Positions 1 through 64,000 of a stretch of 64,000 nucleotides of DNA are shown here, one piece after another. Under the pieces are notes generated by a model. That model ran no database searches and had not been told where the DNA came from. It saw nothing but the letters and a program-made list of their open reading frames with translations. Within the stretch, counting starts at the first letter, position 1. Each line of letters starts with the position of its first letter. Position numbers and translations under genes: made by a program. The DNA lies in contig JAFXXC010000006.1 of the NCBI GenBank assembly GCA_017542485.1, positions 1 through 64,000 of the forward strand, read 5' to 3'. The DNA is from Acholeplasmatales bacterium (GTDB taxonomy: Bacteria; Bacillota_I; Bacilli_A; Acholeplasmatales; Anaeroplasmataceae).

Positions 1-293
1 ACGTTGTAAGATAATAACTCATTTCCTTGAGCTTCTGAGAAACGGAATTCTCTTATGAAGCGCTTAGGAGCAGTGTTAGCCTTAGCAACGTGACCCTGTT
101 CAGGCTTATTAGATAATGTTTCTCTTTTGTTAGAGCAACCAACCTGTACAGCAACATAACCATCGTTTTCAACTGTCTTTTGTTGTAATACTACATTTTC
201 AGAACAATCAACGATAGTGACTGGAACTAAATTTCCAGCTGCATCGAAAATTTGAGTCATGCCCAATTTTCTACCTAAGATTCCCTTAGCCAT
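1..293 (-). CDS. rplC: 50S ribosomal protein L3 (partial, N-terminal part)
   Basis: About 97 codons lie in the window; the rest of the gene continues past position 1. The N-terminus, beginning [16 protein letters not shown], is the classic L3 start, followed by the VPVTIV strand typical of the family. L3 binds 23S rRNA near the peptidyl-transferase centre and is an early assembly protein. It follows rpsJ by 34 bases, the usual S10-operon order, and has a purine-rich ribosome site (GAGGAAA) upstream. The assignment is secure; only the truncation by the window edge limits it. Confidence 0.97.
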
Positions 294-327
294 TGAAATT
301 TTCCTCTTTTCCTTAATATTTTAATAA

Positions 328-636
328 TTACTTCTTTAATACGATATCTACACCAGATGGTAAATCGATATGCATTAAAGCATCAATTGTTTGTGAAGTT
401 GGATCCACAATTTCGATTAATCTCTTATGAGTTCTTCTTTCGAATTGTTCACGAGAATCCTTGTTAACATGTGGTGAACGAAGGATTGTGAAGATTTCCT
501 TCTCTGTAGGTAGTGGAATTGGACCATTTACCTGAGAACCAGTCTTCTTTACGCTATCAACAATTTTCTTTGCTGATGCATCTAATAATTTGTGATCATA
601 AGACTTTAAACGAATTTTAATTTTTTCTTTTGCCAT
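328..636 (-). CDS. rpsJ: 30S ribosomal protein S10
   Basis: A full-length S10 of 102 residues, the normal size. It starts [19 protein letters not shown] and has the conserved loop region around [22 protein letters not shown], the part that reaches into the 30S head. S10 is a component of the small subunit and also serves as NusE in transcription antitermination. It is the first gene of the S10 operon here and is followed by rplC. The start codon has a good ribosome site (AAAGGAG, spacing 9). A long 5' leader precedes it. Confidence 0.98.
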
Positions 637-770
637 TTTTATAATCTCCTTTCGCCTATAATCGTTGTATAGACTTGCTCCATGGGAAAACCCGATACAT
701 CGTTAATGACAACGCTCTTCGGTGTGTCAGCAACCTCCCACTTCACAGCCATTCATGCTCGACATAGAGC
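637..770 (-). ncRNA. Probable S10-operon 5' leader RNA
   Basis: About 130 bases separate the predicted transcription start (near 770) from rpsJ. The stretch is less AT-rich than neighbouring intergenic DNA and contains several short hairpins. On the minus strand these include GCTC-tatgtc-GAGC near the 5' end and GGG-tttt-CCC in the middle. S10 operons of low-GC Gram-positive bacteria are known to carry a conserved leader involved in ribosomal-protein autoregulation. The position, length and a block reading GGAGGTTGCTGACACACC fit that, but I matched it from memory, not from a covariance model. Confidence 0.55.
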
Positions 771-776
771 CCTTTC

Positions 777-805
777 ATTATACCAAAAACAAAAATCAAT
801 TGCAA
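777..805 (-). promoter_or_regulatory. Sigma-A-type promoter of the S10 operon
   Basis: Read on the minus strand: TTGCAA, 17 bases, TATAAT. Spacing and -10 box are ideal for a housekeeping promoter. The predicted start, about 7 bases downstream of the -10 box, gives the 130-base leader in front of rpsJ. Confidence 0.8.
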
Positions 806-934
806 CAACTTTTTATATTTTTTAAAATTTACGCTTACCTAAAGGATTTTTTGACTTTTTGAATAAATAATATGATTAACATTTCATTCCTATAATATAA
901 ATAAGGATAAAAATGCCTATTTTTCTCAAAAATA

Positions 935-963
935 TTTAATTAACACAATAAATATGTTAAAAT
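935..963 (+). promoter_or_regulatory. Putative promoter of the pectate lyase gene
   Basis: TTTAAT, 17 bases, TAAAAT on the plus strand, ending about 30 bases before the start codon at 995. The -35 box is weak, and the DNA around it is so AT-rich that chance matches are easy. Apart from this and the S10 promoter, I see nothing else in the 806-994 stretch. Confidence 0.4.
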
Positions 964-994
964 TTTTGTAATATTTATCAAAAAGGGTGAAAAA

Positions 995-3133
995 ATGAAA
1001 AAAATAGGAAAAATAATGCTAATCTCAATTGGATTACTTACTTTAGCATCTTGTGGAAATAGTACACCAGCAATTTCAAGTACTACTTCGCAAAATACAC
1101 CAACAACTACTACACCAACTTCTACTCCAACTACAACGAGTGAAGCAAGTAGTCAATCTACATCTACTACAACAATTACACCTGAGGATATTACAATCGA
1201 AATTCCTACAGTATATACAATTGATTCACAAGATAATGAATCTATTCCAGTAATAGAATATACAGGAGCACCTATAAATATTCCTTTTACTGCTCCAGAA
1301 GGATGCACTTCTACTATTCAATATAAATTAAAAGGGGCGCAAGATAGTGAATACACTACTACTGCCCCAAAAGATTTAGGAGAATATGAAATAATGGTTA
1401 CTGTTACTCCTCCTAATTCTACAACTCCTATTGTAGTTAAAAAGGACATAAAAATAGGAATCGATTTCTTAGGCGATTATAAACAATACGAAAATACTTC
1501 AGCATACAGAAAGGTATCTTCTGCAGAAGAATTCCTAGAAGTATTGTATGATGCAAAATACACTTACACTACTACTTCAACAGGATTATTAAAAAGTGAG
1601 GGATATGATACTATTTCCTCATCAACAGTTAGACAAAATGAAAGCCAATGGAAAAAATGGGTAACAAGAGTAATATATTTAAAAGATGGTGATGATTATG
1701 TTCGAATACCATCAAATACTGCTTGGAATCCAGACGATACAGTTTATACAAATGAATTAACATATTATAAAGATATAGATACTTCACGAGTTACTTTCGA
1801 ACAGGAATTAACAAAAGAAGGTAAAGTAAAGGTAATAGAACTAACTTGTGATTTAGATTTAGGTTATAATTTAATAAAAGATTTGGGTGCAAGTTCATCA
1901 ACATTTATGAATTGGGATAAAAATCATGCACTAGAAGATTCAACAAAATATTATAAAGATCCTGACATTAAGGCTTCTGGTATAAGTCAAATCAAAGTAG
2001 AAAACATGACCGATTTATTAATCTATTCTAAAAATGGAGCCAAAATAACACATGCAGGATTTAATGTATTAAGCTGTAAGGATGTTTCATTTAGAAATTT
2101 AGAAATGGATGAAATATGGATGTGGGAAGATTCTACCACTACCGATTTAACAAAAATTGGAGATTATGATGCTGCACCATGGGCATATTTTAAAATTTCA
2201 CATAGTGAGAATGTTTGGATTGATCATTGTACATTTGGAAAATCATTTGATGGACAGATAGATTTTGCCAATCCTGTTTATGACTCATATGAGACATTAT
2301 CTAGAGCACCTTATGGCGGAACAGGTGCCAATGGTCTTAAAGTAACTTATTGTGATTTTAAAGCTGGTAGTGATGATCCTGATGGCTATTTATATAAAAT
2401 GATGGAAAAAATTGAACAAGAATATCAAGTATATGCTGCTGATAAGACAAATTATGTTGCTTCCGAAAAAACTTGTAGATACTATTTTAACCTAAGAGAT
2501 AGTGGAAAATCATTTACTACTATTATGAATGTTTATGCCATTCCTCAGAAGAAAGCCTTCTTATGGTGTGATAGTGGTGACAAATATGCATATAACAAGT
2601 ATATGGTTGCTATACTTGCTAATTGTACAATTAAAAATATAGAAACTAGACTACCTAAAGTAAGAGGTGGTATGGCATATGTATATAATGTATTAGTTGA
2701 TAATACAGAATATTTTAAAGCTAATAAATACGGAAATGTTTCAGAAGGAATTCTTTCTGGATTAGACGCTTCTATCTATTTGGAATCTGTAGAATATAAA
2801 GGAATAAAGAATTATTTAAAAAATAATGATTCTACTCCTGATGCTGGTAAAGGATATCCAACAGTAAATGGTGGATATATGATTAAAAATTCAGTATTAG
2901 GAACAATTGTTGGTTCTACAGATAAAGAAAATAATACTGACCCATTCTTAAGTGTAAATTCTACTACTTCTAAATTATCAATAGGCAATTTTGCATTTAA
3001 AGTAAATGGTGAAAAAACTGATTTAACTGAACCACCTTTTGAAATTGATGCTTATAAATTAGTTGAAGATGGCGAACAAGTCGGTTCATTAGAAGATTAT
3101 TTTATTGAACATCCAACAGGAGTGTTAAGATAG
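995..3133 (+). CDS. Pectate lyase-like lipoprotein (polysaccharide lyase family 1)
   Basis: A predicted surface lipoprotein of 712 residues. The signal peptide ends in the lipobox LASC (lipidated Cys20). A Ser/Thr-rich stalk runs from about 22 to 70, then a small Ig-like region to about 150, then a right-handed beta-helix of the pectate lyase C superfamily. Diagnostic PL1 motifs are present: NVWIDHCTF near residue 408, and TRLPKVRGGMAYVYN near 551, which matches the family's catalytic R-x-P-x-x-R segment. PL1 enzymes cleave de-esterified polygalacturonan by beta-elimination. The C-terminal part may hold extra helix coils. Ribosome site GGGTG precedes the ATG. A zinc-ribbon gene follows within 10 bases. 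Substrate is inferred; pectin lyase activity is the main alternative. Confidence 0.88.
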   Translation: MKKIGKIMLISIGLLTLASCGNSTPAISSTTSQNTPTTTTPTSTPTTTSEASSQSTSTTTITPEDITIEIPTVYTIDSQDNESIPVIEYTGAPINIPFTAPEGCTSTIQYKLKGAQDSEYTTTAPKDLGEYEIMVTVTPPNSTTPIVVKKDIKIGIDFLGDYKQYENTSAYRKVSSAEEFLEVLYDAKYTYTTTSTGLLKSEGYDTISSSTVRQNESQWKKWVTRVIYLKDGDDYVRIPSNTAWNPDDTVYTNELTYYKDIDTSRVTFEQELTKEGKVKVIELTCDLDLGYNLIKDLGASSSTFMNWDKNHALEDSTKYYKDPDIKASGISQIKVENMTDLLIYSKNGAKITHAGFNVLSCKDVSFRNLEMDEIWMWEDSTTTDLTKIGDYDAAPWAYFKISHSENVWIDHCTFGKSFDGQIDFANPVYDSYETLSRAPYGGTGANGLKVTYCDFKAGSDDPDGYLYKMMEKIEQEYQVYAADKTNYVASEKTCRYYFNLRDSGKSFTTIMNVYAIPQKKAFLWCDSGDKYAYNKYMVAILANCTIKNIETRLPKVRGGMAYVYNVLVDNTEYFKANKYGNVSEGILSGLDASIYLESVEYKGIKNYLKNNDSTPDAGKGYPTVNGGYMIKNSVLGTIVGSTDKENNTDPFLSVNSTTSKLSIGNFAFKVNGEKTDLTEPPFEIDAYKLVEDGEQVGSLEDYFIEHPTGVLR

Positions 3134-3142
3134 GTGGATAAA

Positions 3143-3538
3143 ATGGACTTTAATATTAAACGCAGATTATTAACTAAAGAAGAAAAATTAAGACGTGCTA
3201 TATATTTCTACACTTATAATATACCTAATTTTGAAGTCGAATATGTTAATGGTCACTATGAGGAAGATGAATATAACAAACCTCTTGTTGATATTGATAA
3301 AAACATTAATAGATTAGATGAAGATATAAAAACTCTGATTTATGAATATGCAGAACGTGAAATATATGATGAAACTATTGATCTTAAATGTTTAGATTGC
3401 GATTATCAAGAATTAAATGTCAGTTGGGAAGATGTTGATGAATTTTGGAATGGTAAAAAATATCCAAAACTATATTGCCCTGAATGTGGTAAACTACAAT
3501 TTGTGCCTATTGATATTTGGAATAAAAAGAAAAAATAA
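3143..3538 (+). CDS. Hypothetical zinc-ribbon protein
   Basis: I do not recognise the family. The protein has 131 residues, is rich in Asp, Glu and Tyr, and has no signal peptide or membrane segment. Near the C-terminus two CxxC pairs (LKCLDCDY and LYCPECGK) about 35 residues apart look like a zinc ribbon. The ATG at 3143 is preferred over an in-frame GTG at 3134 because AGGTGG sits 5 bases before it. That ribosome site overlaps the stop codon of the pectate lyase gene, so translation is probably coupled. A terminator follows, making this a two-gene transcript. A cytoplasmic role is likely. Confidence 0.65.
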   Translation: MDFNIKRRLLTKEEKLRRAIYFYTYNIPNFEVEYVNGHYEEDEYNKPLVDIDKNINRLDEDIKTLIYEYAEREIYDETIDLKCLDCDYQELNVSWEDVDEFWNGKKYPKLYCPECGKLQFVPIDIWNKKKK

Positions 3539-3554
3539 ATTAATAAATAAGATA

Positions 3555-3584
3555 AAAACACTCGGATTTTATTCCAAGTGTTTT
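3555..3584. terminator. Bidirectional terminator between convergent genes
   Basis: Twelve-base arms (AAAACACTCGGA and TCCAAGTGTTTT) around a 6-base loop. The one mismatch on the plus strand becomes a G-U pair on the minus strand. Runs of T follow in both directions. It separates the plus-strand pectate lyase unit from the minus-strand aminotransferase, whose stop codon is 2 bases away. Confidence 0.8.
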
Positions 3585-3585
3585 T

Positions 3586-4749
3586 CTATTTTAGATATTC
3601 TTTTTTATATAAATTAATACCTTCCAATAATCTATTTAATCCTTCTTTTAAATTTTCAAAAGATGTTGCTAGATTAATTCTAATAAAGCCTTTAAATGAT
3701 TTACCATATTCTTCCCCATAAGAAAAATATACCTTTGCATTATCCTTTAAATAATTGCATAAAAATAAACCATCTTCACAAATATCACTAACATCTACCC
3801 AAGCTAAATATAATGAATCTGCAATTTCATATTTAAATTCTTTAATATTCTTATCGATAAATTCCTTTAAATACTTTTTATTATTATATACATATTCATT
3901 CATTTCTTTAAGCCAAGTATCGCCATTATTTAAAGCACTTATAAACGCACTATATACAAAAGCATTACCTTCAGCTACCTCATCAGTATTCAACCCTCTA
4001 TCAACAAGTTTTCTCATACTCTCGTTAGGAACAACAACACAAGCTCCTTGTAAACCTGCCAAATTAAAGCATTTAGATGCGCTTATACATAAAACTAAAA
4101 CATCTTTAAAATCATTAATTAATAAAGTACTATTATATTCTTTTCCTGGATTTACAATATCTGAATGTATTTCATCTGATAATACAATTACATTATTATC
4201 TTTACATATTTTAGCTATTCTTTTTAATTCTTCAATATCCCAGATTTTTCCAATAGGATTTTGTGGATTACATAATATCAGCATTTTAACACCAGATTTA
4301 ATCTTATTCTCAAAATCGTTAAAATCTAATTTATATTTACCATCTTCTAAATATAAGTCTGTCTCAACAGGAATTCTATTATTATTTAAAATTGAATTAA
4401 AAAATATATTATATGTTGGCGTAATTACCATTATTTTATCACAAACATTAGTAAGCTTTCTTACAACACTTGATATTGCCGGAACTACCCCTGTAGAAAA
4501 TATCATAGAATTTATATCAATATCTACATGATGATGTCTTTTCCAAAAATCCTTAAATGCTATAAAATATTCTTTAGGTGTATCAGTATAGCCTAAAGCA
4601 CCTAAATTAGTTCTATCTATAATCGCATTTTTAACTTCTGGCATAGTATCAAAATCCATATCAGCTACCCACATAGGAAGAACATCCTTATATTTCCATT
4701 TTAACGAACTTACATTTAACCTATTAGCACATTTATCAAAATTATACAT
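3586..4749 (-). CDS. PatB/MalY-type PLP aminotransferase (probable cystathionine beta-lyase)
   Basis: A fold-type I PLP enzyme of 387 residues, the usual length. The N-terminus has the MWVADMDF signature of the MalY/PatB group. PLP contacts are visible: NPQNP (161-165), SDEIHSD (Asp192) and SASKCFNLAGLQ with the Schiff-base Lys226. Members cleave C-S bonds of cystathionine or cysteine conjugates, giving a thiol, pyruvate and ammonia; E. coli MalY also represses the maltose regulon. The gene starts 2 bases after the DUF3737 gene and probably belongs to the TetR-controlled transcript. The exact substrate cannot be read from the sequence. Confidence 0.88.
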   Translation of the reverse strand: MYNFDKCANRLNVSSLKWKYKDVLPMWVADMDFDTMPEVKNAIIDRTNLGALGYTDTPKEYFIAFKDFWKRHHHVDIDINSMIFSTGVVPAISSVVRKLTNVCDKIMVITPTYNIFFNSILNNNRIPVETDLYLEDGKYKLDFNDFENKIKSGVKMLILCNPQNPIGKIWDIEELKRIAKICKDNNVIVLSDEIHSDIVNPGKEYNSTLLINDFKDVLVLCISASKCFNLAGLQGACVVVPNESMRKLVDRGLNTDEVAEGNAFVYSAFISALNNGDTWLKEMNEYVYNNKKYLKEFIDKNIKEFKYEIADSLYLAWVDVSDICEDGLFLCNYLKDNAKVYFSYGEEYGKSFKGFIRINLATSFENLKEGLNRLLEGINLYKKEYLK

Positions 4750-4751
4750 AA

Positions 4752-5594
4752 CTACTCCTTTGTAATAATTGTGGTCTTCTTAGGATCAATCATATTATCA
4801 TCTAATATAACCTCTCCAATAGATAAAGCTTCTATTCTACCATTCTTAGGATTCTTAACTGAATCAATTTTAGTAGTTATCACTGCATCAACATCACTAC
4901 ATAATTCGAATGACAAATCTGTATTCAATAATTTACAATTTATCATTTTGATTCCATCCATATAACACATTCCCTGATTAGAATCAATTGTACAATTAAT
5001 AAGTGTTATATTCTTACTATTCCATCCTAAATACTCTCCAATTATTGTTGAATCATATATAATTACATTTTCACAATTCCAAAAAGAATCTTTTGAATTC
5101 ATCTTTGCATTTCTTATTTCAATATTCTTAGCTCCATCAAAAGCATAATTACCTGCCAATGTGAAATTATCTATTTTAATATTAGATGAATTCATACCAA
5201 AATAATGTCCTTTAGCTTGTACATTTTTCATAGTAATATTTTCGCATGACCATAAAAATTCTTCTGCATTTGGTATCATTGTATTTTCAATAGTTATATT
5301 CTTTGACCTTCTAAATTGTTTTGGCGCTTCAATAAATGAATCTTTAATGTAAATATTATCAGTATACCAAATTCCTGATCTTGCTGTATCAAGCCAAGTA
5401 GTATTAAAAACCTTAATATTTTTAGAATACCATAATGGATATTTCCATTTAAAAATACAATTTCTTAATTCAATTTCACTTGATTCTTTAAGTGGCGATT
5501 CACCATCAGAGAATGTTGTATCATAAAATACTGCCCCATGAGTATTATACATTGCTCTTTCGCCGGTTAATAATTCTTGCCTATATTCTTTCAT
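4752..5594 (-). CDS. DUF3737 family protein
   Basis: A soluble protein of 280 residues made of short beta-strand repeats (patterns such as NITIENT, NVIIDST, NITLINC, each 18-22 residues), suggesting a right-handed beta-helix. I recognise the family as DUF3737 from its start MKEYRQELLTGERAMY and the repeated W-S-x-N pattern. Its function is unknown to me. The ATG at 5594 is chosen over an upstream in-frame start at 5636 because GGAGG lies 6 bases before it. It overlaps the end of the TetR gene by 14 bases, which suggests translational coupling. The adjacent C-S lyase gene suggests a shared process. Confidence 0.8.
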   Translation of the reverse strand: MKEYRQELLTGERAMYNTHGAVFYDTTFSDGESPLKESSEIELRNCIFKWKYPLWYSKNIKVFNTTWLDTARSGIWYTDNIYIKDSFIEAPKQFRRSKNITIENTMIPNAEEFLWSCENITMKNVQAKGHYFGMNSSNIKIDNFTLAGNYAFDGAKNIEIRNAKMNSKDSFWNCENVIIYDSTIIGEYLGWNSKNITLINCTIDSNQGMCYMDGIKMINCKLLNTDLSFELCSDVDAVITTKIDSVKNPKNGRIEALSIGEVILDDNMIDPKKTTIITKE

Positions 5595-6165
5595 CACAAA
5601 CCTCCAAATAAGGTAATAATAGCTCCTTAGCCCCAATTCCTATATTTTCATCATCAAATTTCAATTGTCCATCTGACATAATCCAAATTAGCATTAGCCC
5701 ATATAAAGTAGAAATAATTTTATATGATAATAAAGATATATCAACATCTTTTTTTAATTCATTCTTATTCAAACTATTCTTTAACATATTAGAAATAGTA
5801 TTATAATCATATTCAAGCTTACATCTACAATTCAAATTATTTTGTAACCAACACTTTGAAATTTCAATTCCTAACAGAGTTACACTTTCTTTGTATCTTT
5901 TAAAATAATAATCTAGTTTAGATACTATATCAGAATCCACACTATTAATCTCATCATTAATATATCTAAACTCCATACAACCAATTTCTCCTACTATATC
6001 TTCCTTTTTCTTAAAATAAACATAATAAGAGCCTTTGGCTACCCCAGCAAGCTTAGTTATATCATCTACTGATACATTATCTATACCTTTTTCTTTAATT
6101 AAAGACCTTGCTGCTTCAATTATTTTATTTTTTGTTTGCAATGCTTTCTCATCTCTAATACCCAT
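5581..6165 (-). CDS. TetR/AcrR-family transcriptional regulator
   Basis: 194 residues, normal for the family. The N-terminal helix-turn-helix is clear at about 10-56 (KNKIIEAARSLIKEKGIDNVSVDDITKLAGVAKGSYYVYFKKKEDI). The C-terminal ligand-binding half is helical and unremarkable, with a Cys pair near residues 85-93. It heads a three-gene unit with the DUF3737 protein and the PatB-like lyase. Two palindromes lie directly upstream and are the obvious autoregulatory operator. The inducer is unknown; by context it may be a sulfur compound or a toxic small molecule, but that is a guess. Confidence 0.9.
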   Translation of the reverse strand: MGIRDEKALQTKNKIIEAARSLIKEKGIDNVSVDDITKLAGVAKGSYYVYFKKKEDIVGEIGCMEFRYINDEINSVDSDIVSKLDYYFKRYKESVTLLGIEISKCWLQNNLNCRCKLEYDYNTISNMLKNSLNKNELKKDVDISLLSYKIISTLYGLMLIWIMSDGQLKFDDENIGIGAKELLLPYLEVCDERI

Positions 6166-6199
6166 ATCATCACGTCCCTACTGCATTATAATACAATAA

Positions 6200-6226
6200 T
6201 GACTATTAGTCAATGACCATTAGTCA
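6200..6226 (-). promoter_or_regulatory. Tandem palindromic operator upstream of the TetR gene
   Basis: Two 13-base palindromes lie one base apart: TGACTATTAGTCA (6200-6212, perfect) and TGACCATTAGTCA (6214-6226, one mismatched pair). Their centres are 14 bases apart and they sit 35-60 bases upstream of the start codon. TetR dimers bind such inverted repeats, so autorepression is likely. Confidence 0.75.
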
Positions 6227-6237
6227 TTATTAATCAA

Positions 6238-6262
6238 AATAAAAGGGGCAAGCAAATGCCCC
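6238..6262 (-). terminator. Terminator of the EF-G-like gene
   Basis: GGGGCA and TGCCCC arms around a 6-base loop, just after the stop codon of the EF-G-like gene. On the minus strand the hairpin is followed by TTTTATTTT. It separates that gene from the TetR operator. Confidence 0.85.
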
Positions 6263-6273
6263 AAATATTATAA

Positions 6274-8319
6274 TTACTTATTAGCTGCTTTTAAAATCTT
6301 TTCTTGTACATATTGAGGAGCCTCTTCATATCCATCAAATGTTCTATTGAAATATCCAGCGCCTTGAGTCATAGATTTTAAATCATTAACATATTCTAAT
6401 ATTTCAGATTCAGGAACTAACGCAGTAATCTTTTGATTCTTAGATGTATTAATATCTACACCAATAATCTTAGCTCTACGAGTGTTTAAATCAGATAATA
6501 TTGTTCCTGTATCATCAGGATGAATAGTAACTACTATTTTAATAATTGGTTCCAAAATAGTAGGTTTACATTTCATATAAGCATCCTTAAATGCTAATAT
6601 TGCTGCATTCTTAAATGCTAATTCATTTGAATCTACATCATGATATTTACCATCTTTTAATATAGCATGTACGCCAATTACTGGGAAACCAGCCAATAAT
6701 CCTTTTTCACATGCTTCATAGAAACCTTTTTCTACTGCAGGGAAATAATTCTTAGGTACCGCACCACCAAACACTTCTTCTGAGAATGTATTTTCTGGAG
6801 CTGGTTTAAATTCCATTTGTACAACGCCATAGAATCCAGATCCACCAGATTGCTTAATATATCTACCATCACCAACAGCTGATGTTTTTATAGTTTCTCT
6901 ATATACAACCTTACTATCCTCAGTTGTAACATTTAATTTATATGAATTTTTCATTCTTTCTAATATGAAATTCAAATGACCTAATCCCAAACTACCAATT
7001 AATAATTGATTAGTTTCATGATTACGCTTAACCTCAATAGACTTATCCTCAAGCATCATCTTTTGTAAAGTAGTACCTAACTTGTCATCATCATTCTTAT
7101 TAGCAGTAATTAATGCCTTAAAATAAACTGCAGTTGGGAAATCAATTGGACTATAAATAACCTTAGCCTTTGGACTACATAATGTCATAGATGTTTCAAG
7201 TCCATCAACCTTATTTACACAACCAATATCTCCAGCCTTAAGCTCATTAACTTGGTTTTGCTTAGAACCAAATAATGTAAATATTTGGTTTAACGCAACA
7301 GTTTTCTTTAAATTAGGTATATATACAGTATCTCCAGCCTTTAGAACACCTGAATTTACTTTAAATATTGATGAAACACCACTAAATGAATCTACAGTAG
7401 TTTTGAAAACAAAAGCACTAAATGGTTCTTCATCTAAAGTTTTAATAGTTACAGTCTTATCATTTTCATCCTTTGCTTCAATAGGATTTAAATCACTTGG
7501 TGAAGGTAAATAGTCGATCAACATATTAAGTGCTGTATGAATAGTAATGTTCTTTAAAGCAGAACCAACTAATACAGGTGTTAAATCACCATTTAATACA
7601 CCAGTTCTTAAACCATTATGAATCTCTTCATTAGTTAAAGGTTCACCACCAAAGAATTTATCTAATAATTCTTCGCTTGTTTCAGCAACAGCCTCTACCA
7701 TTGTATTATGTAATTCAAATACCTTTTGTTTCTTATCATCGTATATTTCAGCATCTTCGCATTCTTTACCATTATACTTTCTAGCCTTTAATGTAACTAC
7801 ATTAATAAAACCATCAAAATTATTATCATGTCCCATAGGATAACAGAAAGGAATTGCATTCTTACCTAATTTTTCTCTTATATCAGCTAATACATCCTCA
7901 AAATTAATATTTTCTTTATCCATCTTATTAACATAAATAAGAGTAGGAATATTTTTCTTTCTTAGCATATTCCAATGCTTAACAGTTTCAACTTCTACCT
8001 TAGCCTGTGCATCAAGTACTAAAATAGCACCCTTAACAACACCGACTGCCGCAATAGCCTCACCAATAAAATCATCATTACCTGGAGCGTCAATAAAGTT
8101 AATCTTACAATTATTGTAAGTAACTGGAACAACGCTTAATCTAACTGAAGATAACTTTGCCTTTTCTTCTGGTAAATAGTCACTTATAGTAGTTCCTTTC
8201 TCAACAGCACCCTTAGGTAAATTAAGGGCTACAGAAGCAATTGCTTCTACTAATGTAGTCTTACCACTACCTTGGTGGCCTAAAACTACGACATTTCTAA
8301 TATCATTTCCCATATTCAT
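6274..8319 (-). CDS. EF-G-like translational GTPase (divergent FusA2-type paralogue)
   Basis: 681 residues with the EF-G layout: G domain, domain II, then domains III-V including a full domain IV (near FYGVVQMEFKP) and a C-terminal segment reading RRAKIIGVD. GTP motifs are GHQGSGKTT (14-22), DAPGN (77-81), NKMD (131-134) and SALKN. Two departures matter. The catalytic His of the canonical DxPGH motif is Asn81, and the switch I sequence of true EF-G (the RGITI segment) is replaced by a run around KLSSVRLSV. This matches the EF-G-like FusA2 group rather than the essential translocase. No ribosomal-protein genes adjoin it. It starts at the first ATG, with GAAAGGA as ribosome site. Its role may be in ribosome recycling or stress, but this is inferred. 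Confidence 0.8.
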   Translation of the reverse strand: MNMGNDIRNVVVLGHQGSGKTTLVEAIASVALNLPKGAVEKGTTISDYLPEEKAKLSSVRLSVVPVTYNNCKINFIDAPGNDDFIGEAIAAVGVVKGAILVLDAQAKVEVETVKHWNMLRKKNIPTLIYVNKMDKENINFEDVLADIREKLGKNAIPFCYPMGHDNNFDGFINVVTLKARKYNGKECEDAEIYDDKKQKVFELHNTMVEAVAETSEELLDKFFGGEPLTNEEIHNGLRTGVLNGDLTPVLVGSALKNITIHTALNMLIDYLPSPSDLNPIEAKDENDKTVTIKTLDEEPFSAFVFKTTVDSFSGVSSIFKVNSGVLKAGDTVYIPNLKKTVALNQIFTLFGSKQNQVNELKAGDIGCVNKVDGLETSMTLCSPKAKVIYSPIDFPTAVYFKALITANKNDDDKLGTTLQKMMLEDKSIEVKRNHETNQLLIGSLGLGHLNFILERMKNSYKLNVTTEDSKVVYRETIKTSAVGDGRYIKQSGGSGFYGVVQMEFKPAPENTFSEEVFGGAVPKNYFPAVEKGFYEACEKGLLAGFPVIGVHAILKDGKYHDVDSNELAFKNAAILAFKDAYMKCKPTILEPIIKIVVTIHPDDTGTILSDLNTRRAKIIGVDINTSKNQKITALVPESEILEYVNDLKSMTQGAGYFNRTFDGYEEAPQYVQEKILKAANK

Positions 8320-8406
8320 TTAATCCTTTCATATAAAACGTGTATCTTATATTTATTATAATATAATAACTTAAAATACTAAAGTATAATTTTATATAAA
8401 ATAAAA

Positions 8407-8442
8407 AAAACTGTTAAAATCGCACTAGATTTTAACAGTTTT
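8407..8442 (-). terminator. Strong terminator of the 8459-9046 gene
   Basis: Perfect 15-base arms (AAAACTGTTAAAATC and its complement) with a 6-base loop. On the minus strand it is followed by eight T residues. It begins 16 bases past the stop of the membrane protein gene. Confidence 0.92.
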
Positions 8443-8458
8443 AACATATTATTAATTA

Positions 8459-9046
8459 TTATTCATTAGCTGTTTTATTGTTGCTACCAATCATAACAAA
8501 TAAATAGTAAATAAATAAAGCAATAAATAAAAGCATAGTGAAAATATATGTAGCTATAGATAATCCGCCAGCATATACTAAACCAACAATTGATAATACT
8601 AAAGCTAATACAATAGCAACTAATACTAAAACTTGGCTTGTCTTACCATCAAGCTTTGAAAGCTTAGGTAATAATATAATAATTATACCAGCTATACCTA
8701 ATATTATAGTAACCCATGCTTTTGCACTATCAAATCCCCAAAAGCACATAGCCATAAAACATGCTACTGCTTCATAGCAAAAATAAATTAATGCTGGTAA
8801 AATCATCTTATCATAATCTTTCTTATCTAAATAAGCTTTAATGATAAAATAACCAACGATACCAAATCCTACTGCAGCTAAAGCAAATATTACTGCTAAA
8901 AATGCAATGTAAAAATTAGCTTTCGCAGTTGCATCACCAGAAAAATTAGTTAAAGTGATAATTGTTTGTATGAAGTAAAATAATGCAACAACACAAGTTA
9001 AAATACCACAAACTAAAGATACGATACTTAATGTTTTCTTATCCAT
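8459..9046 (-). CDS. Hypothetical six-helix membrane protein
   Basis: No family recognised. 195 residues almost wholly made of six hydrophobic segments, separated by short polar turns (KAYLDKKDYDK, KLSKLDGKTSQ). The cytoplasmic N-terminus is short (MDKKT). The ATG at 9046 is preferred over an in-frame start at 9085 because GAAAGG lies 7 bases upstream. No catalytic motif is visible. It has its own strong terminator and stands between the EF-G-like gene and a signalling protein, so context gives no clear function. A small channel, sensor or DUF-type integral protein are all possible. Confidence 0.7.
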   Translation of the reverse strand: MDKKTLSIVSLVCGILTCVVALFYFIQTIITLTNFSGDATAKANFYIAFLAVIFALAAVGFGIVGYFIIKAYLDKKDYDKMILPALIYFCYEAVACFMAMCFWGFDSAKAWVTIILGIAGIIIILLPKLSKLDGKTSQVLVLVAIVLALVLSIVGLVYAGGLSIATYIFTMLLFIALFIYYLFVMIGSNNKTANE

Positions 9047-9119
9047 TTTATAAACCTTTCTCTTTCCAAATATTTTAAACAACAACTATTTATACATCAA
9101 TAATCTATCAATGTAAATA

Positions 9120-10364
9120 CTAATTGTTAAAATACTCGCTAATATCCTTAACAATATTCTTATCTATCTTGTTATCATTAGCCATCTCCATCATAATATC
9201 AATAGATTCCTTATGACCAAAATTTCCTTTATAACTTCTCTTTTCTATCAACGCTTGATAAATATCTATACATGCTAAAAGTCTATCCTCAAAAGTCAAT
9301 TCAATACCAGGAATACTTGATGTATATCCACTACCATCTAATTTCTCATGATGCCTTGATGCCCAAGTAGTAATATCCTCTAACCCCGAAATACTTGATA
9401 ATATTACCTCTGTTGCTTTAGCATGGTTTTTAATATGCTCAAATTCAGATTGAGTCAACTTACCTGGCTTTTCTAATATATCATTATTTATAATAAGCTT
9501 ACCTATATCATGAAACGCTCCAGCAAAATAAAATCTAATTGCTTTATCATCATCAAATCCATAATATTTAGCCATCTTATAACACTTATCAGCTACACCT
9601 AAAGAATGATTTTTAGTAATAGATGACTTATAATCCACAATTTTAGCAAAAAATTTACAAATGTTTCTTATCTCTTCATCGCTATAATCATATGTATCAC
9701 TTTTTAAATTAATCTTTAAATATGGAATAACACCTTTTTTCTGTAAATCCTCTATATCACTATATTTTAAAGAATTAATTAATGTATCAATCATTTTCTT
9801 TGAAAATAACTTACCCTCAAGTTTTTTAATCTTTTCTATTGCTACTTTATAATCATCTTCGTCCATAGATTTCAAATCAAATAATACATCAATCATATCT
9901 GCTATATGAATTATCTGTGCCATTTCGTTAGTTTCATTTTCTTTCTTATGAAGTGGTCCAGATCCATCTGCGTTCTCATGATGATATAAAATAACATCCT
10001 TTACATTCGTTCTAAAAGGAATTAACCTAATATTTTCTTCTCCTACAACATTATGCATAGGATTTGATAAAAAACCAGCTCTCAATTTGCTAATATCTTT
10101 ATCATCAGTTAATTCATCATAATCATATAATTCTCCGCCATTGTATTCTTCTCTAACATATTCAGTAAAAGCATTATCATGCAATATTGCTAATCCTACT
10201 AAATCATTTAATTTATCATTATCATAATTCAAATACTTACCCATTAAAAAAGAAATAAACGCCACATGCTTACCATGCTCATTAGAAATACCACCCATCT
10301 CATACTGAACAGTATCTAACGCAAAAGATAATGCATATAAAGTCTCAGTCAAATTAAGCTTCAT
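9120..10364 (-). CDS. Tandem HD-domain protein with C-terminal HD-GYP-like domain (putative c-di-GMP phosphodiesterase)
   Basis: 414 residues containing two HD-type phosphohydrolase domains and no membrane segment. The C-terminal one (about 250-400) has HDIGK (285-289), the RHHEKLDGSGYT run (337-348; GYT in place of GYP) and the DIYQAL helix, which are typical of HD-GYP enzymes that hydrolyse cyclic di-GMP. The N-terminal one (about 25-165) keeps H30, HD (62-63), HH (128-129) and D156 but has HDNAF instead of HDIGK and DGSGPLH instead of the GYP loop. It may be regulatory or have a different activity. The ribosome site AAGGAG is 8 bases from the ATG. It could act on c-di-GMP, cGAMP or another nucleotide. 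Confidence 0.8.
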   Translation of the reverse strand: MKLNLTETLYALSFALDTVQYEMGGISNEHGKHVAFISFLMGKYLNYDNDKLNDLVGLAILHDNAFTEYVREEYNGGELYDYDELTDDKDISKLRAGFLSNPMHNVVGEENIRLIPFRTNVKDVILYHHENADGSGPLHKKENETNEMAQIIHIADMIDVLFDLKSMDEDDYKVAIEKIKKLEGKLFSKKMIDTLINSLKYSDIEDLQKKGVIPYLKINLKSDTYDYSDEEIRNICKFFAKIVDYKSSITKNHSLGVADKCYKMAKYYGFDDDKAIRFYFAGAFHDIGKLIINNDILEKPGKLTQSEFEHIKNHAKATEVILSSISGLEDITTWASRHHEKLDGSGYTSSIPGIELTFEDRLLACIDIYQALIEKRSYKGNFGHKESIDIMMEMANDNKIDKNIVKDISEYFNN

Positions 10365-10433
10365 AAGACCAACTCCTTATAAAATTGATAATCGATTTGT
10401 ATAAATATATTTTATCACATTTATAAACAAAAT

Positions 10434-10462
10434 AAAACCTGCAGCATCTAACCACAGGTTTT
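10434..10462 (-). terminator. Terminator of the metal-transport operon
   Basis: AAAACCTG and CAGGTTTT arms around a 13-base loop, 5 bases after the permease stop codon. On the minus strand TATTTTGTTT follows. Confidence 0.75.
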
Positions 10463-10466
10463 AAAA

Positions 10467-11282
10467 CTATCTTCTAACTATTTTACCAATAATTAACATT
10501 AAAATAAACACAACTAAATTAACAACAACTATAGTAGCCCCAACAGGTAAATCAATATAAAAATTCAATACAATACCAATAAATATACATAAAACAGAAA
10601 TAATACCGCTAGCTATAACAACACCCTTATATGTTTTAAATATTTGTCTTGAAGATAATACAGGAAATACAATTAAACTAGATACTAACAATGTTCCCAT
10701 AACCTTCATACCTAACACAACAGTTAATGAACATAATATAGATACAATAATACTATATAATCCAGTTTTAATTCCACAAGACTTAGAAAATTCCTCATCA
10801 AATGTTACACTAAATATTCTATTATAAAACAATATAAAAGCTCCTAACACTAAAACTAATAAACATATACTTAATACTAACTCTAAATTACTTATACCGT
10901 AAATACTACCATATAAATAATTCTCAATATCAACATTAACACCAACAGTATGTATCAATATATATCCAATAGCCAAACTTGATGTAGCAAATAAAGCAAT
11001 CAGGCTATCACCATATACTTTATTCTTATTATTTAACTTTAATATAAAAAATGACGCAACAATAACAACAGGTATTGATACCAATAAAGGTGCCCAATTT
11101 AAACATACAGCAATAGCACAAGCTCCAAAAGCTACATGTGATAATCCATCACCTATCATTGATTTATTCTTTAATACCATATTAACGCCCAATAAACTTG
11201 AACATAAAGAAATACAAATACCAACAACTAAAGCTTTAACAATAAACTCATAACTAAACATCTCAAATATATTAAGAATCAT
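10467..11282 (-). CDS. Zinc/manganese ABC transporter permease (ZnuB-like)
   Basis: 272 residues with seven to eight membrane helices, the size of the ABC-3 metal permease family. Family features include LLGVNMVLKNKSMIGDGLSHVAFG near the N-terminus and the cytoplasmic loop with GIKTGLYSII. It would form the channel of a Zn2+ or Mn2+ importer. The ATG at 11282 is favoured over an upstream in-frame start because GGAGG sits 9 bases before it. It overlaps the ATPase gene by 11 bases. It is the last gene of the Fur-regulated operon and a terminator follows. Metal choice cannot be decided here. Confidence 0.9.
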   Translation of the reverse strand: MILNIFEMFSYEFIVKALVVGICISLCSSLLGVNMVLKNKSMIGDGLSHVAFGACAIAVCLNWAPLLVSIPVVIVASFFILKLNNKNKVYGDSLIALFATSSLAIGYILIHTVGVNVDIENYLYGSIYGISNLELVLSICLLVLVLGAFILFYNRIFSVTFDEEFSKSCGIKTGLYSIIVSILCSLTVVLGMKVMGTLLVSSLIVFPVLSSRQIFKTYKGVVIASGIISVLCIFIGIVLNFYIDLPVGATIVVVNLVVFILMLIIGKIVRR

Positions 11283-11961
11283 AACCGTATTCCTCCATAT
11301 ACTCTTCTGTCTTTCCATAGAAATATCCATTTTTTCTTAATTCTAAAACCTTATTACCAATTAGGGAATCTCTATCTCTATCAACATCATGAGTAATCAT
11401 AATAATAGTAATACCATGACCTTCATTCAAATGCTTTAATGTAGTATAAAAATCTATCTTAGATTCCTGATCCAAATTATTACTTGGTTCATCTAATACC
11501 AATAAATCAGTAGTAGCACACAAGCTTCTAGCTAAAAGTACCTTCTGTCTTTGTCCACCCGATAATTCACTAAAGCTTCTATTTTTCAACTCTTCAATAT
11601 GTAATATCTTTAATGTATTTAATGCTCTTTCCTTATCCTTTTTATTATAAAATGGTCTAATACCCATTTTATTAATCAATCCAGATAAAACAATCTCCAT
11701 AACACTTGCAGGAAAATTACTATCAACCTTAGCTTCTTGTGGCATATATCCTACATTATTCTTTTCAATTTCATCATAAATAACATTACCACTAATCGGC
11801 TTAATAATACCCAATATACCCTTAATTAATGTCGATTTTCCAACACCATTAGAACCAATTACCAAAATAAAATCTTTTTTATTAACATCAAAAGAAATAT
11901 TATTTATAACTATATCATTTTCATAACCTAATACTAAATTATTAACCTTTAATATAGCCAC
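11272..11961 (-). CDS. Zinc/manganese ABC transporter ATP-binding protein (ZnuC-like)
   Basis: About 229 residues, standard for a metal-importer ATPase. Walker A GSNGVGKST (36-44 from the chosen start), signature LSGGQRQK, Walker B LLVLDEPSNNLD and the H-loop MITHD are all intact. It would drive import together with the adjacent permease and binding protein. Start choice is uncertain: no ATG fits. A GTG at 11961 has GGAG 8-9 bases upstream, whereas the longer GTG start at 11970 has none. It lies 17 bases after the binding-protein gene, within the operon. Confidence 0.9.
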   Translation of the reverse strand: MAILKVNNLVLGYENDIVINNISFDVNKKDFILVIGSNGVGKSTLIKGILGIIKPISGNVIYDEIEKNNVGYMPQEAKVDSNFPASVMEIVLSGLINKMGIRPFYNKKDKERALNTLKILHIEELKNRSFSELSGGQRQKVLLARSLCATTDLLVLDEPSNNLDQESKIDFYTTLKHLNEGHGITIIMITHDVDRDRDSLIGNKVLELRKNGYFYGKTEEYMEEYGYDS

Positions 11962-11978
11962 AAAAATCACTCCAAACT

Positions 11979-12947
11979 TTAACTAATATCTATTTTATAT
12001 ACATTATTAATTGCATTACTATTACTGCTCATAAACCTAGAATAAGTCATACCATCATTAAAATCTTCTAAACTAATATTTTGCATAGAATACAATGTTC
12101 TTGTTGTAGGTGGGGCAGTTTTATATTTACCATTATCCACATCATTTAAAACTTCATTATATACACTCTTAGCTATAGCACCATCTGATAATTCTATCTT
12201 ATATATTGAAAAAAATCTATTTTCTTCAACACAATTCTTTAATTCAATTATCTTCTTTAAAGGAACATTCTTATCAGATGAACATCCATTTAAAGCTCCT
12301 GTTATCTTTATACCATAATATTTTGCAAAATATGCAAAAGGATTTCTATCAGCCACAACAATCTCTTTTATATTATTTTCATCAATTCCATATTTTGTAT
12401 TGTAATCAACAGTATCTATATTTTTAAATACAGATTCAACATTATTAATATATGTTTCTTTATTTTCGCTATCTATTTCAATCATAGCATCCTTAATAGC
12501 ATTAATAACCATTTTAAAATTCGATGGATCTAACCAAACATGTTCATCATATTCATCTTCTTCTCCATCTTCAAGTATTAATCTATCCTTTAACACTTCA
12601 AACATACTAATAATCTTAATATCTTTAGCCTTAACATTGCCTAATATATCAGATTCTACCCATTCAGAATCGGATTCACCACCAACATAAATAAATACCT
12701 TGCAATTTAAAACACTTCTTATATCAGTAGCACTTGGCTCATAGCTATGTATATCAAAACCAGGCTTTAATAACATCTTTACTCTACCATTATCAGTGCC
12801 TCTAACATTACCATATAATACACTCATAGCCGCATCATATCCTGGAAAATTAGTAGCGACTATATCATAACTTGTATTACCTGCACAACTTACAAGCATA
12901 ACAATACTAACAAACAATATACTTAATAAACATAAAATCTTTTTCAT
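11979..12947 (-). CDS. Metal-binding lipoprotein of an ABC importer (ZnuA/TroA superfamily)
   Basis: 322 residues. The signal peptide ends in LVSC, giving a lipidated Cys21, so the protein is tethered outside the membrane. Cluster A-1 binding-protein motifs are present: GFDIHSYEPSATD (His67) and EHVWLDP (His136), preceded by an acidic stretch (EDGEEDEYDE). Where the family usually has its third metal-binding His (H-x-A-F-x-Y-F) this protein has RNPFAYFAKYYGI, with Arg201. It may use other residues or bind metal differently. The gene overlaps the regulator gene by 4 bases (ATGA). It is the extracytoplasmic receptor for the downstream ATPase and permease. Confidence 0.88.
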   Translation of the reverse strand: MKKILCLLSILFVSIVMLVSCAGNTSYDIVATNFPGYDAAMSVLYGNVRGTDNGRVKMLLKPGFDIHSYEPSATDIRSVLNCKVFIYVGGESDSEWVESDILGNVKAKDIKIISMFEVLKDRLILEDGEEDEYDEHVWLDPSNFKMVINAIKDAMIEIDSENKETYINNVESVFKNIDTVDYNTKYGIDENNIKEIVVADRNPFAYFAKYYGIKITGALNGCSSDKNVPLKKIIELKNCVEENRFFSIYKIELSDGAIAKSVYNEVLNDVDNGKYKTAPPTTRTLYSMQNISLEDFNDGMTYSRFMSSNSNAINNVYKIDIS

Positions 12948-13360
12948 ATTCCAATAAAAACCCCTTTACACTGATTACATAAACCCCTAATATAAGTATT
13001 CTGTGGTTCAACAGTAAAATATAATTTATTTTTAATCAATCTTAAAAAATCATTAGTTTCCTTAGCACCTAAATGTGATACCTTTCCACATTTTATACAT
13101 TCAAAATGGAAATGTGCTAAACAATCGCTATTTTCAACATACTGATATGTACAATAATTAGTATCATTACCCTGATGCCTTAATAAAACACCTTCATTTT
13201 CTAGCGTATTAACATTTCTATATATAGTAGCGAGATTAATATTATATCCTTCTCCTATAATAGAATCATACATCTCTTTAACACTAAATCTCTTATTCTT
13301 ATGATTCTTTAAAAAGCTTAATATATACTCTTTAGGCTTAGTATTATATCCTTTTTCCAC
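12944..13360 (-). CDS. Fur-family metalloregulator (Zur- or PerR-like)
   Basis: 138 residues with the Fur winged helix (INLATIYRNVNTLENEGVL, about 41-59) and dimerisation domain. The two structural-zinc CxxC pairs are Cys88/Cys91 (ECIKCG) and Cys128/Cys131 (LCNQC); His83 and His85 add to the sensing site. The start is GTG, with GGGGTG 5 bases upstream. It is the first gene of an operon encoding a complete metal ABC importer. A Fur-type box overlaps its promoter, so it likely represses the whole operon when metal is abundant. Zur is the best guess from context, but a Mn- or peroxide-sensing Fur relative is possible. Confidence 0.88.
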   Translation of the reverse strand: MEKGYNTKPKEYILSFLKNHKNKRFSVKEMYDSIIGEGYNINLATIYRNVNTLENEGVLLRHQGNDTNYCTYQYVENSDCLAHFHFECIKCGKVSHLGAKETNDFLRLIKNKLYFTVEPQNTYIRGLCNQCKGVFIGI

Positions 13361-13371
13361 TTTTTCACCCC

Positions 13372-13394
13372 AATTTGCAAATCATTCGCAAATT
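13372..13394 (-). promoter_or_regulatory. Fur-family operator box
   Basis: The core is a 7-1-7 inverted repeat, TGCAAAT-C-ATTCGCA (13376-13390), extended by AAT/ATT-type arms to 23 bases. Only one base pair breaks the symmetry. It starts 1 base beyond the -10 box of the operon promoter, covering the transcription start. This is the classic repression geometry for Fur, Zur or PerR. Confidence 0.8.
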
Positions 13395-13395
13395 A

Positions 13396-13423
13396 ATTAT
13401 ACTACTAAAATTTCATATTTCAA
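13396..13423 (-). promoter_or_regulatory. Sigma-A-type promoter of the metal-uptake operon
   Basis: On the minus strand: TTGAAA, 16 bases, TATAAT. A near-consensus housekeeping promoter directly abutting the Fur-type box. Confidence 0.82.
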
Positions 13424-13436
13424 GAAAAAATGTAAT

Positions 13437-13463
13437 AAGAAAAAGCGATAAATAAATTATCGC
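13437..13463 (-). terminator. Terminator of the 13489-14463 gene
   Basis: GCGATAA and TTATCGC arms (13445-13463) around a 5-base loop. On the minus strand TTTTTCTTATT follows. It lies 26 bases past the stop codon. Confidence 0.82.
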
Positions 13464-13488
13464 ATAAATTAATACTAACATTTAATTA

Positions 13489-14463
13489 TTAATTAGTTTT
13501 ATTAACTTTCTTAATAGTTTGAACATATTCTAATGATTCAGCATTAACTAAATGTTTCTTTTGTTGCATTAATATTGAATCATTTTTTATTTTTAATAAA
13601 AATGCTAATCCAATAATATAACCATATCCAATTATAAATGGCAAAAAATATTGAGCGAATTCTCCCCATGTTATTAATCTTAATGGTTTACCATATAAAT
13701 TAATTGCTAAAACCAAAAATCCAACAGCAATAAGTATAAATAATAATAATTTCTTTAACCCCATAAATAATCCGTATGATTTCTTTTCGACATATCTTCT
13801 TCTAACTATATAATAATCTTTATCATAATCCTCAAATTCATAGAACAATCTATTATTATCCTTAATAATATATGTAAATATAAATGGAGAAAATGGAATT
13901 AATACAATACCTAAATATAATATCAACCCATTACCTAATGAAAATAATAACAATTTAACAATTAAAGGAACATTAATCAAAATTGTAACAATAAATAAGA
14001 ATGTCTTAAATCCATCCTCTAAAAATAATAATCTAACATTATCAATAAATGCTATTTTACTATCCCACAATTCATATATATTCAATAATGTGTAATAATT
14101 ATAAAAATTAGCAGCAAATATAACACCTAAATTAATATTAGATAATGCCTCAATAATATTATAAGTTCCTAAATGATTCATAGAATATACACTTTTTTTG
14201 ATTATAGATAAAGTAAAACTAAAAATTACCTTTAGAATAATCGCCACAAATGAAACTACTATTACTACTTGATCAATTAAAGGAGCACTTGATAAATCTG
14301 TTTTCTTTATTTTTAATATAGTAGTTGTTAAAGTATAAGCAATAATAAGAAGAGAAAAAACGATGCCTAACCATCGTGATTTCCTTGTCTTAATTTTATA
14401 ACCCTTTTTCTGTACTCCTTCAGCAACCACTCTAGAGCACTTAATCTTTTCCTCAAATGTCAT
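13489..14463 (-). CDS. Hypothetical multi-pass membrane protein
   Basis: Family not recognised. About 324 residues with roughly seven hydrophobic segments. A cytoplasmic N-terminal stretch of about 30 residues is rich in Lys and Arg, and a polar loop near the middle (EFEDYDKDYYIVRRRYVEKK) is acidic then basic. The ATG at 14463 is preferred over a GTG 12 bases upstream because the GTGAG-like site fits it better, although both are weak. It has its own terminator. The ABC exporter genes just upstream are separated from it by an AT-rich gap that may hold a promoter. No enzymatic motif is seen. Confidence 0.65.
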   Translation of the reverse strand: MTFEEKIKCSRVVAEGVQKKGYKIKTRKSRWLGIVFSLLIIAYTLTTTILKIKKTDLSSAPLIDQVVIVVSFVAIILKVIFSFTLSIIKKSVYSMNHLGTYNIIEALSNINLGVIFAANFYNYYTLLNIYELWDSKIAFIDNVRLLFLEDGFKTFLFIVTILINVPLIVKLLLFSLGNGLILYLGIVLIPFSPFIFTYIIKDNNRLFYEFEDYDKDYYIVRRRYVEKKSYGLFMGLKKLLLFILIAVGFLVLAINLYGKPLRLITWGEFAQYFLPFIIGYGYIIGLAFLLKIKNDSILMQQKKHLVNAESLEYVQTIKKVNKTN

Positions 14464-14532
14464 ATAAATACTCACTTAAATTAAATATCTACTAAATAAT
14501 TATATCACTTATATTATAAAAATAAAGATTGT

Positions 14533-15588
14533 TTAAAATGCTAATTTCAAAAACATTAATCCAAAACCTAATATTAAGCTTATAGAAAATACTATCAAAT
14601 CATTCTTTTTAAGTAAGAAATGTCTATTATAAATAGCATAACCTATATATCCACCAATAACTATTGCAATAAAGCTAAAATTACTAACCTCACAGAATAA
14701 GAATAATGAAACAATTAAAATTGGTAACATAGTTTTATATAAGAATATACTATTACTAATATCCTGAGATTCTTCTGCCTTATCATGTCCTGAGAATATA
14801 ATAAATAGAGGTACACTTAATGCAGAAGCTCCCATACCAATAATAGTTGGAACTATACTATATTCTATTTCATTTCCTTTTATTAATTGTTCAATGAAAT
14901 AACCCATTTCATAAAGAACTGCTTGTGGAGGATAATGATAACCCATTAAATATTCCTTAACTGGGCTTTTATAATCAATCATATCATAAATATACACAAA
15001 TAATCCGAATGTTATAGCCATAACTATAATACTAGATAAAATAACTCCAACAACACCATCTAAGATAGTTTTTCCTCTTGTATAAAAGAATGATACCCAT
15101 GAATATAATAAGATACCCATAAATATTATTACAATTAAATATAAATAATAATATCCTGGATGGAAAATATTATCTAAGAATTCTTTACCTGATAAAGTAG
15201 CTATAGCATATGTACTAACAATAATAAAAATAACTAAAAATATTGCTAGCATTTCACAAATGCCAAATATATATTTAAAGATAAATAATTTCTTTCTTTT
15301 AATAGGAAGTGAATAAAATAAATCGCATCCTGTTTTTCTCATCTTAAAACTAAATTCATATACTGGTACTATAGTTGCTAAAATAATCATTATAACACTT
15401 AATAAAGGTACACCTGTATTTACTAACGCAAGTCCTTCTTTTATAAAAACACCATTATCATATCTTTTTGATTCTATATAAAAGGATACAGTACCAATAT
15501 ATACTAAAGATACAATAACTGATAGACCTAACACTATTAAGAATAAAGGAAGTCTTTTTTTAATATAAAATAATGTCAAATTTTTCAT
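14533..15588 (-). CDS. ABC-2-type transporter permease
   Basis: 351 residues with about eight hydrophobic segments. A cytoplasmic loop after the second helix (EFSFKMRKTGCDLFYSLPIKRKKLFIFKYI) is typical of ABC-2 membrane subunits, where it contacts the ATPase. It overlaps the ATPase gene by 4 bases (ATGA). With the GntR/YtrA regulator upstream, the arrangement resembles the bacitracin- or cell-envelope-responsive YtrABC-type systems of Firmicutes. The substrate is unknown. Export, or a role in envelope stress, is inferred only from this gene order. Confidence 0.82.
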   Translation of the reverse strand: MKNLTLFYIKKRLPLFLIVLGLSVIVSLVYIGTVSFYIESKRYDNGVFIKEGLALVNTGVPLLSVIMIILATIVPVYEFSFKMRKTGCDLFYSLPIKRKKLFIFKYIFGICEMLAIFLVIFIIVSTYAIATLSGKEFLDNIFHPGYYYLYLIVIIFMGILLYSWVSFFYTRGKTILDGVVGVILSSIIVMAITFGLFVYIYDMIDYKSPVKEYLMGYHYPPQAVLYEMGYFIEQLIKGNEIEYSIVPTIIGMGASALSVPLFIIFSGHDKAEESQDISNSIFLYKTMLPILIVSLFLFCEVSNFSFIAIVIGGYIGYAIYNRHFLLKKNDLIVFSISLILGFGLMFLKLAF

Positions 15589-16463
15589 TCTAGATATCCT
15601 CCCTCTTCTATAACAGTATTAAACATTTCCTCAAAATTAACAGGTAATACATCTATAAACAAAGGATTTAAATCCTTTATTTTCTTGCTTAATTCTTCCA
15701 TAGAAATATCTGATACAATTCTGACAATTCTTTCATCCTGATGGAATGTCTTATATATTTTAGGGAAATCATTCTCACTAATCTTTTCACTAAATGCAAT
15801 TTGATACTTATGTATCTTATCAAGTGCCTCAAATAATTCACCACTCGCAGCTATTCTATTCTTATCTATTATTGCAAAAGTATCACATATATCCTCTAAT
15901 TCTCTTAATGAATGAGAAGCGATAATAACAGTAGTATTATTCTCAGTTACCATATCTACAATTTCTCTTTTAAAATAAAGTCTAGCAAAAGGATCTAAGC
16001 CATCAAAAGCTTCATCTAATAATAAATACTTAGGCTTTATCGCAAATGCGATAGATATAAATACCTGACGCTTCATACCCTTAGAGAATTTAATAATTCT
16101 CTTTTTAAGAGGAATCTTAAAATGATTTATATTTTTATAATAAATATCTAAATCCAAATCATACATTGCTTTATATATTTTAACAATAGAGTCTGGCGTA
16201 GAATTATAATCATAATAAGGCTCATCAGGCAAAAAAAACATTTCTTTTTTAATAGCCTCATTATCATATATTTCTTCATCATTAATAGTTACAGATCCAC
16301 TATCTGCTAAATATACACCACTAATAATACGTAATAGTGTTGACTTACCAGCACCATTAATACCACATAAACCTAATACCTTTCCATCTGGAATATTTAA
16401 ATTAATATCTTTTAATACTTCTTTATCATTAAAACTTTTATATATTCCATTAATCTTTAGCAT
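15585..16463 (-). CDS. ABC transporter ATP-binding protein (YtrB/CcmA-type)
   Basis: 293 residues from the ATG at 16463. Walker A GINGAGKST is at 34-42. The signature reads FSKGMKRQV rather than LSGGQ, as is usual in this exporter subgroup. Walker B is YLLLDEAFDGLDP, and SHSLRELEDICD holds the H-loop. A roughly 80-residue C-terminal extension follows the ATPase core. An upstream in-frame start at 16478 is possible, but GGTGG lies 9 bases before 16463. It overlaps the regulator gene by 14 bases and the permease gene by 4, so all three are co-translated. Confidence 0.9.
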   Translation of the reverse strand: MLKINGIYKSFNDKEVLKDINLNIPDGKVLGLCGINGAGKSTLLRIISGVYLADSGSVTINDEEIYDNEAIKKEMFFLPDEPYYDYNSTPDSIVKIYKAMYDLDLDIYYKNINHFKIPLKKRIIKFSKGMKRQVFISIAFAIKPKYLLLDEAFDGLDPFARLYFKREIVDMVTENNTTVIIASHSLRELEDICDTFAIIDKNRIAASGELFEALDKIHKYQIAFSEKISENDFPKIYKTFHQDERIVRIVSDISMEELSKKIKDLNPLFIDVLPVNFEEMFNTVIEEGGYLE

Positions 16464-16803
16464 TATTATCACCACCATATACTTCTTCTACAATATTCAT
16501 AATTTCTTCCTTACTTAATCCACTATTCTTATACTTAATAATATCTTGTTTCAATTCGTCCTCAAGCTTATTTTCATTTGAATATGAAACATATACTCCC
16601 TTTTTTAATACCTTAGTTACATATCCTTTTTCTTCAAGTAGCGTATAAGCCCTTTGTACAGTATTAGGATTAATACCTAAATCCCTAGCTAAATCCCTAC
16701 AAGAAGGCAAATACTCCCCCTCTTTGATAGCACCTGATGTTATCATCTTTATATAATTATCTGCAATTTGTTCAAATACATTACCATTATTATTAAAAAT
16801 CAT
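16450..16803 (-). CDS. GntR-family regulator, YtrA subfamily
   Basis: 117 residues. An N-terminal winged helix (IKEGEYLPSCRDLARDLGINPNTVQRAYTLLEEKGYV, about 27-63) is followed by only about 50 residues with no ligand-binding domain, the hallmark of the YtrA subfamily. The long in-frame extension back to 16926 is rejected: AGGAG sits 8 bases before 16803 and the extension would encode promoter DNA. The regulator likely represses its own ABC operon. Direct 9-base repeats and an inverted TCTGTA/TACAGA pair lie immediately upstream as candidate operators. The inducing signal is unknown. Confidence 0.9.
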   Translation of the reverse strand: MIFNNNGNVFEQIADNYIKMITSGAIKEGEYLPSCRDLARDLGINPNTVQRAYTLLEEKGYVTKVLKKGVYVSYSNENKLEDELKQDIIKYKNSGLSKEEIMNIVEEVYGGDNNAKD

Positions 16804-16823
16804 ATCATCATCTCCTATCGCAT

Positions 16824-16865
16824 CTGTATTAACTGTATTATCTGTATTAATTATAGTACTACAGA
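16824..16865 (-). promoter_or_regulatory. Repeat cluster upstream of the YtrA-type regulator
   Basis: Three tandem 9-base units, CTGTATTAA, CTGTATTAT and CTGTATTAA (16824-16850), overlap an inverted pair TCTGTA (16841-16846) and TACAGA (16860-16865). The cluster lies 20-62 bases upstream of the regulator start. YtrA-type proteins commonly bind such inverted sites in their own promoter. Confidence 0.55.
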
Positions 16866-16881
16866 TTAAATATGTCAACAC

Positions 16882-16914
16882 AAAAAAAATAAAAGGCTGA
16901 TTTTTCTCAGCCTT
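16882..16914 (-). terminator. Terminator of the purine operon
   Basis: AAGGCTGA and TCAGCCTT arms (16893-16914) with a 6-base loop. On the minus strand TTATTTTTTTT follows. It begins 5 bases after the guaA stop codon. Confidence 0.92.
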
Positions 16915-16918
16915 ATTA

Positions 16919-18466
16919 TTATTCAAATTCGATTGTTGCTGGTGGTTTAGATGTGCAATCTAAAAGTACTCTATTTACACCTCTAACCTCATTTACGATT
17001 CTTCTTGAAATGATATCTAATACATCATAAGGGATTCTTGCCCAGTCAGCAGTCATGAAATCTGATGTTTGAACAGCACGAAGTGCAATTGCATAATCAT
17101 ATGTTCTTTCATCACCCATAACACCTACTGATTGCATATTAGTTAAAGCTGCAAAATATTGACCTAAATTACAAGACTTATCAACACCAGCTTTAGCTAT
17201 TTCTTCTCTATAAATATAATCAGCTTCTTGAACAATCTTAACCTTTTCTGCAGTTACTTCACCAATAATTCTAATACCTAGACCAGGTCCTGGGAATGGT
17301 TGACGGAATACTAAATAATCAGGAATACCTAATTCTAATCCTACCTTTCTAACCTCATCTTTGAATAACAATCTTAATGGTTCAACAATTTCTTTAAAAT
17401 TAACTACTGAAGGAAGACCGCCAACATTATGATGTGACTTAATTGTTGCACTCTTACCTAAACCAGATTCAATAACATCTGGATAAATAGTACCTTGAAC
17501 AAGATAATCAACAGCACCAATCTTCTTAGCTTCTTCTTCGAATACTCTAATAAATTCTTCACCAATTATCTTACGCTTACGTTCAGGCTCAGTAACACCT
17601 TTTAATTTTGCATAAAATCTTTCTTGTGCATTTACTCTAATGAAATTTAACTTATAAGGTCCTTGAGGTCCAAATACTGCCTCTACCTCATCGCCTTCAT
17701 TCTTTCTTAAAAGACCATGATCAACAAATACACATGTTAATTGTTTACCAACTGCCTTAGATAATAATACAGCAGCAACACTAGAATCTACACCACCTGA
17801 TAATGCACATAAAACCTTACCATTACCAATCTTTTCACGTAATGTTTTAATAGTTGTTTTAGCAAAATCATCCATTTTCCAATCGCCCTTACAACCACAT
17901 ACATCATATACGAAGTTCTTAAGCATTTGCATACCTTCTAATGAATGGTTTACTTCAGGGTGGAATTGAACTGCGTATATTTTCTTTTCCTCATTTTCCA
18001 TAGCAGAAACAGGACAAGATGGAGTTTTAGCAATTATTTTATATCCATCAGGTAATTTAGAAACAAAATCTGTATGGCTCATCCAAACTTGTGTTTCTTC
18101 ATTAACATACTTAAATAATTTTGACTTAACATCAACATTTACCATAGTTTTACCATATTCACGCTTATCAGCATGAGATACTTGACCACCACATAAATGA
18201 GCAATTGTCTGACATCCATAACAAATACCTAAAATAGGATAACCCATCTTAAATAACTCACTATCTACAAGTGGAGCTTCTTCTCCGAATACAGAATTTG
18301 GTCCACCAGTAAATATTATTCCCTTTGGATTAAATTCTTTAATTTTATCTAAGCTCATACTATAAGGATGAACTTCACAATATACATTACATTCACGTAC
18401 TCTACGTGCAATTAATTGGTTATATTGTCCGCCAAAATCAAGAACTAATATTTTCTCGTTTTGCAT
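16919..18466 (-). CDS. guaA: GMP synthase (glutamine-hydrolysing)
   Basis: 515 residues, the usual two-domain enzyme converting XMP, ATP and glutamine to GMP. The glutamine amidotransferase half has [11 protein letters not shown] (nucleophile Cys82) and VQFHPEV (His169, Glu171). The synthetase half has the PP-loop SGGVDSS (223-229) and the C-terminal dimer segment ending in [11 protein letters not shown]. It is the last gene of the purine operon, 13 bases after purB, and a terminator follows. Placing guaA here links the de novo pathway to the guanine branch. Identification is secure. Confidence 0.98.
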
Positions 18467-18479
18467 AATAACCCTCCTT

Positions 18480-19772
18480 TTATTTTATATTTAAACGATT
18501 ATAAATATAATCAACATTTACTAAATAATAATCTAAAGTAAAGCACGAATCTATCTCTTCATTAGTTAATACAGATGAAATAGTTGAATCAGCCTTTAAT
18601 AAATCTCTATAATGAACTTTAGTCTCTAAAGCCTTCATAGCAATAGGCTGAACAGTATCATATGCTTTTTCTCTTACAAATCCTTTTTCAATTAACTTAT
18701 ATAATACTCTTTGAGCAAAAATAACACCATGAGTTAAATTAATATCTTCTATCATCTTTTCTGGGAATACAGTTAAATTCTCTAAAATACCCTTAAATCT
18801 ATTTAACATATAATCCAATAATTCAGTAGCATCTGGTAAAATAATACGTTCTGTAGATGAATGAGAAATATCTCTTTCATGCCATAATGCTATATTTTGA
18901 TAGAATGTGTCCATATAACCACGCATTACTCTTGCACAGCCACAAATATTTTCAGATGAAATAGGGTTTCTCTTATGTGGCATAGCACTAGAACCCTTTT
19001 GTCCTTTGTTAAAGAATTCTTCAGTTTCTTTAACCTCTTGACGAGATAAATTCCTTACCTCAAGTGCCATCTTTTCTAATTCTGAAGCAATAAGTGCTAA
19101 ACAGCCCATATAATGTGCATGTCTATCACGTTGTAGTACTTGAGTAGATATTTTAGCATAATCAATACCCAAATCCTTACATACATATTCTTCAATTTGA
19201 GGTGGAATATTTGCAAAATTACCTACAGCTCCAGATAATTTGCCAACCTCAACTTCTTTACATGCATATTCAAATCTTTCTAAGCATCTTGTCATATCTG
19301 AATACCATAATGCCCATTTTAATCCGAAAGATGTAATATCAGCATGCATACCATGAGTTCTACCAATGCATGGAGTCATCTTAAACTCAATAGCTCTTTT
19401 CTTAATTACATTCATTATATCATGAATATCTTTTCTTAATATTTCATTTGCTTTCTTAAGCATATATCCATTAGCTGTATCAACAACATCTGTTGAAGTT
19501 AAACCATAATGAATCCATTTCTTTTCATCACCAAGTGATTCACCAACGCATCTTGTGAAAGCAACAACATCATGCTTTGTTATAGCTTCAATTTCTTTAA
19601 TTCTATCTACATTAAATGTTGCCTTGTCTAGCTTTGGCAAATCCTCTTTTGGAACTACACCAAGCTCACTCCAAGCCTTAGCGTTAGCTATTTCAACTTT
19701 AAGATATGCATCAAATTTAGCTTCCTCAGTCCAAATATCACGCATTATCTTTCTTGAATATCTTTCAATCAT
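18480..19772 (-). CDS. purB: Adenylosuccinate lyase
   Basis: 430 residues, normal length for PurB of the fumarase/aspartase superfamily. The signature [10 protein letters not shown] is at 261-270, the catalytic His in GRTHGMHA near 140, and TSTDVVDTA near 92-100. The enzyme acts twice in purine synthesis: it releases fumarate from SAICAR and from adenylosuccinate. It overlaps folD by a single base (TAATG), so translation is coupled. The assignment is secure. Confidence 0.97.
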
Positions 19773-20635
19773 TACTTGTTACCTCCAACATGCTCCAAAT
19801 AGCACTCAATTGTATTCTCCATCAAGCATGAGATAGTCATAGGACCAATGCCACCAGGAACTTTTGTAATATATGATGCTTTTTCTTTTACATTTTCAAA
19901 ATCAACATCACCACAAAGCTTACCAGTTTCAGGATCTCTATTTACTCCAACATCAATCACTACAGCTCCATCTTTTACCATATCAGCAGTAATCATTCTT
20001 GCTCTACCAACTGCAGCAATTAATATATCAGCTTCTCTACAAACTTCAGGCAAATTATATGTTTTACTATGTGCAATAACAACAGTAGCATTTCTATCTA
20101 ATAACATCTTGGCAACAGGAAGACCAACAATATTACTTCTACCAACAACTACAGCTTTCTTTCCTTGAATAGGTAAATTTTTGCTATCTAAAACTTGTAT
20201 TATACCTCTTGGTGTACATGGCAATATTCCCTTTTGTTTCAAATATAAGGCAGCTACATTTTGTGGATGGAAACCATCAACATCCTTTTCAGGCTTTATA
20301 GCATTAATTACACTGTTAGAATCAATATGCTTTGGTAATGGTAATTGTACTAAAATACCATCAACTAATACATTTTTATTTAATTTTTCAATAACATTTA
20401 ACAATTCTTCTTGTGTAGTTGATTCTGGTAATTTGATAGTTTCATTTAAAATACCAATTTCTGCACATGCTTTACCTTTACCAGTAACATAAGATACACT
20501 TGCTGGATTATCACCAACTAAAATTACAGAAAGCTTAGGTAATCTTCCATATTTTTCTTCAAAAGTAGAAACCTTTTGTTTCATTATTTCCTTTTTTTGT
20601 AAAGATAATTCTTTACCACTTATAATAATTGCCAT
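19772..20635 (-). CDS. folD: Bifunctional methylenetetrahydrofolate dehydrogenase/cyclohydrolase
   Basis: 287 residues, the standard FolD size. Motifs include VGDNPASVSYV, the catalytic region GILVQLPLPKH, the Rossmann segment GRSNIVGLPVAKML and the C-terminal PGGIGPMTISCLMENT. It interconverts methylene-THF and 10-formyl-THF, the one-carbon donor used by PurN and PurH, whose genes are in the same operon. This explains its place among the pur genes. A gap of 11 bases separates it from purD upstream. The assignment is secure. Confidence 0.97.
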   Translation of the reverse strand: MAIIISGKELSLQKKEIMKQKVSTFEEKYGRLPKLSVILVGDNPASVSYVTGKGKACAEIGILNETIKLPESTTQEELLNVIEKLNKNVLVDGILVQLPLPKHIDSNSVINAIKPEKDVDGFHPQNVAALYLKQKGILPCTPRGIIQVLDSKNLPIQGKKAVVVGRSNIVGLPVAKMLLDRNATVVIAHSKTYNLPEVCREADILIAAVGRARMITADMVKDGAVVIDVGVNRDPETGKLCGDVDFENVKEKASYITKVPGGIGPMTISCLMENTIECYLEHVGGNK

Positions 20636-20646
20636 ATATTAACACC

Positions 20647-21894
20647 TTACTTTCTAAATGCCTTAGCACCTATATCAGTTCTATGGAATAAATTTTCACA
20701 TTTTATTTTTTCTACTAAAGCTAGAGCTTTTTTATTAGCTTCTGCTAAAGTCTTACCATTAGCAACAGCAAATAATACTCTACCACCATTAGTAACTAAA
20801 TTTCCAGCTTCATCAATCTTAGTACCCATATGATAAATATCATCACTATCAGCACCTTCAATAACAAAGCCCTTCTTATATTCGCCTGGATAACCTTTTG
20901 ATGCTAATACTATACCAATTGTTGCATCAGTACTCCAAGTTAATGTTGGATTTTTACCATCAACAACATCGTTAAATGCATCAAAAATATCAGATGTTAA
21001 TCTTGGTAATACAACTTCAGTTTCTGGATCACCAAATCTAGCATTAAACTCTATTACTTTAATACCATTTTTAGTTTTCATTAAACCACCATACAAAACA
21101 CCAGTAAATGAACAATTCTCATTAACAAGTGCTCTTGCAGTTTTTATCATTATTTCATTTAATGCATAATTATAATCTTCTTCTGTTATAAATGGAAGTG
21201 GTGAATAAGCACCCATACCTCCTGTATTTGGTCCCATATCATTATCGTATGCTCTTTTATGATCTTGTGCCATTTCAAGAGGATAAACATTCTCACCATT
21301 TACAAAACACATAAATGAAAATTCAGGTCCTTCTAAATAATCCTCAATAACTACTTTTCCATGACCAAATTTATCATCAAGTAGCATATCTTTTAAAGCA
21401 CTATCAGCATCATTCAAATTATTTGCTATAACTACACCCTTACCAGCTGCTAATCCATCATATTTAATTACAGTTGGGAATGATGATTTCTTTACATAAT
21501 TTAATGCTTCTTCATATTTTTCAAAAACTTCATATCCTGCAGTAGGAATATTATATTTAAGCATTAAATCTTTAGCAAAATTCTTACTAGATTCTATTCT
21601 AGCTGCTGCCTTAGTTGGTCCAAATACCTTTATATTATTTTTCTTTAATTCATCAACAATACCTAAAGCTAAGCTTGCTTCAGGTCCGATAACAACTAAA
21701 TCAATTGCCTCAGCCTTAGCGAATTCAACAATCTTTTCAACTTCAGTATCCTTAATATTTACACACATAGCTAGCTTTGCAATACCAGCATTACCAGGTG
21801 CGGCATATATTTCATCTACTTTATTACTTTTTGATAGAGCGTGAACAATTGCATGTTCTCTTCCTCCACCACCAACAACTAAAACCTTAGCCAT
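20647..21894 (-). CDS. purD: Phosphoribosylamine-glycine ligase (GAR synthetase)
   Basis: 415 residues with the ATP-grasp layout. The N-terminal GGGGREHAI, the central GLAAGKGV and EDYLEGPEFSFM, and the GPNTGGMGAYSP loop are all characteristic. The enzyme joins phosphoribosylamine and glycine using ATP, the second step of the pathway. The first step (PurF) is not encoded in this window. It follows purH by 24 bases, the largest gap in the operon core, with a purine-rich ribosome site. No anomaly is seen. Confidence 0.97.
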   Translation of the reverse strand: MAKVLVVGGGGREHAIVHALSKSNKVDEIYAAPGNAGIAKLAMCVNIKDTEVEKIVEFAKAEAIDLVVIGPEASLALGIVDELKKNNIKVFGPTKAAARIESSKNFAKDLMLKYNIPTAGYEVFEKYEEALNYVKKSSFPTVIKYDGLAAGKGVVIANNLNDADSALKDMLLDDKFGHGKVVIEDYLEGPEFSFMCFVNGENVYPLEMAQDHKRAYDNDMGPNTGGMGAYSPLPFITEEDYNYALNEIMIKTARALVNENCSFTGVLYGGLMKTKNGIKVIEFNARFGDPETEVVLPRLTSDIFDAFNDVVDGKNPTLTWSTDATIGIVLASKGYPGEYKKGFVIEGADSDDIYHMGTKIDEAGNLVTNGGRVLFAVANGKTLAEANKKALALVEKIKCENLFHRTDIGAKAFRK

Positions 21895-21918
21895 AATTAA
21901 TCTCTCCTTATATTATAA

Positions 21919-23472
21919 TTAGTGCTTAAAATGACGCATACCAGTGAATGCCATTGGTACGTTCTTTTCATTAGCTAAATCAATTGAATCTTGATCTTTC
22001 TTAGATCCACCAGGTTGAACAACAGCTACAACTCCATTTTCAATACCATACTCTAATGTATCTGAGAATGGGAAGAATGCATCAGATGCTAAAACTAATC
22101 CATCCTTAACACCACGAGAATGAGCTTCTTCAATTGCAATCTTAGCAGCACCTACTCTATTCATTTGACCAGCACCTACACCACATGTTGTACCATTCTT
22201 TACAACAACGATAGCATTTGATTTAACATGCTTAACAATTTTCCAACCAAAGTTCATGTCAGATAATTGTTCAGGTGTAGCTTTTGTATTTGTAACAATC
22301 ATATCATCAGTAACTGTCTTAATTTCAGTGTCTTGGTCTTGAACTAATAATCCACCATTTACTGATACATATTGCTTTTCTTTTGGATATGCACCTAATT
22401 TAAACTTAATTAATCTTAAATCAGGTCTCTTAGCAAATGCTTTCAATGCATCCTCAGTGAAATCAGGGGCTAAGATAACCTCTAAGAAAATAGATTTGCC
22501 CTTCTCACCATGATCAAACTTAATTAAATTAGCAGCCTCTAAATCAATAGTTTGATTAGTAGCTACTATACCACCAAAAATTGATACAGGATCTGATTCA
22601 TAAGCCTTAAGCCATGCTTCCTTTAAATCCTTACCAATTGCAGCTCCACATGGATTCATATGCTTTAAACCTAAAGCAAATGGAGTATCTCCAAATTCTC
22701 TTACAATATTTAAAGCAGCATTTGCATCTTGAATATTGTTATATGATAATTCCTTACCTTGAATTTGTTCTGCATTAGCTAAAGAATAGCTTAAATCTTT
22801 ATCAGTTGCATAGAATTTTGCAGCTTGATGTGGATTTTCGCCATATCTTAAACTTTGAACTAAATCAGCTTCAATGAATAATTTTTCACTTAAGCCTGCT
22901 TTTTCTCTCATATATTGAGCAATCATAGTATCATATTCTGCAGTTAATGTATAAACCTTAGCTGCAAGCTCTAATCTTGTTTGATATGAAGTATTTCCGT
23001 TTTCTTTAATTTCTTTTAATACTCTATCATAATCATTAATATCAGATACTACTGTAACATATTTATGATTCTTAGCTGCAGATCTTAACATTGATGGTCC
23101 ACCGATGTCAATGTTTTCAATTGCTTCATCGAATTCAGCACCACGTTCGATTGTCTTCTTAAATGCATATAAATTAACACAAACTAAATCAATATATTCG
23201 ATGTTGTGTTCTTTTACTTGCTTAACATGACTTTCTAAATCTCTTACTGCAAGTAAACCACCATGAACATTTGGATGTAAAGTCTTAACTCTACCATCTA
23301 GAATCTCAGGGAAACCAGTAATATCAGAAATATCAATAGCCTTAACACCACCAGCAATTAGTACTTTTTTAGTACCGCCTGTAGAAACTATTTCAAATCC
23401 ACATTCCTCAAGACCTTTACAAAATTCAACTACACCAGTTTTATCTGTAACACTTACTAATGCTCTTTTCAT
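21919..23472 (-). CDS. purH: AICAR transformylase/IMP cyclohydrolase
   Basis: 517 residues and bifunctional. The N-terminal MGS-like cyclohydrolase domain (about 1-150; SVTDKTGVVEFCKGL and STGGTKKVL) precedes the transformylase domain, with SLRYGENPHQ, LGLKHMNPCGAA and DAFFPFSDTLE. It performs the last two steps to IMP, using 10-formyl-THF supplied by FolD from the same operon. It overlaps purN by one base (TAATG). The assignment is secure. Confidence 0.97.
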   Translation of the reverse strand: MKRALVSVTDKTGVVEFCKGLEECGFEIVSTGGTKKVLIAGGVKAIDISDITGFPEILDGRVKTLHPNVHGGLLAVRDLESHVKQVKEHNIEYIDLVCVNLYAFKKTIERGAEFDEAIENIDIGGPSMLRSAAKNHKYVTVVSDINDYDRVLKEIKENGNTSYQTRLELAAKVYTLTAEYDTMIAQYMREKAGLSEKLFIEADLVQSLRYGENPHQAAKFYATDKDLSYSLANAEQIQGKELSYNNIQDANAALNIVREFGDTPFALGLKHMNPCGAAIGKDLKEAWLKAYESDPVSIFGGIVATNQTIDLEAANLIKFDHGEKGKSIFLEVILAPDFTEDALKAFAKRPDLRLIKFKLGAYPKEKQYVSVNGGLLVQDQDTEIKTVTDDMIVTNTKATPEQLSDMNFGWKIVKHVKSNAIVVVKNGTTCGVGAGQMNRVGAAKIAIEEAHSRGVKDGLVLASDAFFPFSDTLEYGIENGVVAVVQPGGSKKDQDSIDLANEKNVPMAFTGMRHFKH

Positions 23473-24047
23473 TATTTATTCTCCTCGTATAATACTTTAT
23501 TTATTGCCTCAATATATAAAACATGCTCTACATCATGAATTTTTGCTTCAAGCTCATCAATATCATTTCCATAATATTCAAAGCCTCTTTGCATAATAAT
23601 CTTTCCACTATCTACACCACTATCAACATAATGTACAGTTACACCAAATACCTTTACTCCATAATTAAATGCATCTTGAATACCATGTGCACCCTTAAAT
23701 GATGGTAATAGTGCAGGATGAATATTAATTATTCTTCCTTCATAATTATCTAGTAATACCTTACCAATATAGCGCATGTAACCAGCTAAACAAACTAAAT
23801 CTATTTTTAATTCATCTAATTTTTTTACAATGATAGATTCAAATTCTTCTTTTGACTTATAGTCCTTTGCATTAAAAACAAATGTTTCAACATTATGATT
23901 GTTAGCTCTTGTAATTACATATGCATCCTTTTTATCACATACCATTAATAATACTTGAGCATCCTTAACCATTCCGTTTTCTACTGCATTTACTATAGCC
24001 TCGAAGTTTGTCCCACTACCACTAGCAAATACTGCAATATTCTTCAT
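23472..24047 (-). CDS. purN: Phosphoribosylglycinamide formyltransferase (GAR transformylase, folate-dependent)
   Basis: 191 residues, the normal PurN size. The N-terminal strand FASGSGTNFEAI and the active-site segment NIHPALLPSFKGAHG carry the catalytic Asn and His, and HYVDSGVDSGKII carries the Asp. It formylates GAR using 10-formyl-THF. Its start overlaps the purM stop by one base (TAATG), and its own stop overlaps the purH start in the same way, so the three are translationally coupled. No PurT alternative is seen in the window. Confidence 0.96.
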   Translation of the reverse strand: MKNIAVFASGSGTNFEAIVNAVENGMVKDAQVLLMVCDKKDAYVITRANNHNVETFVFNAKDYKSKEEFESIIVKKLDELKIDLVCLAGYMRYIGKVLLDNYEGRIINIHPALLPSFKGAHGIQDAFNYGVKVFGVTVHYVDSGVDSGKIIMQRGFEYYGNDIDELEAKIHDVEHVLYIEAINKVLYEENK

Positions 24048-25078
24048 TATTTATGAATCTCAACTTTCTTTGCATTATCAGTAATACTACCAATAACATA
24101 AGCCTTATCGCCATATTTAGCTAAAATGTCGATAACCTTTTGGGCATCGCACTCATTAACTGCGATAACCATACCAATACCCATATTATAGATATTGAAC
24201 ATTTCTCTATGATCAACCTTACCATACTTCTCTAAGAACTTAAATACAGGTAGAATTGGCCATGAGCCTTCCTTAATGTCAAGTCCCATATCATCAGTTA
24301 GGATACGTGGAATATTTTCATCAAATCCACCACCAGTAATATGAGCAACACCGTGAACATCAACATTCTTAATTACATCAAGAACTTGCTTACAATATAT
24401 TCTAGTTGGAGTTAAGAATACATCACCAATAACTCCTCCTAATTCTTCACTATAATCATGTAAATTTAAATTATTATCCTTAATAATCTTTCTTACTAAA
24501 GAGAAACCATTTGAATGTACACCAGTTGATGCAATACCAACAAGTACATCTCCGACCTTAACCTTAGAATCATCAATTAGCTTTGACTTTTCTACTACAC
24601 CAACAGCGAAACCAGCAATATCATATTCACCATCAGCATACATACCAGGCATTTCAGCAGTTTCACCACCTATAAGTGCACAACCTGCTTGAACGCAACC
24701 ATCTGCAATACCAGAAACAATTCTTTCTAGTTTTTCAGGGATTGCATGACCTAATGCAACATAATCTAAGAAATATAATGGTTCAGCACCTTGTGCCAAT
24801 ACATCATTAACACACATAGCAACAGCATCAATACCGATAGTATCATGCTTATCCATTTCAAATGCTAATTTTAATTTAGTACCAACGCCATCAGTACCAG
24901 ACACTAGCATTGGTTCTTTATATCCTAAGCTTGATAAATCAAACATTCCACCGAATGAGCCAATTCCTGATACACATCCAGGTCTATCTGTTCTCTTAAC
25001 ATGCTTCTTATATCTTCTTACAGCTTCATAACCAGCTTCTAAATCTACTCCACCTTGAGCATATGCCTTAGAACCCAT
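24047..25078 (-). CDS. purM: Phosphoribosylformylglycinamidine cyclo-ligase (AIR synthetase)
   Basis: 343 residues with the family markers [46 protein letters not shown] and [13 protein letters not shown]. It closes the imidazole ring of AIR from FGAM with ATP. It follows purC by 9 bases and shares one base with purN. No departures from the family are evident. Confidence 0.97.
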
Positions 25079-25087
25079 AAAATCCTC

Positions 25088-25801
25088 CTACTTTAATTCG
25101 CTTAAACGCTTATAAATTTCTTGATAAGCTTCAATTACATTTCCTAAATCTCTTCTAAATCTATCCTTATCAAGTTTTTCATTTGTCTTACTATCCCATA
25201 ATCTACAGCAATCTGGAGATATTTCATCAGCTAATACAATTTCACCATCAGCTGTCTTACCAAATTCAACCTTGAAATCAACTAAAGTTACACCAATTTC
25301 TAGGAACATTTTTTGTAATTCTTCATTAATTTTCTTTAGCATTGCATAGATTGTATCTAATTCCTTATAAGTTACAGCACCTAAAGCTACTGCATGATGA
25401 TCATTAATTAGTGGATCACCAAGCGCATCATCCTTATAGCATAATTCATAAATTGTATTTACAGGCTTAGTACCCTCAGGAATACCAAGTCTCTTACTCA
25501 TTGAACCTGCAATAATATTTCTAACAATTACTTCAAGAGGAATAATATTAACTTTCTTACATAATTGTTCTCTATCATTTAAAGTTTCAATATAGTGAGT
25601 TTTTACACCTGCTTTAATTAATCTATTAAAGATAATAGTAGTTATCTTGTTATTCAACATACCCTTATCTTCAATTTGTGCTTTTTTAATTCCGTTAAAT
25701 GCAGTAGCGTCATCCTTAAAATACATAATTATTGTATTCTTATCATCTGTTGCATAAACTTGTTTTGCTTTTCCTTCGTATAATAATTCTTTCTTTTCCA
25801 T
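25088..25801 (-). CDS. purC: SAICAR synthetase (phosphoribosylaminoimidazole-succinocarboxamide synthase)
   Basis: 237 residues, the size of the bacterial PurC. The N-terminal [15 protein letters not shown] glycine loop, the [17 protein letters not shown] segment and [10 protein letters not shown] followed by [14 protein letters not shown] are all diagnostic. It ligates aspartate to CAIR. It lies 18 bases after purL. The substrate CAIR would come from PurK plus PurE, but purE is not in the window. Confidence 0.97.
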
Positions 25802-25819
25802 AATAATATCTCCTTTAAA

Positions 25820-28800
25820 TTACTTTTTAAAATAATCAACTGCATTTTGGAATATATTCTGCATCTTATCACCAGAAATATTTTTAAATAGACCATCTTC
25901 ATATCTTTCTGAATGTCCCATCTTACCTAAAATTAATCCATCAGGTGAAATAATACCCTCAATTGCAAAATTAGAACCATTTGGATTATATGGAGCATCA
26001 GTTGTTAATTCTTCATCTTCGTCAACATATACAAATGCAATTTGGCCATTGTCACGTAGACGCTTAGCTTCTTCTAAAGAAACAACAAATTTTCCTTCTC
26101 CATGGCTTACAGCAATAGAATGAACCTCACCAGTAGAGAAACTTGATAACCATGGTGAACCATTAGTCATTACCTTAGTAGATACGATTTGTGATACGTG
26201 TCTATTAATATCATTTCTAAATAATGTTGGAGAATCCTCCTTAACTTCACCAAGCTTACCATATGGCAATAAGCCTGACTTGATTAATGCTTGGAATCCA
26301 TTACAAATACCTAAGATTAATCCTTTTCTTTCAATTAATCTATTAATAGCATTCTTGATCTTATCTTGATTCAATACATTAGCTATAAACTTACCAGAAC
26401 CATCTGGTTCATCACCAGCTGAGAATCCACCAGATAATACAAAGATATCTGCCTCATCAATATTCTTAGCCATTTCATCAATAGAATCAAATATATCTTG
26501 ACTAGTTAAATTTCTAAACACTGATGTAGTGATTTTAGCACCAGCATTTCTAAATCTCTTCTCTGTATCATAATCACAGTTTGTACCAGGGAATACTGGG
26601 AAGTAAGCAACCACTTCATCTTTATTCTTTAAAGGAACAATCTTCTTTTTCTTTGCCTTTATGTTAATTAATGCAGAATTGCTATCAACCATATCCTTAT
26701 ATACTTCAGTAAATTTACCTCTATTAGCGTTATATAAGTCTTCTAATTGGAACTTAACACCATTAACAACAGCTAAGCTTCTTAATTTTGTTCTACCAAT
26801 TAAAATAGCATTCTTATAATTCATAAAGCCTTTTGATTCAACAACAATTGAACCATAATTATATGCATCTAATAATTTTTCATCATATTTAATTTGGAAA
26901 CCAATATTATTACCAAAAGACATCTTAGCTAATGCTTCAATTAAACCACCATTGCCTAATGCATAAGCACTAACAATCTTTCCTTCTTTAATCATATTGT
27001 TAACAAATTCAAAGTTTTCCTTTAATTGTTCAATATTAGGTGTATAATTTTCATTTTCTGTATGCTTAATTAAATATAATCTATTATGATGATCCTTGAA
27101 TTCAGGAGAGATAACATCTTCTGTTTTACAAGTTGTAATACCAAATGCCATAAGCATAGGAGGTACGTTGATATCTTGGAATGTACCACTCATAGAATCC
27201 TTACCACCTATTGATGGAAGACCGAATTCCATTTGCATCTTAAGTGCACCTAATAAAGCAGCTAAAGGCTTACCCCATGATTTCTCATTGTGCATTCTCT
27301 CAAAATATTCTTGGAATGAGAATCTCATATTATTATATTTACCACCAGCTGCAACAACCTTACTAATTGCTTCAACTACTGCGTACATAGCACCATGATA
27401 TGGACTATATTTTGAAATATATGGGTTATAACCAAATGCCATCATTGATGCAGTATTTGTAAATCCTAAAGTTGGTAACTTTTGAACTGATACTTGAGTT
27501 TCAGTTCTTTGATATTCACCACCAAATGGCATTAATACTGTTGAAGCACCAATTGTTGAATCGAACATTTCAATCAAACCCTTTTGGCTAGTTACATTCT
27601 TATCAGCTAATGTATCAAATATTCTAGCTTTTAAATCCTTATCAGGCTTAATGAATGGATTAACATCGCTAACTGCTTCAATTTCAGCCTTGGCATGATG
27701 TACTGCACCTGCTGAGTCAATGAACTCACGAGATAAATCTACGATTGTTCTACCCATATAATGCATTACTAATCTATTTGTATCAGTTACATTTGCAACA
27801 TGTGTAACTTCAATATTTTCTTCTTTACAATACTTAATGAATTCATCCTTATCCTTTGGCTCAACTACAACTGCCATTCTTTCTTGAGATTCTGAAATAG
27901 CAAGTTCTGTAGCATTTAAACCAGAATATTTTACAGGAACTTCATCAAGCATAATGTCTAAGCCTGGTGCTAATTCGCCAATTGCAACACTTACACCACC
28001 AGCACCAAAGTCATTAGATTTCTTAATTAATCTTGTAACCTCAGGTCTTCTAAATAAGTGGCTTATCTTTCTTTCCTCAGGAGCATTACCCTTTTGAACT
28101 TCACTTGAACATACTTCAATACTCTTAACATTATGTTCCTTAGATGAACCAGTTGCACCACCGATACCATCGCGTCCTGTTCTACCTCCTAAAAGTAAGA
28201 TTACATCTCCTTTAGCAGGTGACTCACGTCTAACATTTTCAGCCTTAACAGCTCCAACTACAGCACCAACCTCTAATCTCTTAGCCAAATAATCTTCATG
28301 ATAAATTTCTCTAACATGTGTTGTAGCTAAACCAATTTGGTTACCATATGATGAATAACCAGCTGCTGCCTTAGTTGAAATAACTCTTTGAGGAAGCTTA
28401 CCAGGAATTGTATCCTTTACATCCTGATAAATATCACCAGCACCTGTAACACGCATAGCTTGGTAAACATATGCACGTCCAGATAGTGGGTCTCTAATAG
28501 CTCCACCTAAGCATGTTGATGCACCACCAAATGGTTCAATTTCAGTTGGGTGGTTATGTGTTTCATTTTTAAATTGTAATAACCACTTTTCTTCTTGACC
28601 ATCAACATCAACATTTACATAAATTGAACAAGCATTGTTTTCTTCAGATTCCTCTAAATCATCTAGCTTGCCAATCTTTCTTAAATATCTAGCACCAATA
28701 GTTGCTAAATCCATTAAACATAATTTCTTTTCATCTCTTTTTAAATCTTGACGAACATTATAATATTCATCTAATGCTTCTTCTAATTCACTCTTCATAA

Positions 28801-29509
28801 ATGAATCATCGATTGTAATTTCATCAAGTACTGTACCAAATGTAGTATGTCTGCAGTGATCAGACCAATAAGTATCAAGAATTCTTAATTCTGTCTCCCA
28901 TGGATCTCTACCTTCTTTAGTGAAGTATTCAACAACGCACTTAAGGTCATCCTCATTCATTGCAAGACCCATCTTTTTGCAATAATCCTTTAATTCATCA
29001 TCCTTAAGCTTAATAAATCCTTCTAATACTTCAACAGGCTTTCTTTCTGCTTTTTCTAAATCTGATAATTTAGTTAAATCCTTTTCTCTAGATTCAACTT
29101 GGTTGATTACATATTTTTTAATTCTTTCAACATCTTCATCAGATACTTCTTCATCTACAATAAAAATCTTTCCAGATCTAATATTAATATTTGCATTTGG
29201 ATTAATTAACTTACAACAATCAATTGCACTTGATGCTCTTTGATCGAATTGACCAGGTAAATATTCCATTGCGATATATTTCTTTCCTTCAAGATTCAAT
29301 CTATCGTAAACATTATCTGTTACAATTTCACCAAATACTTGATATTTACTTCTTTCTAATAATTCCTCATCAAATCCAAATAAATCATAAACATTAATAT
29401 ATCTTAGCTTCTTAATGTTTAATCCTAAATTCAAATTCAAATCAGCTTGCATACTTAATGCTTCTACTTGAAATTCTTTTTTCTTTTCTACATAAATACG
29501 ATAATCCAT
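25820..29509 (-). CDS. purL: Phosphoribosylformylglycinamidine synthase, single-chain large type
   Basis: About 1,229 residues: the fused form in which synthetase and glutaminase are one chain, unlike the PurS/PurQ/PurL split typical of Bacillus. The first half has DTYWSDHCRHTTF and the ATP-site NETHNHPTEIEPFGGA; a second AIRS-like half follows. The C-terminal amidotransferase (from about 970) has FPVFPGTNCDYD, LGICNGFQAL with the nucleophile Cys and AVSHGEGKF. The enzyme makes FGAM from FGAR. The ATG at 29509 (GAGGAAG upstream) is preferred to a GTG at 29524, leaving one base after purK. The order of parts matches the clostridial-type clade. Confidence 0.96.
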   Translation of the reverse strand: MDYRIYVEKKKEFQVEALSMQADLNLNLGLNIKKLRYINVYDLFGFDEELLERSKYQVFGEIVTDNVYDRLNLEGKKYIAMEYLPGQFDQRASSAIDCCKLINPNANINIRSGKIFIVDEEVSDEDVERIKKYVINQVESREKDLTKLSDLEKAERKPVEVLEGFIKLKDDELKDYCKKMGLAMNEDDLKCVVEYFTKEGRDPWETELRILDTYWSDHCRHTTFGTVLDEITIDDSFMKSELEEALDEYYNVRQDLKRDEKKLCLMDLATIGARYLRKIGKLDDLEESEENNACSIYVNVDVDGQEEKWLLQFKNETHNHPTEIEPFGGASTCLGGAIRDPLSGRAYVYQAMRVTGAGDIYQDVKDTIPGKLPQRVISTKAAAGYSSYGNQIGLATTHVREIYHEDYLAKRLEVGAVVGAVKAENVRRESPAKGDVILLLGGRTGRDGIGGATGSSKEHNVKSIEVCSSEVQKGNAPEERKISHLFRRPEVTRLIKKSNDFGAGGVSVAIGELAPGLDIMLDEVPVKYSGLNATELAISESQERMAVVVEPKDKDEFIKYCKEENIEVTHVANVTDTNRLVMHYMGRTIVDLSREFIDSAGAVHHAKAEIEAVSDVNPFIKPDKDLKARIFDTLADKNVTSQKGLIEMFDSTIGASTVLMPFGGEYQRTETQVSVQKLPTLGFTNTASMMAFGYNPYISKYSPYHGAMYAVVEAISKVVAAGGKYNNMRFSFQEYFERMHNEKSWGKPLAALLGALKMQMEFGLPSIGGKDSMSGTFQDINVPPMLMAFGITTCKTEDVISPEFKDHHNRLYLIKHTENENYTPNIEQLKENFEFVNNMIKEGKIVSAYALGNGGLIEALAKMSFGNNIGFQIKYDEKLLDAYNYGSIVVESKGFMNYKNAILIGRTKLRSLAVVNGVKFQLEDLYNANRGKFTEVYKDMVDSNSALINIKAKKKKIVPLKNKDEVVAYFPVFPGTNCDYDTEKRFRNAGAKITTSVFRNLTSQDIFDSIDEMAKNIDEADIFVLSGGFSAGDEPDGSGKFIANVLNQDKIKNAINRLIERKGLILGICNGFQALIKSGLLPYGKLGEVKEDSPTLFRNDINRHVSQIVSTKVMTNGSPWLSSFSTGEVHSIAVSHGEGKFVVSLEEAKRLRDNGQIAFVYVDEDEELTTDAPYNPNGSNFAIEGIISPDGLILGKMGHSERYEDGLFKNISGDKMQNIFQNAVDYFKK

Positions 29510-29510
29510 T

Positions 29511-30596
29511 TTATTCTTCCTCACAAAATAAATTTTTATATTTCAAATTATATTCATCAATCTTTAAATTAGTAAATGTGACATGTGCCATCTTCCTAGC
29601 ATGTCTTACTTCACTTTTATAATAATCATGAATATAAATATCTTTATCAGCCTTTAGTTTTTTCATATTCTCATAATCAAAGCCTAATATGTTTTTCATA
29701 ATAGTTGGCTGTAACAATTTAGGTTCTACCAAATCCATATCAAGTAAGAACCTAGCTAAAGCGTCATATTGACTGCTATTGCAACCCTCAATAGTATAAT
29801 GTCCACTATTATGAGGTCTTGGTGCCATTTCATTAAAATAGAAATCATCACCCTTAACAAAGAATTCTATAGCAAGAATTCCATAATAATCTTTCCTTAT
29901 CATAAAATTCTTGGCAGCTTCTCTAATTTTATTAAAGATTTCTTTTTGCTCATCAACAATGCACAAATCCAAAATACCATTTTTATGTTTATTAATTCCC
30001 ATTGGGAAGGTAATAACTTGATCTTTACTTCTAACAACAATAACACTTGTCTCAAAATCATATTTAATGAATTCTTCTAATATACCTTCACCACTTAAAT
30101 AAGGTTCAACTTTCTTTATATCAGCCTCACTCTTTATAATAACTTGACCATGTCCATCATATCCTAATGTTGTAGTTTTATATACTGCAGGATATCCTAT
30201 TTCACTTAGTCCAGTAACTAAATCATCCATAGATAAAATTCTTTTAAACCTTGGTGGATTCAATCCATTAGCTTTAGCATTTTCCTTTTCTCTAATTCTA
30301 TTTTGAGAATCAAATAAAGGTTCAATACCTTGCTTAATGTTATAATTATCTCTTAAATGTTTCAAAGCAACAGCTGGAACATTTTCAAATTCGTAAGTTA
30401 TAACATCAACCTTTTTAGCTAACTTAATCAAATTATCTAAATCATCATATTTACTTTCAATAATCTCATCACAGACAAATGATGCACTACACTTTGGATT
30501 AGGATCTAGTGCAATAACCTTAGCATTATATTTCTTTAATGCTTCAGCTAACATCATACCTAATTGTCCGCCTCCGATAATACCAACTGTCTTCAT
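29511..30596 (-). CDS. purK: N5-carboxyaminoimidazole ribonucleotide synthase
   Basis: 361 residues of ATP-grasp type. The N-terminal VGIIGGGQLGMMLAEA nucleotide-binding motif, the ATP-grasp core (KTTLGYDGHGQ) and the NEMAPRPHNSGHYTIEG segment are PurK signatures. It carboxylates AIR with bicarbonate and ATP to N5-CAIR, which PurE normally converts to CAIR. The ATG at 30596 has AAAGGAG 6 bases upstream; a longer in-frame start at 30626 would fall within the terminator of the leader. It is the first gene of the operon, behind an attenuator-like leader. Confidence 0.95.
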   Translation of the reverse strand: MKTVGIIGGGQLGMMLAEALKKYNAKVIALDPNPKCSASFVCDEIIESKYDDLDNLIKLAKKVDVITYEFENVPAVALKHLRDNYNIKQGIEPLFDSQNRIREKENAKANGLNPPRFKRILSMDDLVTGLSEIGYPAVYKTTTLGYDGHGQVIIKSEADIKKVEPYLSGEGILEEFIKYDFETSVIVVRSKDQVITFPMGINKHKNGILDLCIVDEQKEIFNKIREAAKNFMIRKDYYGILAIEFFVKGDDFYFNEMAPRPHNSGHYTIEGCNSSQYDALARFLLDMDLVEPKLLQPTIMKNILGFDYENMKKLKADKDIYIHDYYKSEVRHARKMAHVTFTNLKIDEYNLKYKNLFCEEE

Positions 30597-30762
30597 AACT
30601 ACTCCTTTAAAACAAAAAAGGGGCACTAAAAAAATTACCCCTTAAGCAATCATAACTTTATTATAGCTATTAATTCTAATTATTGACCTACGCATAATAA
30701 GCCCCTCTCAAAATTATAGTATATAAATACTATAAGCTATATTTATCGTCCTTAAAAACGAC
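30597..30762 (-). ncRNA. Long 5' leader of the purine operon with intrinsic terminator (putative attenuator)
   Basis: About 165 bases separate the predicted transcription start from purK. On the minus strand the leader begins with a small GTCGT...ACGA hairpin, then a perfect 9-base-pair stem TTATAGTAT/ATACTATAA with a 4-base loop. A region capable of CTTATTAT/ATAATAAAG pairing follows, then a terminator hairpin. An upstream GAGAGGGGC (30701-30709) can pair with the terminator's 3' arm GCCCCUUUU. I could not match it to the purine, PRPP, ZTP or THF aptamers as I recall them. Regulation of the operon by premature termination is inferred. Confidence 0.55.
30614..30643 (-). terminator. Intrinsic terminator inside the purine leader
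   Basis: Arms AAGGGGTA and TGCCCCTT (one G-U pair) around a 10-base AT-rich loop, followed by a run of T on the minus strand. It ends about 20 bases before purK, downstream of the operon promoter, so it would truncate the transcript unless prevented. Confidence 0.78.
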
Positions 30763-30768
30763 AAATAG

Positions 30769-30797
30769 ATTTTAGCATAAAATACCACAATAGTAAA
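30769..30797 (-). promoter_or_regulatory. Putative promoter of the purine operon
   Basis: On the minus strand: TTTACT, 17 bases, TAAAAT. Spacing is ideal and the boxes are moderate. Between this and the YitT terminator (30798-30930) I see only AT-rich sequence, including a repeated TAAAACCTA. Confidence 0.5.
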
Positions 30798-30925
30798 TAT
30801 TAGGTTTTAAAAATATGTAGGTTTTAAAATATAATAATTAATAGCACAAAAATCATAATTATTTTGAATGTTTTTATATGCAAATTAATGCATATCTATG
30901 CCTAATTTCAAGAAATTCTATCCCA

Positions 30926-30952
30926 AAAGAAAAGGATTGTAAAAAACAATCC
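30926..30952 (-). terminator. Terminator of the YitT-family gene
   Basis: GGATTGT and ACAATCC arms (30934-30952) with a 5-base loop. On the minus strand TTTTCTTTT follows. It lies 8 bases after the stop codon. Confidence 0.88.
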
Positions 30953-30959
30953 CCGTATT

Positions 30960-31871
30960 TTATATAATTGTATGTTTAAAGAATGCACCTATTACTCTTT
31001 TAACTGGTAATACCATTATAAACGCATTAGGATCTACTGCGTTTATTACTCTTTTTGCATGATCAAGCTCATATGATGAAATAACCATAAACACATCAGC
31101 TTTATCTATATGAGTATAAGCACCACTAACATTTGATATTGTGCAACCTCTTTTTATTTCAGTAATAAGTGCTGTACTTACTTCATCCTTCTTAGATGTT
31201 ATTACATCTATTCTTAAATAATTATATGCTGTATGTATCTTATCAACCACTAAATTAGTAATGATAATAAAGATAAATGTATATAATGATGTAGCTACAT
31301 CTTGATTAATAATGCCACCTATTACAGCAAGTACTATATTAATTAGCATAGAAAATACGCCAATAGATACACCCTTTTTTAGATTTATTGCTTGAGCAAC
31401 TATATCAACACCACCAGTTGATGTACCATATCTCAATGCAACACCAATACCAACACCAGATAACAAACCAGCAATAATAGATAAGAATAATCTATCATCC
31501 TTAATATTTTCAACAAATGCAGGTGTAGGTATAAAACCCAATAACAATACTGACTGAACCACAACAGATAGCATAGTATATACTATAAATCTTGGTGATA
31601 CATATTTAAATCCAAGTATACAAAGTGGAATATTAAAAATCAAAGTGAACACACCGACAGGAATATTAATATCCCATAATCTAAATATTCTATTAAATAC
31701 TTGTCCTACTGAAGTCAAACCTATTGACAATAAATTAGCAGGCTCCAAAAACCATAATACTGCTAGTGCATAAATAGCAGATGAAAAAACTACGATAGTT
31801 ACTCTAAATGCATCATCTAATAGCCTTCTCTTAATTGGTGCACCATTTAATGGACCATTATCAATATTCAT
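30960..31871 (-). CDS. YitT family membrane protein (DUF161 plus DUF2179)
   Basis: 303 residues. Five to six membrane segments cover about 22-225, including GLTSVGQVF and the glycine-rich GVGIGVALRYGTSTGGVDIVAQ typical of YitT. A soluble C-terminal DUF2179 domain (about 225-300; CTISNVSGAYTHIDKADVFMVIS) follows. Members are common in Firmicutes and their transport role is still poorly defined. The gene follows metG by 2 bases and probably shares its promoter. A terminator follows. The family call is confident; the function is not. Confidence 0.88.
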   Translation of the reverse strand: MNIDNGPLNGAPIKRRLLDDAFRVTIVVFSSAIYALAVLWFLEPANLLSIGLTSVGQVFNRIFRLWDINIPVGVFTLIFNIPLCILGFKYVSPRFIVYTMLSVVVQSVLLLGFIPTPAFVENIKDDRLFLSIIAGLLSGVGIGVALRYGTSTGGVDIVAQAINLKKGVSIGVFSMLINIVLAVIGGIINQDVATSLYTFIFIIITNLVVDKIHTAYNYLRIDVITSKKDEVSTALITEIKRGCTISNVSGAYTHIDKADVFMVISSYELDHAKRVINAVDPNAFIMVLPVKRVIGAFFKHTII

Positions 31872-31873
31872 AA

Positions 31874-33802
31874 TTATCTTATAATATCTCCTGGCTTACA
31901 CTTATCAATATTAACAAGCTCTAAATATGTATCCTTCTCATCAGAACCACAAAGCAACATACCCTTTGATTCAACACCACGAAGTACGATAGGCTTTAAA
32001 TTCTTAACAACAATAACCTTCTTACCAACTAATTCCTCAGGTTTATAGAATTTAGCAATACCAGACACTATTTGTCTAACCTCAGTACCAATATTAACCT
32101 TAAATACTAATAATTTATCAGCCTTAGGATGCTTATTAGCCTCTAATATTTCACCAACAACTAAATTAATCTTTTCAAAATCATCAATAGTAATTTCAGG
32201 TGTATTATTCTCTACTTTAGCTTCTTCCTTAGCCTTCTTTTCTTCTTCAGCCTTAGCAACATTTGCCATTACTTCATTAACATCTAATCTTTGGAATAAT
32301 ACATCACATTTAGAAACTAAATACTTATTCTCTTTACCGAATTCTAAATCCTTAAATTCAATATTATTAGTACCAAGTGCTTTATAAACCTTACTTGCTG
32401 TTTCAGGAATTGCAGGCTCTAATAATACAGTTGCTATTCTAATAGATTCTAAAAGATTGTATAAAACATTCATCAATAAGCTCTTCTTTGATTCATCTTT
32501 AGCTAAAACCCAAGGAGCTGTTTCATCAATAAATTTATTCGCTTGTCTAACTAATTTCATTACTTCTTCTAATGCATCAGCTACCTTAAATTGATCCATT
32601 AAAATCTTATAATTTTTAACAGATTCATTAACTTGATTAATTAATTCATCGTCAAACTCAGTTTTAGTTGCCTTAACTATTTCTGCATCACCAAAATATT
32701 TTTTAATCATAGCGATAGTTCTATTGACTAAATTTCCATAAGTATTAGCTAAATCAGAATTTGTTCTTTCACATACTAATTCATAAGTTATATTACCATC
32801 TTGAGCAAATGGTATTTCATGTAATACATAATATCTTACAGCATCAACACCAAAATATGATGTTAAATCATCAGTATATAATACATTATTTTTAGATTTT
32901 GACATCTTGTTATGATTAGTTAAAATCCAAGGATGTCCAAATACCTGTTTAGGTAATGGTAAATCTAGTGACATTAACATAATTGGCCAGTAAATTGTAT
33001 GGAATCTTAAAATATCCTTACCAATTAAATGAATATCTGCAGGCCAATATTTTTTGTATAATTCGCCATTATTTCCATCAACATCATATCCTAATCCAGT
33101 GATATAGTTTAATAATGCATCAATCCAAACATAAATAACATGCTTAGGATCAGATATAACAGGAATACCCCACTTGTATGATGTACGTGATACACATAAA
33201 TCAGGAATTGGATTTTTCAAGAAATTGTTAATCATTTCATTCTTTCTCGCTTCAGGTTGAATGAATGTTGGATTTTCATTAATGTAATTTAATAATCTTC
33301 CTCTATAAGGTTCAAGCTTTAAAAAGTAACATTCCTCACTGTTTTTAGTTACTTTAGAACCACAATCAGGACAGCATCCATCAACTAAATCTTTTTCAGT
33401 AAAATATGATTCACAATCTACACAATAAAAGCCTTCATATTTACCCTTATAGATATCACCTTTCTTTAGCATTTTTTCAAATGCCTTGGCAACTTGTTCT
33501 TCATGATCCTTATCAGTTGTACGAATAAAGTGATCGTATTTTACATTCATCATATCATAAGTATCTCTTAATTCTTTTGATACTTTATCAACATGCTCCT
33601 TAGGTGTAATACCCATACCAATTGCCTTTTGTTCTATCTTTTGACCATGTTCATCTGTTCCTGTTTGGAAATATGTATCATAGCCATCTTTTTTCTTATA
33701 TCTTACTATGCAATCTGCTAATATTGCTTCATAAACATTACCAATATGTGGCTTAGATGAAGTATATGCAATTGCAGTTGTTAAATAAAACTTTTTGCTC
33801 AT
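31874..33802 (-). CDS. metG: Methionyl-tRNA synthetase with C-terminal tRNA-binding domain
   Basis: 642 residues. Class I signatures are SKPHIGN (HIGN at 19-22) and KMSKS (299-303). A zinc knuckle uses Cys127/Cys130 and Cys144/Cys147. After the anticodon-binding helices, a Lys/Glu-rich linker (about 515-530) leads to an OB-fold Trbp111-like domain (about 535-642; INLVVGEILEANKHPKADKLL) that adds tRNA affinity. It charges both initiator and elongator tRNA-Met. A near-consensus promoter and a 16-base palindrome lie upstream. No T-box leader is seen. Confidence 0.97.
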   Translation of the reverse strand: MSKKFYLTTAIAYTSSKPHIGNVYEAILADCIVRYKKKDGYDTYFQTGTDEHGQKIEQKAIGMGITPKEHVDKVSKELRDTYDMMNVKYDHFIRTTDKDHEEQVAKAFEKMLKKGDIYKGKYEGFYCVDCESYFTEKDLVDGCCPDCGSKVTKNSEECYFLKLEPYRGRLLNYINENPTFIQPEARKNEMINNFLKNPIPDLCVSRTSYKWGIPVISDPKHVIYVWIDALLNYITGLGYDVDGNNGELYKKYWPADIHLIGKDILRFHTIYWPIMLMSLDLPLPKQVFGHPWILTNHNKMSKSKNNVLYTDDLTSYFGVDAVRYYVLHEIPFAQDGNITYELVCERTNSDLANTYGNLVNRTIAMIKKYFGDAEIVKATKTEFDDELINQVNESVKNYKILMDQFKVADALEEVMKLVRQANKFIDETAPWVLAKDESKKSLLMNVLYNLLESIRIATVLLEPAIPETASKVYKALGTNNIEFKDLEFGKENKYLVSKCDVLFQRLDVNEVMANVAKAEEEKKAKEEAKVENNTPEITIDDFEKINLVVGEILEANKHPKADKLLVFKVNIGTEVRQIVSGIAKFYKPEELVGKKVIVVKNLKPIVLRGVESKGMLLCGSDEKDTYLELVNIDKCKPGDIIR

Positions 33803-33819
33803 AAATAAGGCCTCCCTTT

Positions 33820-33835
33820 AATTTACTAGTAAATT
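33820..33835. repeat. 16-base perfect palindrome in the metG 5' region
   Basis: AATTTACTAGTAAATT, centred between the -10 box and the metG start codon and overlapping the -10 hexamer by three bases. It could be an operator or a short transcript-leader hairpin. AT-rich palindromes of this size can occur by chance. Confidence 0.4.
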
Positions 33836-33861
33836 ATAGCAAAACATTAATGAATATTCAA
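33833..33861 (-). promoter_or_regulatory. Sigma-A-type promoter of metG
   Basis: On the minus strand: TTGAAT, 17 bases, TATAAT, ending about 30 bases before the start codon. Box quality and spacing are near consensus. Confidence 0.8.
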
Positions 33862-33871
33862 TCTCATTAAC

Positions 33872-33900
33872 AAAAGAATGGGATATGTTTCCATATCCCA
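33872..33900 (-). terminator. Terminator of the P-type ATPase gene
   Basis: Perfect 9-base arms TGGGATATG and CATATCCCA (33879-33900) with a 4-base loop, then TTCTTTTG on the minus strand. It begins 6 bases after the stop codon. Confidence 0.85.
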
Positions 33901-33906
33901 AACAAT

Positions 33907-36900
33907 TTAGAATTTTGAAATTACATTTTGAATAAATTGTAATTGCTTTCTTATCCATGGAACTAATCCCTGGAAGAACTTCATTAGTGGTATAGATAAT
34001 GCACAAAGCATTAACAAGAATATCTTTGCATTAATAGATAATTCTGTTACCATTCCACCCTTCATAGTAACAATATTATTACTTGAAATTTGATAATCAG
34101 TAACTATTCCACCTAATATCAAATAATTTGAATTATTCTTTCTTGGAGATAATTCGTTTCCAGTATATTCGTATGATGTATAATATCCATCAATAATATA
34201 CCTACCACTAGTTGTAACTTCTACAGTTGGAGCGATAGTTGCTGTATCAATAGATAATGTACTTGCCTTTGTAATAAGATCATTATCTACAATTTGACTA
34301 AATGAATAAACATTTGCATATGAGCTTGTTGAAGCAGTTGTAAATGAAAGAGTTAAAGATAACAAGTTAGTTCTACTACTAAACAATGAATCATTTCCCA
34401 ATACATCATTAACATCTATAGGCTTACCTACTGTAATATCAACTAAAGAATCACCTGTAGAGCCAGAAACAACTGCATATGAGAATGATCTATAATCATT
34501 AGTTGCAAAATCCTTTATTGCAAAATCAGAAACTAATGTTAATTTTGTTTCATCATTAATATAATCATTTCTTACCTTATACACTTCTTTAGTATCAGGA
34601 TAATATATGTATCTAAACAATACATCTCCTTCTCCTTCAATATTTTCGACTTTAAACAATGTATATCTCTTTTTATCAGGATAATCCTTTGATACACTTT
34701 CAGAAGCTCCATATAATTGGAAAATATTTATACCAGTATCTACTGAATCAAAGAATAATTGATATCTTTCGTCATTTGTAACTGTCTGACCAGAACTTGT
34801 TGTACTCTTAACCAATCTATCTCCAGAAGTTGTAATCTTTGGTAAAGAAACCTTATATGGTTCTTTTGAAACCTCTCCATCATTTGATGTAGCATAAATT
34901 GGTTTGCCATTAATTAATAATTCCAATGTTTCAGGATTAATTTTAACAACAAGTTTTTCACCTTGAATATATTGAGAGTTTACTGCTTGATATTTATATT
35001 CAGTAGATTGAACACCGTTAATAATATATTCACCATCTTTTAACTCAACTGTTGGTAAAATCTTATATTGTCTAACAGCATCAGCTTCCTTATAATTTCC
35101 ATAAGGAATTGTGAAATTATAGTATGAATTAGATTTAGTTAAAGTTATATTTAAAGGAATAAGTTGACTATCACGTTCAATAAACAATAAGCCATTCTCA
35201 TCTACTTTTATATCTTTTTCTATTCCTTCATAGAATGTAGCATTATCTACTTTATATCCGCCTGCATAAATATGACCTTTATTATCATAACTTAATTTAG
35301 GGAATATTAATTCCTTATCTATTCTAGTACCATTAATACCATAATAATATTTACCATCAGTAGTATTAAGGTGACCTGTTAGATTTGTTGTTGTGGCATT
35401 GTTATTAACCTGTAATGAAATTACTTGACCATCAACAACATAGAAATTATCTTTACTTATTTCTACCTTAGGATATTTAGAAATATATTCTGTTGTATAA
35501 TTCTTTGAATAATATTCAAATGGACTAAACAATGGTCTAAATTCAAGTAATTGTGGCAACACAAATATTGCAAATAGGAATACTGAATAACAAACTGTAC
35601 AAAGTACTTTTCGAATAGTAGTAAATGGTTTACATGCTTTAAATAGAACCATTAAACATGTATGTGTCGCGGCTATTACTATAATTGTAGTATATGAAAT
35701 GTTATCTAAGTTCAAACTGTTAGATAATCCAAATACAACCAATGACATTGTTAATATAACGAGAGCTCCAGGGAGAGCTTTTTTAATTACATTCGGCAAG
35801 AATTTACCTTGAACCGGATTGTTATTAGGTTCATTAACTAATATCAATGATGGAATACCTATTGCCAATACATCTATTAAAATTAATTGTACTGCAGAAA
35901 TAGGATATGCACCTGTAATCAATGCTTGAATTGCTAAGAATAATGAGAATATTGTCTTTGTTAAGAATAATGATGCTACATTTGTAACATTGTTTATAAC
36001 TCTTCTTCCTTCAGCAACAACAGAAGGCATTGAACCAAAATTAGAATCTAATAATACTAAATGTGATACATTTCTTGCTGCATCAGAACCAGAACCTAAA
36101 GCAATTGAACAATCTGCCTCTCTTAATGCAAGAATATCATTGACACCATCACCAGTCATGGCAACAGTTAATCCTGCAGATTGAAGTGTTTGAATAATTA
36201 GCTTTTTTTGACTAGGTGATACACGTCCAAATACAGTATATTTTAATGCAGCAGATACAACTTCTTGATCTGTCATACCATCTAAAGAAATATACCTTTC
36301 TGCACCCTCAACACCTGCACGTTGACTAATCTTAGATACAGTAATAGGGTTATCTCCTGAAATAACTCTTACTTGAACTCCAGATTCCTTAAAATATCTA
36401 ATTGTCTCAATAGCGTCAGGTCTAATATTATCCTCTATCAATATCATTGATACAACTTCAATAGGACCTTTAGGCAATTCCTTACCAGAAATAGAACCTT
36501 CAATATGTGCTAAACATAAAACTCTAAATCCAAGTTTTGCATATTTTTCAACATCTTTACTAACTTGCTTGTAGCTTTCACCTAATACAAATTCAGGAGC
36601 ACCTAATACAAATGTTCCAAACTTATCAAATGTTACAGCTTGATATTTTCTTTGAGAAGAAAATGGTATAGCACCAGTATGTCTAATTCTTTTACCTAAG
36701 CCAAATTTTGAAATCAATGCTTGGCTTGTCATATTTGTATCCTGAAGTGCATTTAACATTGCAGATACTACATTTTTAGTTGCCAAACCATAAACTGTAT
36801 TATAATCTATAACATTTTTAACAACCATTGTACCATCTGTAATTGTACCAGTTTTATCCAAACAAATACAATTAACTCTAGCAAGCATTTCTATACAATA

Positions 36901-38133
36901 TAATTCCTGAACCAATACGTTCCTTTGTCCAAGCCTAATTACACCAACATATAGTGCAATAGATGACATTAGGAATAATCCTGAAGGAATCATACCAATC
37001 ATAGCACCAGCTGTTTTTCTAATTGATGTTGCCCATTCCATTCCATTTTTCAAAAACATGATCATAAATAATGAAACACCTATAACAATAACAGGGATGG
37101 ACATTACTTGAATAATTCTATTTAAAGATATTAATAAGTCACTCTTTGGCTTTTTATATACCTTAGCTTGATTACTTAATTTTTCAATATAGTTGTTTTT
37201 ACCAACCTTATCTACTCTTGCGCTACATTTTCCAGATACAACAAATGAACCTGAGAATAATGCATCTCCTGGCTTTTTTACGATGGCATCTGATTCACCT
37301 GTGATTAATGATTCATTTACTTCAATTTGACCATCAAGTACAACTGAATCTGCACATATTTGCTTTCCAGATTCAAGAATAATTAAATCATCTAATACTA
37401 CTTCATTTACAGGTATTTCTTTAATTACTCCTGCACGCTTTACTACAGCATATGGAGCACTCATTAAAGATAATTCATCAATCATCTTTTTAGCTTTAAT
37501 CTCTTGAACAATACCAATTGTAATATTAACAACTACTATAACTAAGAATGCTAAATCTGTTATAGCACCTACAGATATTAAGAAACCTGCAATAATGAAA
37601 ATAAGTATATTAAAGAAAGAAACAATATTTGAAAAGAAAATTTGAGCTATAGATTTACTCTTTTTCTTTCCGCTTTCATTAACTTGTTCATCTAAAATTC
37701 GTTGCTCAACAACTTCTAGTGGTAAACCTGTTTTAACATCTGTTTCATATCTTACCAAAGTAGTTGGATGCTTTTTAAGATATTTACGGTGGGCTTTTAT
37801 TTTCTTTTGTTTAATTTTTTGTAGTTTTGCTTTTTCCTTTTTTTCAGCCTTTTGTTCTTTTTTCAATTCATTTTCAGCCTTTAAAGGAATTTCTTCTTTA
37901 ACCACAACAGAATCAGGATTAACAGGAATTTGAATATAGTCGTCTTCACTATTTTCAATTATATCATCTTCTTCATCTTCTTCTGATTCTATAGTCATAT
38001 TTGGCCCATTATCGCCATCAGCAAATTCACTTGGTGATGTTTCATCAGCAACTAAATTTTCATTAGAGTTAGATTCAAGATATTCACTTAATTCGTTTTC
38101 ATCTAAATCATCTAATTTTGAATCTTTAGTCAT
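33907..38133 (-). CDS. P-type cation ATPase with a very large extracytoplasmic insertion
   Basis: 1,408 residues. An acidic N-terminal tail (1-80) and a Lys-rich helix (85-125) precede a P-type ATPase core (about 125-870). The core has TGES (278-281), the phosphorylation motif DKTGT (426-430), GDGVNDILAL (661-670) and helices in the usual order. It resembles the CtpE-like cation ATPase group. After the ninth predicted helix (about 841-865), residues 871-1367 form a soluble Thr/Tyr/Asn-rich region. A final helix (1368-1388) and a basic tail close the chain. Normal relatives have only a short loop there. By topology the insert faces outside the cell. Start at 38133 is chosen from AAGGAG 8 bases upstream; it overlaps mrnC by 8 bases. 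Ion specificity cannot be read; calcium or magnesium is a guess. Confidence 0.85.
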   Translation of the reverse strand: MTKDSKLDDLDENELSEYLESNSNENLVADETSPSEFADGDNGPNMTIESEEDEEDDIIENSEDDYIQIPVNPDSVVVKEEIPLKAENELKKEQKAEKKEKAKLQKIKQKKIKAHRKYLKKHPTTLVRYETDVKTGLPLEVVEQRILDEQVNESGKKKSKSIAQIFFSNIVSFFNILIFIIAGFLISVGAITDLAFLVIVVVNITIGIVQEIKAKKMIDELSLMSAPYAVVKRAGVIKEIPVNEVVLDDLIILESGKQICADSVVLDGQIEVNESLITGESDAIVKKPGDALFSGSFVVSGKCSARVDKVGKNNYIEKLSNQAKVYKKPKSDLLISLNRIIQVMSIPVIVIGVSLFMIMFLKNGMEWATSIRKTAGAMIGMIPSGLFLMSSIALYVGVIRLGQRNVLVQELYCIEMLARVNCICLDKTGTITDGTMVVKNVIDYNTVYGLATKNVVSAMLNALQDTNMTSQALISKFGLGKRIRHTGAIPFSSQRKYQAVTFDKFGTFVLGAPEFVLGESYKQVSKDVEKYAKLGFRVLCLAHIEGSISGKELPKGPIEVVSMILIEDNIRPDAIETIRYFKESGVQVRVISGDNPITVSKISQRAGVEGAERYISLDGMTDQEVVSAALKYTVFGRVSPSQKKLIIQTLQSAGLTVAMTGDGVNDILALREADCSIALGSGSDAARNVSHLVLLDSNFGSMPSVVAEGRRVINNVTNVASLFLTKTIFSLFLAIQALITGAYPISAVQLILIDVLAIGIPSLILVNEPNNNPVQGKFLPNVIKKALPGALVILTMSLVVFGLSNSLNLDNISYTTIIVIAATHTCLMVLFKACKPFTTIRKVLCTVCYSVFLFAIFVLPQLLEFRPLFSPFEYYSKNYTTEYISKYPKVEISKDNFYVVDGQVISLQVNNNATTTNLTGHLNTTDGKYYYGINGTRIDKELIFPKLSYDNKGHIYAGGYKVDNATFYEGIEKDIKVDENGLLFIERDSQLIPLNITLTKSNSYYNFTIPYGNYKEADAVRQYKILPTVELKDGEYIINGVQSTEYKYQAVNSQYIQGEKLVVKINPETLELLINGKPIYATSNDGEVSKEPYKVSLPKITTSGDRLVKSTTSSGQTVTNDERYQLFFDSVDTGINIFQLYGASESVSKDYPDKKRYTLFKVENIEGEGDVLFRYIYYPDTKEVYKVRNDYINDETKLTLVSDFAIKDFATNDYRSFSYAVVSGSTGDSLVDITVGKPIDVNDVLGNDSLFSSRTNLLSLTLSFTTASTSSYANVYSFSQIVDNDLITKASTLSIDTATIAPTVEVTTSGRYIIDGYYTSYEYTGNELSPRKNNSNYLILGGIVTDYQISSNNIVTMKGGMVTELSINAKIFLLMLCALSIPLMKFFQGLVPWIRKQLQFIQNVISKF

Positions 38134-38518
38134 TTTCATCACTCCTTATCTTTATAGAATAATCTATTAATTCTTCCATTCTATCCTTTTGACCATTCAA
38201 ATACAAATAGCCAATTACAGCCTCAAATCCAGTAGCATCTAAATAATCTTGTATACTTATGTTCTTTCTAACGCTATGAACATGAGAATTTCTTCCTCTT
38301 TTAAAAATTGTTAATTCTTCATCACATAAAATGTTATCATTTATCAAATGATGAACAATATCAGCTTGTGATTCTCCACTAGTAAAGATTATAACATTCT
38401 TATGAAGATCCTTTACTTTATTGTAACCTTTGCTTAATACGTATTCTCTAATATATACTTCATAAACAGAATCGCCAATATAAGCCAAAGACATACCATT
38501 CATTAATTTTGCATCCAT
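38126..38518 (-). CDS. mrnC: Mini-ribonuclease 3
   Basis: 130 residues: an RNase III catalytic domain without the double-stranded-RNA-binding domain, as expected for MrnC. The motif LAYIGDSVYEVYIR gives the acidic active-site residues (Asp16, Glu20), and ATGFEAVIGYLYL supplies the second acidic helix. In Bacillus the enzyme trims 23S rRNA ends. The position directly after cysS, overlapping by one base (TAATG), is the conserved Firmicute arrangement. The gene itself overlaps the ATPase gene by 8 bases. Confidence 0.94.
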   Translation of the reverse strand: MDAKLMNGMSLAYIGDSVYEVYIREYVLSKGYNKVKDLHKNVIIFTSGESQADIVHHLINDNILCDEELTIFKRGRNSHVHSVRKNISIQDYLDATGFEAVIGYLYLNGQKDRMEELIDYSIKIRSDEND

Positions 38519-39846
38519 TAAAGAATTTTCCTATCTACTAGCATATTACGATATTTATCTGCATTTTCGAAATCTTTATTTTCTCTTGCTTTATTCCAAT
38601 TAGTATAAATCTCTAATTCTTCATCAGACATAGGATTTACAAACAAATCGATTCCTAATACATCCATTATTTTCTTAAATGTATTGAACTTTGAAACAAG
38701 ATTATCATAATCCTTAGATCTAAGTAATGTATTAATTTCCTTAATTAAACCACTAATTAATGTTAAAACATTTTGAACATTAAAATCTTGATTCATATAT
38801 TCTTTAAAGGCTTCAATATCTTTATCTGATAAAGCATCAGATTTAATACCTTTATATTGTAAATCATATAATACTTGCTTATATGTTCTTTGCCATTTTT
38901 CATATTCCTTTTTATATTGATTAAATAAATCATCACTATAAGAAATAATACTACGATATGGGCTGAATAAAATTAATGATCTTAAAATCATTCCTTCTAC
39001 TTTAGATGCTAAATCCTTAACATAAATTACATTACCTAAAGATTTACTCATCTTTTCCCCTTGAAGGTCAAGTCTACCAACATGAATCCAATATTTAGCT
39101 AAATGATTATGGTATAAAGCTTCAGATTGAGCTATTTCGTTTTCATGATGTGGAAATTTTAAATCCATTCCTCCACCGTGAATATCTATTTCATTTCCAA
39201 ATAATCTATGATTCATTACAACACATTCTGTATGCCATCCAGGTCTTCCTTCTCCAAATGGTGAATTCCACTTAATACCTACATCAGTTTTTTTCCATAA
39301 TGAAAAGTCAAGTGGGTTTTCCTTCTTATCATTAACTGATATTCTTGCACCACTTTCCAAGTCTTCAGAAACTTGATTAGATAATACACCATAATCTTTT
39401 ACACTATTTACTCTAAAGAAAACATCACCATCAACATTATATGCATTACCGTTTTTAACTAATTCATCAATAAAACTTGTCATTTCATTAATATAATCAG
39501 TAGCATGTGGAATTAAATCTGGCTTATTACTACCAACCTTTTTTACTGCATCGAAATATGCATTTTCATAAAAAGTAGCTATTTCTTTTTCTGTTTTTCC
39601 TGTTTCAATTGCTTTATTGATTATTTTATCATCAACATCTGTGATATTTGATGCATAAGTTACATCATATCCTAAAAATTCTAAATATCTTTTCATCATA
39701 TCGTAGAAGATTACAGGCCTTGCATTTCCAATATGAATGTAATTGTAAACAGTAGGTCCACATACATACATATTAACCTTATTACCATTAATTGGTTTAA
39801 ATTCTTCTAACTTATTTGATAATGAATTATAAATAACTAGTCCCAT
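38518..39846 (-). CDS. cysS: Cysteinyl-tRNA synthetase
   Basis: 442 residues. MYVCGPTVYNYIHIGN contains the zinc-binding Cys29 and the HIGN motif (38-41). Other marks are SNITDVDDKII, GWHTECVVM and HHENEIAQSEA, which hold further zinc ligands, and EKMSKSLGN. It loads cysteine on tRNA-Cys. It heads a three-gene transcript with mrnC and the P-type ATPase. No T-box is visible in the short upstream gap. The assignment is secure. Confidence 0.97.
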   Translation of the reverse strand: MGLVIYNSLSNKLEEFKPINGNKVNMYVCGPTVYNYIHIGNARPVIFYDMMKRYLEFLGYDVTYASNITDVDDKIINKAIETGKTEKEIATFYENAYFDAVKKVGSNKPDLIPHATDYINEMTSFIDELVKNGNAYNVDGDVFFRVNSVKDYGVLSNQVSEDLESGARISVNDKKENPLDFSLWKKTDVGIKWNSPFGEGRPGWHTECVVMNHRLFGNEIDIHGGGMDLKFPHHENEIAQSEALYHNHLAKYWIHVGRLDLQGEKMSKSLGNVIYVKDLASKVEGMILRSLILFSPYRSIISYSDDLFNQYKKEYEKWQRTYKQVLYDLQYKGIKSDALSDKDIEAFKEYMNQDFNVQNVLTLISGLIKEINTLLRSKDYDNLVSKFNTFKKIMDVLGIDLFVNPMSDEELEIYTNWNKARENKDFENADKYRNMLVDRKIL

Positions 39847-39869
39847 TTTATCTCACCCTCATATAGCGG

Positions 39870-39887
39870 AAAAAGAGCACAAGGCTC
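39870..39887 (-). terminator. Weak terminator-like hairpin after the GLUG lipoprotein gene
   Basis: Only 4-base arms (GAGC/GCTC) with a 5-base loop, followed by TTTTT on the minus strand. It lies 10 bases after the stop codon. Short stem, so its efficiency is doubtful. Confidence 0.4.
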
Positions 39888-39896
39888 CAAATCCTA

Positions 39897-41516
39897 TTAT
39901 TTATTTAAATATCCTTTAACAACATCACCAAAGCCATCTAAGCTTATTCCGTCACTCCACTCAACTAAATTTGTTACTTTTGTGGCACTATCTTTATTTT
40001 CAGCAACAGTATTACCTGTAAATAATACTTGAACATCGTTACCATCAATAGTTTGAGTTGATGACGCATATACCTTAATTCCTTCTTCAACTGGTTTATA
40101 AATACAATCACTAATATTAGCAATAATTGGACGAACAACACCAACAAAACCACCAATATGTGCATAGTACTTATCATCACTAGTAGATGTAGTAAATAAG
40201 TCATTTGAAGCGGCATCAACGTGCTCTGAATTTCCTGCATAAGCAGTTATACTAGCATTAGCTAAGCATTTCTTAATATTCATTGAACCATTATTGTTAC
40301 ATCCAACAAAACCACCAACAGCAATGTGTGATTTAACTGAGTCTGTTGAAACTGTACTATCAGATGCAACTGTAACATTCTTTGTAATTGTAATATTTGC
40401 ATTAGCATATGAATCATATACTAAGCTTGGTGATGAAATATCTCCTGAGAAACCACCAACATGTGTATATCCATCGTTTGATGTGAACAATGTAACCTTA
40501 ATTGCTCCACTTCCGAAACACTTTCCTGCAAGTAATGTTACTTCTTCACCATTATATGTTGTTTTTCCAACTGAACGGTTATTATCATTTCCTAATTGAC
40601 CTGCAAACAAACCAACATTTGTCTTATATCTTGATTGAGTAAATTCAATATTAACACCTGTTGCTGTAACATTTTCAAATGTAGATGTAGTTGCTATACC
40701 AGTAACAGCACCACAATTAATAGTTGCACTACTATTTCCTTTTACCTTGAAGTCAACATTTGTAATTGTGATATTATTTACTATTGTACCTTCTGCTTGA
40801 CCAATTAAAGAACCAATACCAGCGTTTGATCTACCAGTTGAGTAATCTGCTGATATATTATCTAGTTTTAAATTTTTGATTGTTGCATCCTTTGTATAAG
40901 TAAATAATGCAGTTGCAGAAGTAGTTAATTTAACATTTTTAATTGTGTAATTTCCACCATCAAATGAACCTTTAAACATATTTGATGAAGTAATACCATT
41001 ATCTAATGTTTTGTCAGTAAAATCTAAGTTATTCTTTAAAACATAATGAGCAGTTGGATTACTACCGATTGCATTAAATTCTTCTACTGTTGAAATTCCA
41101 ATAGCTTCCTCATCAGTATCACCTGCATTAGATGTTGTAGCTTCCAAAGTAGTAATTACTTCTGCATAATCTTGATATGTAACAATTAATTTGTACAAAT
41201 ATTTAGTGTTTTTAGTTAATCCAGAAAACTCAACATCATCTGCTTTAGTATAAATATCATTAGAAAAAGTTAATGTTTTTTGATCTTCAAAAACCTCTGA
41301 ATTATCGTCACCATAACTATATTCTTTTATAGAAACAGTAGCTGTATTATCTTTTAAGTGCTCATTTTCAGCAAATGTAGCAGTTATTTTTATTTTTGTT
41401 GTTGAAGCTGTATATTCCATGTTAGCAACGACTCCACTTTTAGAGCCACATGAAGCTAATACAAACATAAATCCAGCAACTATTAAAAATGCGAATAATT
41501 TTTTAAAAACCTTCAT
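39897..41516 (-). CDS. Surface lipoprotein with Fn3-like and GLUG-type repeats
   Basis: 539 residues. The signal peptide ends in VLASC, with lipidated Cys23. A fibronectin-III-like domain follows (about 30-130; LTKNTKYLYKLIVTYQDY). From about 150 on there is a beta-helix-like region with at least five GLUG-type glycine motifs: IGSLIGQ, VGLFAGQ, VGGFSGD, VGGFVGC and IGGFVGV. Such repeats occur in adhesins and secreted carbohydrate-active proteins. No catalytic motif is seen and no partner is adjacent. A role in binding host or plant polymers is a guess. Ribosome site GAGG, spacing 7. Confidence 0.72.
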   Translation of the reverse strand: MKVFKKLFAFLIVAGFMFVLASCGSKSGVVANMEYTASTTKIKITATFAENEHLKDNTATVSIKEYSYGDDNSEVFEDQKTLTFSNDIYTKADDVEFSGLTKNTKYLYKLIVTYQDYAEVITTLEATTSNAGDTDEEAIGISTVEEFNAIGSNPTAHYVLKNNLDFTDKTLDNGITSSNMFKGSFDGGNYTIKNVKLTTSATALFTYTKDATIKNLKLDNISADYSTGRSNAGIGSLIGQAEGTIVNNITITNVDFKVKGNSSATINCGAVTGIATTSTFENVTATGVNIEFTQSRYKTNVGLFAGQLGNDNNRSVGKTTYNGEEVTLLAGKCFGSGAIKVTLFTSNDGYTHVGGFSGDISSPSLVYDSYANANITITKNVTVASDSTVSTDSVKSHIAVGGFVGCNNNGSMNIKKCLANASITAYAGNSEHVDAASNDLFTTSTSDDKYYAHIGGFVGVVRPIIANISDCIYKPVEEGIKVYASSTQTIDGNDVQVLFTGNTVAENKDSATKVTNLVEWSDGISLDGFGDVVKGYLNK

Positions 41517-41695
41517 AGAAATACCTCATTTTTATACTTTTAGTATAATTTACTACAAATTAGCAAAAAAACCATAGTAAACTATTAGTAATTATACCCT
41601 AATTAATCTCAATATACAATTAAAAAATCAAATTATAAAAATAATGACTAATTCTTATAGAATTATGGATGACAAAAAATAATTTTAGTCTATTG

Positions 41696-41724
41696 TTTAC
41701 TTTTATGGACTCTAATAATATAAT
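41696..41724 (+). promoter_or_regulatory. Promoter of the activase gene pair
   Basis: TTTACT, 17 bases, TATAAT on the plus strand, about 30 bases before the ATG. The rest of the 41517-41695 gap is AT-rich, with no clear structure beyond a likely -10 (TATACT) for the opposite lipoprotein gene near 41547. Confidence 0.65.
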
Positions 41725-41753
41725 TATATTATTATTGAATGTAGGGGGTTATT

Positions 41754-44669
41754 ATGCAGAGATTAGGACTTGATGTAGGTTCTACTACTATAAAATGTGT
41801 AGTATTAGATGAAAATGACCACATAATATATAAAGATTATAAAAGACATTATTCACATATAAAAGATAATATTATTGGAAAACTTAAGGAATTAAGGGAA
41901 CAAAACATAATAGATGAAAATGTTATGTTACAAATATCTGGTTCTGCTGGTATGGGCATGGCAGATGGTGCTAAAATTCCTTTTGTTCAAGAGGTTTATG
42001 CTACAAGAATCGCAGCTAATAAGCTTATTCCAGGCACTGATTGTATAATTGAACTAGGTGGAGAGGATGCCAAAATATTATTTTTAACAGACGGTATGGA
42101 AGTTAGAATGAATGGCTCTTGTGCTGGTGGAACTGGTGCTTTTATTGATCAAATGGCAACATTGTTAAATGTAGATATTACTGAAATAAATGGTCTTGCG
42201 ATGAATCATCAAAAGTTATATTCTATCGCATCTAGATGTGGAGTTTTTGCTAAAAGTGATATTCAACCATTATTAAATCAAGGAGCTTCTAAATCAGATA
42301 TAGCTGCTTCCATTTTTTATGCAGTTGTAAACCAAACAATTGGTGGTCTTGCACAAGGAAGAGAAATAACTGGTAAAGTTGCTTATTTAGGTGGACCTTT
42401 AACATTTCTTTCTGAATTAAAGGAAGCATTTGATAAGGTTTTAAACACTGAAGGTGTATGTCCGAAAAATTCATTATATTACGTTTCAATTGGTGCTGCT
42501 TTAGCCGCAAAAGAACCAATAAATATTAGTGAAGCACTTGAAAGATTAACTCAATTTACTAATCAATCTACATATGCTTTTAACTCACCATTATTTGAAA
42601 ACGAAGAGGAATATAATAAATTTTTAGAGCGTCATGCTAAAGCTAAAGTTGATACACTTCCTTTAAATGAATATAATGGAAATCTTTATTTAGGTATTGA
42701 TTCTGGTTCTACTACCTTAAAGCTTGTATTAATAGACGAGGATGGAAATATAAGATTTGAAAAATATCAACCTAATAAAGGGAATCCTGTTTCTGTCATA
42801 AAAGATATATTAAATTATTTATATGATAATTATCCTAATTTAAAAATTAAAGCATCTGCTTCTACTGGATATGGGGAAGATTTGGCTAAAAATGCATTTA
42901 AATTAGATAGTGGATTAGTAGAAACTATGGCTCATTATATGGCAGCCAAAAAGTTTATGCCTGAAGTAGATTTTATTATCGATATTGGTGGACAAGATAT
43001 AAAATGCTTTAAAATTGAAAATAATGCAATTTCAAACATCTTCTTAAATGAAGCCTGTTCTTCAGGCTGTGGTTCATTTTTGCAGACATTCGCTAATGCA
43101 TTAGGCTATGACATTAAAGATTTTGCAAAATTAGGATTAATGGCTAAGAAGCCTGTCGACTTAGGTAGTAGATGTACTGTTTTTATGAATTCTTCTGTTA
43201 AACAAGCACAAAAAGATGGAGCTACTATCGAAAATATTTCTGCAGGATTATCAATTTCTGTTGTAAAGAATGCTCTTTATAAAGTAATTAGAGCTACAAA
43301 TAAGGAGTCACTTGGTAAACATATTGTTGTTCAGGGTGGAACATTCTTAAATAAAGCTGTTCTACGTGCATTCGAACGTGAATTAGATTTAGAGGTAGTA
43401 TGCCCTAATATCGCAGGATTAATGGGTGCATATGGTGCTGCATTATACGCTAAAACATTAAAAATTGAAAATAGTACTACGATTACAAAAGATGAATTAA
43501 AAGAATTTTCTCATGACGTTAAGAATATTCAGTGTCAAGGATGTAATAATCATTGCCTTTTAACAATTAATTCTTTTAAAAATAATCCTAATAAATTTAT
43601 CAGTGGTAATAAATGTGAAAAGCCATTAGGTATCAAAGCGGATAAAAAGGGTAAAAATATTTACGAATTCAATAGAGAAAGATTAATGAGCTATAAGCCA
43701 ATTGATAATCCAACTCGCGGAACTATCGCTATACCACTTGTATTAAATATGTATGAACTTCTTCCATTTTGGCATACATTCTTTAGTGAATTAGGATTTA
43801 AAGTAATTAATAGTGGTTTTTCTTCTGATAAAATTTATCAATTAGGCCAACACACAATACCATCAGATACTGTATGTTATCCAGCAAAACTTGCACATGG
43901 TCATGTTGAAAAATTAATTAATGAAGGATACGATACTATCTTCTATCCATGTATGAGTTATAACATTGATGAAAATTTAGGTGATAATCATTACAATTGT
44001 CCAATTGTAGCTTATTATCCACAAAATATATTAAACAATGTAGGTAAAATTAAAGAAGTTAGATTCATTTATGATTTTGTTCCACTTGATGATAAGAAAC
44101 AATTCGTTAATAAATTAAAACTAATTCTTGATAAATACTATAAAGGAATTAAAAAATCAGAAATAGCTAAGGCTACAGAAGCTGCTTATAACGAATACGA
44201 TAAGTATCTATCTGATATTAGAAAAATTGGTGATGAATATATAAAATACGCTAAAGAAAACAATCAAGAAATAATTGTATTATCAGGTAGACCATATCAT
44301 CAAGATCCACAGGTTAATCATGGAATTGATAAGCTAATTGCTTCTATGGGTGCTACAGTTATTAGTGAGGAATCTATTTCACATCTAACTAGCAAATTCC
44401 AAGTTGGTGTATTAAATCAATGGACTTATCATTCAAGATTATATTCTGCAGCTAAGTATTGTACTCATGAAAATGATATGAACTTAGTTCAATTAGTATC
44501 ATTTGGTTGTGGTGTTGATGCAGTAACTACTGATGAATGTAAAGCTATATTAGAATCTAAAGGTAAAATATATACACAAATAAAGATAGATGAAATAACA
44601 AACCTTGGCGCAGTAAAAATAAGACTAAGAAGTTTATTTGCCGCTCTTAAGCAAAAAAGGGAGGAATAA
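41754..44669 (+). CDS. Acyl-CoA dehydratase activase-like protein, tandem activator domains plus DUF2229 start
   Basis: 971 residues. Two BadF/BcrA/HgdC-type ATPase domains lie in tandem. The first (about 1-255) opens with LGLDVGSTTIK and has Cys123 (GSCAGGTGAF) and Cys162 (SRCGVFAKSD). The second (about 310-570) opens with LGIDSGSTTLK and has EACSSGCGSF near 435 and GSRCTVFMNSS near 473. In true activators one such Cys pair per subunit bridges a [4Fe-4S] cluster in a dimer. The last 300 residues resemble DUF2229, with a Cys cluster (CQGCNNHCLL). The downstream gene continues the architecture usually found in one chain of about 1,400 residues. No dehydratase subunits are nearby, so the target enzyme is unknown. 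Confidence 0.85.
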   Translation: MQRLGLDVGSTTIKCVVLDENDHIIYKDYKRHYSHIKDNIIGKLKELREQNIIDENVMLQISGSAGMGMADGAKIPFVQEVYATRIAANKLIPGTDCIIELGGEDAKILFLTDGMEVRMNGSCAGGTGAFIDQMATLLNVDITEINGLAMNHQKLYSIASRCGVFAKSDIQPLLNQGASKSDIAASIFYAVVNQTIGGLAQGREITGKVAYLGGPLTFLSELKEAFDKVLNTEGVCPKNSLYYVSIGAALAAKEPINISEALERLTQFTNQSTYAFNSPLFENEEEYNKFLERHAKAKVDTLPLNEYNGNLYLGIDSGSTTLKLVLIDEDGNIRFEKYQPNKGNPVSVIKDILNYLYDNYPNLKIKASASTGYGEDLAKNAFKLDSGLVETMAHYMAAKKFMPEVDFIIDIGGQDIKCFKIENNAISNIFLNEACSSGCGSFLQTFANALGYDIKDFAKLGLMAKKPVDLGSRCTVFMNSSVKQAQKDGATIENISAGLSISVVKNALYKVIRATNKESLGKHIVVQGGTFLNKAVLRAFERELDLEVVCPNIAGLMGAYGAALYAKTLKIENSTTITKDELKEFSHDVKNIQCQGCNNHCLLTINSFKNNPNKFISGNKCEKPLGIKADKKGKNIYEFNRERLMSYKPIDNPTRGTIAIPLVLNMYELLPFWHTFFSELGFKVINSGFSSDKIYQLGQHTIPSDTVCYPAKLAHGHVEKLINEGYDTIFYPCMSYNIDENLGDNHYNCPIVAYYPQNILNNVGKIKEVRFIYDFVPLDDKKQFVNKLKLILDKYYKGIKKSEIAKATEAAYNEYDKYLSDIRKIGDEYIKYAKENNQEIIVLSGRPYHQDPQVNHGIDKLIASMGATVISEESISHLTSKFQVGVLNQWTYHSRLYSAAKYCTHENDMNLVQLVSFGCGVDAVTTDECKAILESKGKIYTQIKIDEITNLGAVKIRLRSLFAALKQKREE

Positions 44670-44670
44670 T

Positions 44671-45945
44671 ATGGAAGATGAAATTAAAGAATATCCTAAA
44701 TTCAAGCAATCTATGGTAAAAACTCATACTATATTAATTCCTTCTATGCTTGATATTCATATGTCATTATGGGAAGCTGTTTTAAAACAAAGCGGATATA
44801 AATGTGAGGTAATGCGTAATCAAGGACCAGAGGTTGTTGAAGAGGGATTAAAGTATGTACATAATGATACATGTTATCCAGCATTATTAGTTATTGGACA
44901 ATTTATTGATAATTTGAATCATAGAGATGACACACATAATGTTGTTCTTCTTATTACCCAAACAGGTGGTGGATGTAGAGCATCTAATTATTTACATCTA
45001 TTAAGAAAAGCTTTAATTAAAGCTGGGTATGGATATATTCCTGTTGTATCACTTAACGCTTCTAATCTTGAAAAAGATTCTGGTTTTAAGCCAACTTTAA
45101 AAGATATTTTAAAAATAGTAGCTGCGATGACATATGGTGATGAATTAATGTATTTATACAATAAATGTAGATCATATGAAGTAAATAAAGGTGATGCTAC
45201 TAGATTAAAGGATGAATGGGTAAATAAAATCATTAAACAATTTGAAGTTGGTAAGGGAACTAAACTTGGACAAATGAAAAAAAATATGAGACAAATGGCA
45301 TTAGATTTTAATAATCTAAACCTTGATTTATCTCATAAAAAGCCAAAAGTTGGAATTGTTGGTGAAATATATATAAAATATGCATCATTAGGTAATAATC
45401 ATCTAGAAGATTTTTTGGTTAGTCAAGATGCCGAAGTAATGGTACCTGGAGTATATGGATTTGCATTATATTCTGTATGGAATTATATATATGATAGAGA
45501 AATCTATGGTAGATCACTTAAAAGTGCATTAATTGCTAAATTTCTTCTTCATTTCTTTCAAAAGAGAGAAAAAATAATGATAAATTCTATGAGAGAAACA
45601 AAGTTTACTCCTATGAATTATTTTGATCATACAAAAGATTTATCAGAAGGTGTATTACATCATGGCACAAAAATGGGTGAGGGTTGGTTACTTACTGCAG
45701 AAATGATGGAATTAATTGAAGAAGGATATGAAAATATTATTTGTGCACAACCATTTGGTTGCCTTCCTAACCATATTTGTGGTAAGGGCGTTATGAAAAA
45801 GATTAAATCAATTCATAAAGATGCTAATATTGTAGCAATCGATTATGACCCAAGTGCAACTAAAGTTAACCAAGAAAATAGAATTAAATTAATGCTTGCT
45901 ATAGCAAGAGAAAGAATTAAAGATGATGATAAAGTAGAGTTATAA
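44671..45945 (+). CDS. Acyl-CoA dehydratase activase-related protein, C-terminal half
   Basis: 424 residues starting at the ATG at 44671 (GGGAGG 6 bases upstream), one base after the upstream stop codon. The sequence has conserved Cys positions (NDTCYPA, GGGCRASNYLH, QPFGCLPNHICGKG) like the dehydratase-alpha-related half of long activase proteins. It probably forms a complex with the 971-residue protein and may carry an Fe-S cluster. No frameshift is needed to explain the split: ribosome site, stop and start are all clean. A terminator overlapping the stop codon ends the unit. Confidence 0.8.
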   Translation: MEDEIKEYPKFKQSMVKTHTILIPSMLDIHMSLWEAVLKQSGYKCEVMRNQGPEVVEEGLKYVHNDTCYPALLVIGQFIDNLNHRDDTHNVVLLITQTGGGCRASNYLHLLRKALIKAGYGYIPVVSLNASNLEKDSGFKPTLKDILKIVAAMTYGDELMYLYNKCRSYEVNKGDATRLKDEWVNKIIKQFEVGKGTKLGQMKKNMRQMALDFNNLNLDLSHKKPKVGIVGEIYIKYASLGNNHLEDFLVSQDAEVMVPGVYGFALYSVWNYIYDREIYGRSLKSALIAKFLLHFFQKREKIMINSMRETKFTPMNYFDHTKDLSEGVLHHGTKMGEGWLLTAEMMELIEEGYENIICAQPFGCLPNHICGKGVMKKIKSIHKDANIVAIDYDPSATKVNQENRIKLMLAIARERIKDDDKVEL

Positions 45946-45965
45946 TGATTCTACTTTTTCTTTTA
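45931..45965 (+). terminator. Terminator of the activase pair
   Basis: AAAGTAGA and TCTACTTT arms with an 11-base loop, then TTCTTTT. The hairpin starts within the final codons of the gene and contains its stop codon. Confidence 0.8.
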
Positions 45966-45994
45966 ATAAAGGAAAAGGACCCTTGATAGGGTCC
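45965..45994 (-). terminator. Terminator of the pectinesterase gene
   Basis: GGACCC and GGGTCC arms (45977-45994) with a 6-base loop, followed on the minus strand by TTTTCCTTTATT. It is the second of two hairpins after the gene and is unusually GC-rich for this DNA. Confidence 0.8.
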
Positions 45995-46004
45995 AGAGAA
46001 AGGA

Positions 46005-46025
46005 TCTTAAGTTTAAAACTTAAGA
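46005..46025. repeat. 21-base perfect inverted repeat after the pectinesterase gene
   Basis: TCTTAAGTTT and AAACTTAAGA separated by one base. On the minus strand it precedes the GC-rich terminator by 10 bases. It may stabilise the 3' end of the mRNA. Confidence 0.6.
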
Positions 46026-46056
46026 AAAGAAAATTGTTTATGCATTAATGAAAATA

Positions 46057-49000
46057 TTATTCAGTAGGGAAAGTAATATCAATCCAATAGAAATAGTTAT
46101 TGCTTGAACATACTATTTCAATAGTTGTCTCTTCAGTACAATCAATTATCTTATGTGCTCCTATTTCACTTGTAAGACCTGACACAGATTCTTTGTTGAT
46201 TGTATAATTTACTCTATAATTACCGTAGATATCAATATGTGCACCAGATGCAACTTTGAATTTTAATTTACCCCCTACTACACTAGAATCAGTTGCTTTA
46301 TTAGGCGTAATTGTTGTTGTATTCTCTAATTGATTATTATCAACATATGATTGATATGTAGCGTGGTCAGCATCACCAAATGCTATTTTTCCCTCTGTAG
46401 TTATAGTATCAAGAACAATTGGTGCAGTAACAGTAATTGTTTTTAATGCTGATTGAGTAATACCATCTTGGCTAATTAAAGATATAGTTATTATTCCATC
46501 TTTTGTCGCTACATATGTTACACTACCATTATTTGCAGGTACAGCTTGGTTAATTCCATCAATAGCAATTCCACCCCATTTACCATTAATGAAGAAACCA
46601 CCTATTACTACTGTAGATCCATTTTTAACATTTAACTTAATTACACTTTCAGATGTAAGTTTTAAGTAAGGACTATTATCTTTACAACCTTCTAAATAGA
46701 TGTAATCGTCACAATTATTTCCTTTAGAAGCATAATCATAAGAATATGATTTTTCAATTAATTTGATAGTCTTTTGTGGTGTTTCAGCAACAAATGAAAT
46801 TACATTTGTTCCAAAAGTATATGTGTATGTTCCTGTACCAGAAGCTTCATATGTTGCTGTATTATTTGAAATAGAATAACTACTATCTGATAATACTGGT
46901 AATTCTACTTCTATTTTATCTACTGGATTTGTACATCCAGTTGCTATACATTCTTTAACAGCTGAACCCTTTGATTCGAATGTTGGATTACTAATTGTCC
47001 ATTCAGTAGCATAAACATGAATATGTTGTCCTTCTTCTAATTTTGGAGTTTCACCAGTAAATTGATATGTTACGCCTTCAAGAACAATAGTATAAATTCC
47101 TTCGCCTTTTTCTGTAGTTGTTGCTGGAATTGTTGAAGAAACACTATATCTATCATCTGTTAATATCGGTAATATTACCTCAACCTTATCTATAGGATCA
47201 TTTTCACAATCCAAACATTCTTTATATGCTAATCCTGTGCCATCTAAAGTAGGAACAGTATATTGCCATTCTCCATAAATATGTTCATGAACTCCAGGTG
47301 TAGATCCGTCTAATTCAAATCCACTAAAATATATTCCTGTTTGACCTGCAAGATCATCAATTGTAATTGTTGCTTTACCATCTTTATAAGTGATTGTTGC
47401 ATTATCTTGACATCCATATCCACTTCCAAACCAATCTACTGAAACTGTTCCGGCCTTATTAAATTTGATAACAGTTTCAAGTTGAACTTGAACAATATGC
47501 TTAGATGCTTCAATACGATATTTACCAAAAATAGTTATATCACCATTAAATAGAGAATCTCCCTCAGGTGCACTATCAGCATTTTGTCTTTCTGCAAATT
47601 CAGTAAAATCATATGATACTGGAACCAATGTTCCAATTGTACCATTCCATGCTTTAGAATATTCAAAATTGCCATTTTTCTTAGCAAAAATAATAGAGAA
47701 ATCTTTATAATTGTTTGAATCACCTAAAGATACTATTTTACATAGATTATCAATTACTCCAGGAGTTGTCTCACTTAAAGCACCCTCACCTGAATTATTA
47801 TATTCAACTAATTGTGATGGTGTTACAGTAGATGCTGAAGACATTTTTGTATATCTAGTATTTTTAGGATCAGAACTACCATATGGTGTTTTAGAATATG
47901 CACTAGAGATATTAGAATTAATTACAGCCATTCGCATATTATCTTTCCAGAAACGTCCTAATGATACTGTACCATCCAACGTATTAGAATCTGCTGTAAA
48001 TGTACATTCATCAAATATATATCCATACTCAATTAAACTTGAAGTAGATCCATTATTATCAGAACCCATTGTTGCGACTACATAACCACCATTTTTTGAA
48101 TCATTTGCTCCAATTGTTTTTAATGTACAATTCTTAAAATATGATGTGGCTGTTGTTCCAAATACATAATCTGTTCTTCCTTCGATGAAGCAATTAGTAT
48201 AAATATGTCTTCCTACTTGTGAATATAAAGTATCATGATAACCTGAAAATCTAACATTATCGAATACTGCTTTATCAGCTTGCACTAAACAAGCAACAGC
48301 TTGTGTTTGTGCACTTCTTGTTTTATCAGTATTAATACTTTCTGCTAATATTTTTGATTCATTAAATCTTGCATTTGTATTCCAATAGTTTTGGAATGTG
48401 ATATTATCTGCATAAAAGCCAGTTGCATTTTTTCTAATTGATACTGATGCTCCACCATCTGTTGAATAACCTACTGTTAATGAATTAGGAGTTCTTACTT
48501 CAGCGAATAAATCATATTCAATGATTGTTTTTGAGGCATCTGTATCCTCACCATGAAGCCTAATATTTGGAATATCAAATTCTACCTTTTCAAAATATTT
48601 ACCAGCTTTAACATTAATTACTTTATCGCTGTTATCAGAAGACCCTAATAATTTAAATACCATTACAGCATCATTTATTCTATTTACAGTTATATTATTT
48701 CCTTCTACTTTAGGTGTAGCATTTGAATCTACTGTAACTATCGCAGCTTCTTTATCTACTCCAGTAAAATCTAATACTGTAATATTATATGAAACTTCTT
48801 TATTTCCATAAGAAATCTTTACTTCTTTTACACCTGCTGATGTCATATCAGGGGCTGTAATCTGAGTATCTGATACTGATAATAAATCAATAGATTCAAC
48901 TCTATCTATATTCTTTTTAACCTTTAATGCTAGATTTGTTGTATTAAAAGTATCTCCAACCTTAAATAGTTTTTGTAATAATTTTGTTTCACGGTTATTT

Positions 49001-49458
49001 GCTTGAATATGATCATATACTAATATTTCTTTAATAGAGTCGTTATCTACAACTACTTTTTCTTCTTTATATCCACATATAGTACATACTCCATTTTCAT
49101 CAAAATTATGATTTTCTACACCATGAATTAATTCGCATCCATCAATTGTACATTCATGCCAGTGATTTTTATCATCATAATTCCAGTCATCGCTCCATAT
49201 ATGATTTGGTAAAACTTGTTGATTATTTGTATCTTCATTTTGTGTAGTAGTTGTAGTACTACTTCCACTATCAGATGTTGATGTAGTTGTTGGAGTAACT
49301 TGAGTTTTAGTTGTTGTTGGAGTAATCTCAGTTGTAGTGGTATTTACTACGTTTGTCCCTGAAGTGTTTGATGGTGTTTCTTCATCACAAGCTGATAAAG
49401 ATATAACTCCTAACATTCCTGTAACAAGTGCTGCTAATTTTATAATTCTTTTTTTCAT
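46057..49458 (-). CDS. Multidomain pectinesterase lipoprotein (carbohydrate esterase family 8)
   Basis: 1,133 residues. The signal peptide ends in LSAC (Cys24). A Thr/Ser-rich stalk (30-75) follows, then a Cys/His segment (HECTIDGC, CTICGY; 101-129). A CE8 beta-helix lies at about 235-620 with Gln386 (QAVA), Asp409 (GYHDTLY), Asp430 (RTDYVFG) and Arg502/Trp504 (LGRFW), the residues that demethylate pectin. His408 replaces the usual Gln of GYQDTLY. Further on come jelly-roll-like modules (about 625-730 and the C-terminus). Between them are two related repeats with paired Cys (KECLDCENDPIDKVEV and KECIATGCTNPVDKIEV). It probably acts with the CE12 enzyme encoded 15 bases upstream in the same transcript. 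Confidence 0.88.
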   Translation of the reverse strand: MKKRIIKLAALVTGMLGVISLSACDEETPSNTSGTNVVNTTTTEITPTTTKTQVTPTTTSTSDSGSSTTTTTQNEDTNNQQVLPNHIWSDDWNYDDKNHWHECTIDGCELIHGVENHNFDENGVCTICGYKEEKVVVDNDSIKEILVYDHIQANNRETKLLQKLFKVGDTFNTTNLALKVKKNIDRVESIDLLSVSDTQITAPDMTSAGVKEVKISYGNKEVSYNITVLDFTGVDKEAAIVTVDSNATPKVEGNNITVNRINDAVMVFKLLGSSDNSDKVINVKAGKYFEKVEFDIPNIRLHGEDTDASKTIIEYDLFAEVRTPNSLTVGYSTDGGASVSIRKNATGFYADNITFQNYWNTNARFNESKILAESINTDKTRSAQTQAVACLVQADKAVFDNVRFSGYHDTLYSQVGRHIYTNCFIEGRTDYVFGTTATSYFKNCTLKTIGANDSKNGGYVVATMGSDNNGSTSSLIEYGYIFDECTFTADSNTLDGTVSLGRFWKDNMRMAVINSNISSAYSKTPYGSSDPKNTRYTKMSSASTVTPSQLVEYNNSGEGALSETTPGVIDNLCKIVSLGDSNNYKDFSIIFAKKNGNFEYSKAWNGTIGTLVPVSYDFTEFAERQNADSAPEGDSLFNGDITIFGKYRIEASKHIVQVQLETVIKFNKAGTVSVDWFGSGYGCQDNATITYKDGKATITIDDLAGQTGIYFSGFELDGSTPGVHEHIYGEWQYTVPTLDGTGLAYKECLDCENDPIDKVEVILPILTDDRYSVSSTIPATTTEKGEGIYTIVLEGVTYQFTGETPKLEEGQHIHVYATEWTISNPTFESKGSAVKECIATGCTNPVDKIEVELPVLSDSSYSISNNTATYEASGTGTYTYTFGTNVISFVAETPQKTIKLIEKSYSYDYASKGNNCDDYIYLEGCKDNSPYLKLTSESVIKLNVKNGSTVVIGGFFINGKWGGIAIDGINQAVPANNGSVTYVATKDGIITISLISQDGITQSALKTITVTAPIVLDTITTEGKIAFGDADHATYQSYVDNNQLENTTTITPNKATDSSVVGGKLKFKVASGAHIDIYGNYRVNYTINKESVSGLTSEIGAHKIIDCTEETTIEIVCSSNNYFYWIDITFPTE

Positions 49459-49473
49459 ATTATTTCCCCTTTT

Positions 49474-51702
49474 TTATTCGTAATATTCAATAATTACATA
49501 ATACATATAAATATTAGAACCAGCAGATTTAAGTCTAAATGTTCCTGCATTTTCAATTACATTTGTAATTTTTGTTTGTGAAGCTGTCATTTCAAAACTA
49601 TATATCTCTGAAGCTTTATCTTTATTTTCTACTTTAATTGTTCTATTATCAGATCCACCACTAACACCAACAATTGTTACTTCACATTTTCCTGTTACTT
49701 CAAATTCTACGTAATAATCTTTATTACCACCTAATAAAATTCCGGCTGTTGTTGCAGAATATTCATTTTGATTTAATTCAAATTTAGTTGAATTTTTACT
49801 TACTTTAGCAAGCTTATTATCTGTTGTGTTATCTACAAAAGTAAATGTATGACCTTCTGATTCTACTGTTTTACCACCTAAAGATGTGTTATTTGTTAAA
49901 TCAGAAAATTGACTTGCTGATAAAACGGCTATTTTAATTGCTTGTGGTCTTGATGACTTAGCTTTTTCTTCATAAGCTAATAAATCGTTATAGTTAGTAA
50001 CTTGAGCTCTTAAATCATAATTTAATGATTCATATACTTCTCTTGCTAATGCACAATAACCAACCCAAGTTTCCCAGTTTGTAGAATTAATACTATCAAG
50101 AGAACCCTTTGCCTTTAAATCATCTATTGCTTTTATTGCAACATCTGGTTCAACATATTTTCTATTAGGGTCAGTTGGATTTATTTCTTCAAATAATGAC
50201 TCTATTTCATTTGCTTTTGAAATTGATAATCTATTTGATGGATTAATAAACTTATAAGGAACTTCCATAATATGCTTTACAAAATCAAAATATTCTATAG
50301 TACCACCGTTATTTACAGTAATACCTTCCATATCATACTTAATAATTGAATCTGCGACATAACATGCAGTTAAATATGCACCATATTTGTTATAATGTGT
50401 TCCTTCCATTTTCTGATATCCAGAATTTGTATTTTTGTATGCACTATCGTAGCCTGTAGGCCATGCACCATTATTGATATCATTTGGAACAATTGCCATC
50501 ATAAAATCTGAAAATTCTTTTGTGGCTGTTTCAAGCATATTCTTTGAGAAAGTAAAATTATCAATTAATAGACAATTTTCTTCTTCGGCTAATTGCTTAA
50601 CTGCTTTAACATATGCAAAATCTTCTCCATGTCTTCCTTCACCGCCTTGAATTTTGCCATTTGAATCAAATGATACTCTTGCTACAGGAGTACATAATAC
50701 TGGAGTTGCTCCTTTACTTCTTGCAAAATCAATATACATTTTTAAATACCCTTTATAAGTGCCCTCGCCGTACTCATAATATGTAGCACCATATTTTGCT
50801 ATTTCTGTTTTTGTTTTTGCTGACATATCGGCTGGTAAATTTGAAGAAGTACTTGCCTTTTCTTGTGGAATTACAACTGGATAAATACCATTTTCATCAG
50901 GTGTACCAAGTGGAACCATTCTTTCATATTTGTAACTAGTGTCATCAAAATTCTTTGTATCATCATCGTTATGACCAAACTGTACAAATAAATAGTCTCC
51001 TGCTTCAATAGTATCTTCTATTGATTTTCCACCATTTTCTGAGAATGAATATTTAGCACCATCAGTTGGAGTGAATAATCTATCTTCGTTAATGAATGAT
51101 CTTGATGATCTACCACCTCTTGCTGCATTTACAACTTTTATTTCTTCATCGAAAAACCAACTAAAATACTGACCCCATCCTCCTATATATTGTTCATCTG
51201 CGTATGTTTGTACTGTTGAATCTCCAGCTAAATAAATAGTAGGTGTTTTATTTGTATCATAATCGACACCTTTATATTCCTTCCATTTTGCGTATAATGT
51301 AATATCACTATTTACAATATTATTAAAATCATATGGAGTTGTTAAAGCTTGATCAGTATACCATCCTTTAAATTTCCATCCGCTTGCCTTTGGATTAGAA
51401 GGTTCAACTGCTTTACCATTTATGTCTACAGCCTGAGTTTTTGGAGAAGTCCCATGACCTAAAGTATCATATTTAACCTCAAAATATTGTTCTTGTTGAG
51501 CCGGCTGAGTTGTAGATATAGTAGTTGTAGTTGTAGTACTACTTCCACCACCAGTTGTTGTAGTTGTTGTAGGGATAATAGTATTAGTTGTTGTTATATT
51601 ACTAGTAGTTGTAGTACTAGTAGTCTCATCACATCCCATAAGTCCAAATAGCGCTAAGCTTGAAGCACCAATAGTTAATAATTTACCAATTCTTCTTTTC
51701 AT
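49474..51702 (-). CDS. Rhamnogalacturonan acetylesterase-like lipoprotein (carbohydrate esterase family 12)
   Basis: 742 residues. The signal peptide ends in LMGC (Cys24), followed by a Thr-rich stalk (28-68). An InlB-type B-repeat (about 72-140; FKGWYTDQALTTPYDF, then ITLYAKW) precedes an SGNH hydrolase (about 155-455). Catalytic blocks are GDST (Ser162), GGRSSRSF (196-203), GHND (243-246) and EGTHYN (His436). Acetylesterases of this family usually have Asp three residues before the His; here it is Glu433. A helical region (about 500-590) and a beta-rich C-terminal module, possibly carbohydrate-binding, follow. The family removes acetyl groups from the rhamnogalacturonan I backbone. The CE8 gene follows 15 bases later. 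Confidence 0.85.
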   Translation of the reverse strand: MKRRIGKLLTIGASSLALFGLMGCDETTSTTTTSNITTTNTIIPTTTTTTGGGSSTTTTTTISTTQPAQQEQYFEVKYDTLGHGTSPKTQAVDINGKAVEPSNPKASGWKFKGWYTDQALTTPYDFNNIVNSDITLYAKWKEYKGVDYDTNKTPTIYLAGDSTVQTYADEQYIGGWGQYFSWFFDEEIKVVNAARGGRSSRSFINEDRLFTPTDGAKYSFSENGGKSIEDTIEAGDYLFVQFGHNDDDTKNFDDTSYKYERMVPLGTPDENGIYPVVIPQEKASTSSNLPADMSAKTKTEIAKYGATYYEYGEGTYKGYLKMYIDFARSKGATPVLCTPVARVSFDSNGKIQGGEGRHGEDFAYVKAVKQLAEEENCLLIDNFTFSKNMLETATKEFSDFMMAIVPNDINNGAWPTGYDSAYKNTNSGYQKMEGTHYNKYGAYLTACYVADSIIKYDMEGITVNNGGTIEYFDFVKHIMEVPYKFINPSNRLSISKANEIESLFEEINPTDPNRKYVEPDVAIKAIDDLKAKGSLDSINSTNWETWVGYCALAREVYESLNYDLRAQVTNYNDLLAYEEKAKSSRPQAIKIAVLSASQFSDLTNNTSLGGKTVESEGHTFTFVDNTTDNKLAKVSKNSTKFELNQNEYSATTAGILLGGNKDYYVEFEVTGKCEVTIVGVSGGSDNRTIKVENKDKASEIYSFEMTASQTKITNVIENAGTFRLKSAGSNIYMYYVIIEYYE

Positions 51703-51804
51703 ATATTTATCACCCTTTCGATATTAATGTATCATATATAATCTACTAATAAAATCGTTTTATGCGCCATAATTTAGTTAAATTTGTCGTATTTTCGAAT
51801 TAAT

Positions 51805-51837
51805 ATACAAAAAAAATGACGGCCTCAAGCCGCCATT
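51805..51837 (-). terminator. Terminator of the EAL-domain gene
   Basis: Nine-base arms (51815-51837; minus-strand AATGGCGGC and GCCGTCATT with one G-U) around a 5-base loop, followed by TTTTTTTG. It lies 6 bases after the stop codon. Confidence 0.9.
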
Positions 51838-51843
51838 TTAAAA

Positions 51844-54039
51844 TTATAATCCAATTTTTAATATATTTTCAGTGATTTTAAGCTCACCCTTAGCTATTTT
51901 ATCTTCAAAATCAGCTAAAGGAACAGGCTTACCAAATAAATATCCTTGTAATCTTCCACAACCAATCTCCTCTAAAAAATCAGCTTCTTGTTGTGTTTCA
52001 ACTCCTTCAGTTAATGTCTTCATTCCAAGTCTATTTGCCAACTGAATGATACAATCTATTACATCCTTAGTCTTTTCATTTGTATCGAAATTAGATAAGA
52101 ATTTCATATCAATTTTTACAACATCAAAAGTGAAATCCTTTAATACATTAAGTGATGAATATCCACTACCAAAATCATCTAACCAAATAGCATATCCTTC
52201 ACTTCTTAAGCTAGAAATAGTTTTATTTAAGGAATCAACATTATCACTTAATGAACTTTCTGTTATTTCAACATGTAAATAATCTTTATTAATGTTGTAT
52301 TTTTTTGCACAGTCATCTAATGTTTTAATAACATCCATAAGTTCAAAATCTAACCTAGAAAAATTAATAGAAACTGGTACTATTGGTTTATTATCATCTA
52401 ATGCCTTACGCATATATTTACAAACATACTCAATAATATATGCATCTAGCTTATAAATTAACCTAGTTTCCTCCAAAACAGGAATAAAATCTGCAGGTGA
52501 TAAAAAGCCATATTTTGGATCAATCCACCTTGCTAAAGCCTCAGCACCACATAATTCCTTTGAATCACTCCATACAACAGGTTGATAGTACGCTTTTATC
52601 CATTCTTTTTCAATTGCCTCATCAAGATGATTAACTATGTATTGACGCTTATTTACTCTTTCATTCAGTTCTTCGTCATATTCCATAAATAATAATTCTG
52701 ATTTTCTCTTAATTATACCACATGCATATCTAGCCTTATCGATTGATGTATATGGGCTATCTCCACTTTTTGGTATATATCCACCAGCCTTTATTCTAAC
52801 GAACAAACCATCGGCTAATTCAATTACTCTTTTGTTTAATTTTTCTAATTTATCTAAATATCCATTTACGCTTGTGAATACAACAAAATGATCATCTGAT
52901 TGTCTAGCAGTTAAGTCATCATTAAATATTTCCTTAATAATCTTAGAAATTCTAATAATAAATCTATCACCAGCCTCAAAACCTTTTTGATCATTAATAG
53001 CTCTAAAATTGAATATATTAATGAATAAAAATATCTTTCTTCTATTTGAATCTGGATTAACCATCTCATTCATTTTAACAATATCTGCTAAATGCTTAAC
53101 ATTATAAATATCTGCTAAATGATCATAAATCGCATCATGAATAAGCTTTTCATCCTTTTTTGCTTCTGTTATACGTTGTTGATAAATACTTATAGTTATC
53201 ATTGTTAATGAAATTAAGAATGTAATATAATTAATCTCATCTGCCTCCAAGAATTCTCTATCTCCATATCCTTTTAGCATATACATAAAACCAACAAATA
53301 TACCAGTTAGCATTACAATAGAAATATATGGTTTCCATATTAATAAGCAGGCAACAAAAATAATCATTGTTAAGAAACATGTAATCATTTTTAACCTATC
53401 GTAATTTGGTAAGCCTGTTTTGACATTAATGTATGGATTTGCAAAATCAGAATAACCAACCTTTATACCAAATGCTAGGCACACTAATGCAAAGCAAGTA
53501 ATGACGGCCGCAGATAAAATCATGTTATTATTATCATACTTTCTCTTATATAATGCATTAGCTAAAATAACACTACCTAATAATGCCATCGCCACATAAA
53601 CTATAATTACAGTAGTACTACTAATTATTTGTTTTGAGCCATCAAAACTTAAATTCTCTAAAAATAATAAAAATGGCCATAAAAGACATATGCAAGCCAC
53701 GACAATATTTAAAATGAAATTACTTTTCGTATATTCATTCTTTAAATACGTAATCGCAAATACTAAAACTGCTGCTGAGCACACTATAAACAAAATATAT
53801 AACCCAGTATATGCAAATAATAAATCAAAATTTGAAGTAGTCCCACTATCCCATGATGGTACAACATATTTATTCAAATTTCTTATTATCATCCATATTT
53901 CTAGAATAATAACAATAAATGACATATAAATACTACTTTTAATATTTGCATCATTTAAATATGATTTTATATATTTAGAATTTTTTCTAAATCCAAATAA
54001 ATCTCTAATAAAATTCCATAAACTCTTTGTTCTGGTCAT
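51844..54039 (-). CDS. Membrane-bound EAL-domain c-di-GMP phosphodiesterase with degenerate GGDEF
   Basis: 731 residues. About eight membrane helices (35-290) form an unnamed sensory region. A GGDEF-type domain follows (about 295-455), but its signature reads RQSDDHF (379-385), so it should not make c-di-GMP; it may bind GTP. The EAL domain (478-725) keeps the key residues: EAL (500-502), the Asn of SINFSR, the Glu of EITES, LDDFGSGYSSL, the Lys of VKID and EGVET. It should hydrolyse c-di-GMP. The ATG at 54039 has AGAGGT 6 bases upstream; an in-frame TTG at 54057 is less likely. The gene stands alone with its own terminator. Confidence 0.9.
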   Translation of the reverse strand: MTRTKSLWNFIRDLFGFRKNSKYIKSYLNDANIKSSIYMSFIVIILEIWMIIRNLNKYVVPSWDSGTTSNFDLLFAYTGLYILFIVCSAAVLVFAITYLKNEYTKSNFILNIVVACICLLWPFLLFLENLSFDGSKQIISSTTVIIVYVAMALLGSVILANALYKRKYDNNNMILSAAVITCFALVCLAFGIKVGYSDFANPYINVKTGLPNYDRLKMITCFLTMIIFVACLLIWKPYISIVMLTGIFVGFMYMLKGYGDREFLEADEINYITFLISLTMITISIYQQRITEAKKDEKLIHDAIYDHLADIYNVKHLADIVKMNEMVNPDSNRRKIFLFINIFNFRAINDQKGFEAGDRFIIRISKIIKEIFNDDLTARQSDDHFVVFTSVNGYLDKLEKLNKRVIELADGLFVRIKAGGYIPKSGDSPYTSIDKARYACGIIKRKSELLFMEYDEELNERVNKRQYIVNHLDEAIEKEWIKAYYQPVVWSDSKELCGAEALARWIDPKYGFLSPADFIPVLEETRLIYKLDAYIIEYVCKYMRKALDDNKPIVPVSINFSRLDFELMDVIKTLDDCAKKYNINKDYLHVEITESSLSDNVDSLNKTISSLRSEGYAIWLDDFGSGYSSLNVLKDFTFDVVKIDMKFLSNFDTNEKTKDVIDCIIQLANRLGMKTLTEGVETQQEADFLEEIGCGRLQGYLFGKPVPLADFEDKIAKGELKITENILKIGL

Positions 54040-54123
54040 TTTATTACCTCTTTTCAATTATCAAACGAATCTTTCCCTAATTATATCATAATAAATCATT
54101 CAAATAAACATAAACCCATAATA

Positions 54124-54174
54124 AAATACCCCTTAGTTCCTCTAGACTTCACTAGTACAACTTTAGGGGTATTT
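54124..54174 (-). terminator. Terminator of the rnf operon
   Basis: AAATACCCCT and AGGGGTATTT arms enclose a 31-base stretch that can itself pair (AGTT/AACT and ACTAG/CTAG). On the minus strand TATTAT follows. It lies 8 bases after the rnfB stop codon. Confidence 0.75.
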
Positions 54175-54181
54175 ATCTTAA

Positions 54182-54499
54182 CTATTTCTTTATTGGATTG
54201 ATACTTCCATCTGGATTTGGGTGCTCATCTAAGTACTTTCTAATTTCTTCAGGCTTACCTGATTTAGCACCTGGCTTACATTGACTTAGACTTTCTGCCT
54301 TACCTTCAACAATAGCCTCTGTGAATCCAGCACAACCAGGGAATCCACAAGCACCACAGTTAGCATTTGGTAACATTTTAGCTATATCTTCAATTCTAGT
54401 ATCAATATCAACATGGAATATTTTAGCAGCTATTGCTAAGCCAAATCCAAAGATTAAACCTAAGGCTGCTAATATTAATACGGCCCATAATATTTCCAT
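54182..54499 (-). CDS. rnfB: Minimal RnfB (membrane anchor plus one Fe-S domain, no ferredoxin domains)
   Basis: Only 105 residues. One membrane helix (5-27) is followed by the RnfB-type Fe-S domain with Cys48, Cys51, Cys56 and Cys74 (NCGACGFPGCAGF). Standard RnfB continues with two or more [4Fe-4S] ferredoxin motifs and is 180-330 residues long. Here the chain ends in a Pro-rich tail with a stop codon and an immediate terminator; no reading frame resumes downstream. RnfB is the ferredoxin-accepting subunit of the Rnf complex. The ribosome site GGAGG lies inside the end of the small Cys-rich gene, one base away. Gene order C-D-G-E-A-x-B supports the name. Confidence 0.85.
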   Translation of the reverse strand: MEILWAVLILAALGLIFGFGLAIAAKIFHVDIDTRIEDIAKMLPNANCGACGFPGCAGFTEAIVEGKAESLSQCKPGAKSGKPEEIRKYLDEHPNPDGSINPIKK

Positions 54500-54500
54500 A

Positions 54501-54737
54501 TTAATTTTCCTCCTCTATATCTTTTTCTATATCTTCTTTTAATTTTTCAATATCGAATCTTTCTTTTATACTACATGAAGTATTACTACACATACTGCAA
54601 TTTTCTTCTGTAATCTTTAAGTGCTCACACCCTTTTGGAACTGGCGTTTTTCTATTAATAACAAATGTTACAAAGAATAAGACTATAAAGAATACAATTA
54701 ATGCAATACTAATAATTAGATAACCAGTAGTAGTCAT
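54501..54737 (-). CDS. Small single-helix Cys-rich membrane protein between rnfA and rnfB
   Basis: 78 residues; no family recognised. An N-terminal membrane helix (5-27) is followed by a short basic stretch, then a Cys cluster with Cys37, Cys47, Cys50 and Cys55 (C-x9-C-x2-C-x4-C) and an acidic helical tail (61-78). The C-x2-C-x4-C spacing equals that of the RnfB Fe-S domain next door. It sits 2 bases after rnfA and 1 base before rnfB, with the same direction. It probably belongs to the Rnf complex and may bind a [4Fe-4S] cluster or zinc. This is inference from position and spacing only. Confidence 0.75.
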   Translation of the reverse strand: MTTTGYLIISIALIVFFIVLFFVTFVINRKTPVPKGCEHLKITEENCSMCSNTSCSIKERFDIEKLKEDIEKDIEEEN

Positions 54738-54739
54738 AA

Positions 54740-55324
54740 TTACTTAATCATTCCATTAAATCCTAGGAATGCCATAGCCATTAACGCAGCAGTTACTAAA
54801 GCAATAGGTATACCCTTAAATGCTTTAGGAGTATTTGATGCATCAAGACGATATCTAATAGCAGAGAATACAAATATTACTACAGCGAAACCAACACCAG
54901 TACCAATAGCATTTGCCATTGAATCACCAAAGTTTAATGCTTGATCAGTATTACCTTGAGCAACACCTAATACAGCACAGTTTGTAGTAATTAATGGTAA
55001 GTAAACACCTAATGCTTTATATAATGATGGTGAATACTTCTTAATAATCATTTCAATTAATTGAACTAAAGATGCTATAACTAAAATATAAGTTATTGTA
55101 TCCATAAATGGAATACCAGCAAGCTTCAATAATTCATAAATAGGCCAACAAATTGCACTAGCTAACACTATTACAAATGTAACTGCCAAGCCCATACCTA
55201 AGGCACTAGATGTTTTCTTAGATACACCTAAGAATGGACAAATACCATAGAATCTTGATAAGGTAACATTGTTGATAAGCATAGCATTAATGATACCTAA
55301 TAAAAATGCGATTATCCAATTCAT
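54740..55324 (-). CDS. rnfA: Rnf complex subunit A
   Basis: 194 residues with six membrane helices, the size of RnfA/NqrE. The conserved Cys segments CPFLGVSKKTSSALGMG (N-terminal half) and TTNCAVLGVAQG (middle) are those that hold the membrane [2Fe-2S] or similar iron centre shared with RnfE. It is part of the ion-translocating ferredoxin:NAD+ oxidoreductase. It begins 1 base after rnfE. No departure from the family was noticed. Confidence 0.95.
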   Translation of the reverse strand: MNWIIAFLLGIINAMLINNVTLSRFYGICPFLGVSKKTSSALGMGLAVTFVIVLASAICWPIYELLKLAGIPFMDTITYILVIASLVQLIEMIIKKYSPSLYKALGVYLPLITTNCAVLGVAQGNTDQALNFGDSMANAIGTGVGFAVVIFVFSAIRYRLDASNTPKAFKGIPIALVTAALMAMAFLGFNGMIK

Positions 55325-55325
55325 A

Positions 55326-56219
55326 CTATGCCACCTCCTTAGCAGGTTCTAATTGTTGAGGCTTTTCATCAGCTTTTGTTTCTTCCTTAACCTCAACAGG
55401 TTTTTCTTGTGGTTTATTTTCGCCACTTTCTAAATCTTTTGGCTCTTCAGCTTTTGCCTCTTGAGCTTTCTTTTCTTCTTCAGCTTTCTTAGCTGCTTCT
55501 TCAGCTGCCTTCTTAGCAGCAACCTCAGCGGCTTTCTTTGCTTTTAATTCTTCAATTCTTGCCTTTTCTAAAGCAATTTTCTTATCTTCGCTAACATTAT
55601 GTCTCCATGCGATAAATGCTAAAACACAACCTAGAACTAAGAAACCACCAGCAGATTGAACGAATAAGCTTATTGCAATTGATTCAGGGAATATTTGCCA
55701 CTTTAATGGAGTTGGTAATGGGAAATAATAACCAAATGTTAATGCTCCTGTACCAATTAACTCTCTAATAAATGCAATAATACATAATGCCATTGTAAAT
55801 CCTATACCAGTACCAACTGCATCAAAGAAAGATGCCTTAGGACCGTTCTTAGAAGCAAATGATTCAGCTCTACCTAAAATTATACAGTTAACAACGATTA
55901 GAGATATGAATACACCTAAAGAATCATAAAGTGCAGGAATATAAGCCTGAGTTAACATTTTAATAATAGTAACAAATGTAGCAATAATAACAATGTAACA
56001 TGGAATCTTTACTTCAGCAGGAATAATATTTCTTAATAATGAAATTAAAACATTTGAACCAATTAATACTAATATTACAAGTAATCCCATACCTAAGGCA
56101 GCCTCAACACTCTTTGTTGTAGCAAGTGTAGGACAGCAACCAAGCAATGCGACAAATACTGGATTTTCTTTGATAATACCAGCTAAAAAGGCAGCTTTAC
56201 TAGAAATTTTCTTTTCCAT
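55326..56219 (-). CDS. rnfE: Rnf complex subunit E with a long charged C-terminal tail
   Basis: 297 residues. The first 206 are a normal RnfE/NqrD membrane domain with LLGCCPTLATTKSVE (Cys28/29) and VNCIILGRAE (Cys112). Residues 207-297 form an extra tail rich in Ala, Lys, Glu and Pro: first a likely coiled coil (KKIALEKARIEELKAKKAAE), then a disordered stretch. Most RnfE proteins stop near 200-230 residues. The frame is open and uninterrupted, and codon use looks the same as in the rest of the gene. The tail would be cytoplasmic and may recruit a partner. It starts 2 bases after rnfG. Confidence 0.93.
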   Translation of the reverse strand: MEKKISSKAAFLAGIIKENPVFVALLGCCPTLATTKSVEAALGMGLLVILVLIGSNVLISLLRNIIPAEVKIPCYIVIIATFVTIIKMLTQAYIPALYDSLGVFISLIVVNCIILGRAESFASKNGPKASFFDAVGTGIGFTMALCIIAFIRELIGTGALTFGYYFPLPTPLKWQIFPESIAISLFVQSAGGFLVLGCVLAFIAWRHNVSEDKKIALEKARIEELKAKKAAEVAAKKAAEEAAKKAEEEKKAQEAKAEEPKDLESGENKPQEKPVEVKEETKADEKPQQLEPAKEVA

Positions 56220-56221
56220 AA

Positions 56222-56806
56222 TTATTTGCCTCCTTTCGCATCAGCTAAGGCAATATTAACTAATTCCTTAACTAATGTCGCACCATAAGTGGCACCACAT
56301 TTAACATTAATATTTTCAACATCTTTTTCTGATAAATCACCAACTTCAGCAGTAACACCATCTGAATAAGGATTTAATTCATATACCTCTTCCTTACTAG
56401 AATGATAATTTGCTTTTACATGTGAATTAACTGTAGATGCAAAAGATTGTCCGTTTTCTAAGAACTCAACCTGATATACTGTATTATTAGCTGATATAGC
56501 AACCATTAATGTGATAGCACCATAAGCATTCTTACCTGTTACAGTATATAAAGTTCCTAATACCTTATCAGATGAATCTTTTGCAGTAATCTTTTTAGTG
56601 ATTGCACTATTAACACTATCTAAAGATTCAACTTTTGATTTTTCACTATCATAATTTGAATAAATAGCTTGAATAGTTTCTGTTTCCTTCTTTTCGTCAT
56701 TTTTAGCAATAACAGGTGAAGTTAACATATTAAGTGCTGCAAGAATTGCTGCACAAACAAGGGCAATTGCTCCTAATATAGCAGAAATTTTAAAATATCC
56801 CTTCAT
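56222..56806 (-). CDS. rnfG: Rnf complex subunit G (FMN-binding)
   Basis: 194 residues from the ATG at 56806, which shares one base with the rnfD stop (TAATG). One N-terminal membrane helix (8-30) anchors an extracytoplasmic FMN-binding domain. The flavinylation site reads CGATYGAT (170-177), where Thr173 would carry covalent FMN; many relatives have Ser in place of Cys170. A longer in-frame start at 56890 would run inside rnfD and is rejected. It passes electrons within the Rnf complex. Confidence 0.93.
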   Translation of the reverse strand: MKGYFKISAILGAIALVCAAILAALNMLTSPVIAKNDEKKETETIQAIYSNYDSEKSKVESLDSVNSAITKKITAKDSSDKVLGTLYTVTGKNAYGAITLMVAISANNTVYQVEFLENGQSFASTVNSHVKANYHSSKEEVYELNPYSDGVTAEVGDLSEKDVENINVKCGATYGATLVKELVNIALADAKGGK

Positions 56807-57906
56807 TAGAACCAACCTCCCATCACTGAAGCTGATACTATACAGCAGATAACTACCATATAGCAGCCAACTACTAAGCATTGCTTCCAAGTATATGTAT
56901 TTGGTTTTCCACGCATAAAGTGATCAATTGTAGGAACTAACATATTTGCAATTAAAATTGAGAATGCTGCACCTTCTGGATATGCACCAACAACTCTAAT
57001 TAATGCTGTAATTGTACCTGCAATTGTACCAAATAAAATTCTACCAAATTTAGATGTAGGTGATGTTACTGGATCTGTAACCATAAATACAGCAGCAAAT
57101 AACATACCACCTGATAAAATTTGATACATCCAAACTTCAAATACATTTATATTTGAATCAATCTTTAAGAAACTTACTGCAGCTATTAGCATTACTACAG
57201 CAAATGATAATAAATAACTTAAGAATGATCTTAAATCAGCACTTCTTCTTACAAATAAATATAAAGCACCTACTAATATTAATAAAGCACTTACTTCACC
57301 CATTGCACCAGGAACATTACCTAAGAATAAGTCAAGTAATGAGTAGCTCATATTACCAAGATTACCTTTAACTGATGCTAAAGGTGTAGCACCTGCTATT
57401 ACGGCACCGCCTGATAAAATATTTGCCTCACCTATTTTAGTACCAAAACAAATAGTTGCGAAAATTCTTCCTGATGCGGCTGGATTAAATATATTACTAC
57501 CTAACCCACCAAATACCATCTTACCAATAATGATACCAAATGCAGCACCTGTTAATACAACATATGGGCTACAACCAGCAGGCATAATTAATGCAAAAAT
57601 TAATGCAGAAATAAGTGGTGCTAAAATATTATTAATTGTATATGTTGATTTTACTTTTTGGAATCCTTCCTTAGAGAATAATTCCTTTACCTTCATTCCT
57701 TTTGGCCAATGAATGAACATATGAATAAGTAGCTCAAAGCCTATCATTGCAGCTATACTTATTAAAAATACATAAATACCATTCCATCCATTCTGAATCA
57801 TCGCAAATACTGTGACAGGCATTAAAGCTATAATAACATCTGTCATCATTCTTGCTACTGAAACATTCTTACGAATATATGGAGATGATTGTGGAACTAA
57901 CTTCAT
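56806..57906 (-). CDS. rnfD: Rnf complex subunit D
   Basis: 366 residues with about nine membrane helices. The covalent FMN site AGATPLA (Thr174) and the segment GGLGSNIFNPAASGRIFA are typical of RnfD/NqrB. The ATG at 57906 is chosen over an in-frame start at 57930 because GGGAGGAG lies 6 bases upstream. The ribosome site overlaps the end of rnfC, so translation is likely coupled. It is one of the ion-pumping core subunits. Confidence 0.94.
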   Translation of the reverse strand: MKLVPQSSPYIRKNVSVARMMTDVIIALMPVTVFAMIQNGWNGIYVFLISIAAMIGFELLIHMFIHWPKGMKVKELFSKEGFQKVKSTYTINNILAPLISALIFALIMPAGCSPYVVLTGAAFGIIIGKMVFGGLGSNIFNPAASGRIFATICFGTKIGEANILSGGAVIAGATPLASVKGNLGNMSYSLLDLFLGNVPGAMGEVSALLILVGALYLFVRRSADLRSFLSYLLSFAVVMLIAAVSFLKIDSNINVFEVWMYQILSGGMLFAAVFMVTDPVTSPTSKFGRILFGTIAGTITALIRVVGAYPEGAAFSILIANMLVPTIDHFMRGKPNTYTWKQCLVVGCYMVVICCIVSASVMGGWF

Positions 57907-57919
57907 ACTATTCTCCTCC

Positions 57920-59221
57920 CTACATCGCAAGTTTCTTTGCCTTACGGCAATACTCAGTTAAATGAATCTTTGATGTGCAAGTATATGAACACATACCACA
58001 TAAAATACAAGATTTTATATTAAGCTTATTTTTAATAGAATCTTTATCATTATTCTTTACAGCTTGCATAATTTGAACAGGCTGTAATCCAGCAGGACAA
58101 GAATATACACAAGATCCACATCTAACACATGGTTCTTCAACCTCAGGCTTTTCATCAAGAATAATACATGATGTACAAGTCTTAGTAATAACTGCATCAT
58201 CACGAACTAGGTTAGCACCCATCATAGGTCCACCTAAGATTAATACTTTATTCTTATCTTCATTAATATATCCACCACATTGGGCAATTACTTCTGTTAA
58301 TGAAGTACCTATTCTTAAACGGAAGTTTGTTGGTGTTTTAATGCCATCGCCTGTTAATGTGAAATTTCTTTTCATAACAGGTTGATTTCTCTTGATGGCT
58401 CTCCACAAACCAGCTACTGTTGATACGTTGAATACCATTACTCCAAGCTTTGCAGGTAATACTCCGGCAGGAACCTTAATTCCTAAACCAGTCTTTATCA
58501 TTTCAATTTCCCATCCTTGAGGATAATAGTTACCAACTCTATGGATTTCAACAGGAGCTCCAGGGAATTGTGTCAATTCCGCTGTTAAAGTATCATATAA
58601 GTCTTGATACTTTTTCTTAATACAAATTACTACTCTTTTTGCTTTAAATGCTTGTAAAGCGTATAAAGAGCCTTGAATTACTCTTCTTGGATGCTCCATT
58701 ATCATTCTATGGTCTGCAGAAAGATATGGTTCACATTCAACACCATTGATACAAATCGTATCAATAGGATCAGTTGTTTGAAATTTAATATATGTTGGGA
58801 ATGATGAACCACCTAAACCAACCAATGAACAATTTTTAGTAATTTCAACAAAATCTTCTCTAGTTAATTTTGCAATTTCTTCATCGGTTCTTTCTTTAAT
58901 AGATTCATCTTCTGTGTCTTGCATGTCATTTTTTATCTGAACAAATTCAGTTAATTTACCGCTTCTATGAAATTTCTTTACAAATCCTACTACTTCGCCA
59001 GATACAGTAGAATGGAAAGGTTGCTCAAAAAACGGACCCTTTCTTAAGCCAATTACTTGACCCATTTTAACCTTGTCACCAACTTTAACATAACATTCAC
59101 CCTGTCCACATCTTGCATTGGTAATTGCTATATAGACATATTCAGGATTAACGTATCTAACTGTTGGCAAACTGTTAGTCAGACGTCTAATATTAGCTAT
59201 CTGCCTAGTTTTAGCTATCAA
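57920..59221 (-). CDS. rnfC: Rnf complex subunit C
   Basis: 433 residues, the short RnfC form without the long Ala/Lys tail of proteobacteria. The NADH/FMN site has GLGGSSFPT (135-143) and INGVECEPYL. Two [4Fe-4S] motifs follow: Cys365, 368, 371, 375 and Cys405, 408, 411, 415. RnfC is the peripheral NAD-reducing subunit. It overlaps the upstream ANTAR regulator gene by 4 bases (ATGA), so both are translated together. Confidence 0.95.
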   Translation of the reverse strand: MIAKTRQIANIRRLTNSLPTVRYVNPEYVYIAITNARCGQGECYVKVGDKVKMGQVIGLRKGPFFEQPFHSTVSGEVVGFVKKFHRSGKLTEFVQIKNDMQDTEDESIKERTDEEIAKLTREDFVEITKNCSLVGLGGSSFPTYIKFQTTDPIDTICINGVECEPYLSADHRMIMEHPRRVIQGSLYALQAFKAKRVVICIKKKYQDLYDTLTAELTQFPGAPVEIHRVGNYYPQGWEIEMIKTGLGIKVPAGVLPAKLGVMVFNVSTVAGLWRAIKRNQPVMKRNFTLTGDGIKTPTNFRLRIGTSLTEVIAQCGGYINEDKNKVLILGGPMMGANLVRDDAVITKTCTSCIILDEKPEVEEPCVRCGSCVYSCPAGLQPVQIMQAVKNNDKDSIKNKLNIKSCILCGMCSYTCTSKIHLTEYCRKAKKLAM

Positions 59222-59781
59222 ATTAAATCACCCCTTAATATAATCTTTGATACCTCTAACTTAGAAATTCTTTCATCCATTGCATATTTCAAAATATATT
59301 TATAAGTCTCTTCTTCACTCATATTCTTTTTATTCATTAGATATAATTTAGCTTTAGTAACAAATTTGCTTTCTTCTAACTTATCTTTATACTTGTTAAG
59401 TTCATCTGTTACCTTATCAATGATATTAATGCTTCTCGCCATTATTGTAATAATATCATTTAATACTTCTTCCTTACCAGGCTCTATCATATAAAACCTT
59501 GGATTATTAGTCGCATTAAACAAACTTCCATATTCTAAATTTCTACTAATATAGATGATTCCGCATCGTTTTGCATTTAATAGCATATCAAACAAATTAT
59601 AATAATTGCCTATATAACTACTATGTACAATAATAAAATCAACCGGATGAGCACAAATATATCCATAAACATCTTTAGACGAAATATCCAAAATTTTAAC
59701 GTTATATTTTATTTTATCTAAACATCTATCAATATTTCTTATAAAAGATTGATCATTAGAAAGAACATATATTCTTTTCAT
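59218..59781 (-). CDS. ANTAR-domain RNA-binding regulator with receiver-like N-terminus
   Basis: 187 residues. The C-terminal 50 residues (about 130-182) match the ANTAR fold of AmiR/NasR antiterminators: SKFVTKAKLYLMNKKNMSEE, then YILKYAMDERISK. The N-terminal half (1-115) resembles a response-regulator receiver, but the usual phospho-acceptor Asp after the third strand is His53 (DFIIVHSS), so it is probably a pseudo-receiver. ANTAR proteins bind RNA hairpins with six-base loops and block termination. It directly precedes rnfC with a 4-base overlap, making it the first regulatory gene of the rnf transcript. A hairpin covers its own ribosome site. Confidence 0.85.
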   Translation of the reverse strand: MKRIYVLSNDQSFIRNIDRCLDKIKYNVKILDISSKDVYGYICAHPVDFIIVHSSYIGNYYNLFDMLLNAKRCGIIYISRNLEYGSLFNATNNPRFYMIEPGKEEVLNDIITIMARSINIIDKVTDELNKYKDKLEESKFVTKAKLYLMNKKNMSEEETYKYILKYAMDERISKLEVSKIILRGDLI

Positions 59782-59782
59782 A

Positions 59783-59805
59783 GATTACACCCCATTGTGT
59801 AAATC
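59783..59805 (-). promoter_or_regulatory. Hexaloop hairpin over the ribosome-binding site of the ANTAR gene
   Basis: On the minus strand: GATTTACAC, loop AATGGG, GTGTAATC, an 8-base-pair stem with one bulged U. The ribosome site GGGGTG spans the loop and 3' arm, and the start codon follows 1 base after the stem. The loop has A at position 1 and G at position 4, the pattern described for ANTAR-binding hairpins. A second hairpin upstream (59825-59840, loop AAAACA) matches only position 1. Confidence 0.5.
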
Positions 59806-59810
59806 ATTAA

Positions 59811-61076
59811 TTAATCTTCTAAATATGGATGTTTTTCCATTAAGCTAATTACTTCTTCTCTAATCTTAGCTAATTCTTCTTCATTATCTTTATTCTTTAA
59901 TGCTCTATCAATGAAATTAGCTACCATTCTCATTTCATTTTCATTAAAGCCACGAGTTGTTACTGCAGCTGCACCAAGTCTCAAACCAGATGTAATTGTT
60001 GGTTTTTGTGTGTCGTTAGGAATGGCATTCTTGTTTGCTGTAATATTTACTGAATGTAAAATATTCTCTGCCTTCTTACCTGTTACACCAACGCTGCCAA
60101 AAATATCAACTAAAATTAAATGATTATCTGTACCACCAGATACAAGCTTATAACCTAGTTTTCCTAATTCATCAGCAAGTGCTGCACAGTTTTTAACAAC
60201 TTGTTTAGCATATTCTTTAAATTCAGGTTGTAAAGCTTCTTTAAAAGCTACTGCCTTTGCAGCAACTACGTGCATTAAAGGTCCACCTTGACATCCAGGG
60301 AACACACTTGAATTAATTTTCTTAGCTAATGCTTCATCATTAGTTAAAATCATACCACCACGAGGTCCTCTTAATGTTTTATGAGTAGTCGTTGTAACAA
60401 TATCAGCATACTCAATTGGATTTGGATGACAACCTGCTGCTACTAGACCAGCAATGTGAGCCATATCAACCATAAAGTAGCATTTACGTTCTGCCTTAGC
60501 ACTAACCTTATCAGCTATTTCTCTAAATTTTTTGAAATCAATAATTCTTGGATATGCAGATGCTCCTGCAACAATAACGTTAGGTAATTCTTCTAAAGCA
60601 ATTCTTTCTACTGCTTCATAATCAATATAACCATTATCCTTTAAGCCATAGTTAACTGCCTTATACATCTTTCCAGAAAAGTTAACTGAATAGCCATGAG
60701 TCAAATGTCCACCAGCATCAAGTGACATACCTAAAATCTTATCGCCAGGCATTAATATAGCATTATAAGCTGCTAAATTAGCTGATGCACCAGAGTGTGG
60801 TTGTACATTAGCAAAATTAGCTCCAAATAATTGGCAAGCTCTTTCAATAGCTAATGTTTCAACAACATCAACATTTTCACATCCGCCATAATATCTTTTT
60901 CCGCTATATCCTTCAGCATACTTGTTAGTTAAACAAGATCCTTGTGCCTCAAGCACTGCCTTAGATACAAAGTTTTCAGAAGCAATTAATTCGATATGAG
61001 TTCTTTGCCTTTTTAATTCTGCTTCAATAGAATTAAATACTTCACTATCGAATTCACATAATTTTTTATTGTTCAT
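59811..61076 (-). CDS. glyA: Serine hydroxymethyltransferase
   Basis: 421 residues. The motifs [35 protein letters not shown] and the PLP-lysine segment [15 protein letters not shown] are diagnostic. It converts serine and tetrahydrofolate to glycine and methylene-THF, feeding one-carbon units to FolD, PurN and PurH. The ATG at 61076 (GAAGGAG upstream) is preferred over 61103. Only 29 bases separate it from the ANTAR gene, with no terminator between them, so it may lead the whole rnf transcript. Confidence 0.97.
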
Positions 61077-61108
61077 AATTTTCTCCTTCAAATATTTGCT
61101 CATTTTTT

Positions 61109-61117
61109 ATTATATCA
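61109..61117 (-). promoter_or_regulatory. Extended -10 promoter element of glyA
   Basis: On the minus strand TGATATAAT, an extended -10 element, 33 bases before the start codon. A good -35 at 17 bases is missing; TTGCAT lies at 19. Confidence 0.6.
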
Positions 61118-61134
61118 TAATAAAACACAATTTA

Positions 61135-61148
61135 TGCAAACGTTTTTA
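61135..61148. promoter_or_regulatory. cre-like / LacI-family operator candidate upstream of glyA
   Basis: TGCAAACGTTTTTA, centred on CG like catabolite-response and other LacI-family operators. It matches the cre consensus TGWAANCGNTNWCA at 12 of 14 positions on the minus strand. It overlaps the -35 region of the glyA promoter. Confidence 0.35.
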
Positions 61149-61203
61149 AAATATTATTAAAAAAAATAACGATTTTTTTATATTTTTTTCACTTAAACGA
61201 TTA

Positions 61204-61233
61204 AAAAAACTGTTAGATTTTTCTCTAACAGTC
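61204..61233 (-). terminator. Terminator of the diguanylate cyclase gene
   Basis: ACTGTTAGA and TCTAACAGT arms (61210-61233) around a 6-base loop, followed by TTTTTTT on the minus strand. It begins 6 bases after the stop codon. Confidence 0.92.
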
Positions 61234-61239
61234 TTTTAA

Positions 61240-62289
61240 TTACTTTAAATCATCTAAATTGATGTTTTGATAATATAATTCCAATGCTAATGTATTAGCA
61301 AAATTCAATAAAACATCCATATCTAAGTTTTGCCAAATTCTACCACTTGGATTTTCTGTAATATCCGCTCTAACGAATCCAAAGCTCTTATCATGAGCTT
61401 TTATTTCTACCCAAAATGAAGAATATATTCCCTGGCTTCTTAATTCATATGCTAATTCCTTATTAAAATATTCATCAATTGAATTTCTATAAAAAATACC
61501 AGTATGATTATTAATATGCTTATACATCAACTCTGATGGTATTGTTCTGAAATCCTTCTTTTTACATATAGGATGGAAATATTCAAATAATAACTCTTTA
61601 TTTGTACTTATGCATAAATGATCAATCATAAAGAAACTACCAAGTGAATTCATAGAATCAATTATTCCTTGCCTAATATCTCCTTGTGTTGCCTTCTTAT
61701 AAATAGTGGCATAAATATATGTTGAAGACATTACCTTATCTCTTTCGGTCTTTAAATTGATATTAGCATGCTTTTCAGCTAAATATATGATAAAGCAATT
61801 TCTACCCTTCATCTTACCTCTATATAAAGCCTTGTCTGCAAGTTCAAATAATCCGTCAATATTAGTAGAGTCTTTAGGGAATCTTGAAGAACCCATAGTG
61901 ACAGTCATATTTAAATCATTTAAATCCTTACTTTTAAGTTTTCTTGGACATTCAATTAACTCGTGCCAAACACTCCAAACATCATCATATTCTACAATTT
62001 TTGGGACAACAACCAAGAACTCGTCTCCACCATAACGTCCAACAACACCGATATCGCCAATGATCTTTTCCATTCTTCGTGATATTTCATACAATGCTCT
62101 ATCGCCAACCTTATGACCATGTCCATCATTTACATATTTAAAATTATCAACATCTAATATACATAAACAAAAGGGGATATTCTTACTTACTAATAATTCC
62201 ATATATGAAAAAATGACTTCTCTATTGTAAACCTTAGTTAATTCATCAGTTTTATCATATTTATCATCAAAAAATTCTTCGAATAGCAT
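61240..62289 (-). CDS. Diguanylate cyclase (GGDEF) with C-terminal GAF-like domain
   Basis: 349 residues, soluble. The GGDEF domain comes first (about 10-175) with the intact signature GRYGGDEF (87-91), metal-binding Asp46 and the substrate segment FKYVNDGHGHKVGD. The product-inhibition site RxxD usually found five residues upstream is absent. Residues about 185-345 look like a GAF- or PAS-like sensor (STYIYATIYKKATQGDI, then SFGFVRADITENPSG). The GGDEF-first order is less common than sensor-first. It should make c-di-GMP from GTP. Ribosome site AGGTGG. It is separate from the flavin reductase gene upstream. Confidence 0.9.
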   Translation of the reverse strand: MLFEEFFDDKYDKTDELTKVYNREVIFSYMELLVSKNIPFCLCILDVDNFKYVNDGHGHKVGDRALYEISRRMEKIIGDIGVVGRYGGDEFLVVVPKIVEYDDVWSVWHELIECPRKLKSKDLNDLNMTVTMGSSRFPKDSTNIDGLFELADKALYRGKMKGRNCFIIYLAEKHANINLKTERDKVMSSTYIYATIYKKATQGDIRQGIIDSMNSLGSFFMIDHLCISTNKELLFEYFHPICKKKDFRTIPSELMYKHINNHTGIFYRNSIDEYFNKELAYELRSQGIYSSFWVEIKAHDKSFGFVRADITENPSGRIWQNLDMDVLLNFANTLALELYYQNINLDDLK

Positions 62290-62370
62290 ATATTCACCAC
62301 CTAAAAAACGTCTAATACTACTAATATAGTATCTTAATTTTAATAAAAATGCAAATATTATATTATTAAA

Positions 62371-62931
62371 CTACTTCTTCTTAACACTGTATCCAAATTT
62401 TCCAACATATTCACCTAATGTATAATATTCTCCATGACTATATGCAATTGGATTAGAATCCTCAAATTTAAATCTACCTTTTTCATCCATATATTTACTA
62501 TCTACTGTAACCCCTAATATATCAGCGATTATCATATGATGCGATCCCAAAGGAACAATTTCTTTTACCCTACATTCAAGATTGACAGGAGATTCCAAAA
62601 TAGAAGGTGCACTAACATACTTAGATTCAATTGGTGTTAATTTTAATTCCTTAAACTTATCAACATCTTTACCACTTTTAACACCACAATAATCACACGC
62701 ATAGGTTAATTCTTTATTCACTAAATTAACCACAAAATTTCCACTTTCTTTAATGATGTTGTAAGAATATCTTTCAGGCCTAACTGAAATATATAAAATT
62801 GGTGGATTTGTACACAAATTACCACACCACGCAACAGTAATAATATTTAATTTACCATCATTACCCTTACAGCTTACCATAACTGCTGGTAATGGATTTA
62901 GCATATTTCCGCCTTTCCAATACTCCTTCAT
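62371..62931 (-). CDS. Flavin reductase-like FMN-binding protein
   Basis: 186 residues. The flavin reductase-like split-barrel pattern is clear: LNPLPAVMVSCKG, NIITVAWCGNLCTNPPILYISVRPERYSY and GNFVVNL in order. The middle part SHHMIIADILGVTVDSKY and the C-terminal HGEYYTLGEYVGKFGYSVKKK fit the family. The ATG at 62931 with GGGTG upstream is favoured over a TTG at 62943. Such proteins reduce or bind FMN for partner enzymes. The partner is not evident here. A terminator separates it from the MATE gene upstream. Confidence 0.85.
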   Translation of the reverse strand: MKEYWKGGNMLNPLPAVMVSCKGNDGKLNIITVAWCGNLCTNPPILYISVRPERYSYNIIKESGNFVVNLVNKELTYACDYCGVKSGKDVDKFKELKLTPIESKYVSAPSILESPVNLECRVKEIVPLGSHHMIIADILGVTVDSKYMDEKGRFKFEDSNPIAYSHGEYYTLGEYVGKFGYSVKKK

Positions 62932-62975
62932 AATATCACCCAAAACAATTGTACATTATTTCAAATTAAAAGAAA

Positions 62976-62992
62976 AGCGGGATTAACCCGCT
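62976..62992 (-). terminator. Terminator overlapping the end of the MATE gene
   Basis: AGCGGG and CCCGCT arms with a 5-base loop that contains the gene's stop codon. On the minus strand TTTTCTTTTAATTT follows. Confidence 0.82.
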
Positions 62993-64000
62993 ACCACACT
63001 TCCAATATCTCTTTTGACAAATAATGTCTCATATTTTTGATTTTTCTTTATTCTTATCATAAATAACAAGCACAAGCTAAATGTAATAATGCCTGCCAAT
63101 GTATTTGAAACAAACATCGCAATACCACACGCCTCATAATTCATCTTCACACCATACATTAATATCATTAATGTTGGTAATCTAAATCCAAACAAATTAA
63201 CCATAGACATAACACTAGTAATTCTAGTCTTACCAAAACCATAGAATATGGCATTTGAAGCACCAGATAATCCAGTGAAGAATACATCCAAGCATTCCCA
63301 CTTAAATATAGTTACAATAATTGTTTTATATTCCTCATCGCTACCAGCAAAGAATCCGGCAACATTTTCCTTTAAAATGAATAATATGATCACAGATATT
63401 AAAGATATTGATGCTACCAAAATCATATTAACAATATAAAAATTCATTATTCTTTTTCCATTACCATTGCCATAATTTTGACTTACAATGGTTGATCCAC
63501 CATCTTCAAAGGAATTAATAATATTAGTAGGAAGCCCAGCCATAGTATTAGAAATACCTAAAGCACCAACAACCATCTTACCATAAGTTGCTGTAGCAAT
63601 AGAATTCAAATATACTTTTCCAAAATGAAATAGGAATCTTCCTATAAAAACTGGTAATGATAGCTTAACAATAATCAATACATTTTCCTTATTTAAATTC
63701 AATGATTTTGGTGTAATTCTTAATATATTTGATGGTAATATAGATAAAATTATCATAAAAATCATCATGAATCCTTGAGCAACCATAGTAGCCAAAGCAA
63801 GCCATGTAATTGTTACACCCTCAAATGGTCCAAAAGCAAATAATGTAGTTAAGCCTATCTTTATAGCAATAACACCTAAATTTAATATAAATATTCTAAA
63901 TGTATTACCCTTAGATTTTTCAATCGCTATGAACGCAACATTTAATGTCATTATGAATAAATTACCCATTTGAACATTAAAATAACCAAGAGCATTATCA
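62983..64000 (-). CDS. MATE-family efflux transporter (partial, C-terminal part)
   Basis: At least 338 codons; the frame is open through position 64000, so the N-terminus lies beyond the window. About nine helices are visible. Family marks include LSLPVFIGRFLFHFGKVYLNSIATATYGKMVVGALGIS at the start of the second half and GGSTIVSQNYGNGN, the Q-N-x-G segment repeated in MATE proteins. Such transporters exchange drugs or metabolites for Na+ or H+. The substrate is not known. The Met at 63969 is internal and not the true start. The last codons and the stop lie inside a terminator hairpin. Confidence 0.88.
   Translation of the reverse strand, partial: DNALGYFNVQMGNLFIMTLNVAFIAIEKSKGNTFRIFILNLGVIAIKIGLTTLFAFGPFEGVTITWLALATMVAQGFMMIFMIILSILPSNILRITPKSLNLNKENVLIIVKLSLPVFIGRFLFHFGKVYLNSIATATYGKMVVGALGISNTMAGLPTNIINSFEDGGSTIVSQNYGNGNGKRIMNFYIVNMILVASISLISVIILFILKENVAGFFAGSDEEYKTIIVTIFKWECLDVFFTGLSGASNAIFYGFGKTRITSVMSMVNLFGFRLPTLMILMYGVKMNYEACGIAMFVSNTLAGIITFSLCLLFMIRIKKNQKYETLFVKRDIGSVVAG

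Follow-up and report, generated by a model that had tools for sequence, protein, structure and literature searches.

The DNA window analysed in this study, a stretch of 64,000 nucleotides from an Acholeplasmatales bacterium, contains an intact gene for a P-type ATPase with a repetitive insert of some 500 residues in the loop between its last two transmembrane helices, M9 and M10. The position of the insert is conserved among orthologs, and the same architecture occurs in a second clade. Bacterial P-type ATPases are usually pictured with short outward loops only; extracellular parts of large size are familiar chiefly from eukaryotic pumps, in the form of separate subunits. The source is a gut bacterium related to Anaeroplasma, in which an ATP-driven ion pump thus bears a domain of this size. 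Our preferred reading, to which we give about an even chance, is that of a CtpE-like cation pump carrying a fused, subunit-like and beta-rich surface module in the M9-M10 loop. An outward module that is fused into the pump, and that apparently arose on two or more occasions at one loop, would allow one to ask, as in a natural experiment, why pumps come to have ectodomains; the bacterial members of this pump class have received little study. As the insert is carried by a cultured type strain, it is open to experiment.

The ATPase gene and its core

The ATPase is encoded by a single open frame with an AAGGAG ribosome-binding site 5' of its ATG (Table 1). A domain search detected E1-E2 ATPase and HAD hydrolase domains, and the TGES, DKTGT and GDGVND motifs are all present. 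By motifs and domains the protein belongs to the P-type ATPase superfamily, and its core is complete, as the preliminary description had stated. The hydrophobic segments are compatible with ten helices, preceded by a charged N-terminal tail with a Lys content of 16.9% over 39 orthologs.

Table 1. Features of the ATPase locus, in window positions
Feature	Residues	Position	Strand	Basis
P-type ATPase gene with M9-M10 ectodomain insert	1408 aa + stop	33907..38133	-	Single open frame
N-terminal charged cytoplasmic tail, up to M1	1-158	37660..38133	-	Sequence; Lys-rich
TGES, actuator domain	278-281	37291..37302	-	Motif in sequence
PSGL in TM4	383-386	36976..36987	-	PEGL in Tsukamurella and Monoglobus relatives
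DKTGT, phosphorylation motif	426-430	36844..36858	-	Motif in sequence
GDGVND, hinge motif	661-666	36136..36153	-	Motif in sequence
Transmembrane helix M9	843-866	35536..35607	-	Hydropathy; kept in insert-less orthologs; AlphaFold helix
Predicted extracytoplasmic insert, all-beta, ~498 residues	867-1364	34042..35535	-	Hydropathy, orthologs, AlphaFold
First repeat unit of insert, membrane-proximal		35314..35472	-	Repeat profile A4, E=7.2e-13
Last repeat unit of insert, membrane-proximal		34087..34230	-	Profile A4, E=3.8e-18; unit itself in profile
Transmembrane helix M10, then short basic cytoplasmic end	1365-1394	33952..34041	-	Hydropathy, insert-less orthologs, AlphaFold
mrnC (Mini-ribonuclease III-like), conserved upstream neighbour, overlaps ATPase start		38126..38518	-	Pfam PF00636; synteny
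cysS (cysteinyl-tRNA synthetase), conserved neighbour		38518..39846	-	Named from sequence; synteny across order

Assignment of the pump class

The core shares 35-43% identity with P-type ATPases from Monoglobus, Enterococcus, Collinsella, Pseudonocardia and Tsukamurella, which belong to the HAD-IC family where annotated, and about 28% or less with P2A- and P3A-type pumps. In the tree, the window protein groups with these HAD-IC-type ATPases with a support of 100/100. It thus falls with CtpE-like ATPases and apart from P2A and P3A pumps in a tree that does not contain CtpE itself, so that the connection with CtpE is made through motifs and annotation. The class in question is known as CtpE, family 23 or 'P6' (PMC5615198, PMC10654040). 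One of its features is that TM6 lacks Asp at the ion-binding position, with Ile in CtpE (PMC10654040); indeed, the aligned position is Ile in the window protein and Asp in a Leisingera P2A-type pump. Characterised CtpE, by contrast, has PEGL in TM4 (PMC5615198, PMC10654040), and PSGL is found in the window protein and its Acholeplasmatales orthologs. By phylogeny, then, the pump is CtpE-like (P6, family 23) rather than a standard CtpE. Since the Glu of CtpE TM4 is Ser here, the ion of CtpE cannot be transferred to this pump. The same genome encodes a second ATPase of 904 aa (L127, G000:C48:75430-77754) that is 38% identical, has MPSGL in TM4 and carries no large insert.

Topology and composition of the insert

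The preliminary description had placed a domain of about 497 residues (871-1367) between the last two helices, and this agrees closely with the boundaries found here. Residues 868-1370 are rich in Thr (9.6%), Ser (9.4%), Tyr (8.8%) and Asn (7.6%), and contain neither Cys nor Trp. In the window ATPase alone, Cys accounts for 0 of 494 residues of the insert against 7 of 432 in the cytoplasmic domains (p=0.005). Over 39 orthologs, the frequencies are 0.40% in inserts and 1.58% in cytoplasmic domains, with a Fisher p of about 3e-28 that has to be read in the light of the kinship between these sequences; in some relatives, exclusion of Cys from the insert is incomplete. Obligate anaerobes tend to keep Cys out of their exported proteins (PMC12453122).

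The insert almost certainly faces outward, and the case for this placement is strong, because M1-M10 are homologous to the helices of solved P-type ATPases and M9 and M10 are conserved in insert-less orthologs; depletion of Cys and the surface-type repeats described below point the same way. The M9-M10 loop of P-type ATPases with ten helices lies on the extracytoplasmic side. The extracytoplasmic location and the surface-protein character that had been proposed for this domain are both supported by these lines of evidence, and nothing was found pointing to the cytoplasmic placement that would have contradicted them.

Fold and repeats of the insert

AlphaFold models, computed from 23 related sequences, predict an all-beta insert. 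The insert is mostly confident and all-beta in the near full-length protein of A. bactoclasticum, and likewise in a model of residues 690-1408 of the window's ATPase, where most of its blocks reach a pLDDT of 75-92 and confidence drops around residues 1050-1060, 1225-1235 and 1240-1265; with pTM values of 0.46 and 0.61, both models have a modest global confidence. The insert is built, on sequence evidence, of divergent repeats of about 50 residues, with the consensus PxIxxSxxGYYVIDGxxTxx...DxYLxIxGxxTDY. A profile made from the last such unit of the inserts (A4) finds the first unit, at the opposite end, in the majority of inserts and, in several, also a unit in the middle. Both ends are conserved above the middle. 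Within the genus, average identity is 34% for the insert and 72% for the core, and the length of the insert ranges from about 300 to 500 residues among orthologs.

The window insert has no Pfam match at E<=1, no match in PHROGs or among PDB sequences, and only a chance-level match in NCBIfam. With the model as a query, high-probability Foldseek matches were P-type ATPase chains only, through the membrane part; matches to a beta-propeller or a fibre fold were improbable. No further copies of the insert were found in the window's own genome. A viral origin was also considered and rejected: the insert has no relative among viral contigs, nor has an insert of the second family (f19, see below) a phage match. 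Weak repeat matches in a helicase and an S41 peptidase were judged to be chance.

The insert repeats resemble, at the sequence level, tryptophan-type (DUF4988-like) surface repeats. In relatives, a surface-type protein and a giant open frame contain similar Trp-type repeats, and hhalign scored the insert repeats against them at 68% with a hand-picked set, which is suggestive. The giant frame (L192, G073:C4:62000-79785, Anaeroplasmataceae) has 12,480 codons with many Trp-type hairpin and leucine-rich-like repeats, and probably encodes a giant surface protein. In a separate case, a 717-aa ABC exporter (L154, G020:C31:8631-10721) contains an in-frame insert of about 94 residues with the YxIxGxxTDY repeat of the pump insert, located between Walker A and the Q-loop; it is absent in close relatives and was seen in one genome only, which is 64% complete.

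Orthologs and distribution

A search of other genomes for the same insertion, which the preliminary description had recommended, found homologous inserts in 48 of the 55 genomes of the family by profile search (44 by single-sequence search), including the cultured type strain Anaeroplasma bactoclasticum ATCC 27112, as well as inserts in f19. The named insert-bearing relatives are Anaeroplasmataceae or Acholeplasmatales bacteria. Each full-length ortholog examined consists of one open frame, about 1190-1420 aa long, and has its insert in this position; the Anaeroplasmataceae insert-bearing pumps form one clade in the core tree (100/100). Insert-less orthologs, with 11-33 residues between M9 and M10, are found in one genus of Anaeroplasmataceae (G032) and in sister families. 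The insert profile gave no match in the order's other families (105 genomes). In a sample of 395 genomes of the class it matched nothing beyond the family, but it also missed the f19 inserts.

The gene order cysS-mrnC-ATPase is kept in nearly all orthologs whether the insert is present or absent, so that insert-bearing and insert-less pumps are true orthologs. An assembly error, a frameshift or a fusion of two genes, which had been named as what might undo the original observation, has a negligible probability: dozens of independent assemblies, that of the type strain among them, agree on a continuous frame in which M10 follows the insert. Judged from these sequences, ATPase and insert are one intact gene and a fusion artefact is excluded. 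Upstream of cysS, the window also encodes a 539-aa lipoprotein-like protein with a GLUG motif (39897-41516), with syntenic homologs across the order that occur independently of the ATPase insert; a direct link between the two was rejected, as the homologs lie near the operon in insert-less families too.

A second family with an insert in the same loop

Stronger evidence on where the repeats come from was given by a class-wide survey of these pumps, which revealed another family, f19, in which orthologs of 1149-1184 aa from four genomes carry 263-275 extra residues as their M9-M10 loop, with clear GxWxIxGxxTxxKA repeats. Two further f19 genomes have incomplete pump copies with the same kind of insert. 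The DUF4988 model (PF16378) matches one f19 insert with E=1.1e-6 and 29.0 bits, under the cut-off of 30, and three of the four inserts at E<=0.1; neither the window insert nor the f19 insert reaches the gathering score of this family. With the Anaeroplasmataceae unit profile, each of the four f19 inserts is matched (E 2e-7 to 3e-10). Conversely, the f19 unit profile matches several Anaeroplasmataceae inserts with E down to 2e-10 and the window's own insert weakly (E=0.0075), the best values in shuffled and reversed controls being only 0.05 and 0.24.

In the core tree, insert-bearing and insert-less f19 pumps fall together, and so do the insert-bearing pumps of Anaeroplasmataceae and insert-less ones of Acholeplasmatales, both groupings with high support. 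The insert architecture was probably gained at least twice, because the core tree separates the two sets of insert-bearers. Two gains are the simplest reading of this tree and the case for independence is fairly strong; less simple would be a passage of just the loop from one lineage to another, or a single ancient gain followed by many losses. The separate origin in a second lineage suggests that the insertion is useful.

Relationship to known systems

Like the CtpE or P6 ATPases of family 23, the window pump has a core that groups with actinobacterial and Firmicutes members, ten helices, and Ile in TM6 where P2 pumps have Asp; it differs from them by its PSGL, the M9-M10 insert and the long charged N-terminal tail. 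A large extracellular domain on the M10 side of the pump is also seen in Na,K-ATPase with its beta subunit and in PMCA-neuroplastin, where the contacts of NPTN are with TM10 and those of beta subunits with TM7 and TM10 (PMC6127144). These are separate polypeptides with a helix of their own, whereas the domain described here would be a loop of the pump itself. Indeed, it lies in the same chain rather than in a separate single-span subunit, and PDB sequence search and Foldseek found no relation to Na,K-ATPase beta or neuroplastin. In P4-ATPases a large extracytosolic domain accompanies the pump as well (PMC10654040), but CDC50 is a separate subunit with two helices, and the pumps are eukaryotic lipid flippases. 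As to DUF4988-like, tryptophan-type hairpin repeats (GxWxIxGxxTxxKA), the likeness lies in the f19 insert close to the PF16378 cut-off and in the Anaeroplasmataceae profile that matches f19; unlike these repeats, the window insert has Tyr or Phe for Trp, lacks a Pfam match and sits inside a transporter. In the open-licence papers searched we found no description of a P-type ATPase with such a built-in ectodomain, so that within these papers the claim that the architecture has no precedent stands.

Possible function of the insert

In the mechanism that we propose, a surface repeat module would have entered the short M9-M10 loop in the ancestor of most Anaeroplasmataceae, and would stand outside the cell. 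Its conserved membrane-proximal ends may lie against the pump's outer face, its middle would vary like surface-exposed sequence, and the cation would move through M4-M6 as in other P-type ATPases. The module would then be a fused, subunit-like ectodomain adjoining M10, where the beta subunit or neuroplastin dock, and would stabilise or tune the outward side of the pump and present a variable surface. Docking of the module on the pump is put forward tentatively, and the same holds for the transported ion and the physiological role. The repeated use of the loop beside M10 suggests that the outward side of the pump tolerates or benefits from a large module. For pumping itself the insert is not essential, because it evolves fast and is absent in genus G032. 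A wider proposal seems possible but rather doubtful: that these proteins form an undescribed class of bacterial P-type ATPases whose built-in surface ectodomain arose twice, independently, at one loop in two lineages, serves the pump as an accessory subunit fused to it, and couples pumping to the cell surface.

The main rival to a fused subunit-like module is surface display, in which the pump is a mere membrane anchor and the module an adhesin, shield or decoy unrelated to transport. We consider this clearly less probable than our preferred reading, albeit a serious contender. It would fit with the likeness of the repeats to repeats that relatives have in a surface-type protein and in a giant ORF, with the middle being the most variable part of an insert of such different lengths, and with insert-less orthologs in other genera and families; however, in both cases one and the same loop in one pump class received the module, rather than any of many membrane proteins, and the membrane-proximal ends are relatively conserved.

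A role as a sensor or capture domain, in which the module would control the pump by binding a ligand, be it the transported ion or another, appears improbable. Its location at the outer face of the pump and weak, sub-threshold matches of some f19 inserts to carbohydrate-binding families are consistent with such a role, but no conserved signature of a metal or ligand site was recognised in the insert, and its fast-evolving middle speaks against a fixed binding site there. Least likely among the functional questions, a repeat-rich segment might persist without function in a permissive loop: the one-off insert in a cytoplasmic domain of the ABC exporter indicates that such segments can enter other proteins, yet retention across several genera of the family and in f19, with conserved ends and fold, makes neutrality very unlikely.

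Cell wall and neighbouring surface genes

Binding of a wall polymer by the insert, which the preliminary description had raised, was not borne out, inserts being present in genomes with and without penicillin-binding proteins. The transpeptidase domain PF00905 had no match in the window's genome (75% complete) or in several near-complete insert-bearing relatives, and was found in 21 of the 55 family genomes, many of them insert-bearing. A link between the insert and wall loss was likewise rejected, as the presence of penicillin-binding proteins does not track the insert. On these gene contents, the Anaeroplasmataceae seem to mix walled and wall-less members. Elsewhere in the window (46057-51702), two large genes adjoin each other, one for a pectinesterase with a bacterial Ig-like domain and the other for a protein that has a Listeria-Bacteroides repeat and matches GDSL lipase below the threshold; their products are possible surface enzymes degrading plant polymers.

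Follow-up and report, generated by a model that had tools for sequence, protein, structure and literature searches.

What does a 78-residue cysteine protein do that is encoded in the middle of an rnf operon, between rnfA and rnfB? The question is posed by a 64-kb stretch of DNA from an Acholeplasmatales bacterium, hereafter the window, in which the rnf genes lie on the minus strand in the order rnfC-D-G-E-A-(X)-B. We call the inserted gene rnfX and its product RnfX. The initial annotation had read it as a one-helix, Cys-rich protein tightly coupled to its neighbours, and had proposed that it is an extra electron-carrying subunit which may compensate for a shortened RnfB.

The rnf operon of the window and its additional gene

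57920-59221, minus strand: rnfC (TIGR01945, 339.7 bits)
56806-57930, minus strand: rnfD (PF03116, 272 bits)
56222-56890, minus strand: rnfG, start probably internal (the TTG start in the list lies within rnfD; PF04205 weak; TIGR01947 below cut-off at 38.9 bits)
55326-56219, minus strand: rnfE, whose long, charged C-terminal tail is devoid of Cys (TIGR01948, 222.6 bits, above cut-off)
54740-55324, minus strand: rnfA (TIGR01943, 240.6 bits, above cut-off; cysteines of FYGICPF and TTNCAV retained)
54501-54737, minus strand: rnfX, encoding a 78-residue, single-transmembrane Cys protein (open reading frame, conserved family, selection)
54651-54731, minus strand: predicted transmembrane helix of RnfX, residues 3-29 (AlphaFold, block-mean pLDDT 82-97 over residues 1-30)
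54573-54629, minus strand: Cys block of RnfX, C37-x9-C47-x2-C50-x4-C55 (invariant in two alignments of relatives)
54509-54514, minus strand: AGGAGG ribosome-binding site of rnfB, within the 3' end of rnfX (direct sequence reading)
54182-54499, minus strand: rnfB, short form of 105 residues, with a transmembrane segment and one FeS domain and without a ferredoxin domain (PF04060, E 5.6e-13; TIGR01944, 75.5 bits)

The RnfB that adjoins RnfX thus lacks the 2[4Fe-4S] ferredoxin domain. All four cysteines of the [2Fe-2S] cluster held by RnfA and RnfE, the ligands of which are named in PMC11889175, are present in the window. Directly upstream of rnfC, at 59218-59781 on the minus strand, an ANTAR-domain (RNA antiterminator) protein is encoded. 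At least 10 named relatives have a homologue at this position (e.g. L034, L037, L045), which suggests that the rnf operon is controlled by antitermination. Elsewhere on the minus strand of the window (46057-51702) lie the genes of two large lipoproteins, one pectinesterase-like and one resembling GDSL/SGNH esterases of the rhamnogalacturonan-acetylesterase kind.

The gene rnfX is spaced 2 bp from rnfA and 1 bp from rnfB. In the AlphaFold model of its product (mean pLDDT 76.6, pTM 0.38), helix 3-29 is followed by a Cys region of low confidence and a C-terminal helix. The first helix ends at N-R-K, an end which, by the positive-inside rule, would face the cytoplasm. The last three cysteines are spaced as in the RnfB motif NC-GA-C-GFPG-C. 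The architecture and Cys spacing of the initial annotation are borne out in the window and its near relatives, the first Cys proving variable in a wider sample.

The family was not matched above cut-off by any Pfam or NCBIfam model, and a search for solved-structure relatives found none. Homologues share 22-79% identity, all four cysteines are kept in 30 of 30 loci from related genomes, and dN/dS is about 0.07-0.28, considering only pairs with unsaturated dS. Homology, Cys retention and low dN/dS together mark rnfX as a real gene, conserved and under purifying selection.

Distribution of RnfX and its linkage to rnf

How closely is RnfX tied to Rnf? Its immediate neighbours are rnfA and rnfB in all 30 loci from related genomes, at distances of -14 to +9 bp. 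A scan of named GTDB genomes with one peptide pattern yielded 80 RnfX loci, a set biased towards four-Cys forms because the pattern included the first Cys; they span Anaeroplasmataceae, Acholeplasmatales, Izemoplasma, Haloplasma and many Erysipelotrichales, and 79 of the 80 have the order A-X-B. The constant company of a short RnfB, which had been singled out as a point to check, was found almost without exception: RnfB measures 92-112 residues in 78 of these 79 loci, and the remaining one, from Haloplasma, encodes an RnfB of 187 residues with two FeS-domain matches, in a genome with a second X. Two such matches within one RnfB (L080, L189) correspond to a tandem duplication, and Haloplasma-type RnfB proteins of 183-194 residues without a ferredoxin motif occur in L080, L151, L163, L166 and L240.

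A less biased draw comprised 395 genomes of the class, with an E-value below 1e-4 defining a strong match. Strong RnfX was found in 182 genomes, 178 of which have rnfA, and in only 4 of the 187 genomes without rnfA. Two of these four have rnfC, so that Rnf is probably present there; the two without rnfC are G227, which is 96% complete, and G247, a fragmentary metagenome-assembled genome. The RnfX-like gene L358 (G227:C15) thereby stands in a nearly complete genome lacking both rnfA and rnfC.

Conversely, 30 genomes have an rnfA-type match without a strong X. Eight of them, all Bacilli, encode a long, clostridial-type RnfB with CxxCxxCxxxC ferredoxin motifs, which measures about 260-290 residues when complete; searching these eight with another and broader profile revealed no convincing X. 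Five genomes tested from a group with weak rnfA scores are without RnfB, and an NqrF-like gene in the three operons read identifies these as NQR-type; seven further genomes of the 30 have similarly weak rnfA scores. In the Acholeplasma-like loci L320, L322 and L323, the NQR-type operon, made up of NqrC/D/E-like genes and one NqrF-like gene, has neither RnfB nor RnfX, and a PF04400 search of one Acholeplasma-like genome, G044, returned no NqrM. Three of the 30 carry a miniature X between rnfA and rnfB (L205, L207, L216), G115 has an unlinked X, four show weak X scores, and in two (G113, G272) there is still no X.

Homologues are thus not found mainly outside rnf loci, and the claim that RnfX is an Rnf-associated protein holds on linkage and co-occurrence alike (30/30, 79/80 and 178/182). 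Together with its retention after leaving the operon, described below, this linkage and the tracking of rnfA mark RnfX as a component dedicated to Rnf.

RnfB type, the RnfE tail and phylogeny

The near-perfect pairing of RnfX with a one-cluster RnfB, and its absence from the long-RnfB genomes, are what recommend the idea of a seventh, electron-carrying Rnf subunit. An Fe-S cluster on RnfX would, together with the single cluster of RnfB, replace the ferredoxin domain and relay electrons from ferredoxin to RnfA-RnfE; the four cysteines kept in all related loci favour the same idea. Were this so, the Rnf lineage of Anaeroplasma, Acholeplasmatales, Izemoplasma, Haloplasma and Erysipelotrichales, with its one-cluster RnfB and RnfX as seventh redox subunit, would possess a different ferredoxin entry module, which is conceivable, if doubtful.

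However, long-RnfB Bacilli, which are not short of clusters, carry a similar module on another subunit. In all their loci that were read (12 loci, including some double views of one genome, and G397), RnfE bears, beyond its last helix, a Cys module with the motif CGGxCxxCxxxxC or CxGCPx5Cx4C. This tail was seen in L143, L148, L149, L155, L157, L206 and L325, all Bacilli with long RnfB, and in L362 from Subdoligranulum, a member of the Clostridia. It occurs in 0 of 123 short-RnfB loci. Judged by sequence, these Bacilli have a Cys module near the RnfA-RnfE cluster in one of two alternating forms, RnfX or an RnfE tail. The presence of the tail in long-RnfB operons weakens the proposal that RnfX compensates for a short RnfB.

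The tail is absent from RnfE of Acetoanaerobium, Monoglobus, Fusobacterium, Parabacteroides, Persicobacter and Vescimonas, and the solved RnfE chains of A. woodii and C. tetanomorphum, with 196 and 201 residues, are too short to include it. Of the non-tailed Rnf operons of A. woodii, C. tetanomorphum, Parabacteroides, Fusobacterium, Monoglobus, Acetoanaerobium and Vescimonas, those that were read have no RnfX between rnfA and rnfB.

The short-RnfB sequences occupy a single clade (support 0.947) of an RnfA tree with 132 tips, and the long-RnfB Bacilli either join A. woodii and C. tetanomorphum (support 0.79) or branch close to the base. Within the short-RnfB clade 119 of 121 tips carry the X label, and G115, one of the remaining two, was later found to have X. 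Since this is a single clade, the correlation between RnfX and short RnfB is strong but reflects few independent events. We therefore dropped the constant association with short RnfB as independent evidence, and the compensation proposal loses further ground, as does electron transfer by RnfX, the association coming down to one clade split.

Thermotoga maritima offers a natural comparison: its RnfB of 10.56 kDa, with one predicted [4Fe-4S] cluster, resembles the short type described here, and its Rnf complex is active and accepts clostridial ferredoxin (PMC7414866). RnfX is not reported there, and the operon is described as rnfCDGEAB, with no mention of a seventh gene (PMC7414866). An active one-cluster RnfB in this setting argues both against a need for compensation and against RnfX as an electron carrier.

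Relocated, extra and reduced forms

Several families (f7, f9, f19, f23 and f24) have the short rnfB directly after rnfA, and X is encoded elsewhere, at recurring chromosomal sites: beside a dCMP-deaminase-like gene, or flanked by a phosphomutase-like gene and a uracil-DNA-glycosylase-like gene (names assigned by eye). No iron-sulfur or iron-uptake genes were found beside the unlinked RnfX of Rnf genomes, the neighbours, again by eye, resembling dCMP deaminase/aspS or phosphomutase/uracil-DNA glycosylase genes. That RnfX is kept after relocation argues for a functional tie to Rnf which is independent of the operon. As a fixed stoichiometry is unlikely to be maintained from unlinked genes, such retention would suit a helper better than a stoichiometric subunit, and it speaks against the electron-carrying role.

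Extra RnfX-like genes in genomes of the Izemoplasma and Haloplasma type (L179, L180, L181 and the second copy of L189) adjoin CsoR-type regulator-like, two-component-like and metal P-type ATPase-like genes, as judged by eye.

The Cys complement itself varies. Among 78 X proteins of the class sample, 57 have four cysteines ending in C-x2-C-x(4-5)-C, 19 are reduced to a C-x2-C-x(3-6)-C core and two have a longer last spacing; the first Cys is what some of these members have lost. The mini-forms between rnfA and rnfB consist of about 38-55 residues, with one helix and CxxCxxxC. The 19 three-Cys proteins count against compensation for RnfB and against the electron-carrier proposal, which is possible but doubtful overall; together with the mini-forms, they suggest a protein that handles metal, not one that permanently holds a cluster by four ligands.

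Alternatively, RnfX could be a structural or assembly subunit, its helix packing by those of RnfB, RnfG, RnfA or RnfE and a Zn-type or disulfide-bonded Cys module holding the mobile FeS domain of the short RnfB. The transmembrane segment and helix of the AlphaFold model, the position of the gene beside rnfB, and the fact that loss of a Cys and expression from an unlinked site are both tolerated speak for such a part. However, a C-x2-C-x(3-4)-C core is retained even in the smallest forms, suggesting that a metal site, and not the helix alone, is under selection, and we regard a structural role as unlikely.

Relation to known families

The transmembrane segment of RnfB (PF04060) is likewise followed by C-x2-C-x4-C in identical spacing, and the profile of X resembles that of the RnfB N-terminus (hhalign probability 88-94, exceeding 60 of 60 column shuffles), a likeness that agrees with an electron carrier. 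The score is carried by transmembrane composition and one motif, and may reflect either a shared motif or a shared origin. Unlike the FeS domain of RnfB (C-x2-C-x4-C-x16-C), RnfX has no distal Cys some 16 residues further downstream; where it has a fourth Cys, this lies upstream. It is not matched by PF04060.

The nearest named family is PF12669 (FeoB-associated Cys-rich; best member E 1.3e-4), which also combines a transmembrane segment with a short Cys module and occurs either as a separate protein or as the C-terminal domain of FeoB (PMC8749426), much as RnfX compares with the RnfE tail. A profile comparison restricted to the region after the transmembrane segment exceeded 40 of 40 shuffles, weakly. 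Could RnfX then belong to this family, its place in rnf operons being incidental and its task general iron uptake? Weak PF12669 similarity is seen in 16 of 24 members, but none of those scored exceeds the cut-off of 27 bits (11.9 for the RnfX of the window, 22.6 for the best member scanned). Moreover, RnfX is located in rnf operons, the neighbours in 79 of the 80 named loci being rnfA and rnfB and not feoB; it tracks rnfA across the 395 genomes; and several Bacilli with RnfX have separate, true PF12669 proteins as well (e.g. G084, G108, G131). General iron uptake is already disfavoured by the rnf linkage, and we consider it very improbable.

A further parallel is NqrM (PF04400, DUF539), the maturation factor of Na+-NQR. 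Like RnfX it is small, with one N-terminal helix and a Cys cluster right after it, and is encoded with the sister complex; PMC12174285, citing Kostyrko et al. (2016), reports this small membrane protein as necessary for the [2Fe-2S] cluster of NQR. RnfX of the window and its near relatives share the single N-terminal transmembrane segment followed by four cysteines, but differ in Cys spacing, the NqrM sequences examined reading TM-(K/R)(S/T)I-x-G-S-C-x11-C, and in being encoded between rnfA and rnfB rather than with nqr genes. PF04400 matched neither RnfX of the window nor seven variants (E<=5-10), and was not among the 25 commonest families in the scan of relatives. Homology with NqrM, attractive by eye, was rejected, as the hhalign score after the transmembrane segment was no better than that of shuffled columns.

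A proposed role for RnfX

What, then, might RnfX do? We tentatively favour, at somewhat less than an even chance, a membrane-tethered factor that handles iron or Fe-S clusters for the RnfA-RnfE [2Fe-2S] site, resembling NqrM in action, though the profiles do not support homology with it. On balance, RnfX is more likely such an iron-handling helper for Rnf than a substitute for the electron carriers lost from RnfB; a true electron-carrying subunit is the chief competing reading. It would be an accessory protein specific to Rnf complexes with a short RnfB, with its helix beside RnfA-RnfE and its Cys module on the cytosolic face. The module may bind Fe(II) or a transferable Fe-S cluster, and could deliver the iron or cluster to the membrane-internal [2Fe-2S] site or stabilise that site, in parallel to NqrM in Na+-NQR. 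Its place would be taken in some other Rnf operons by a comparable Cys module joined to the C-terminal end of RnfE.

The proposal builds on architecture, linkage, co-retention, Cys conservation and alternation with the RnfE tail, all read from genomic sequence. RnfX lies between rnfA and rnfB, follows rnfA throughout the class and is retained where its gene has moved to other conserved sites, and the alternative Cys tail is placed on RnfE, which together with RnfA holds the [2Fe-2S] cluster. PF12669, its nearest named family, likewise comes separate or fused; extra copies of RnfX adjoin genes that by eye are CsoR-like and metal P-type ATPase-like; and NqrM provides a precedent in view of the four cluster cysteines that RnfA and RnfE of the window retain.

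The main difficulty for the helper model lies in the many Rnf complexes with neither X nor an RnfE tail: as many operons lack the tail and, where read, RnfX, the RnfA-RnfE cluster can form without a Cys module. Also against the model are the NQR-type operons of Acholeplasma-like genomes, which have no RnfX and, in the one searched, no NqrM, as well as the unsupportive NqrM profile comparison and a cytosolic placement that derives from the positive-inside rule.

RnfX is conserved, dedicated to Rnf and apparently undescribed; in the openly accessible papers searched, no description was found of RnfX, of a seventh Rnf gene or of an RnfE Cys tail. RnfX bears on the assembly of the membrane-buried [2Fe-2S] cluster of Rnf and on how a one-cluster RnfB takes up electrons from ferredoxin. 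Its hosts include cultured anaerobes such as Anaeroplasma bactoclasticum, Absicoccus porci, Catenisphaera and Paracholeplasma, and heterologous six-gene Rnf constructs from these lineages may miss a needed component.
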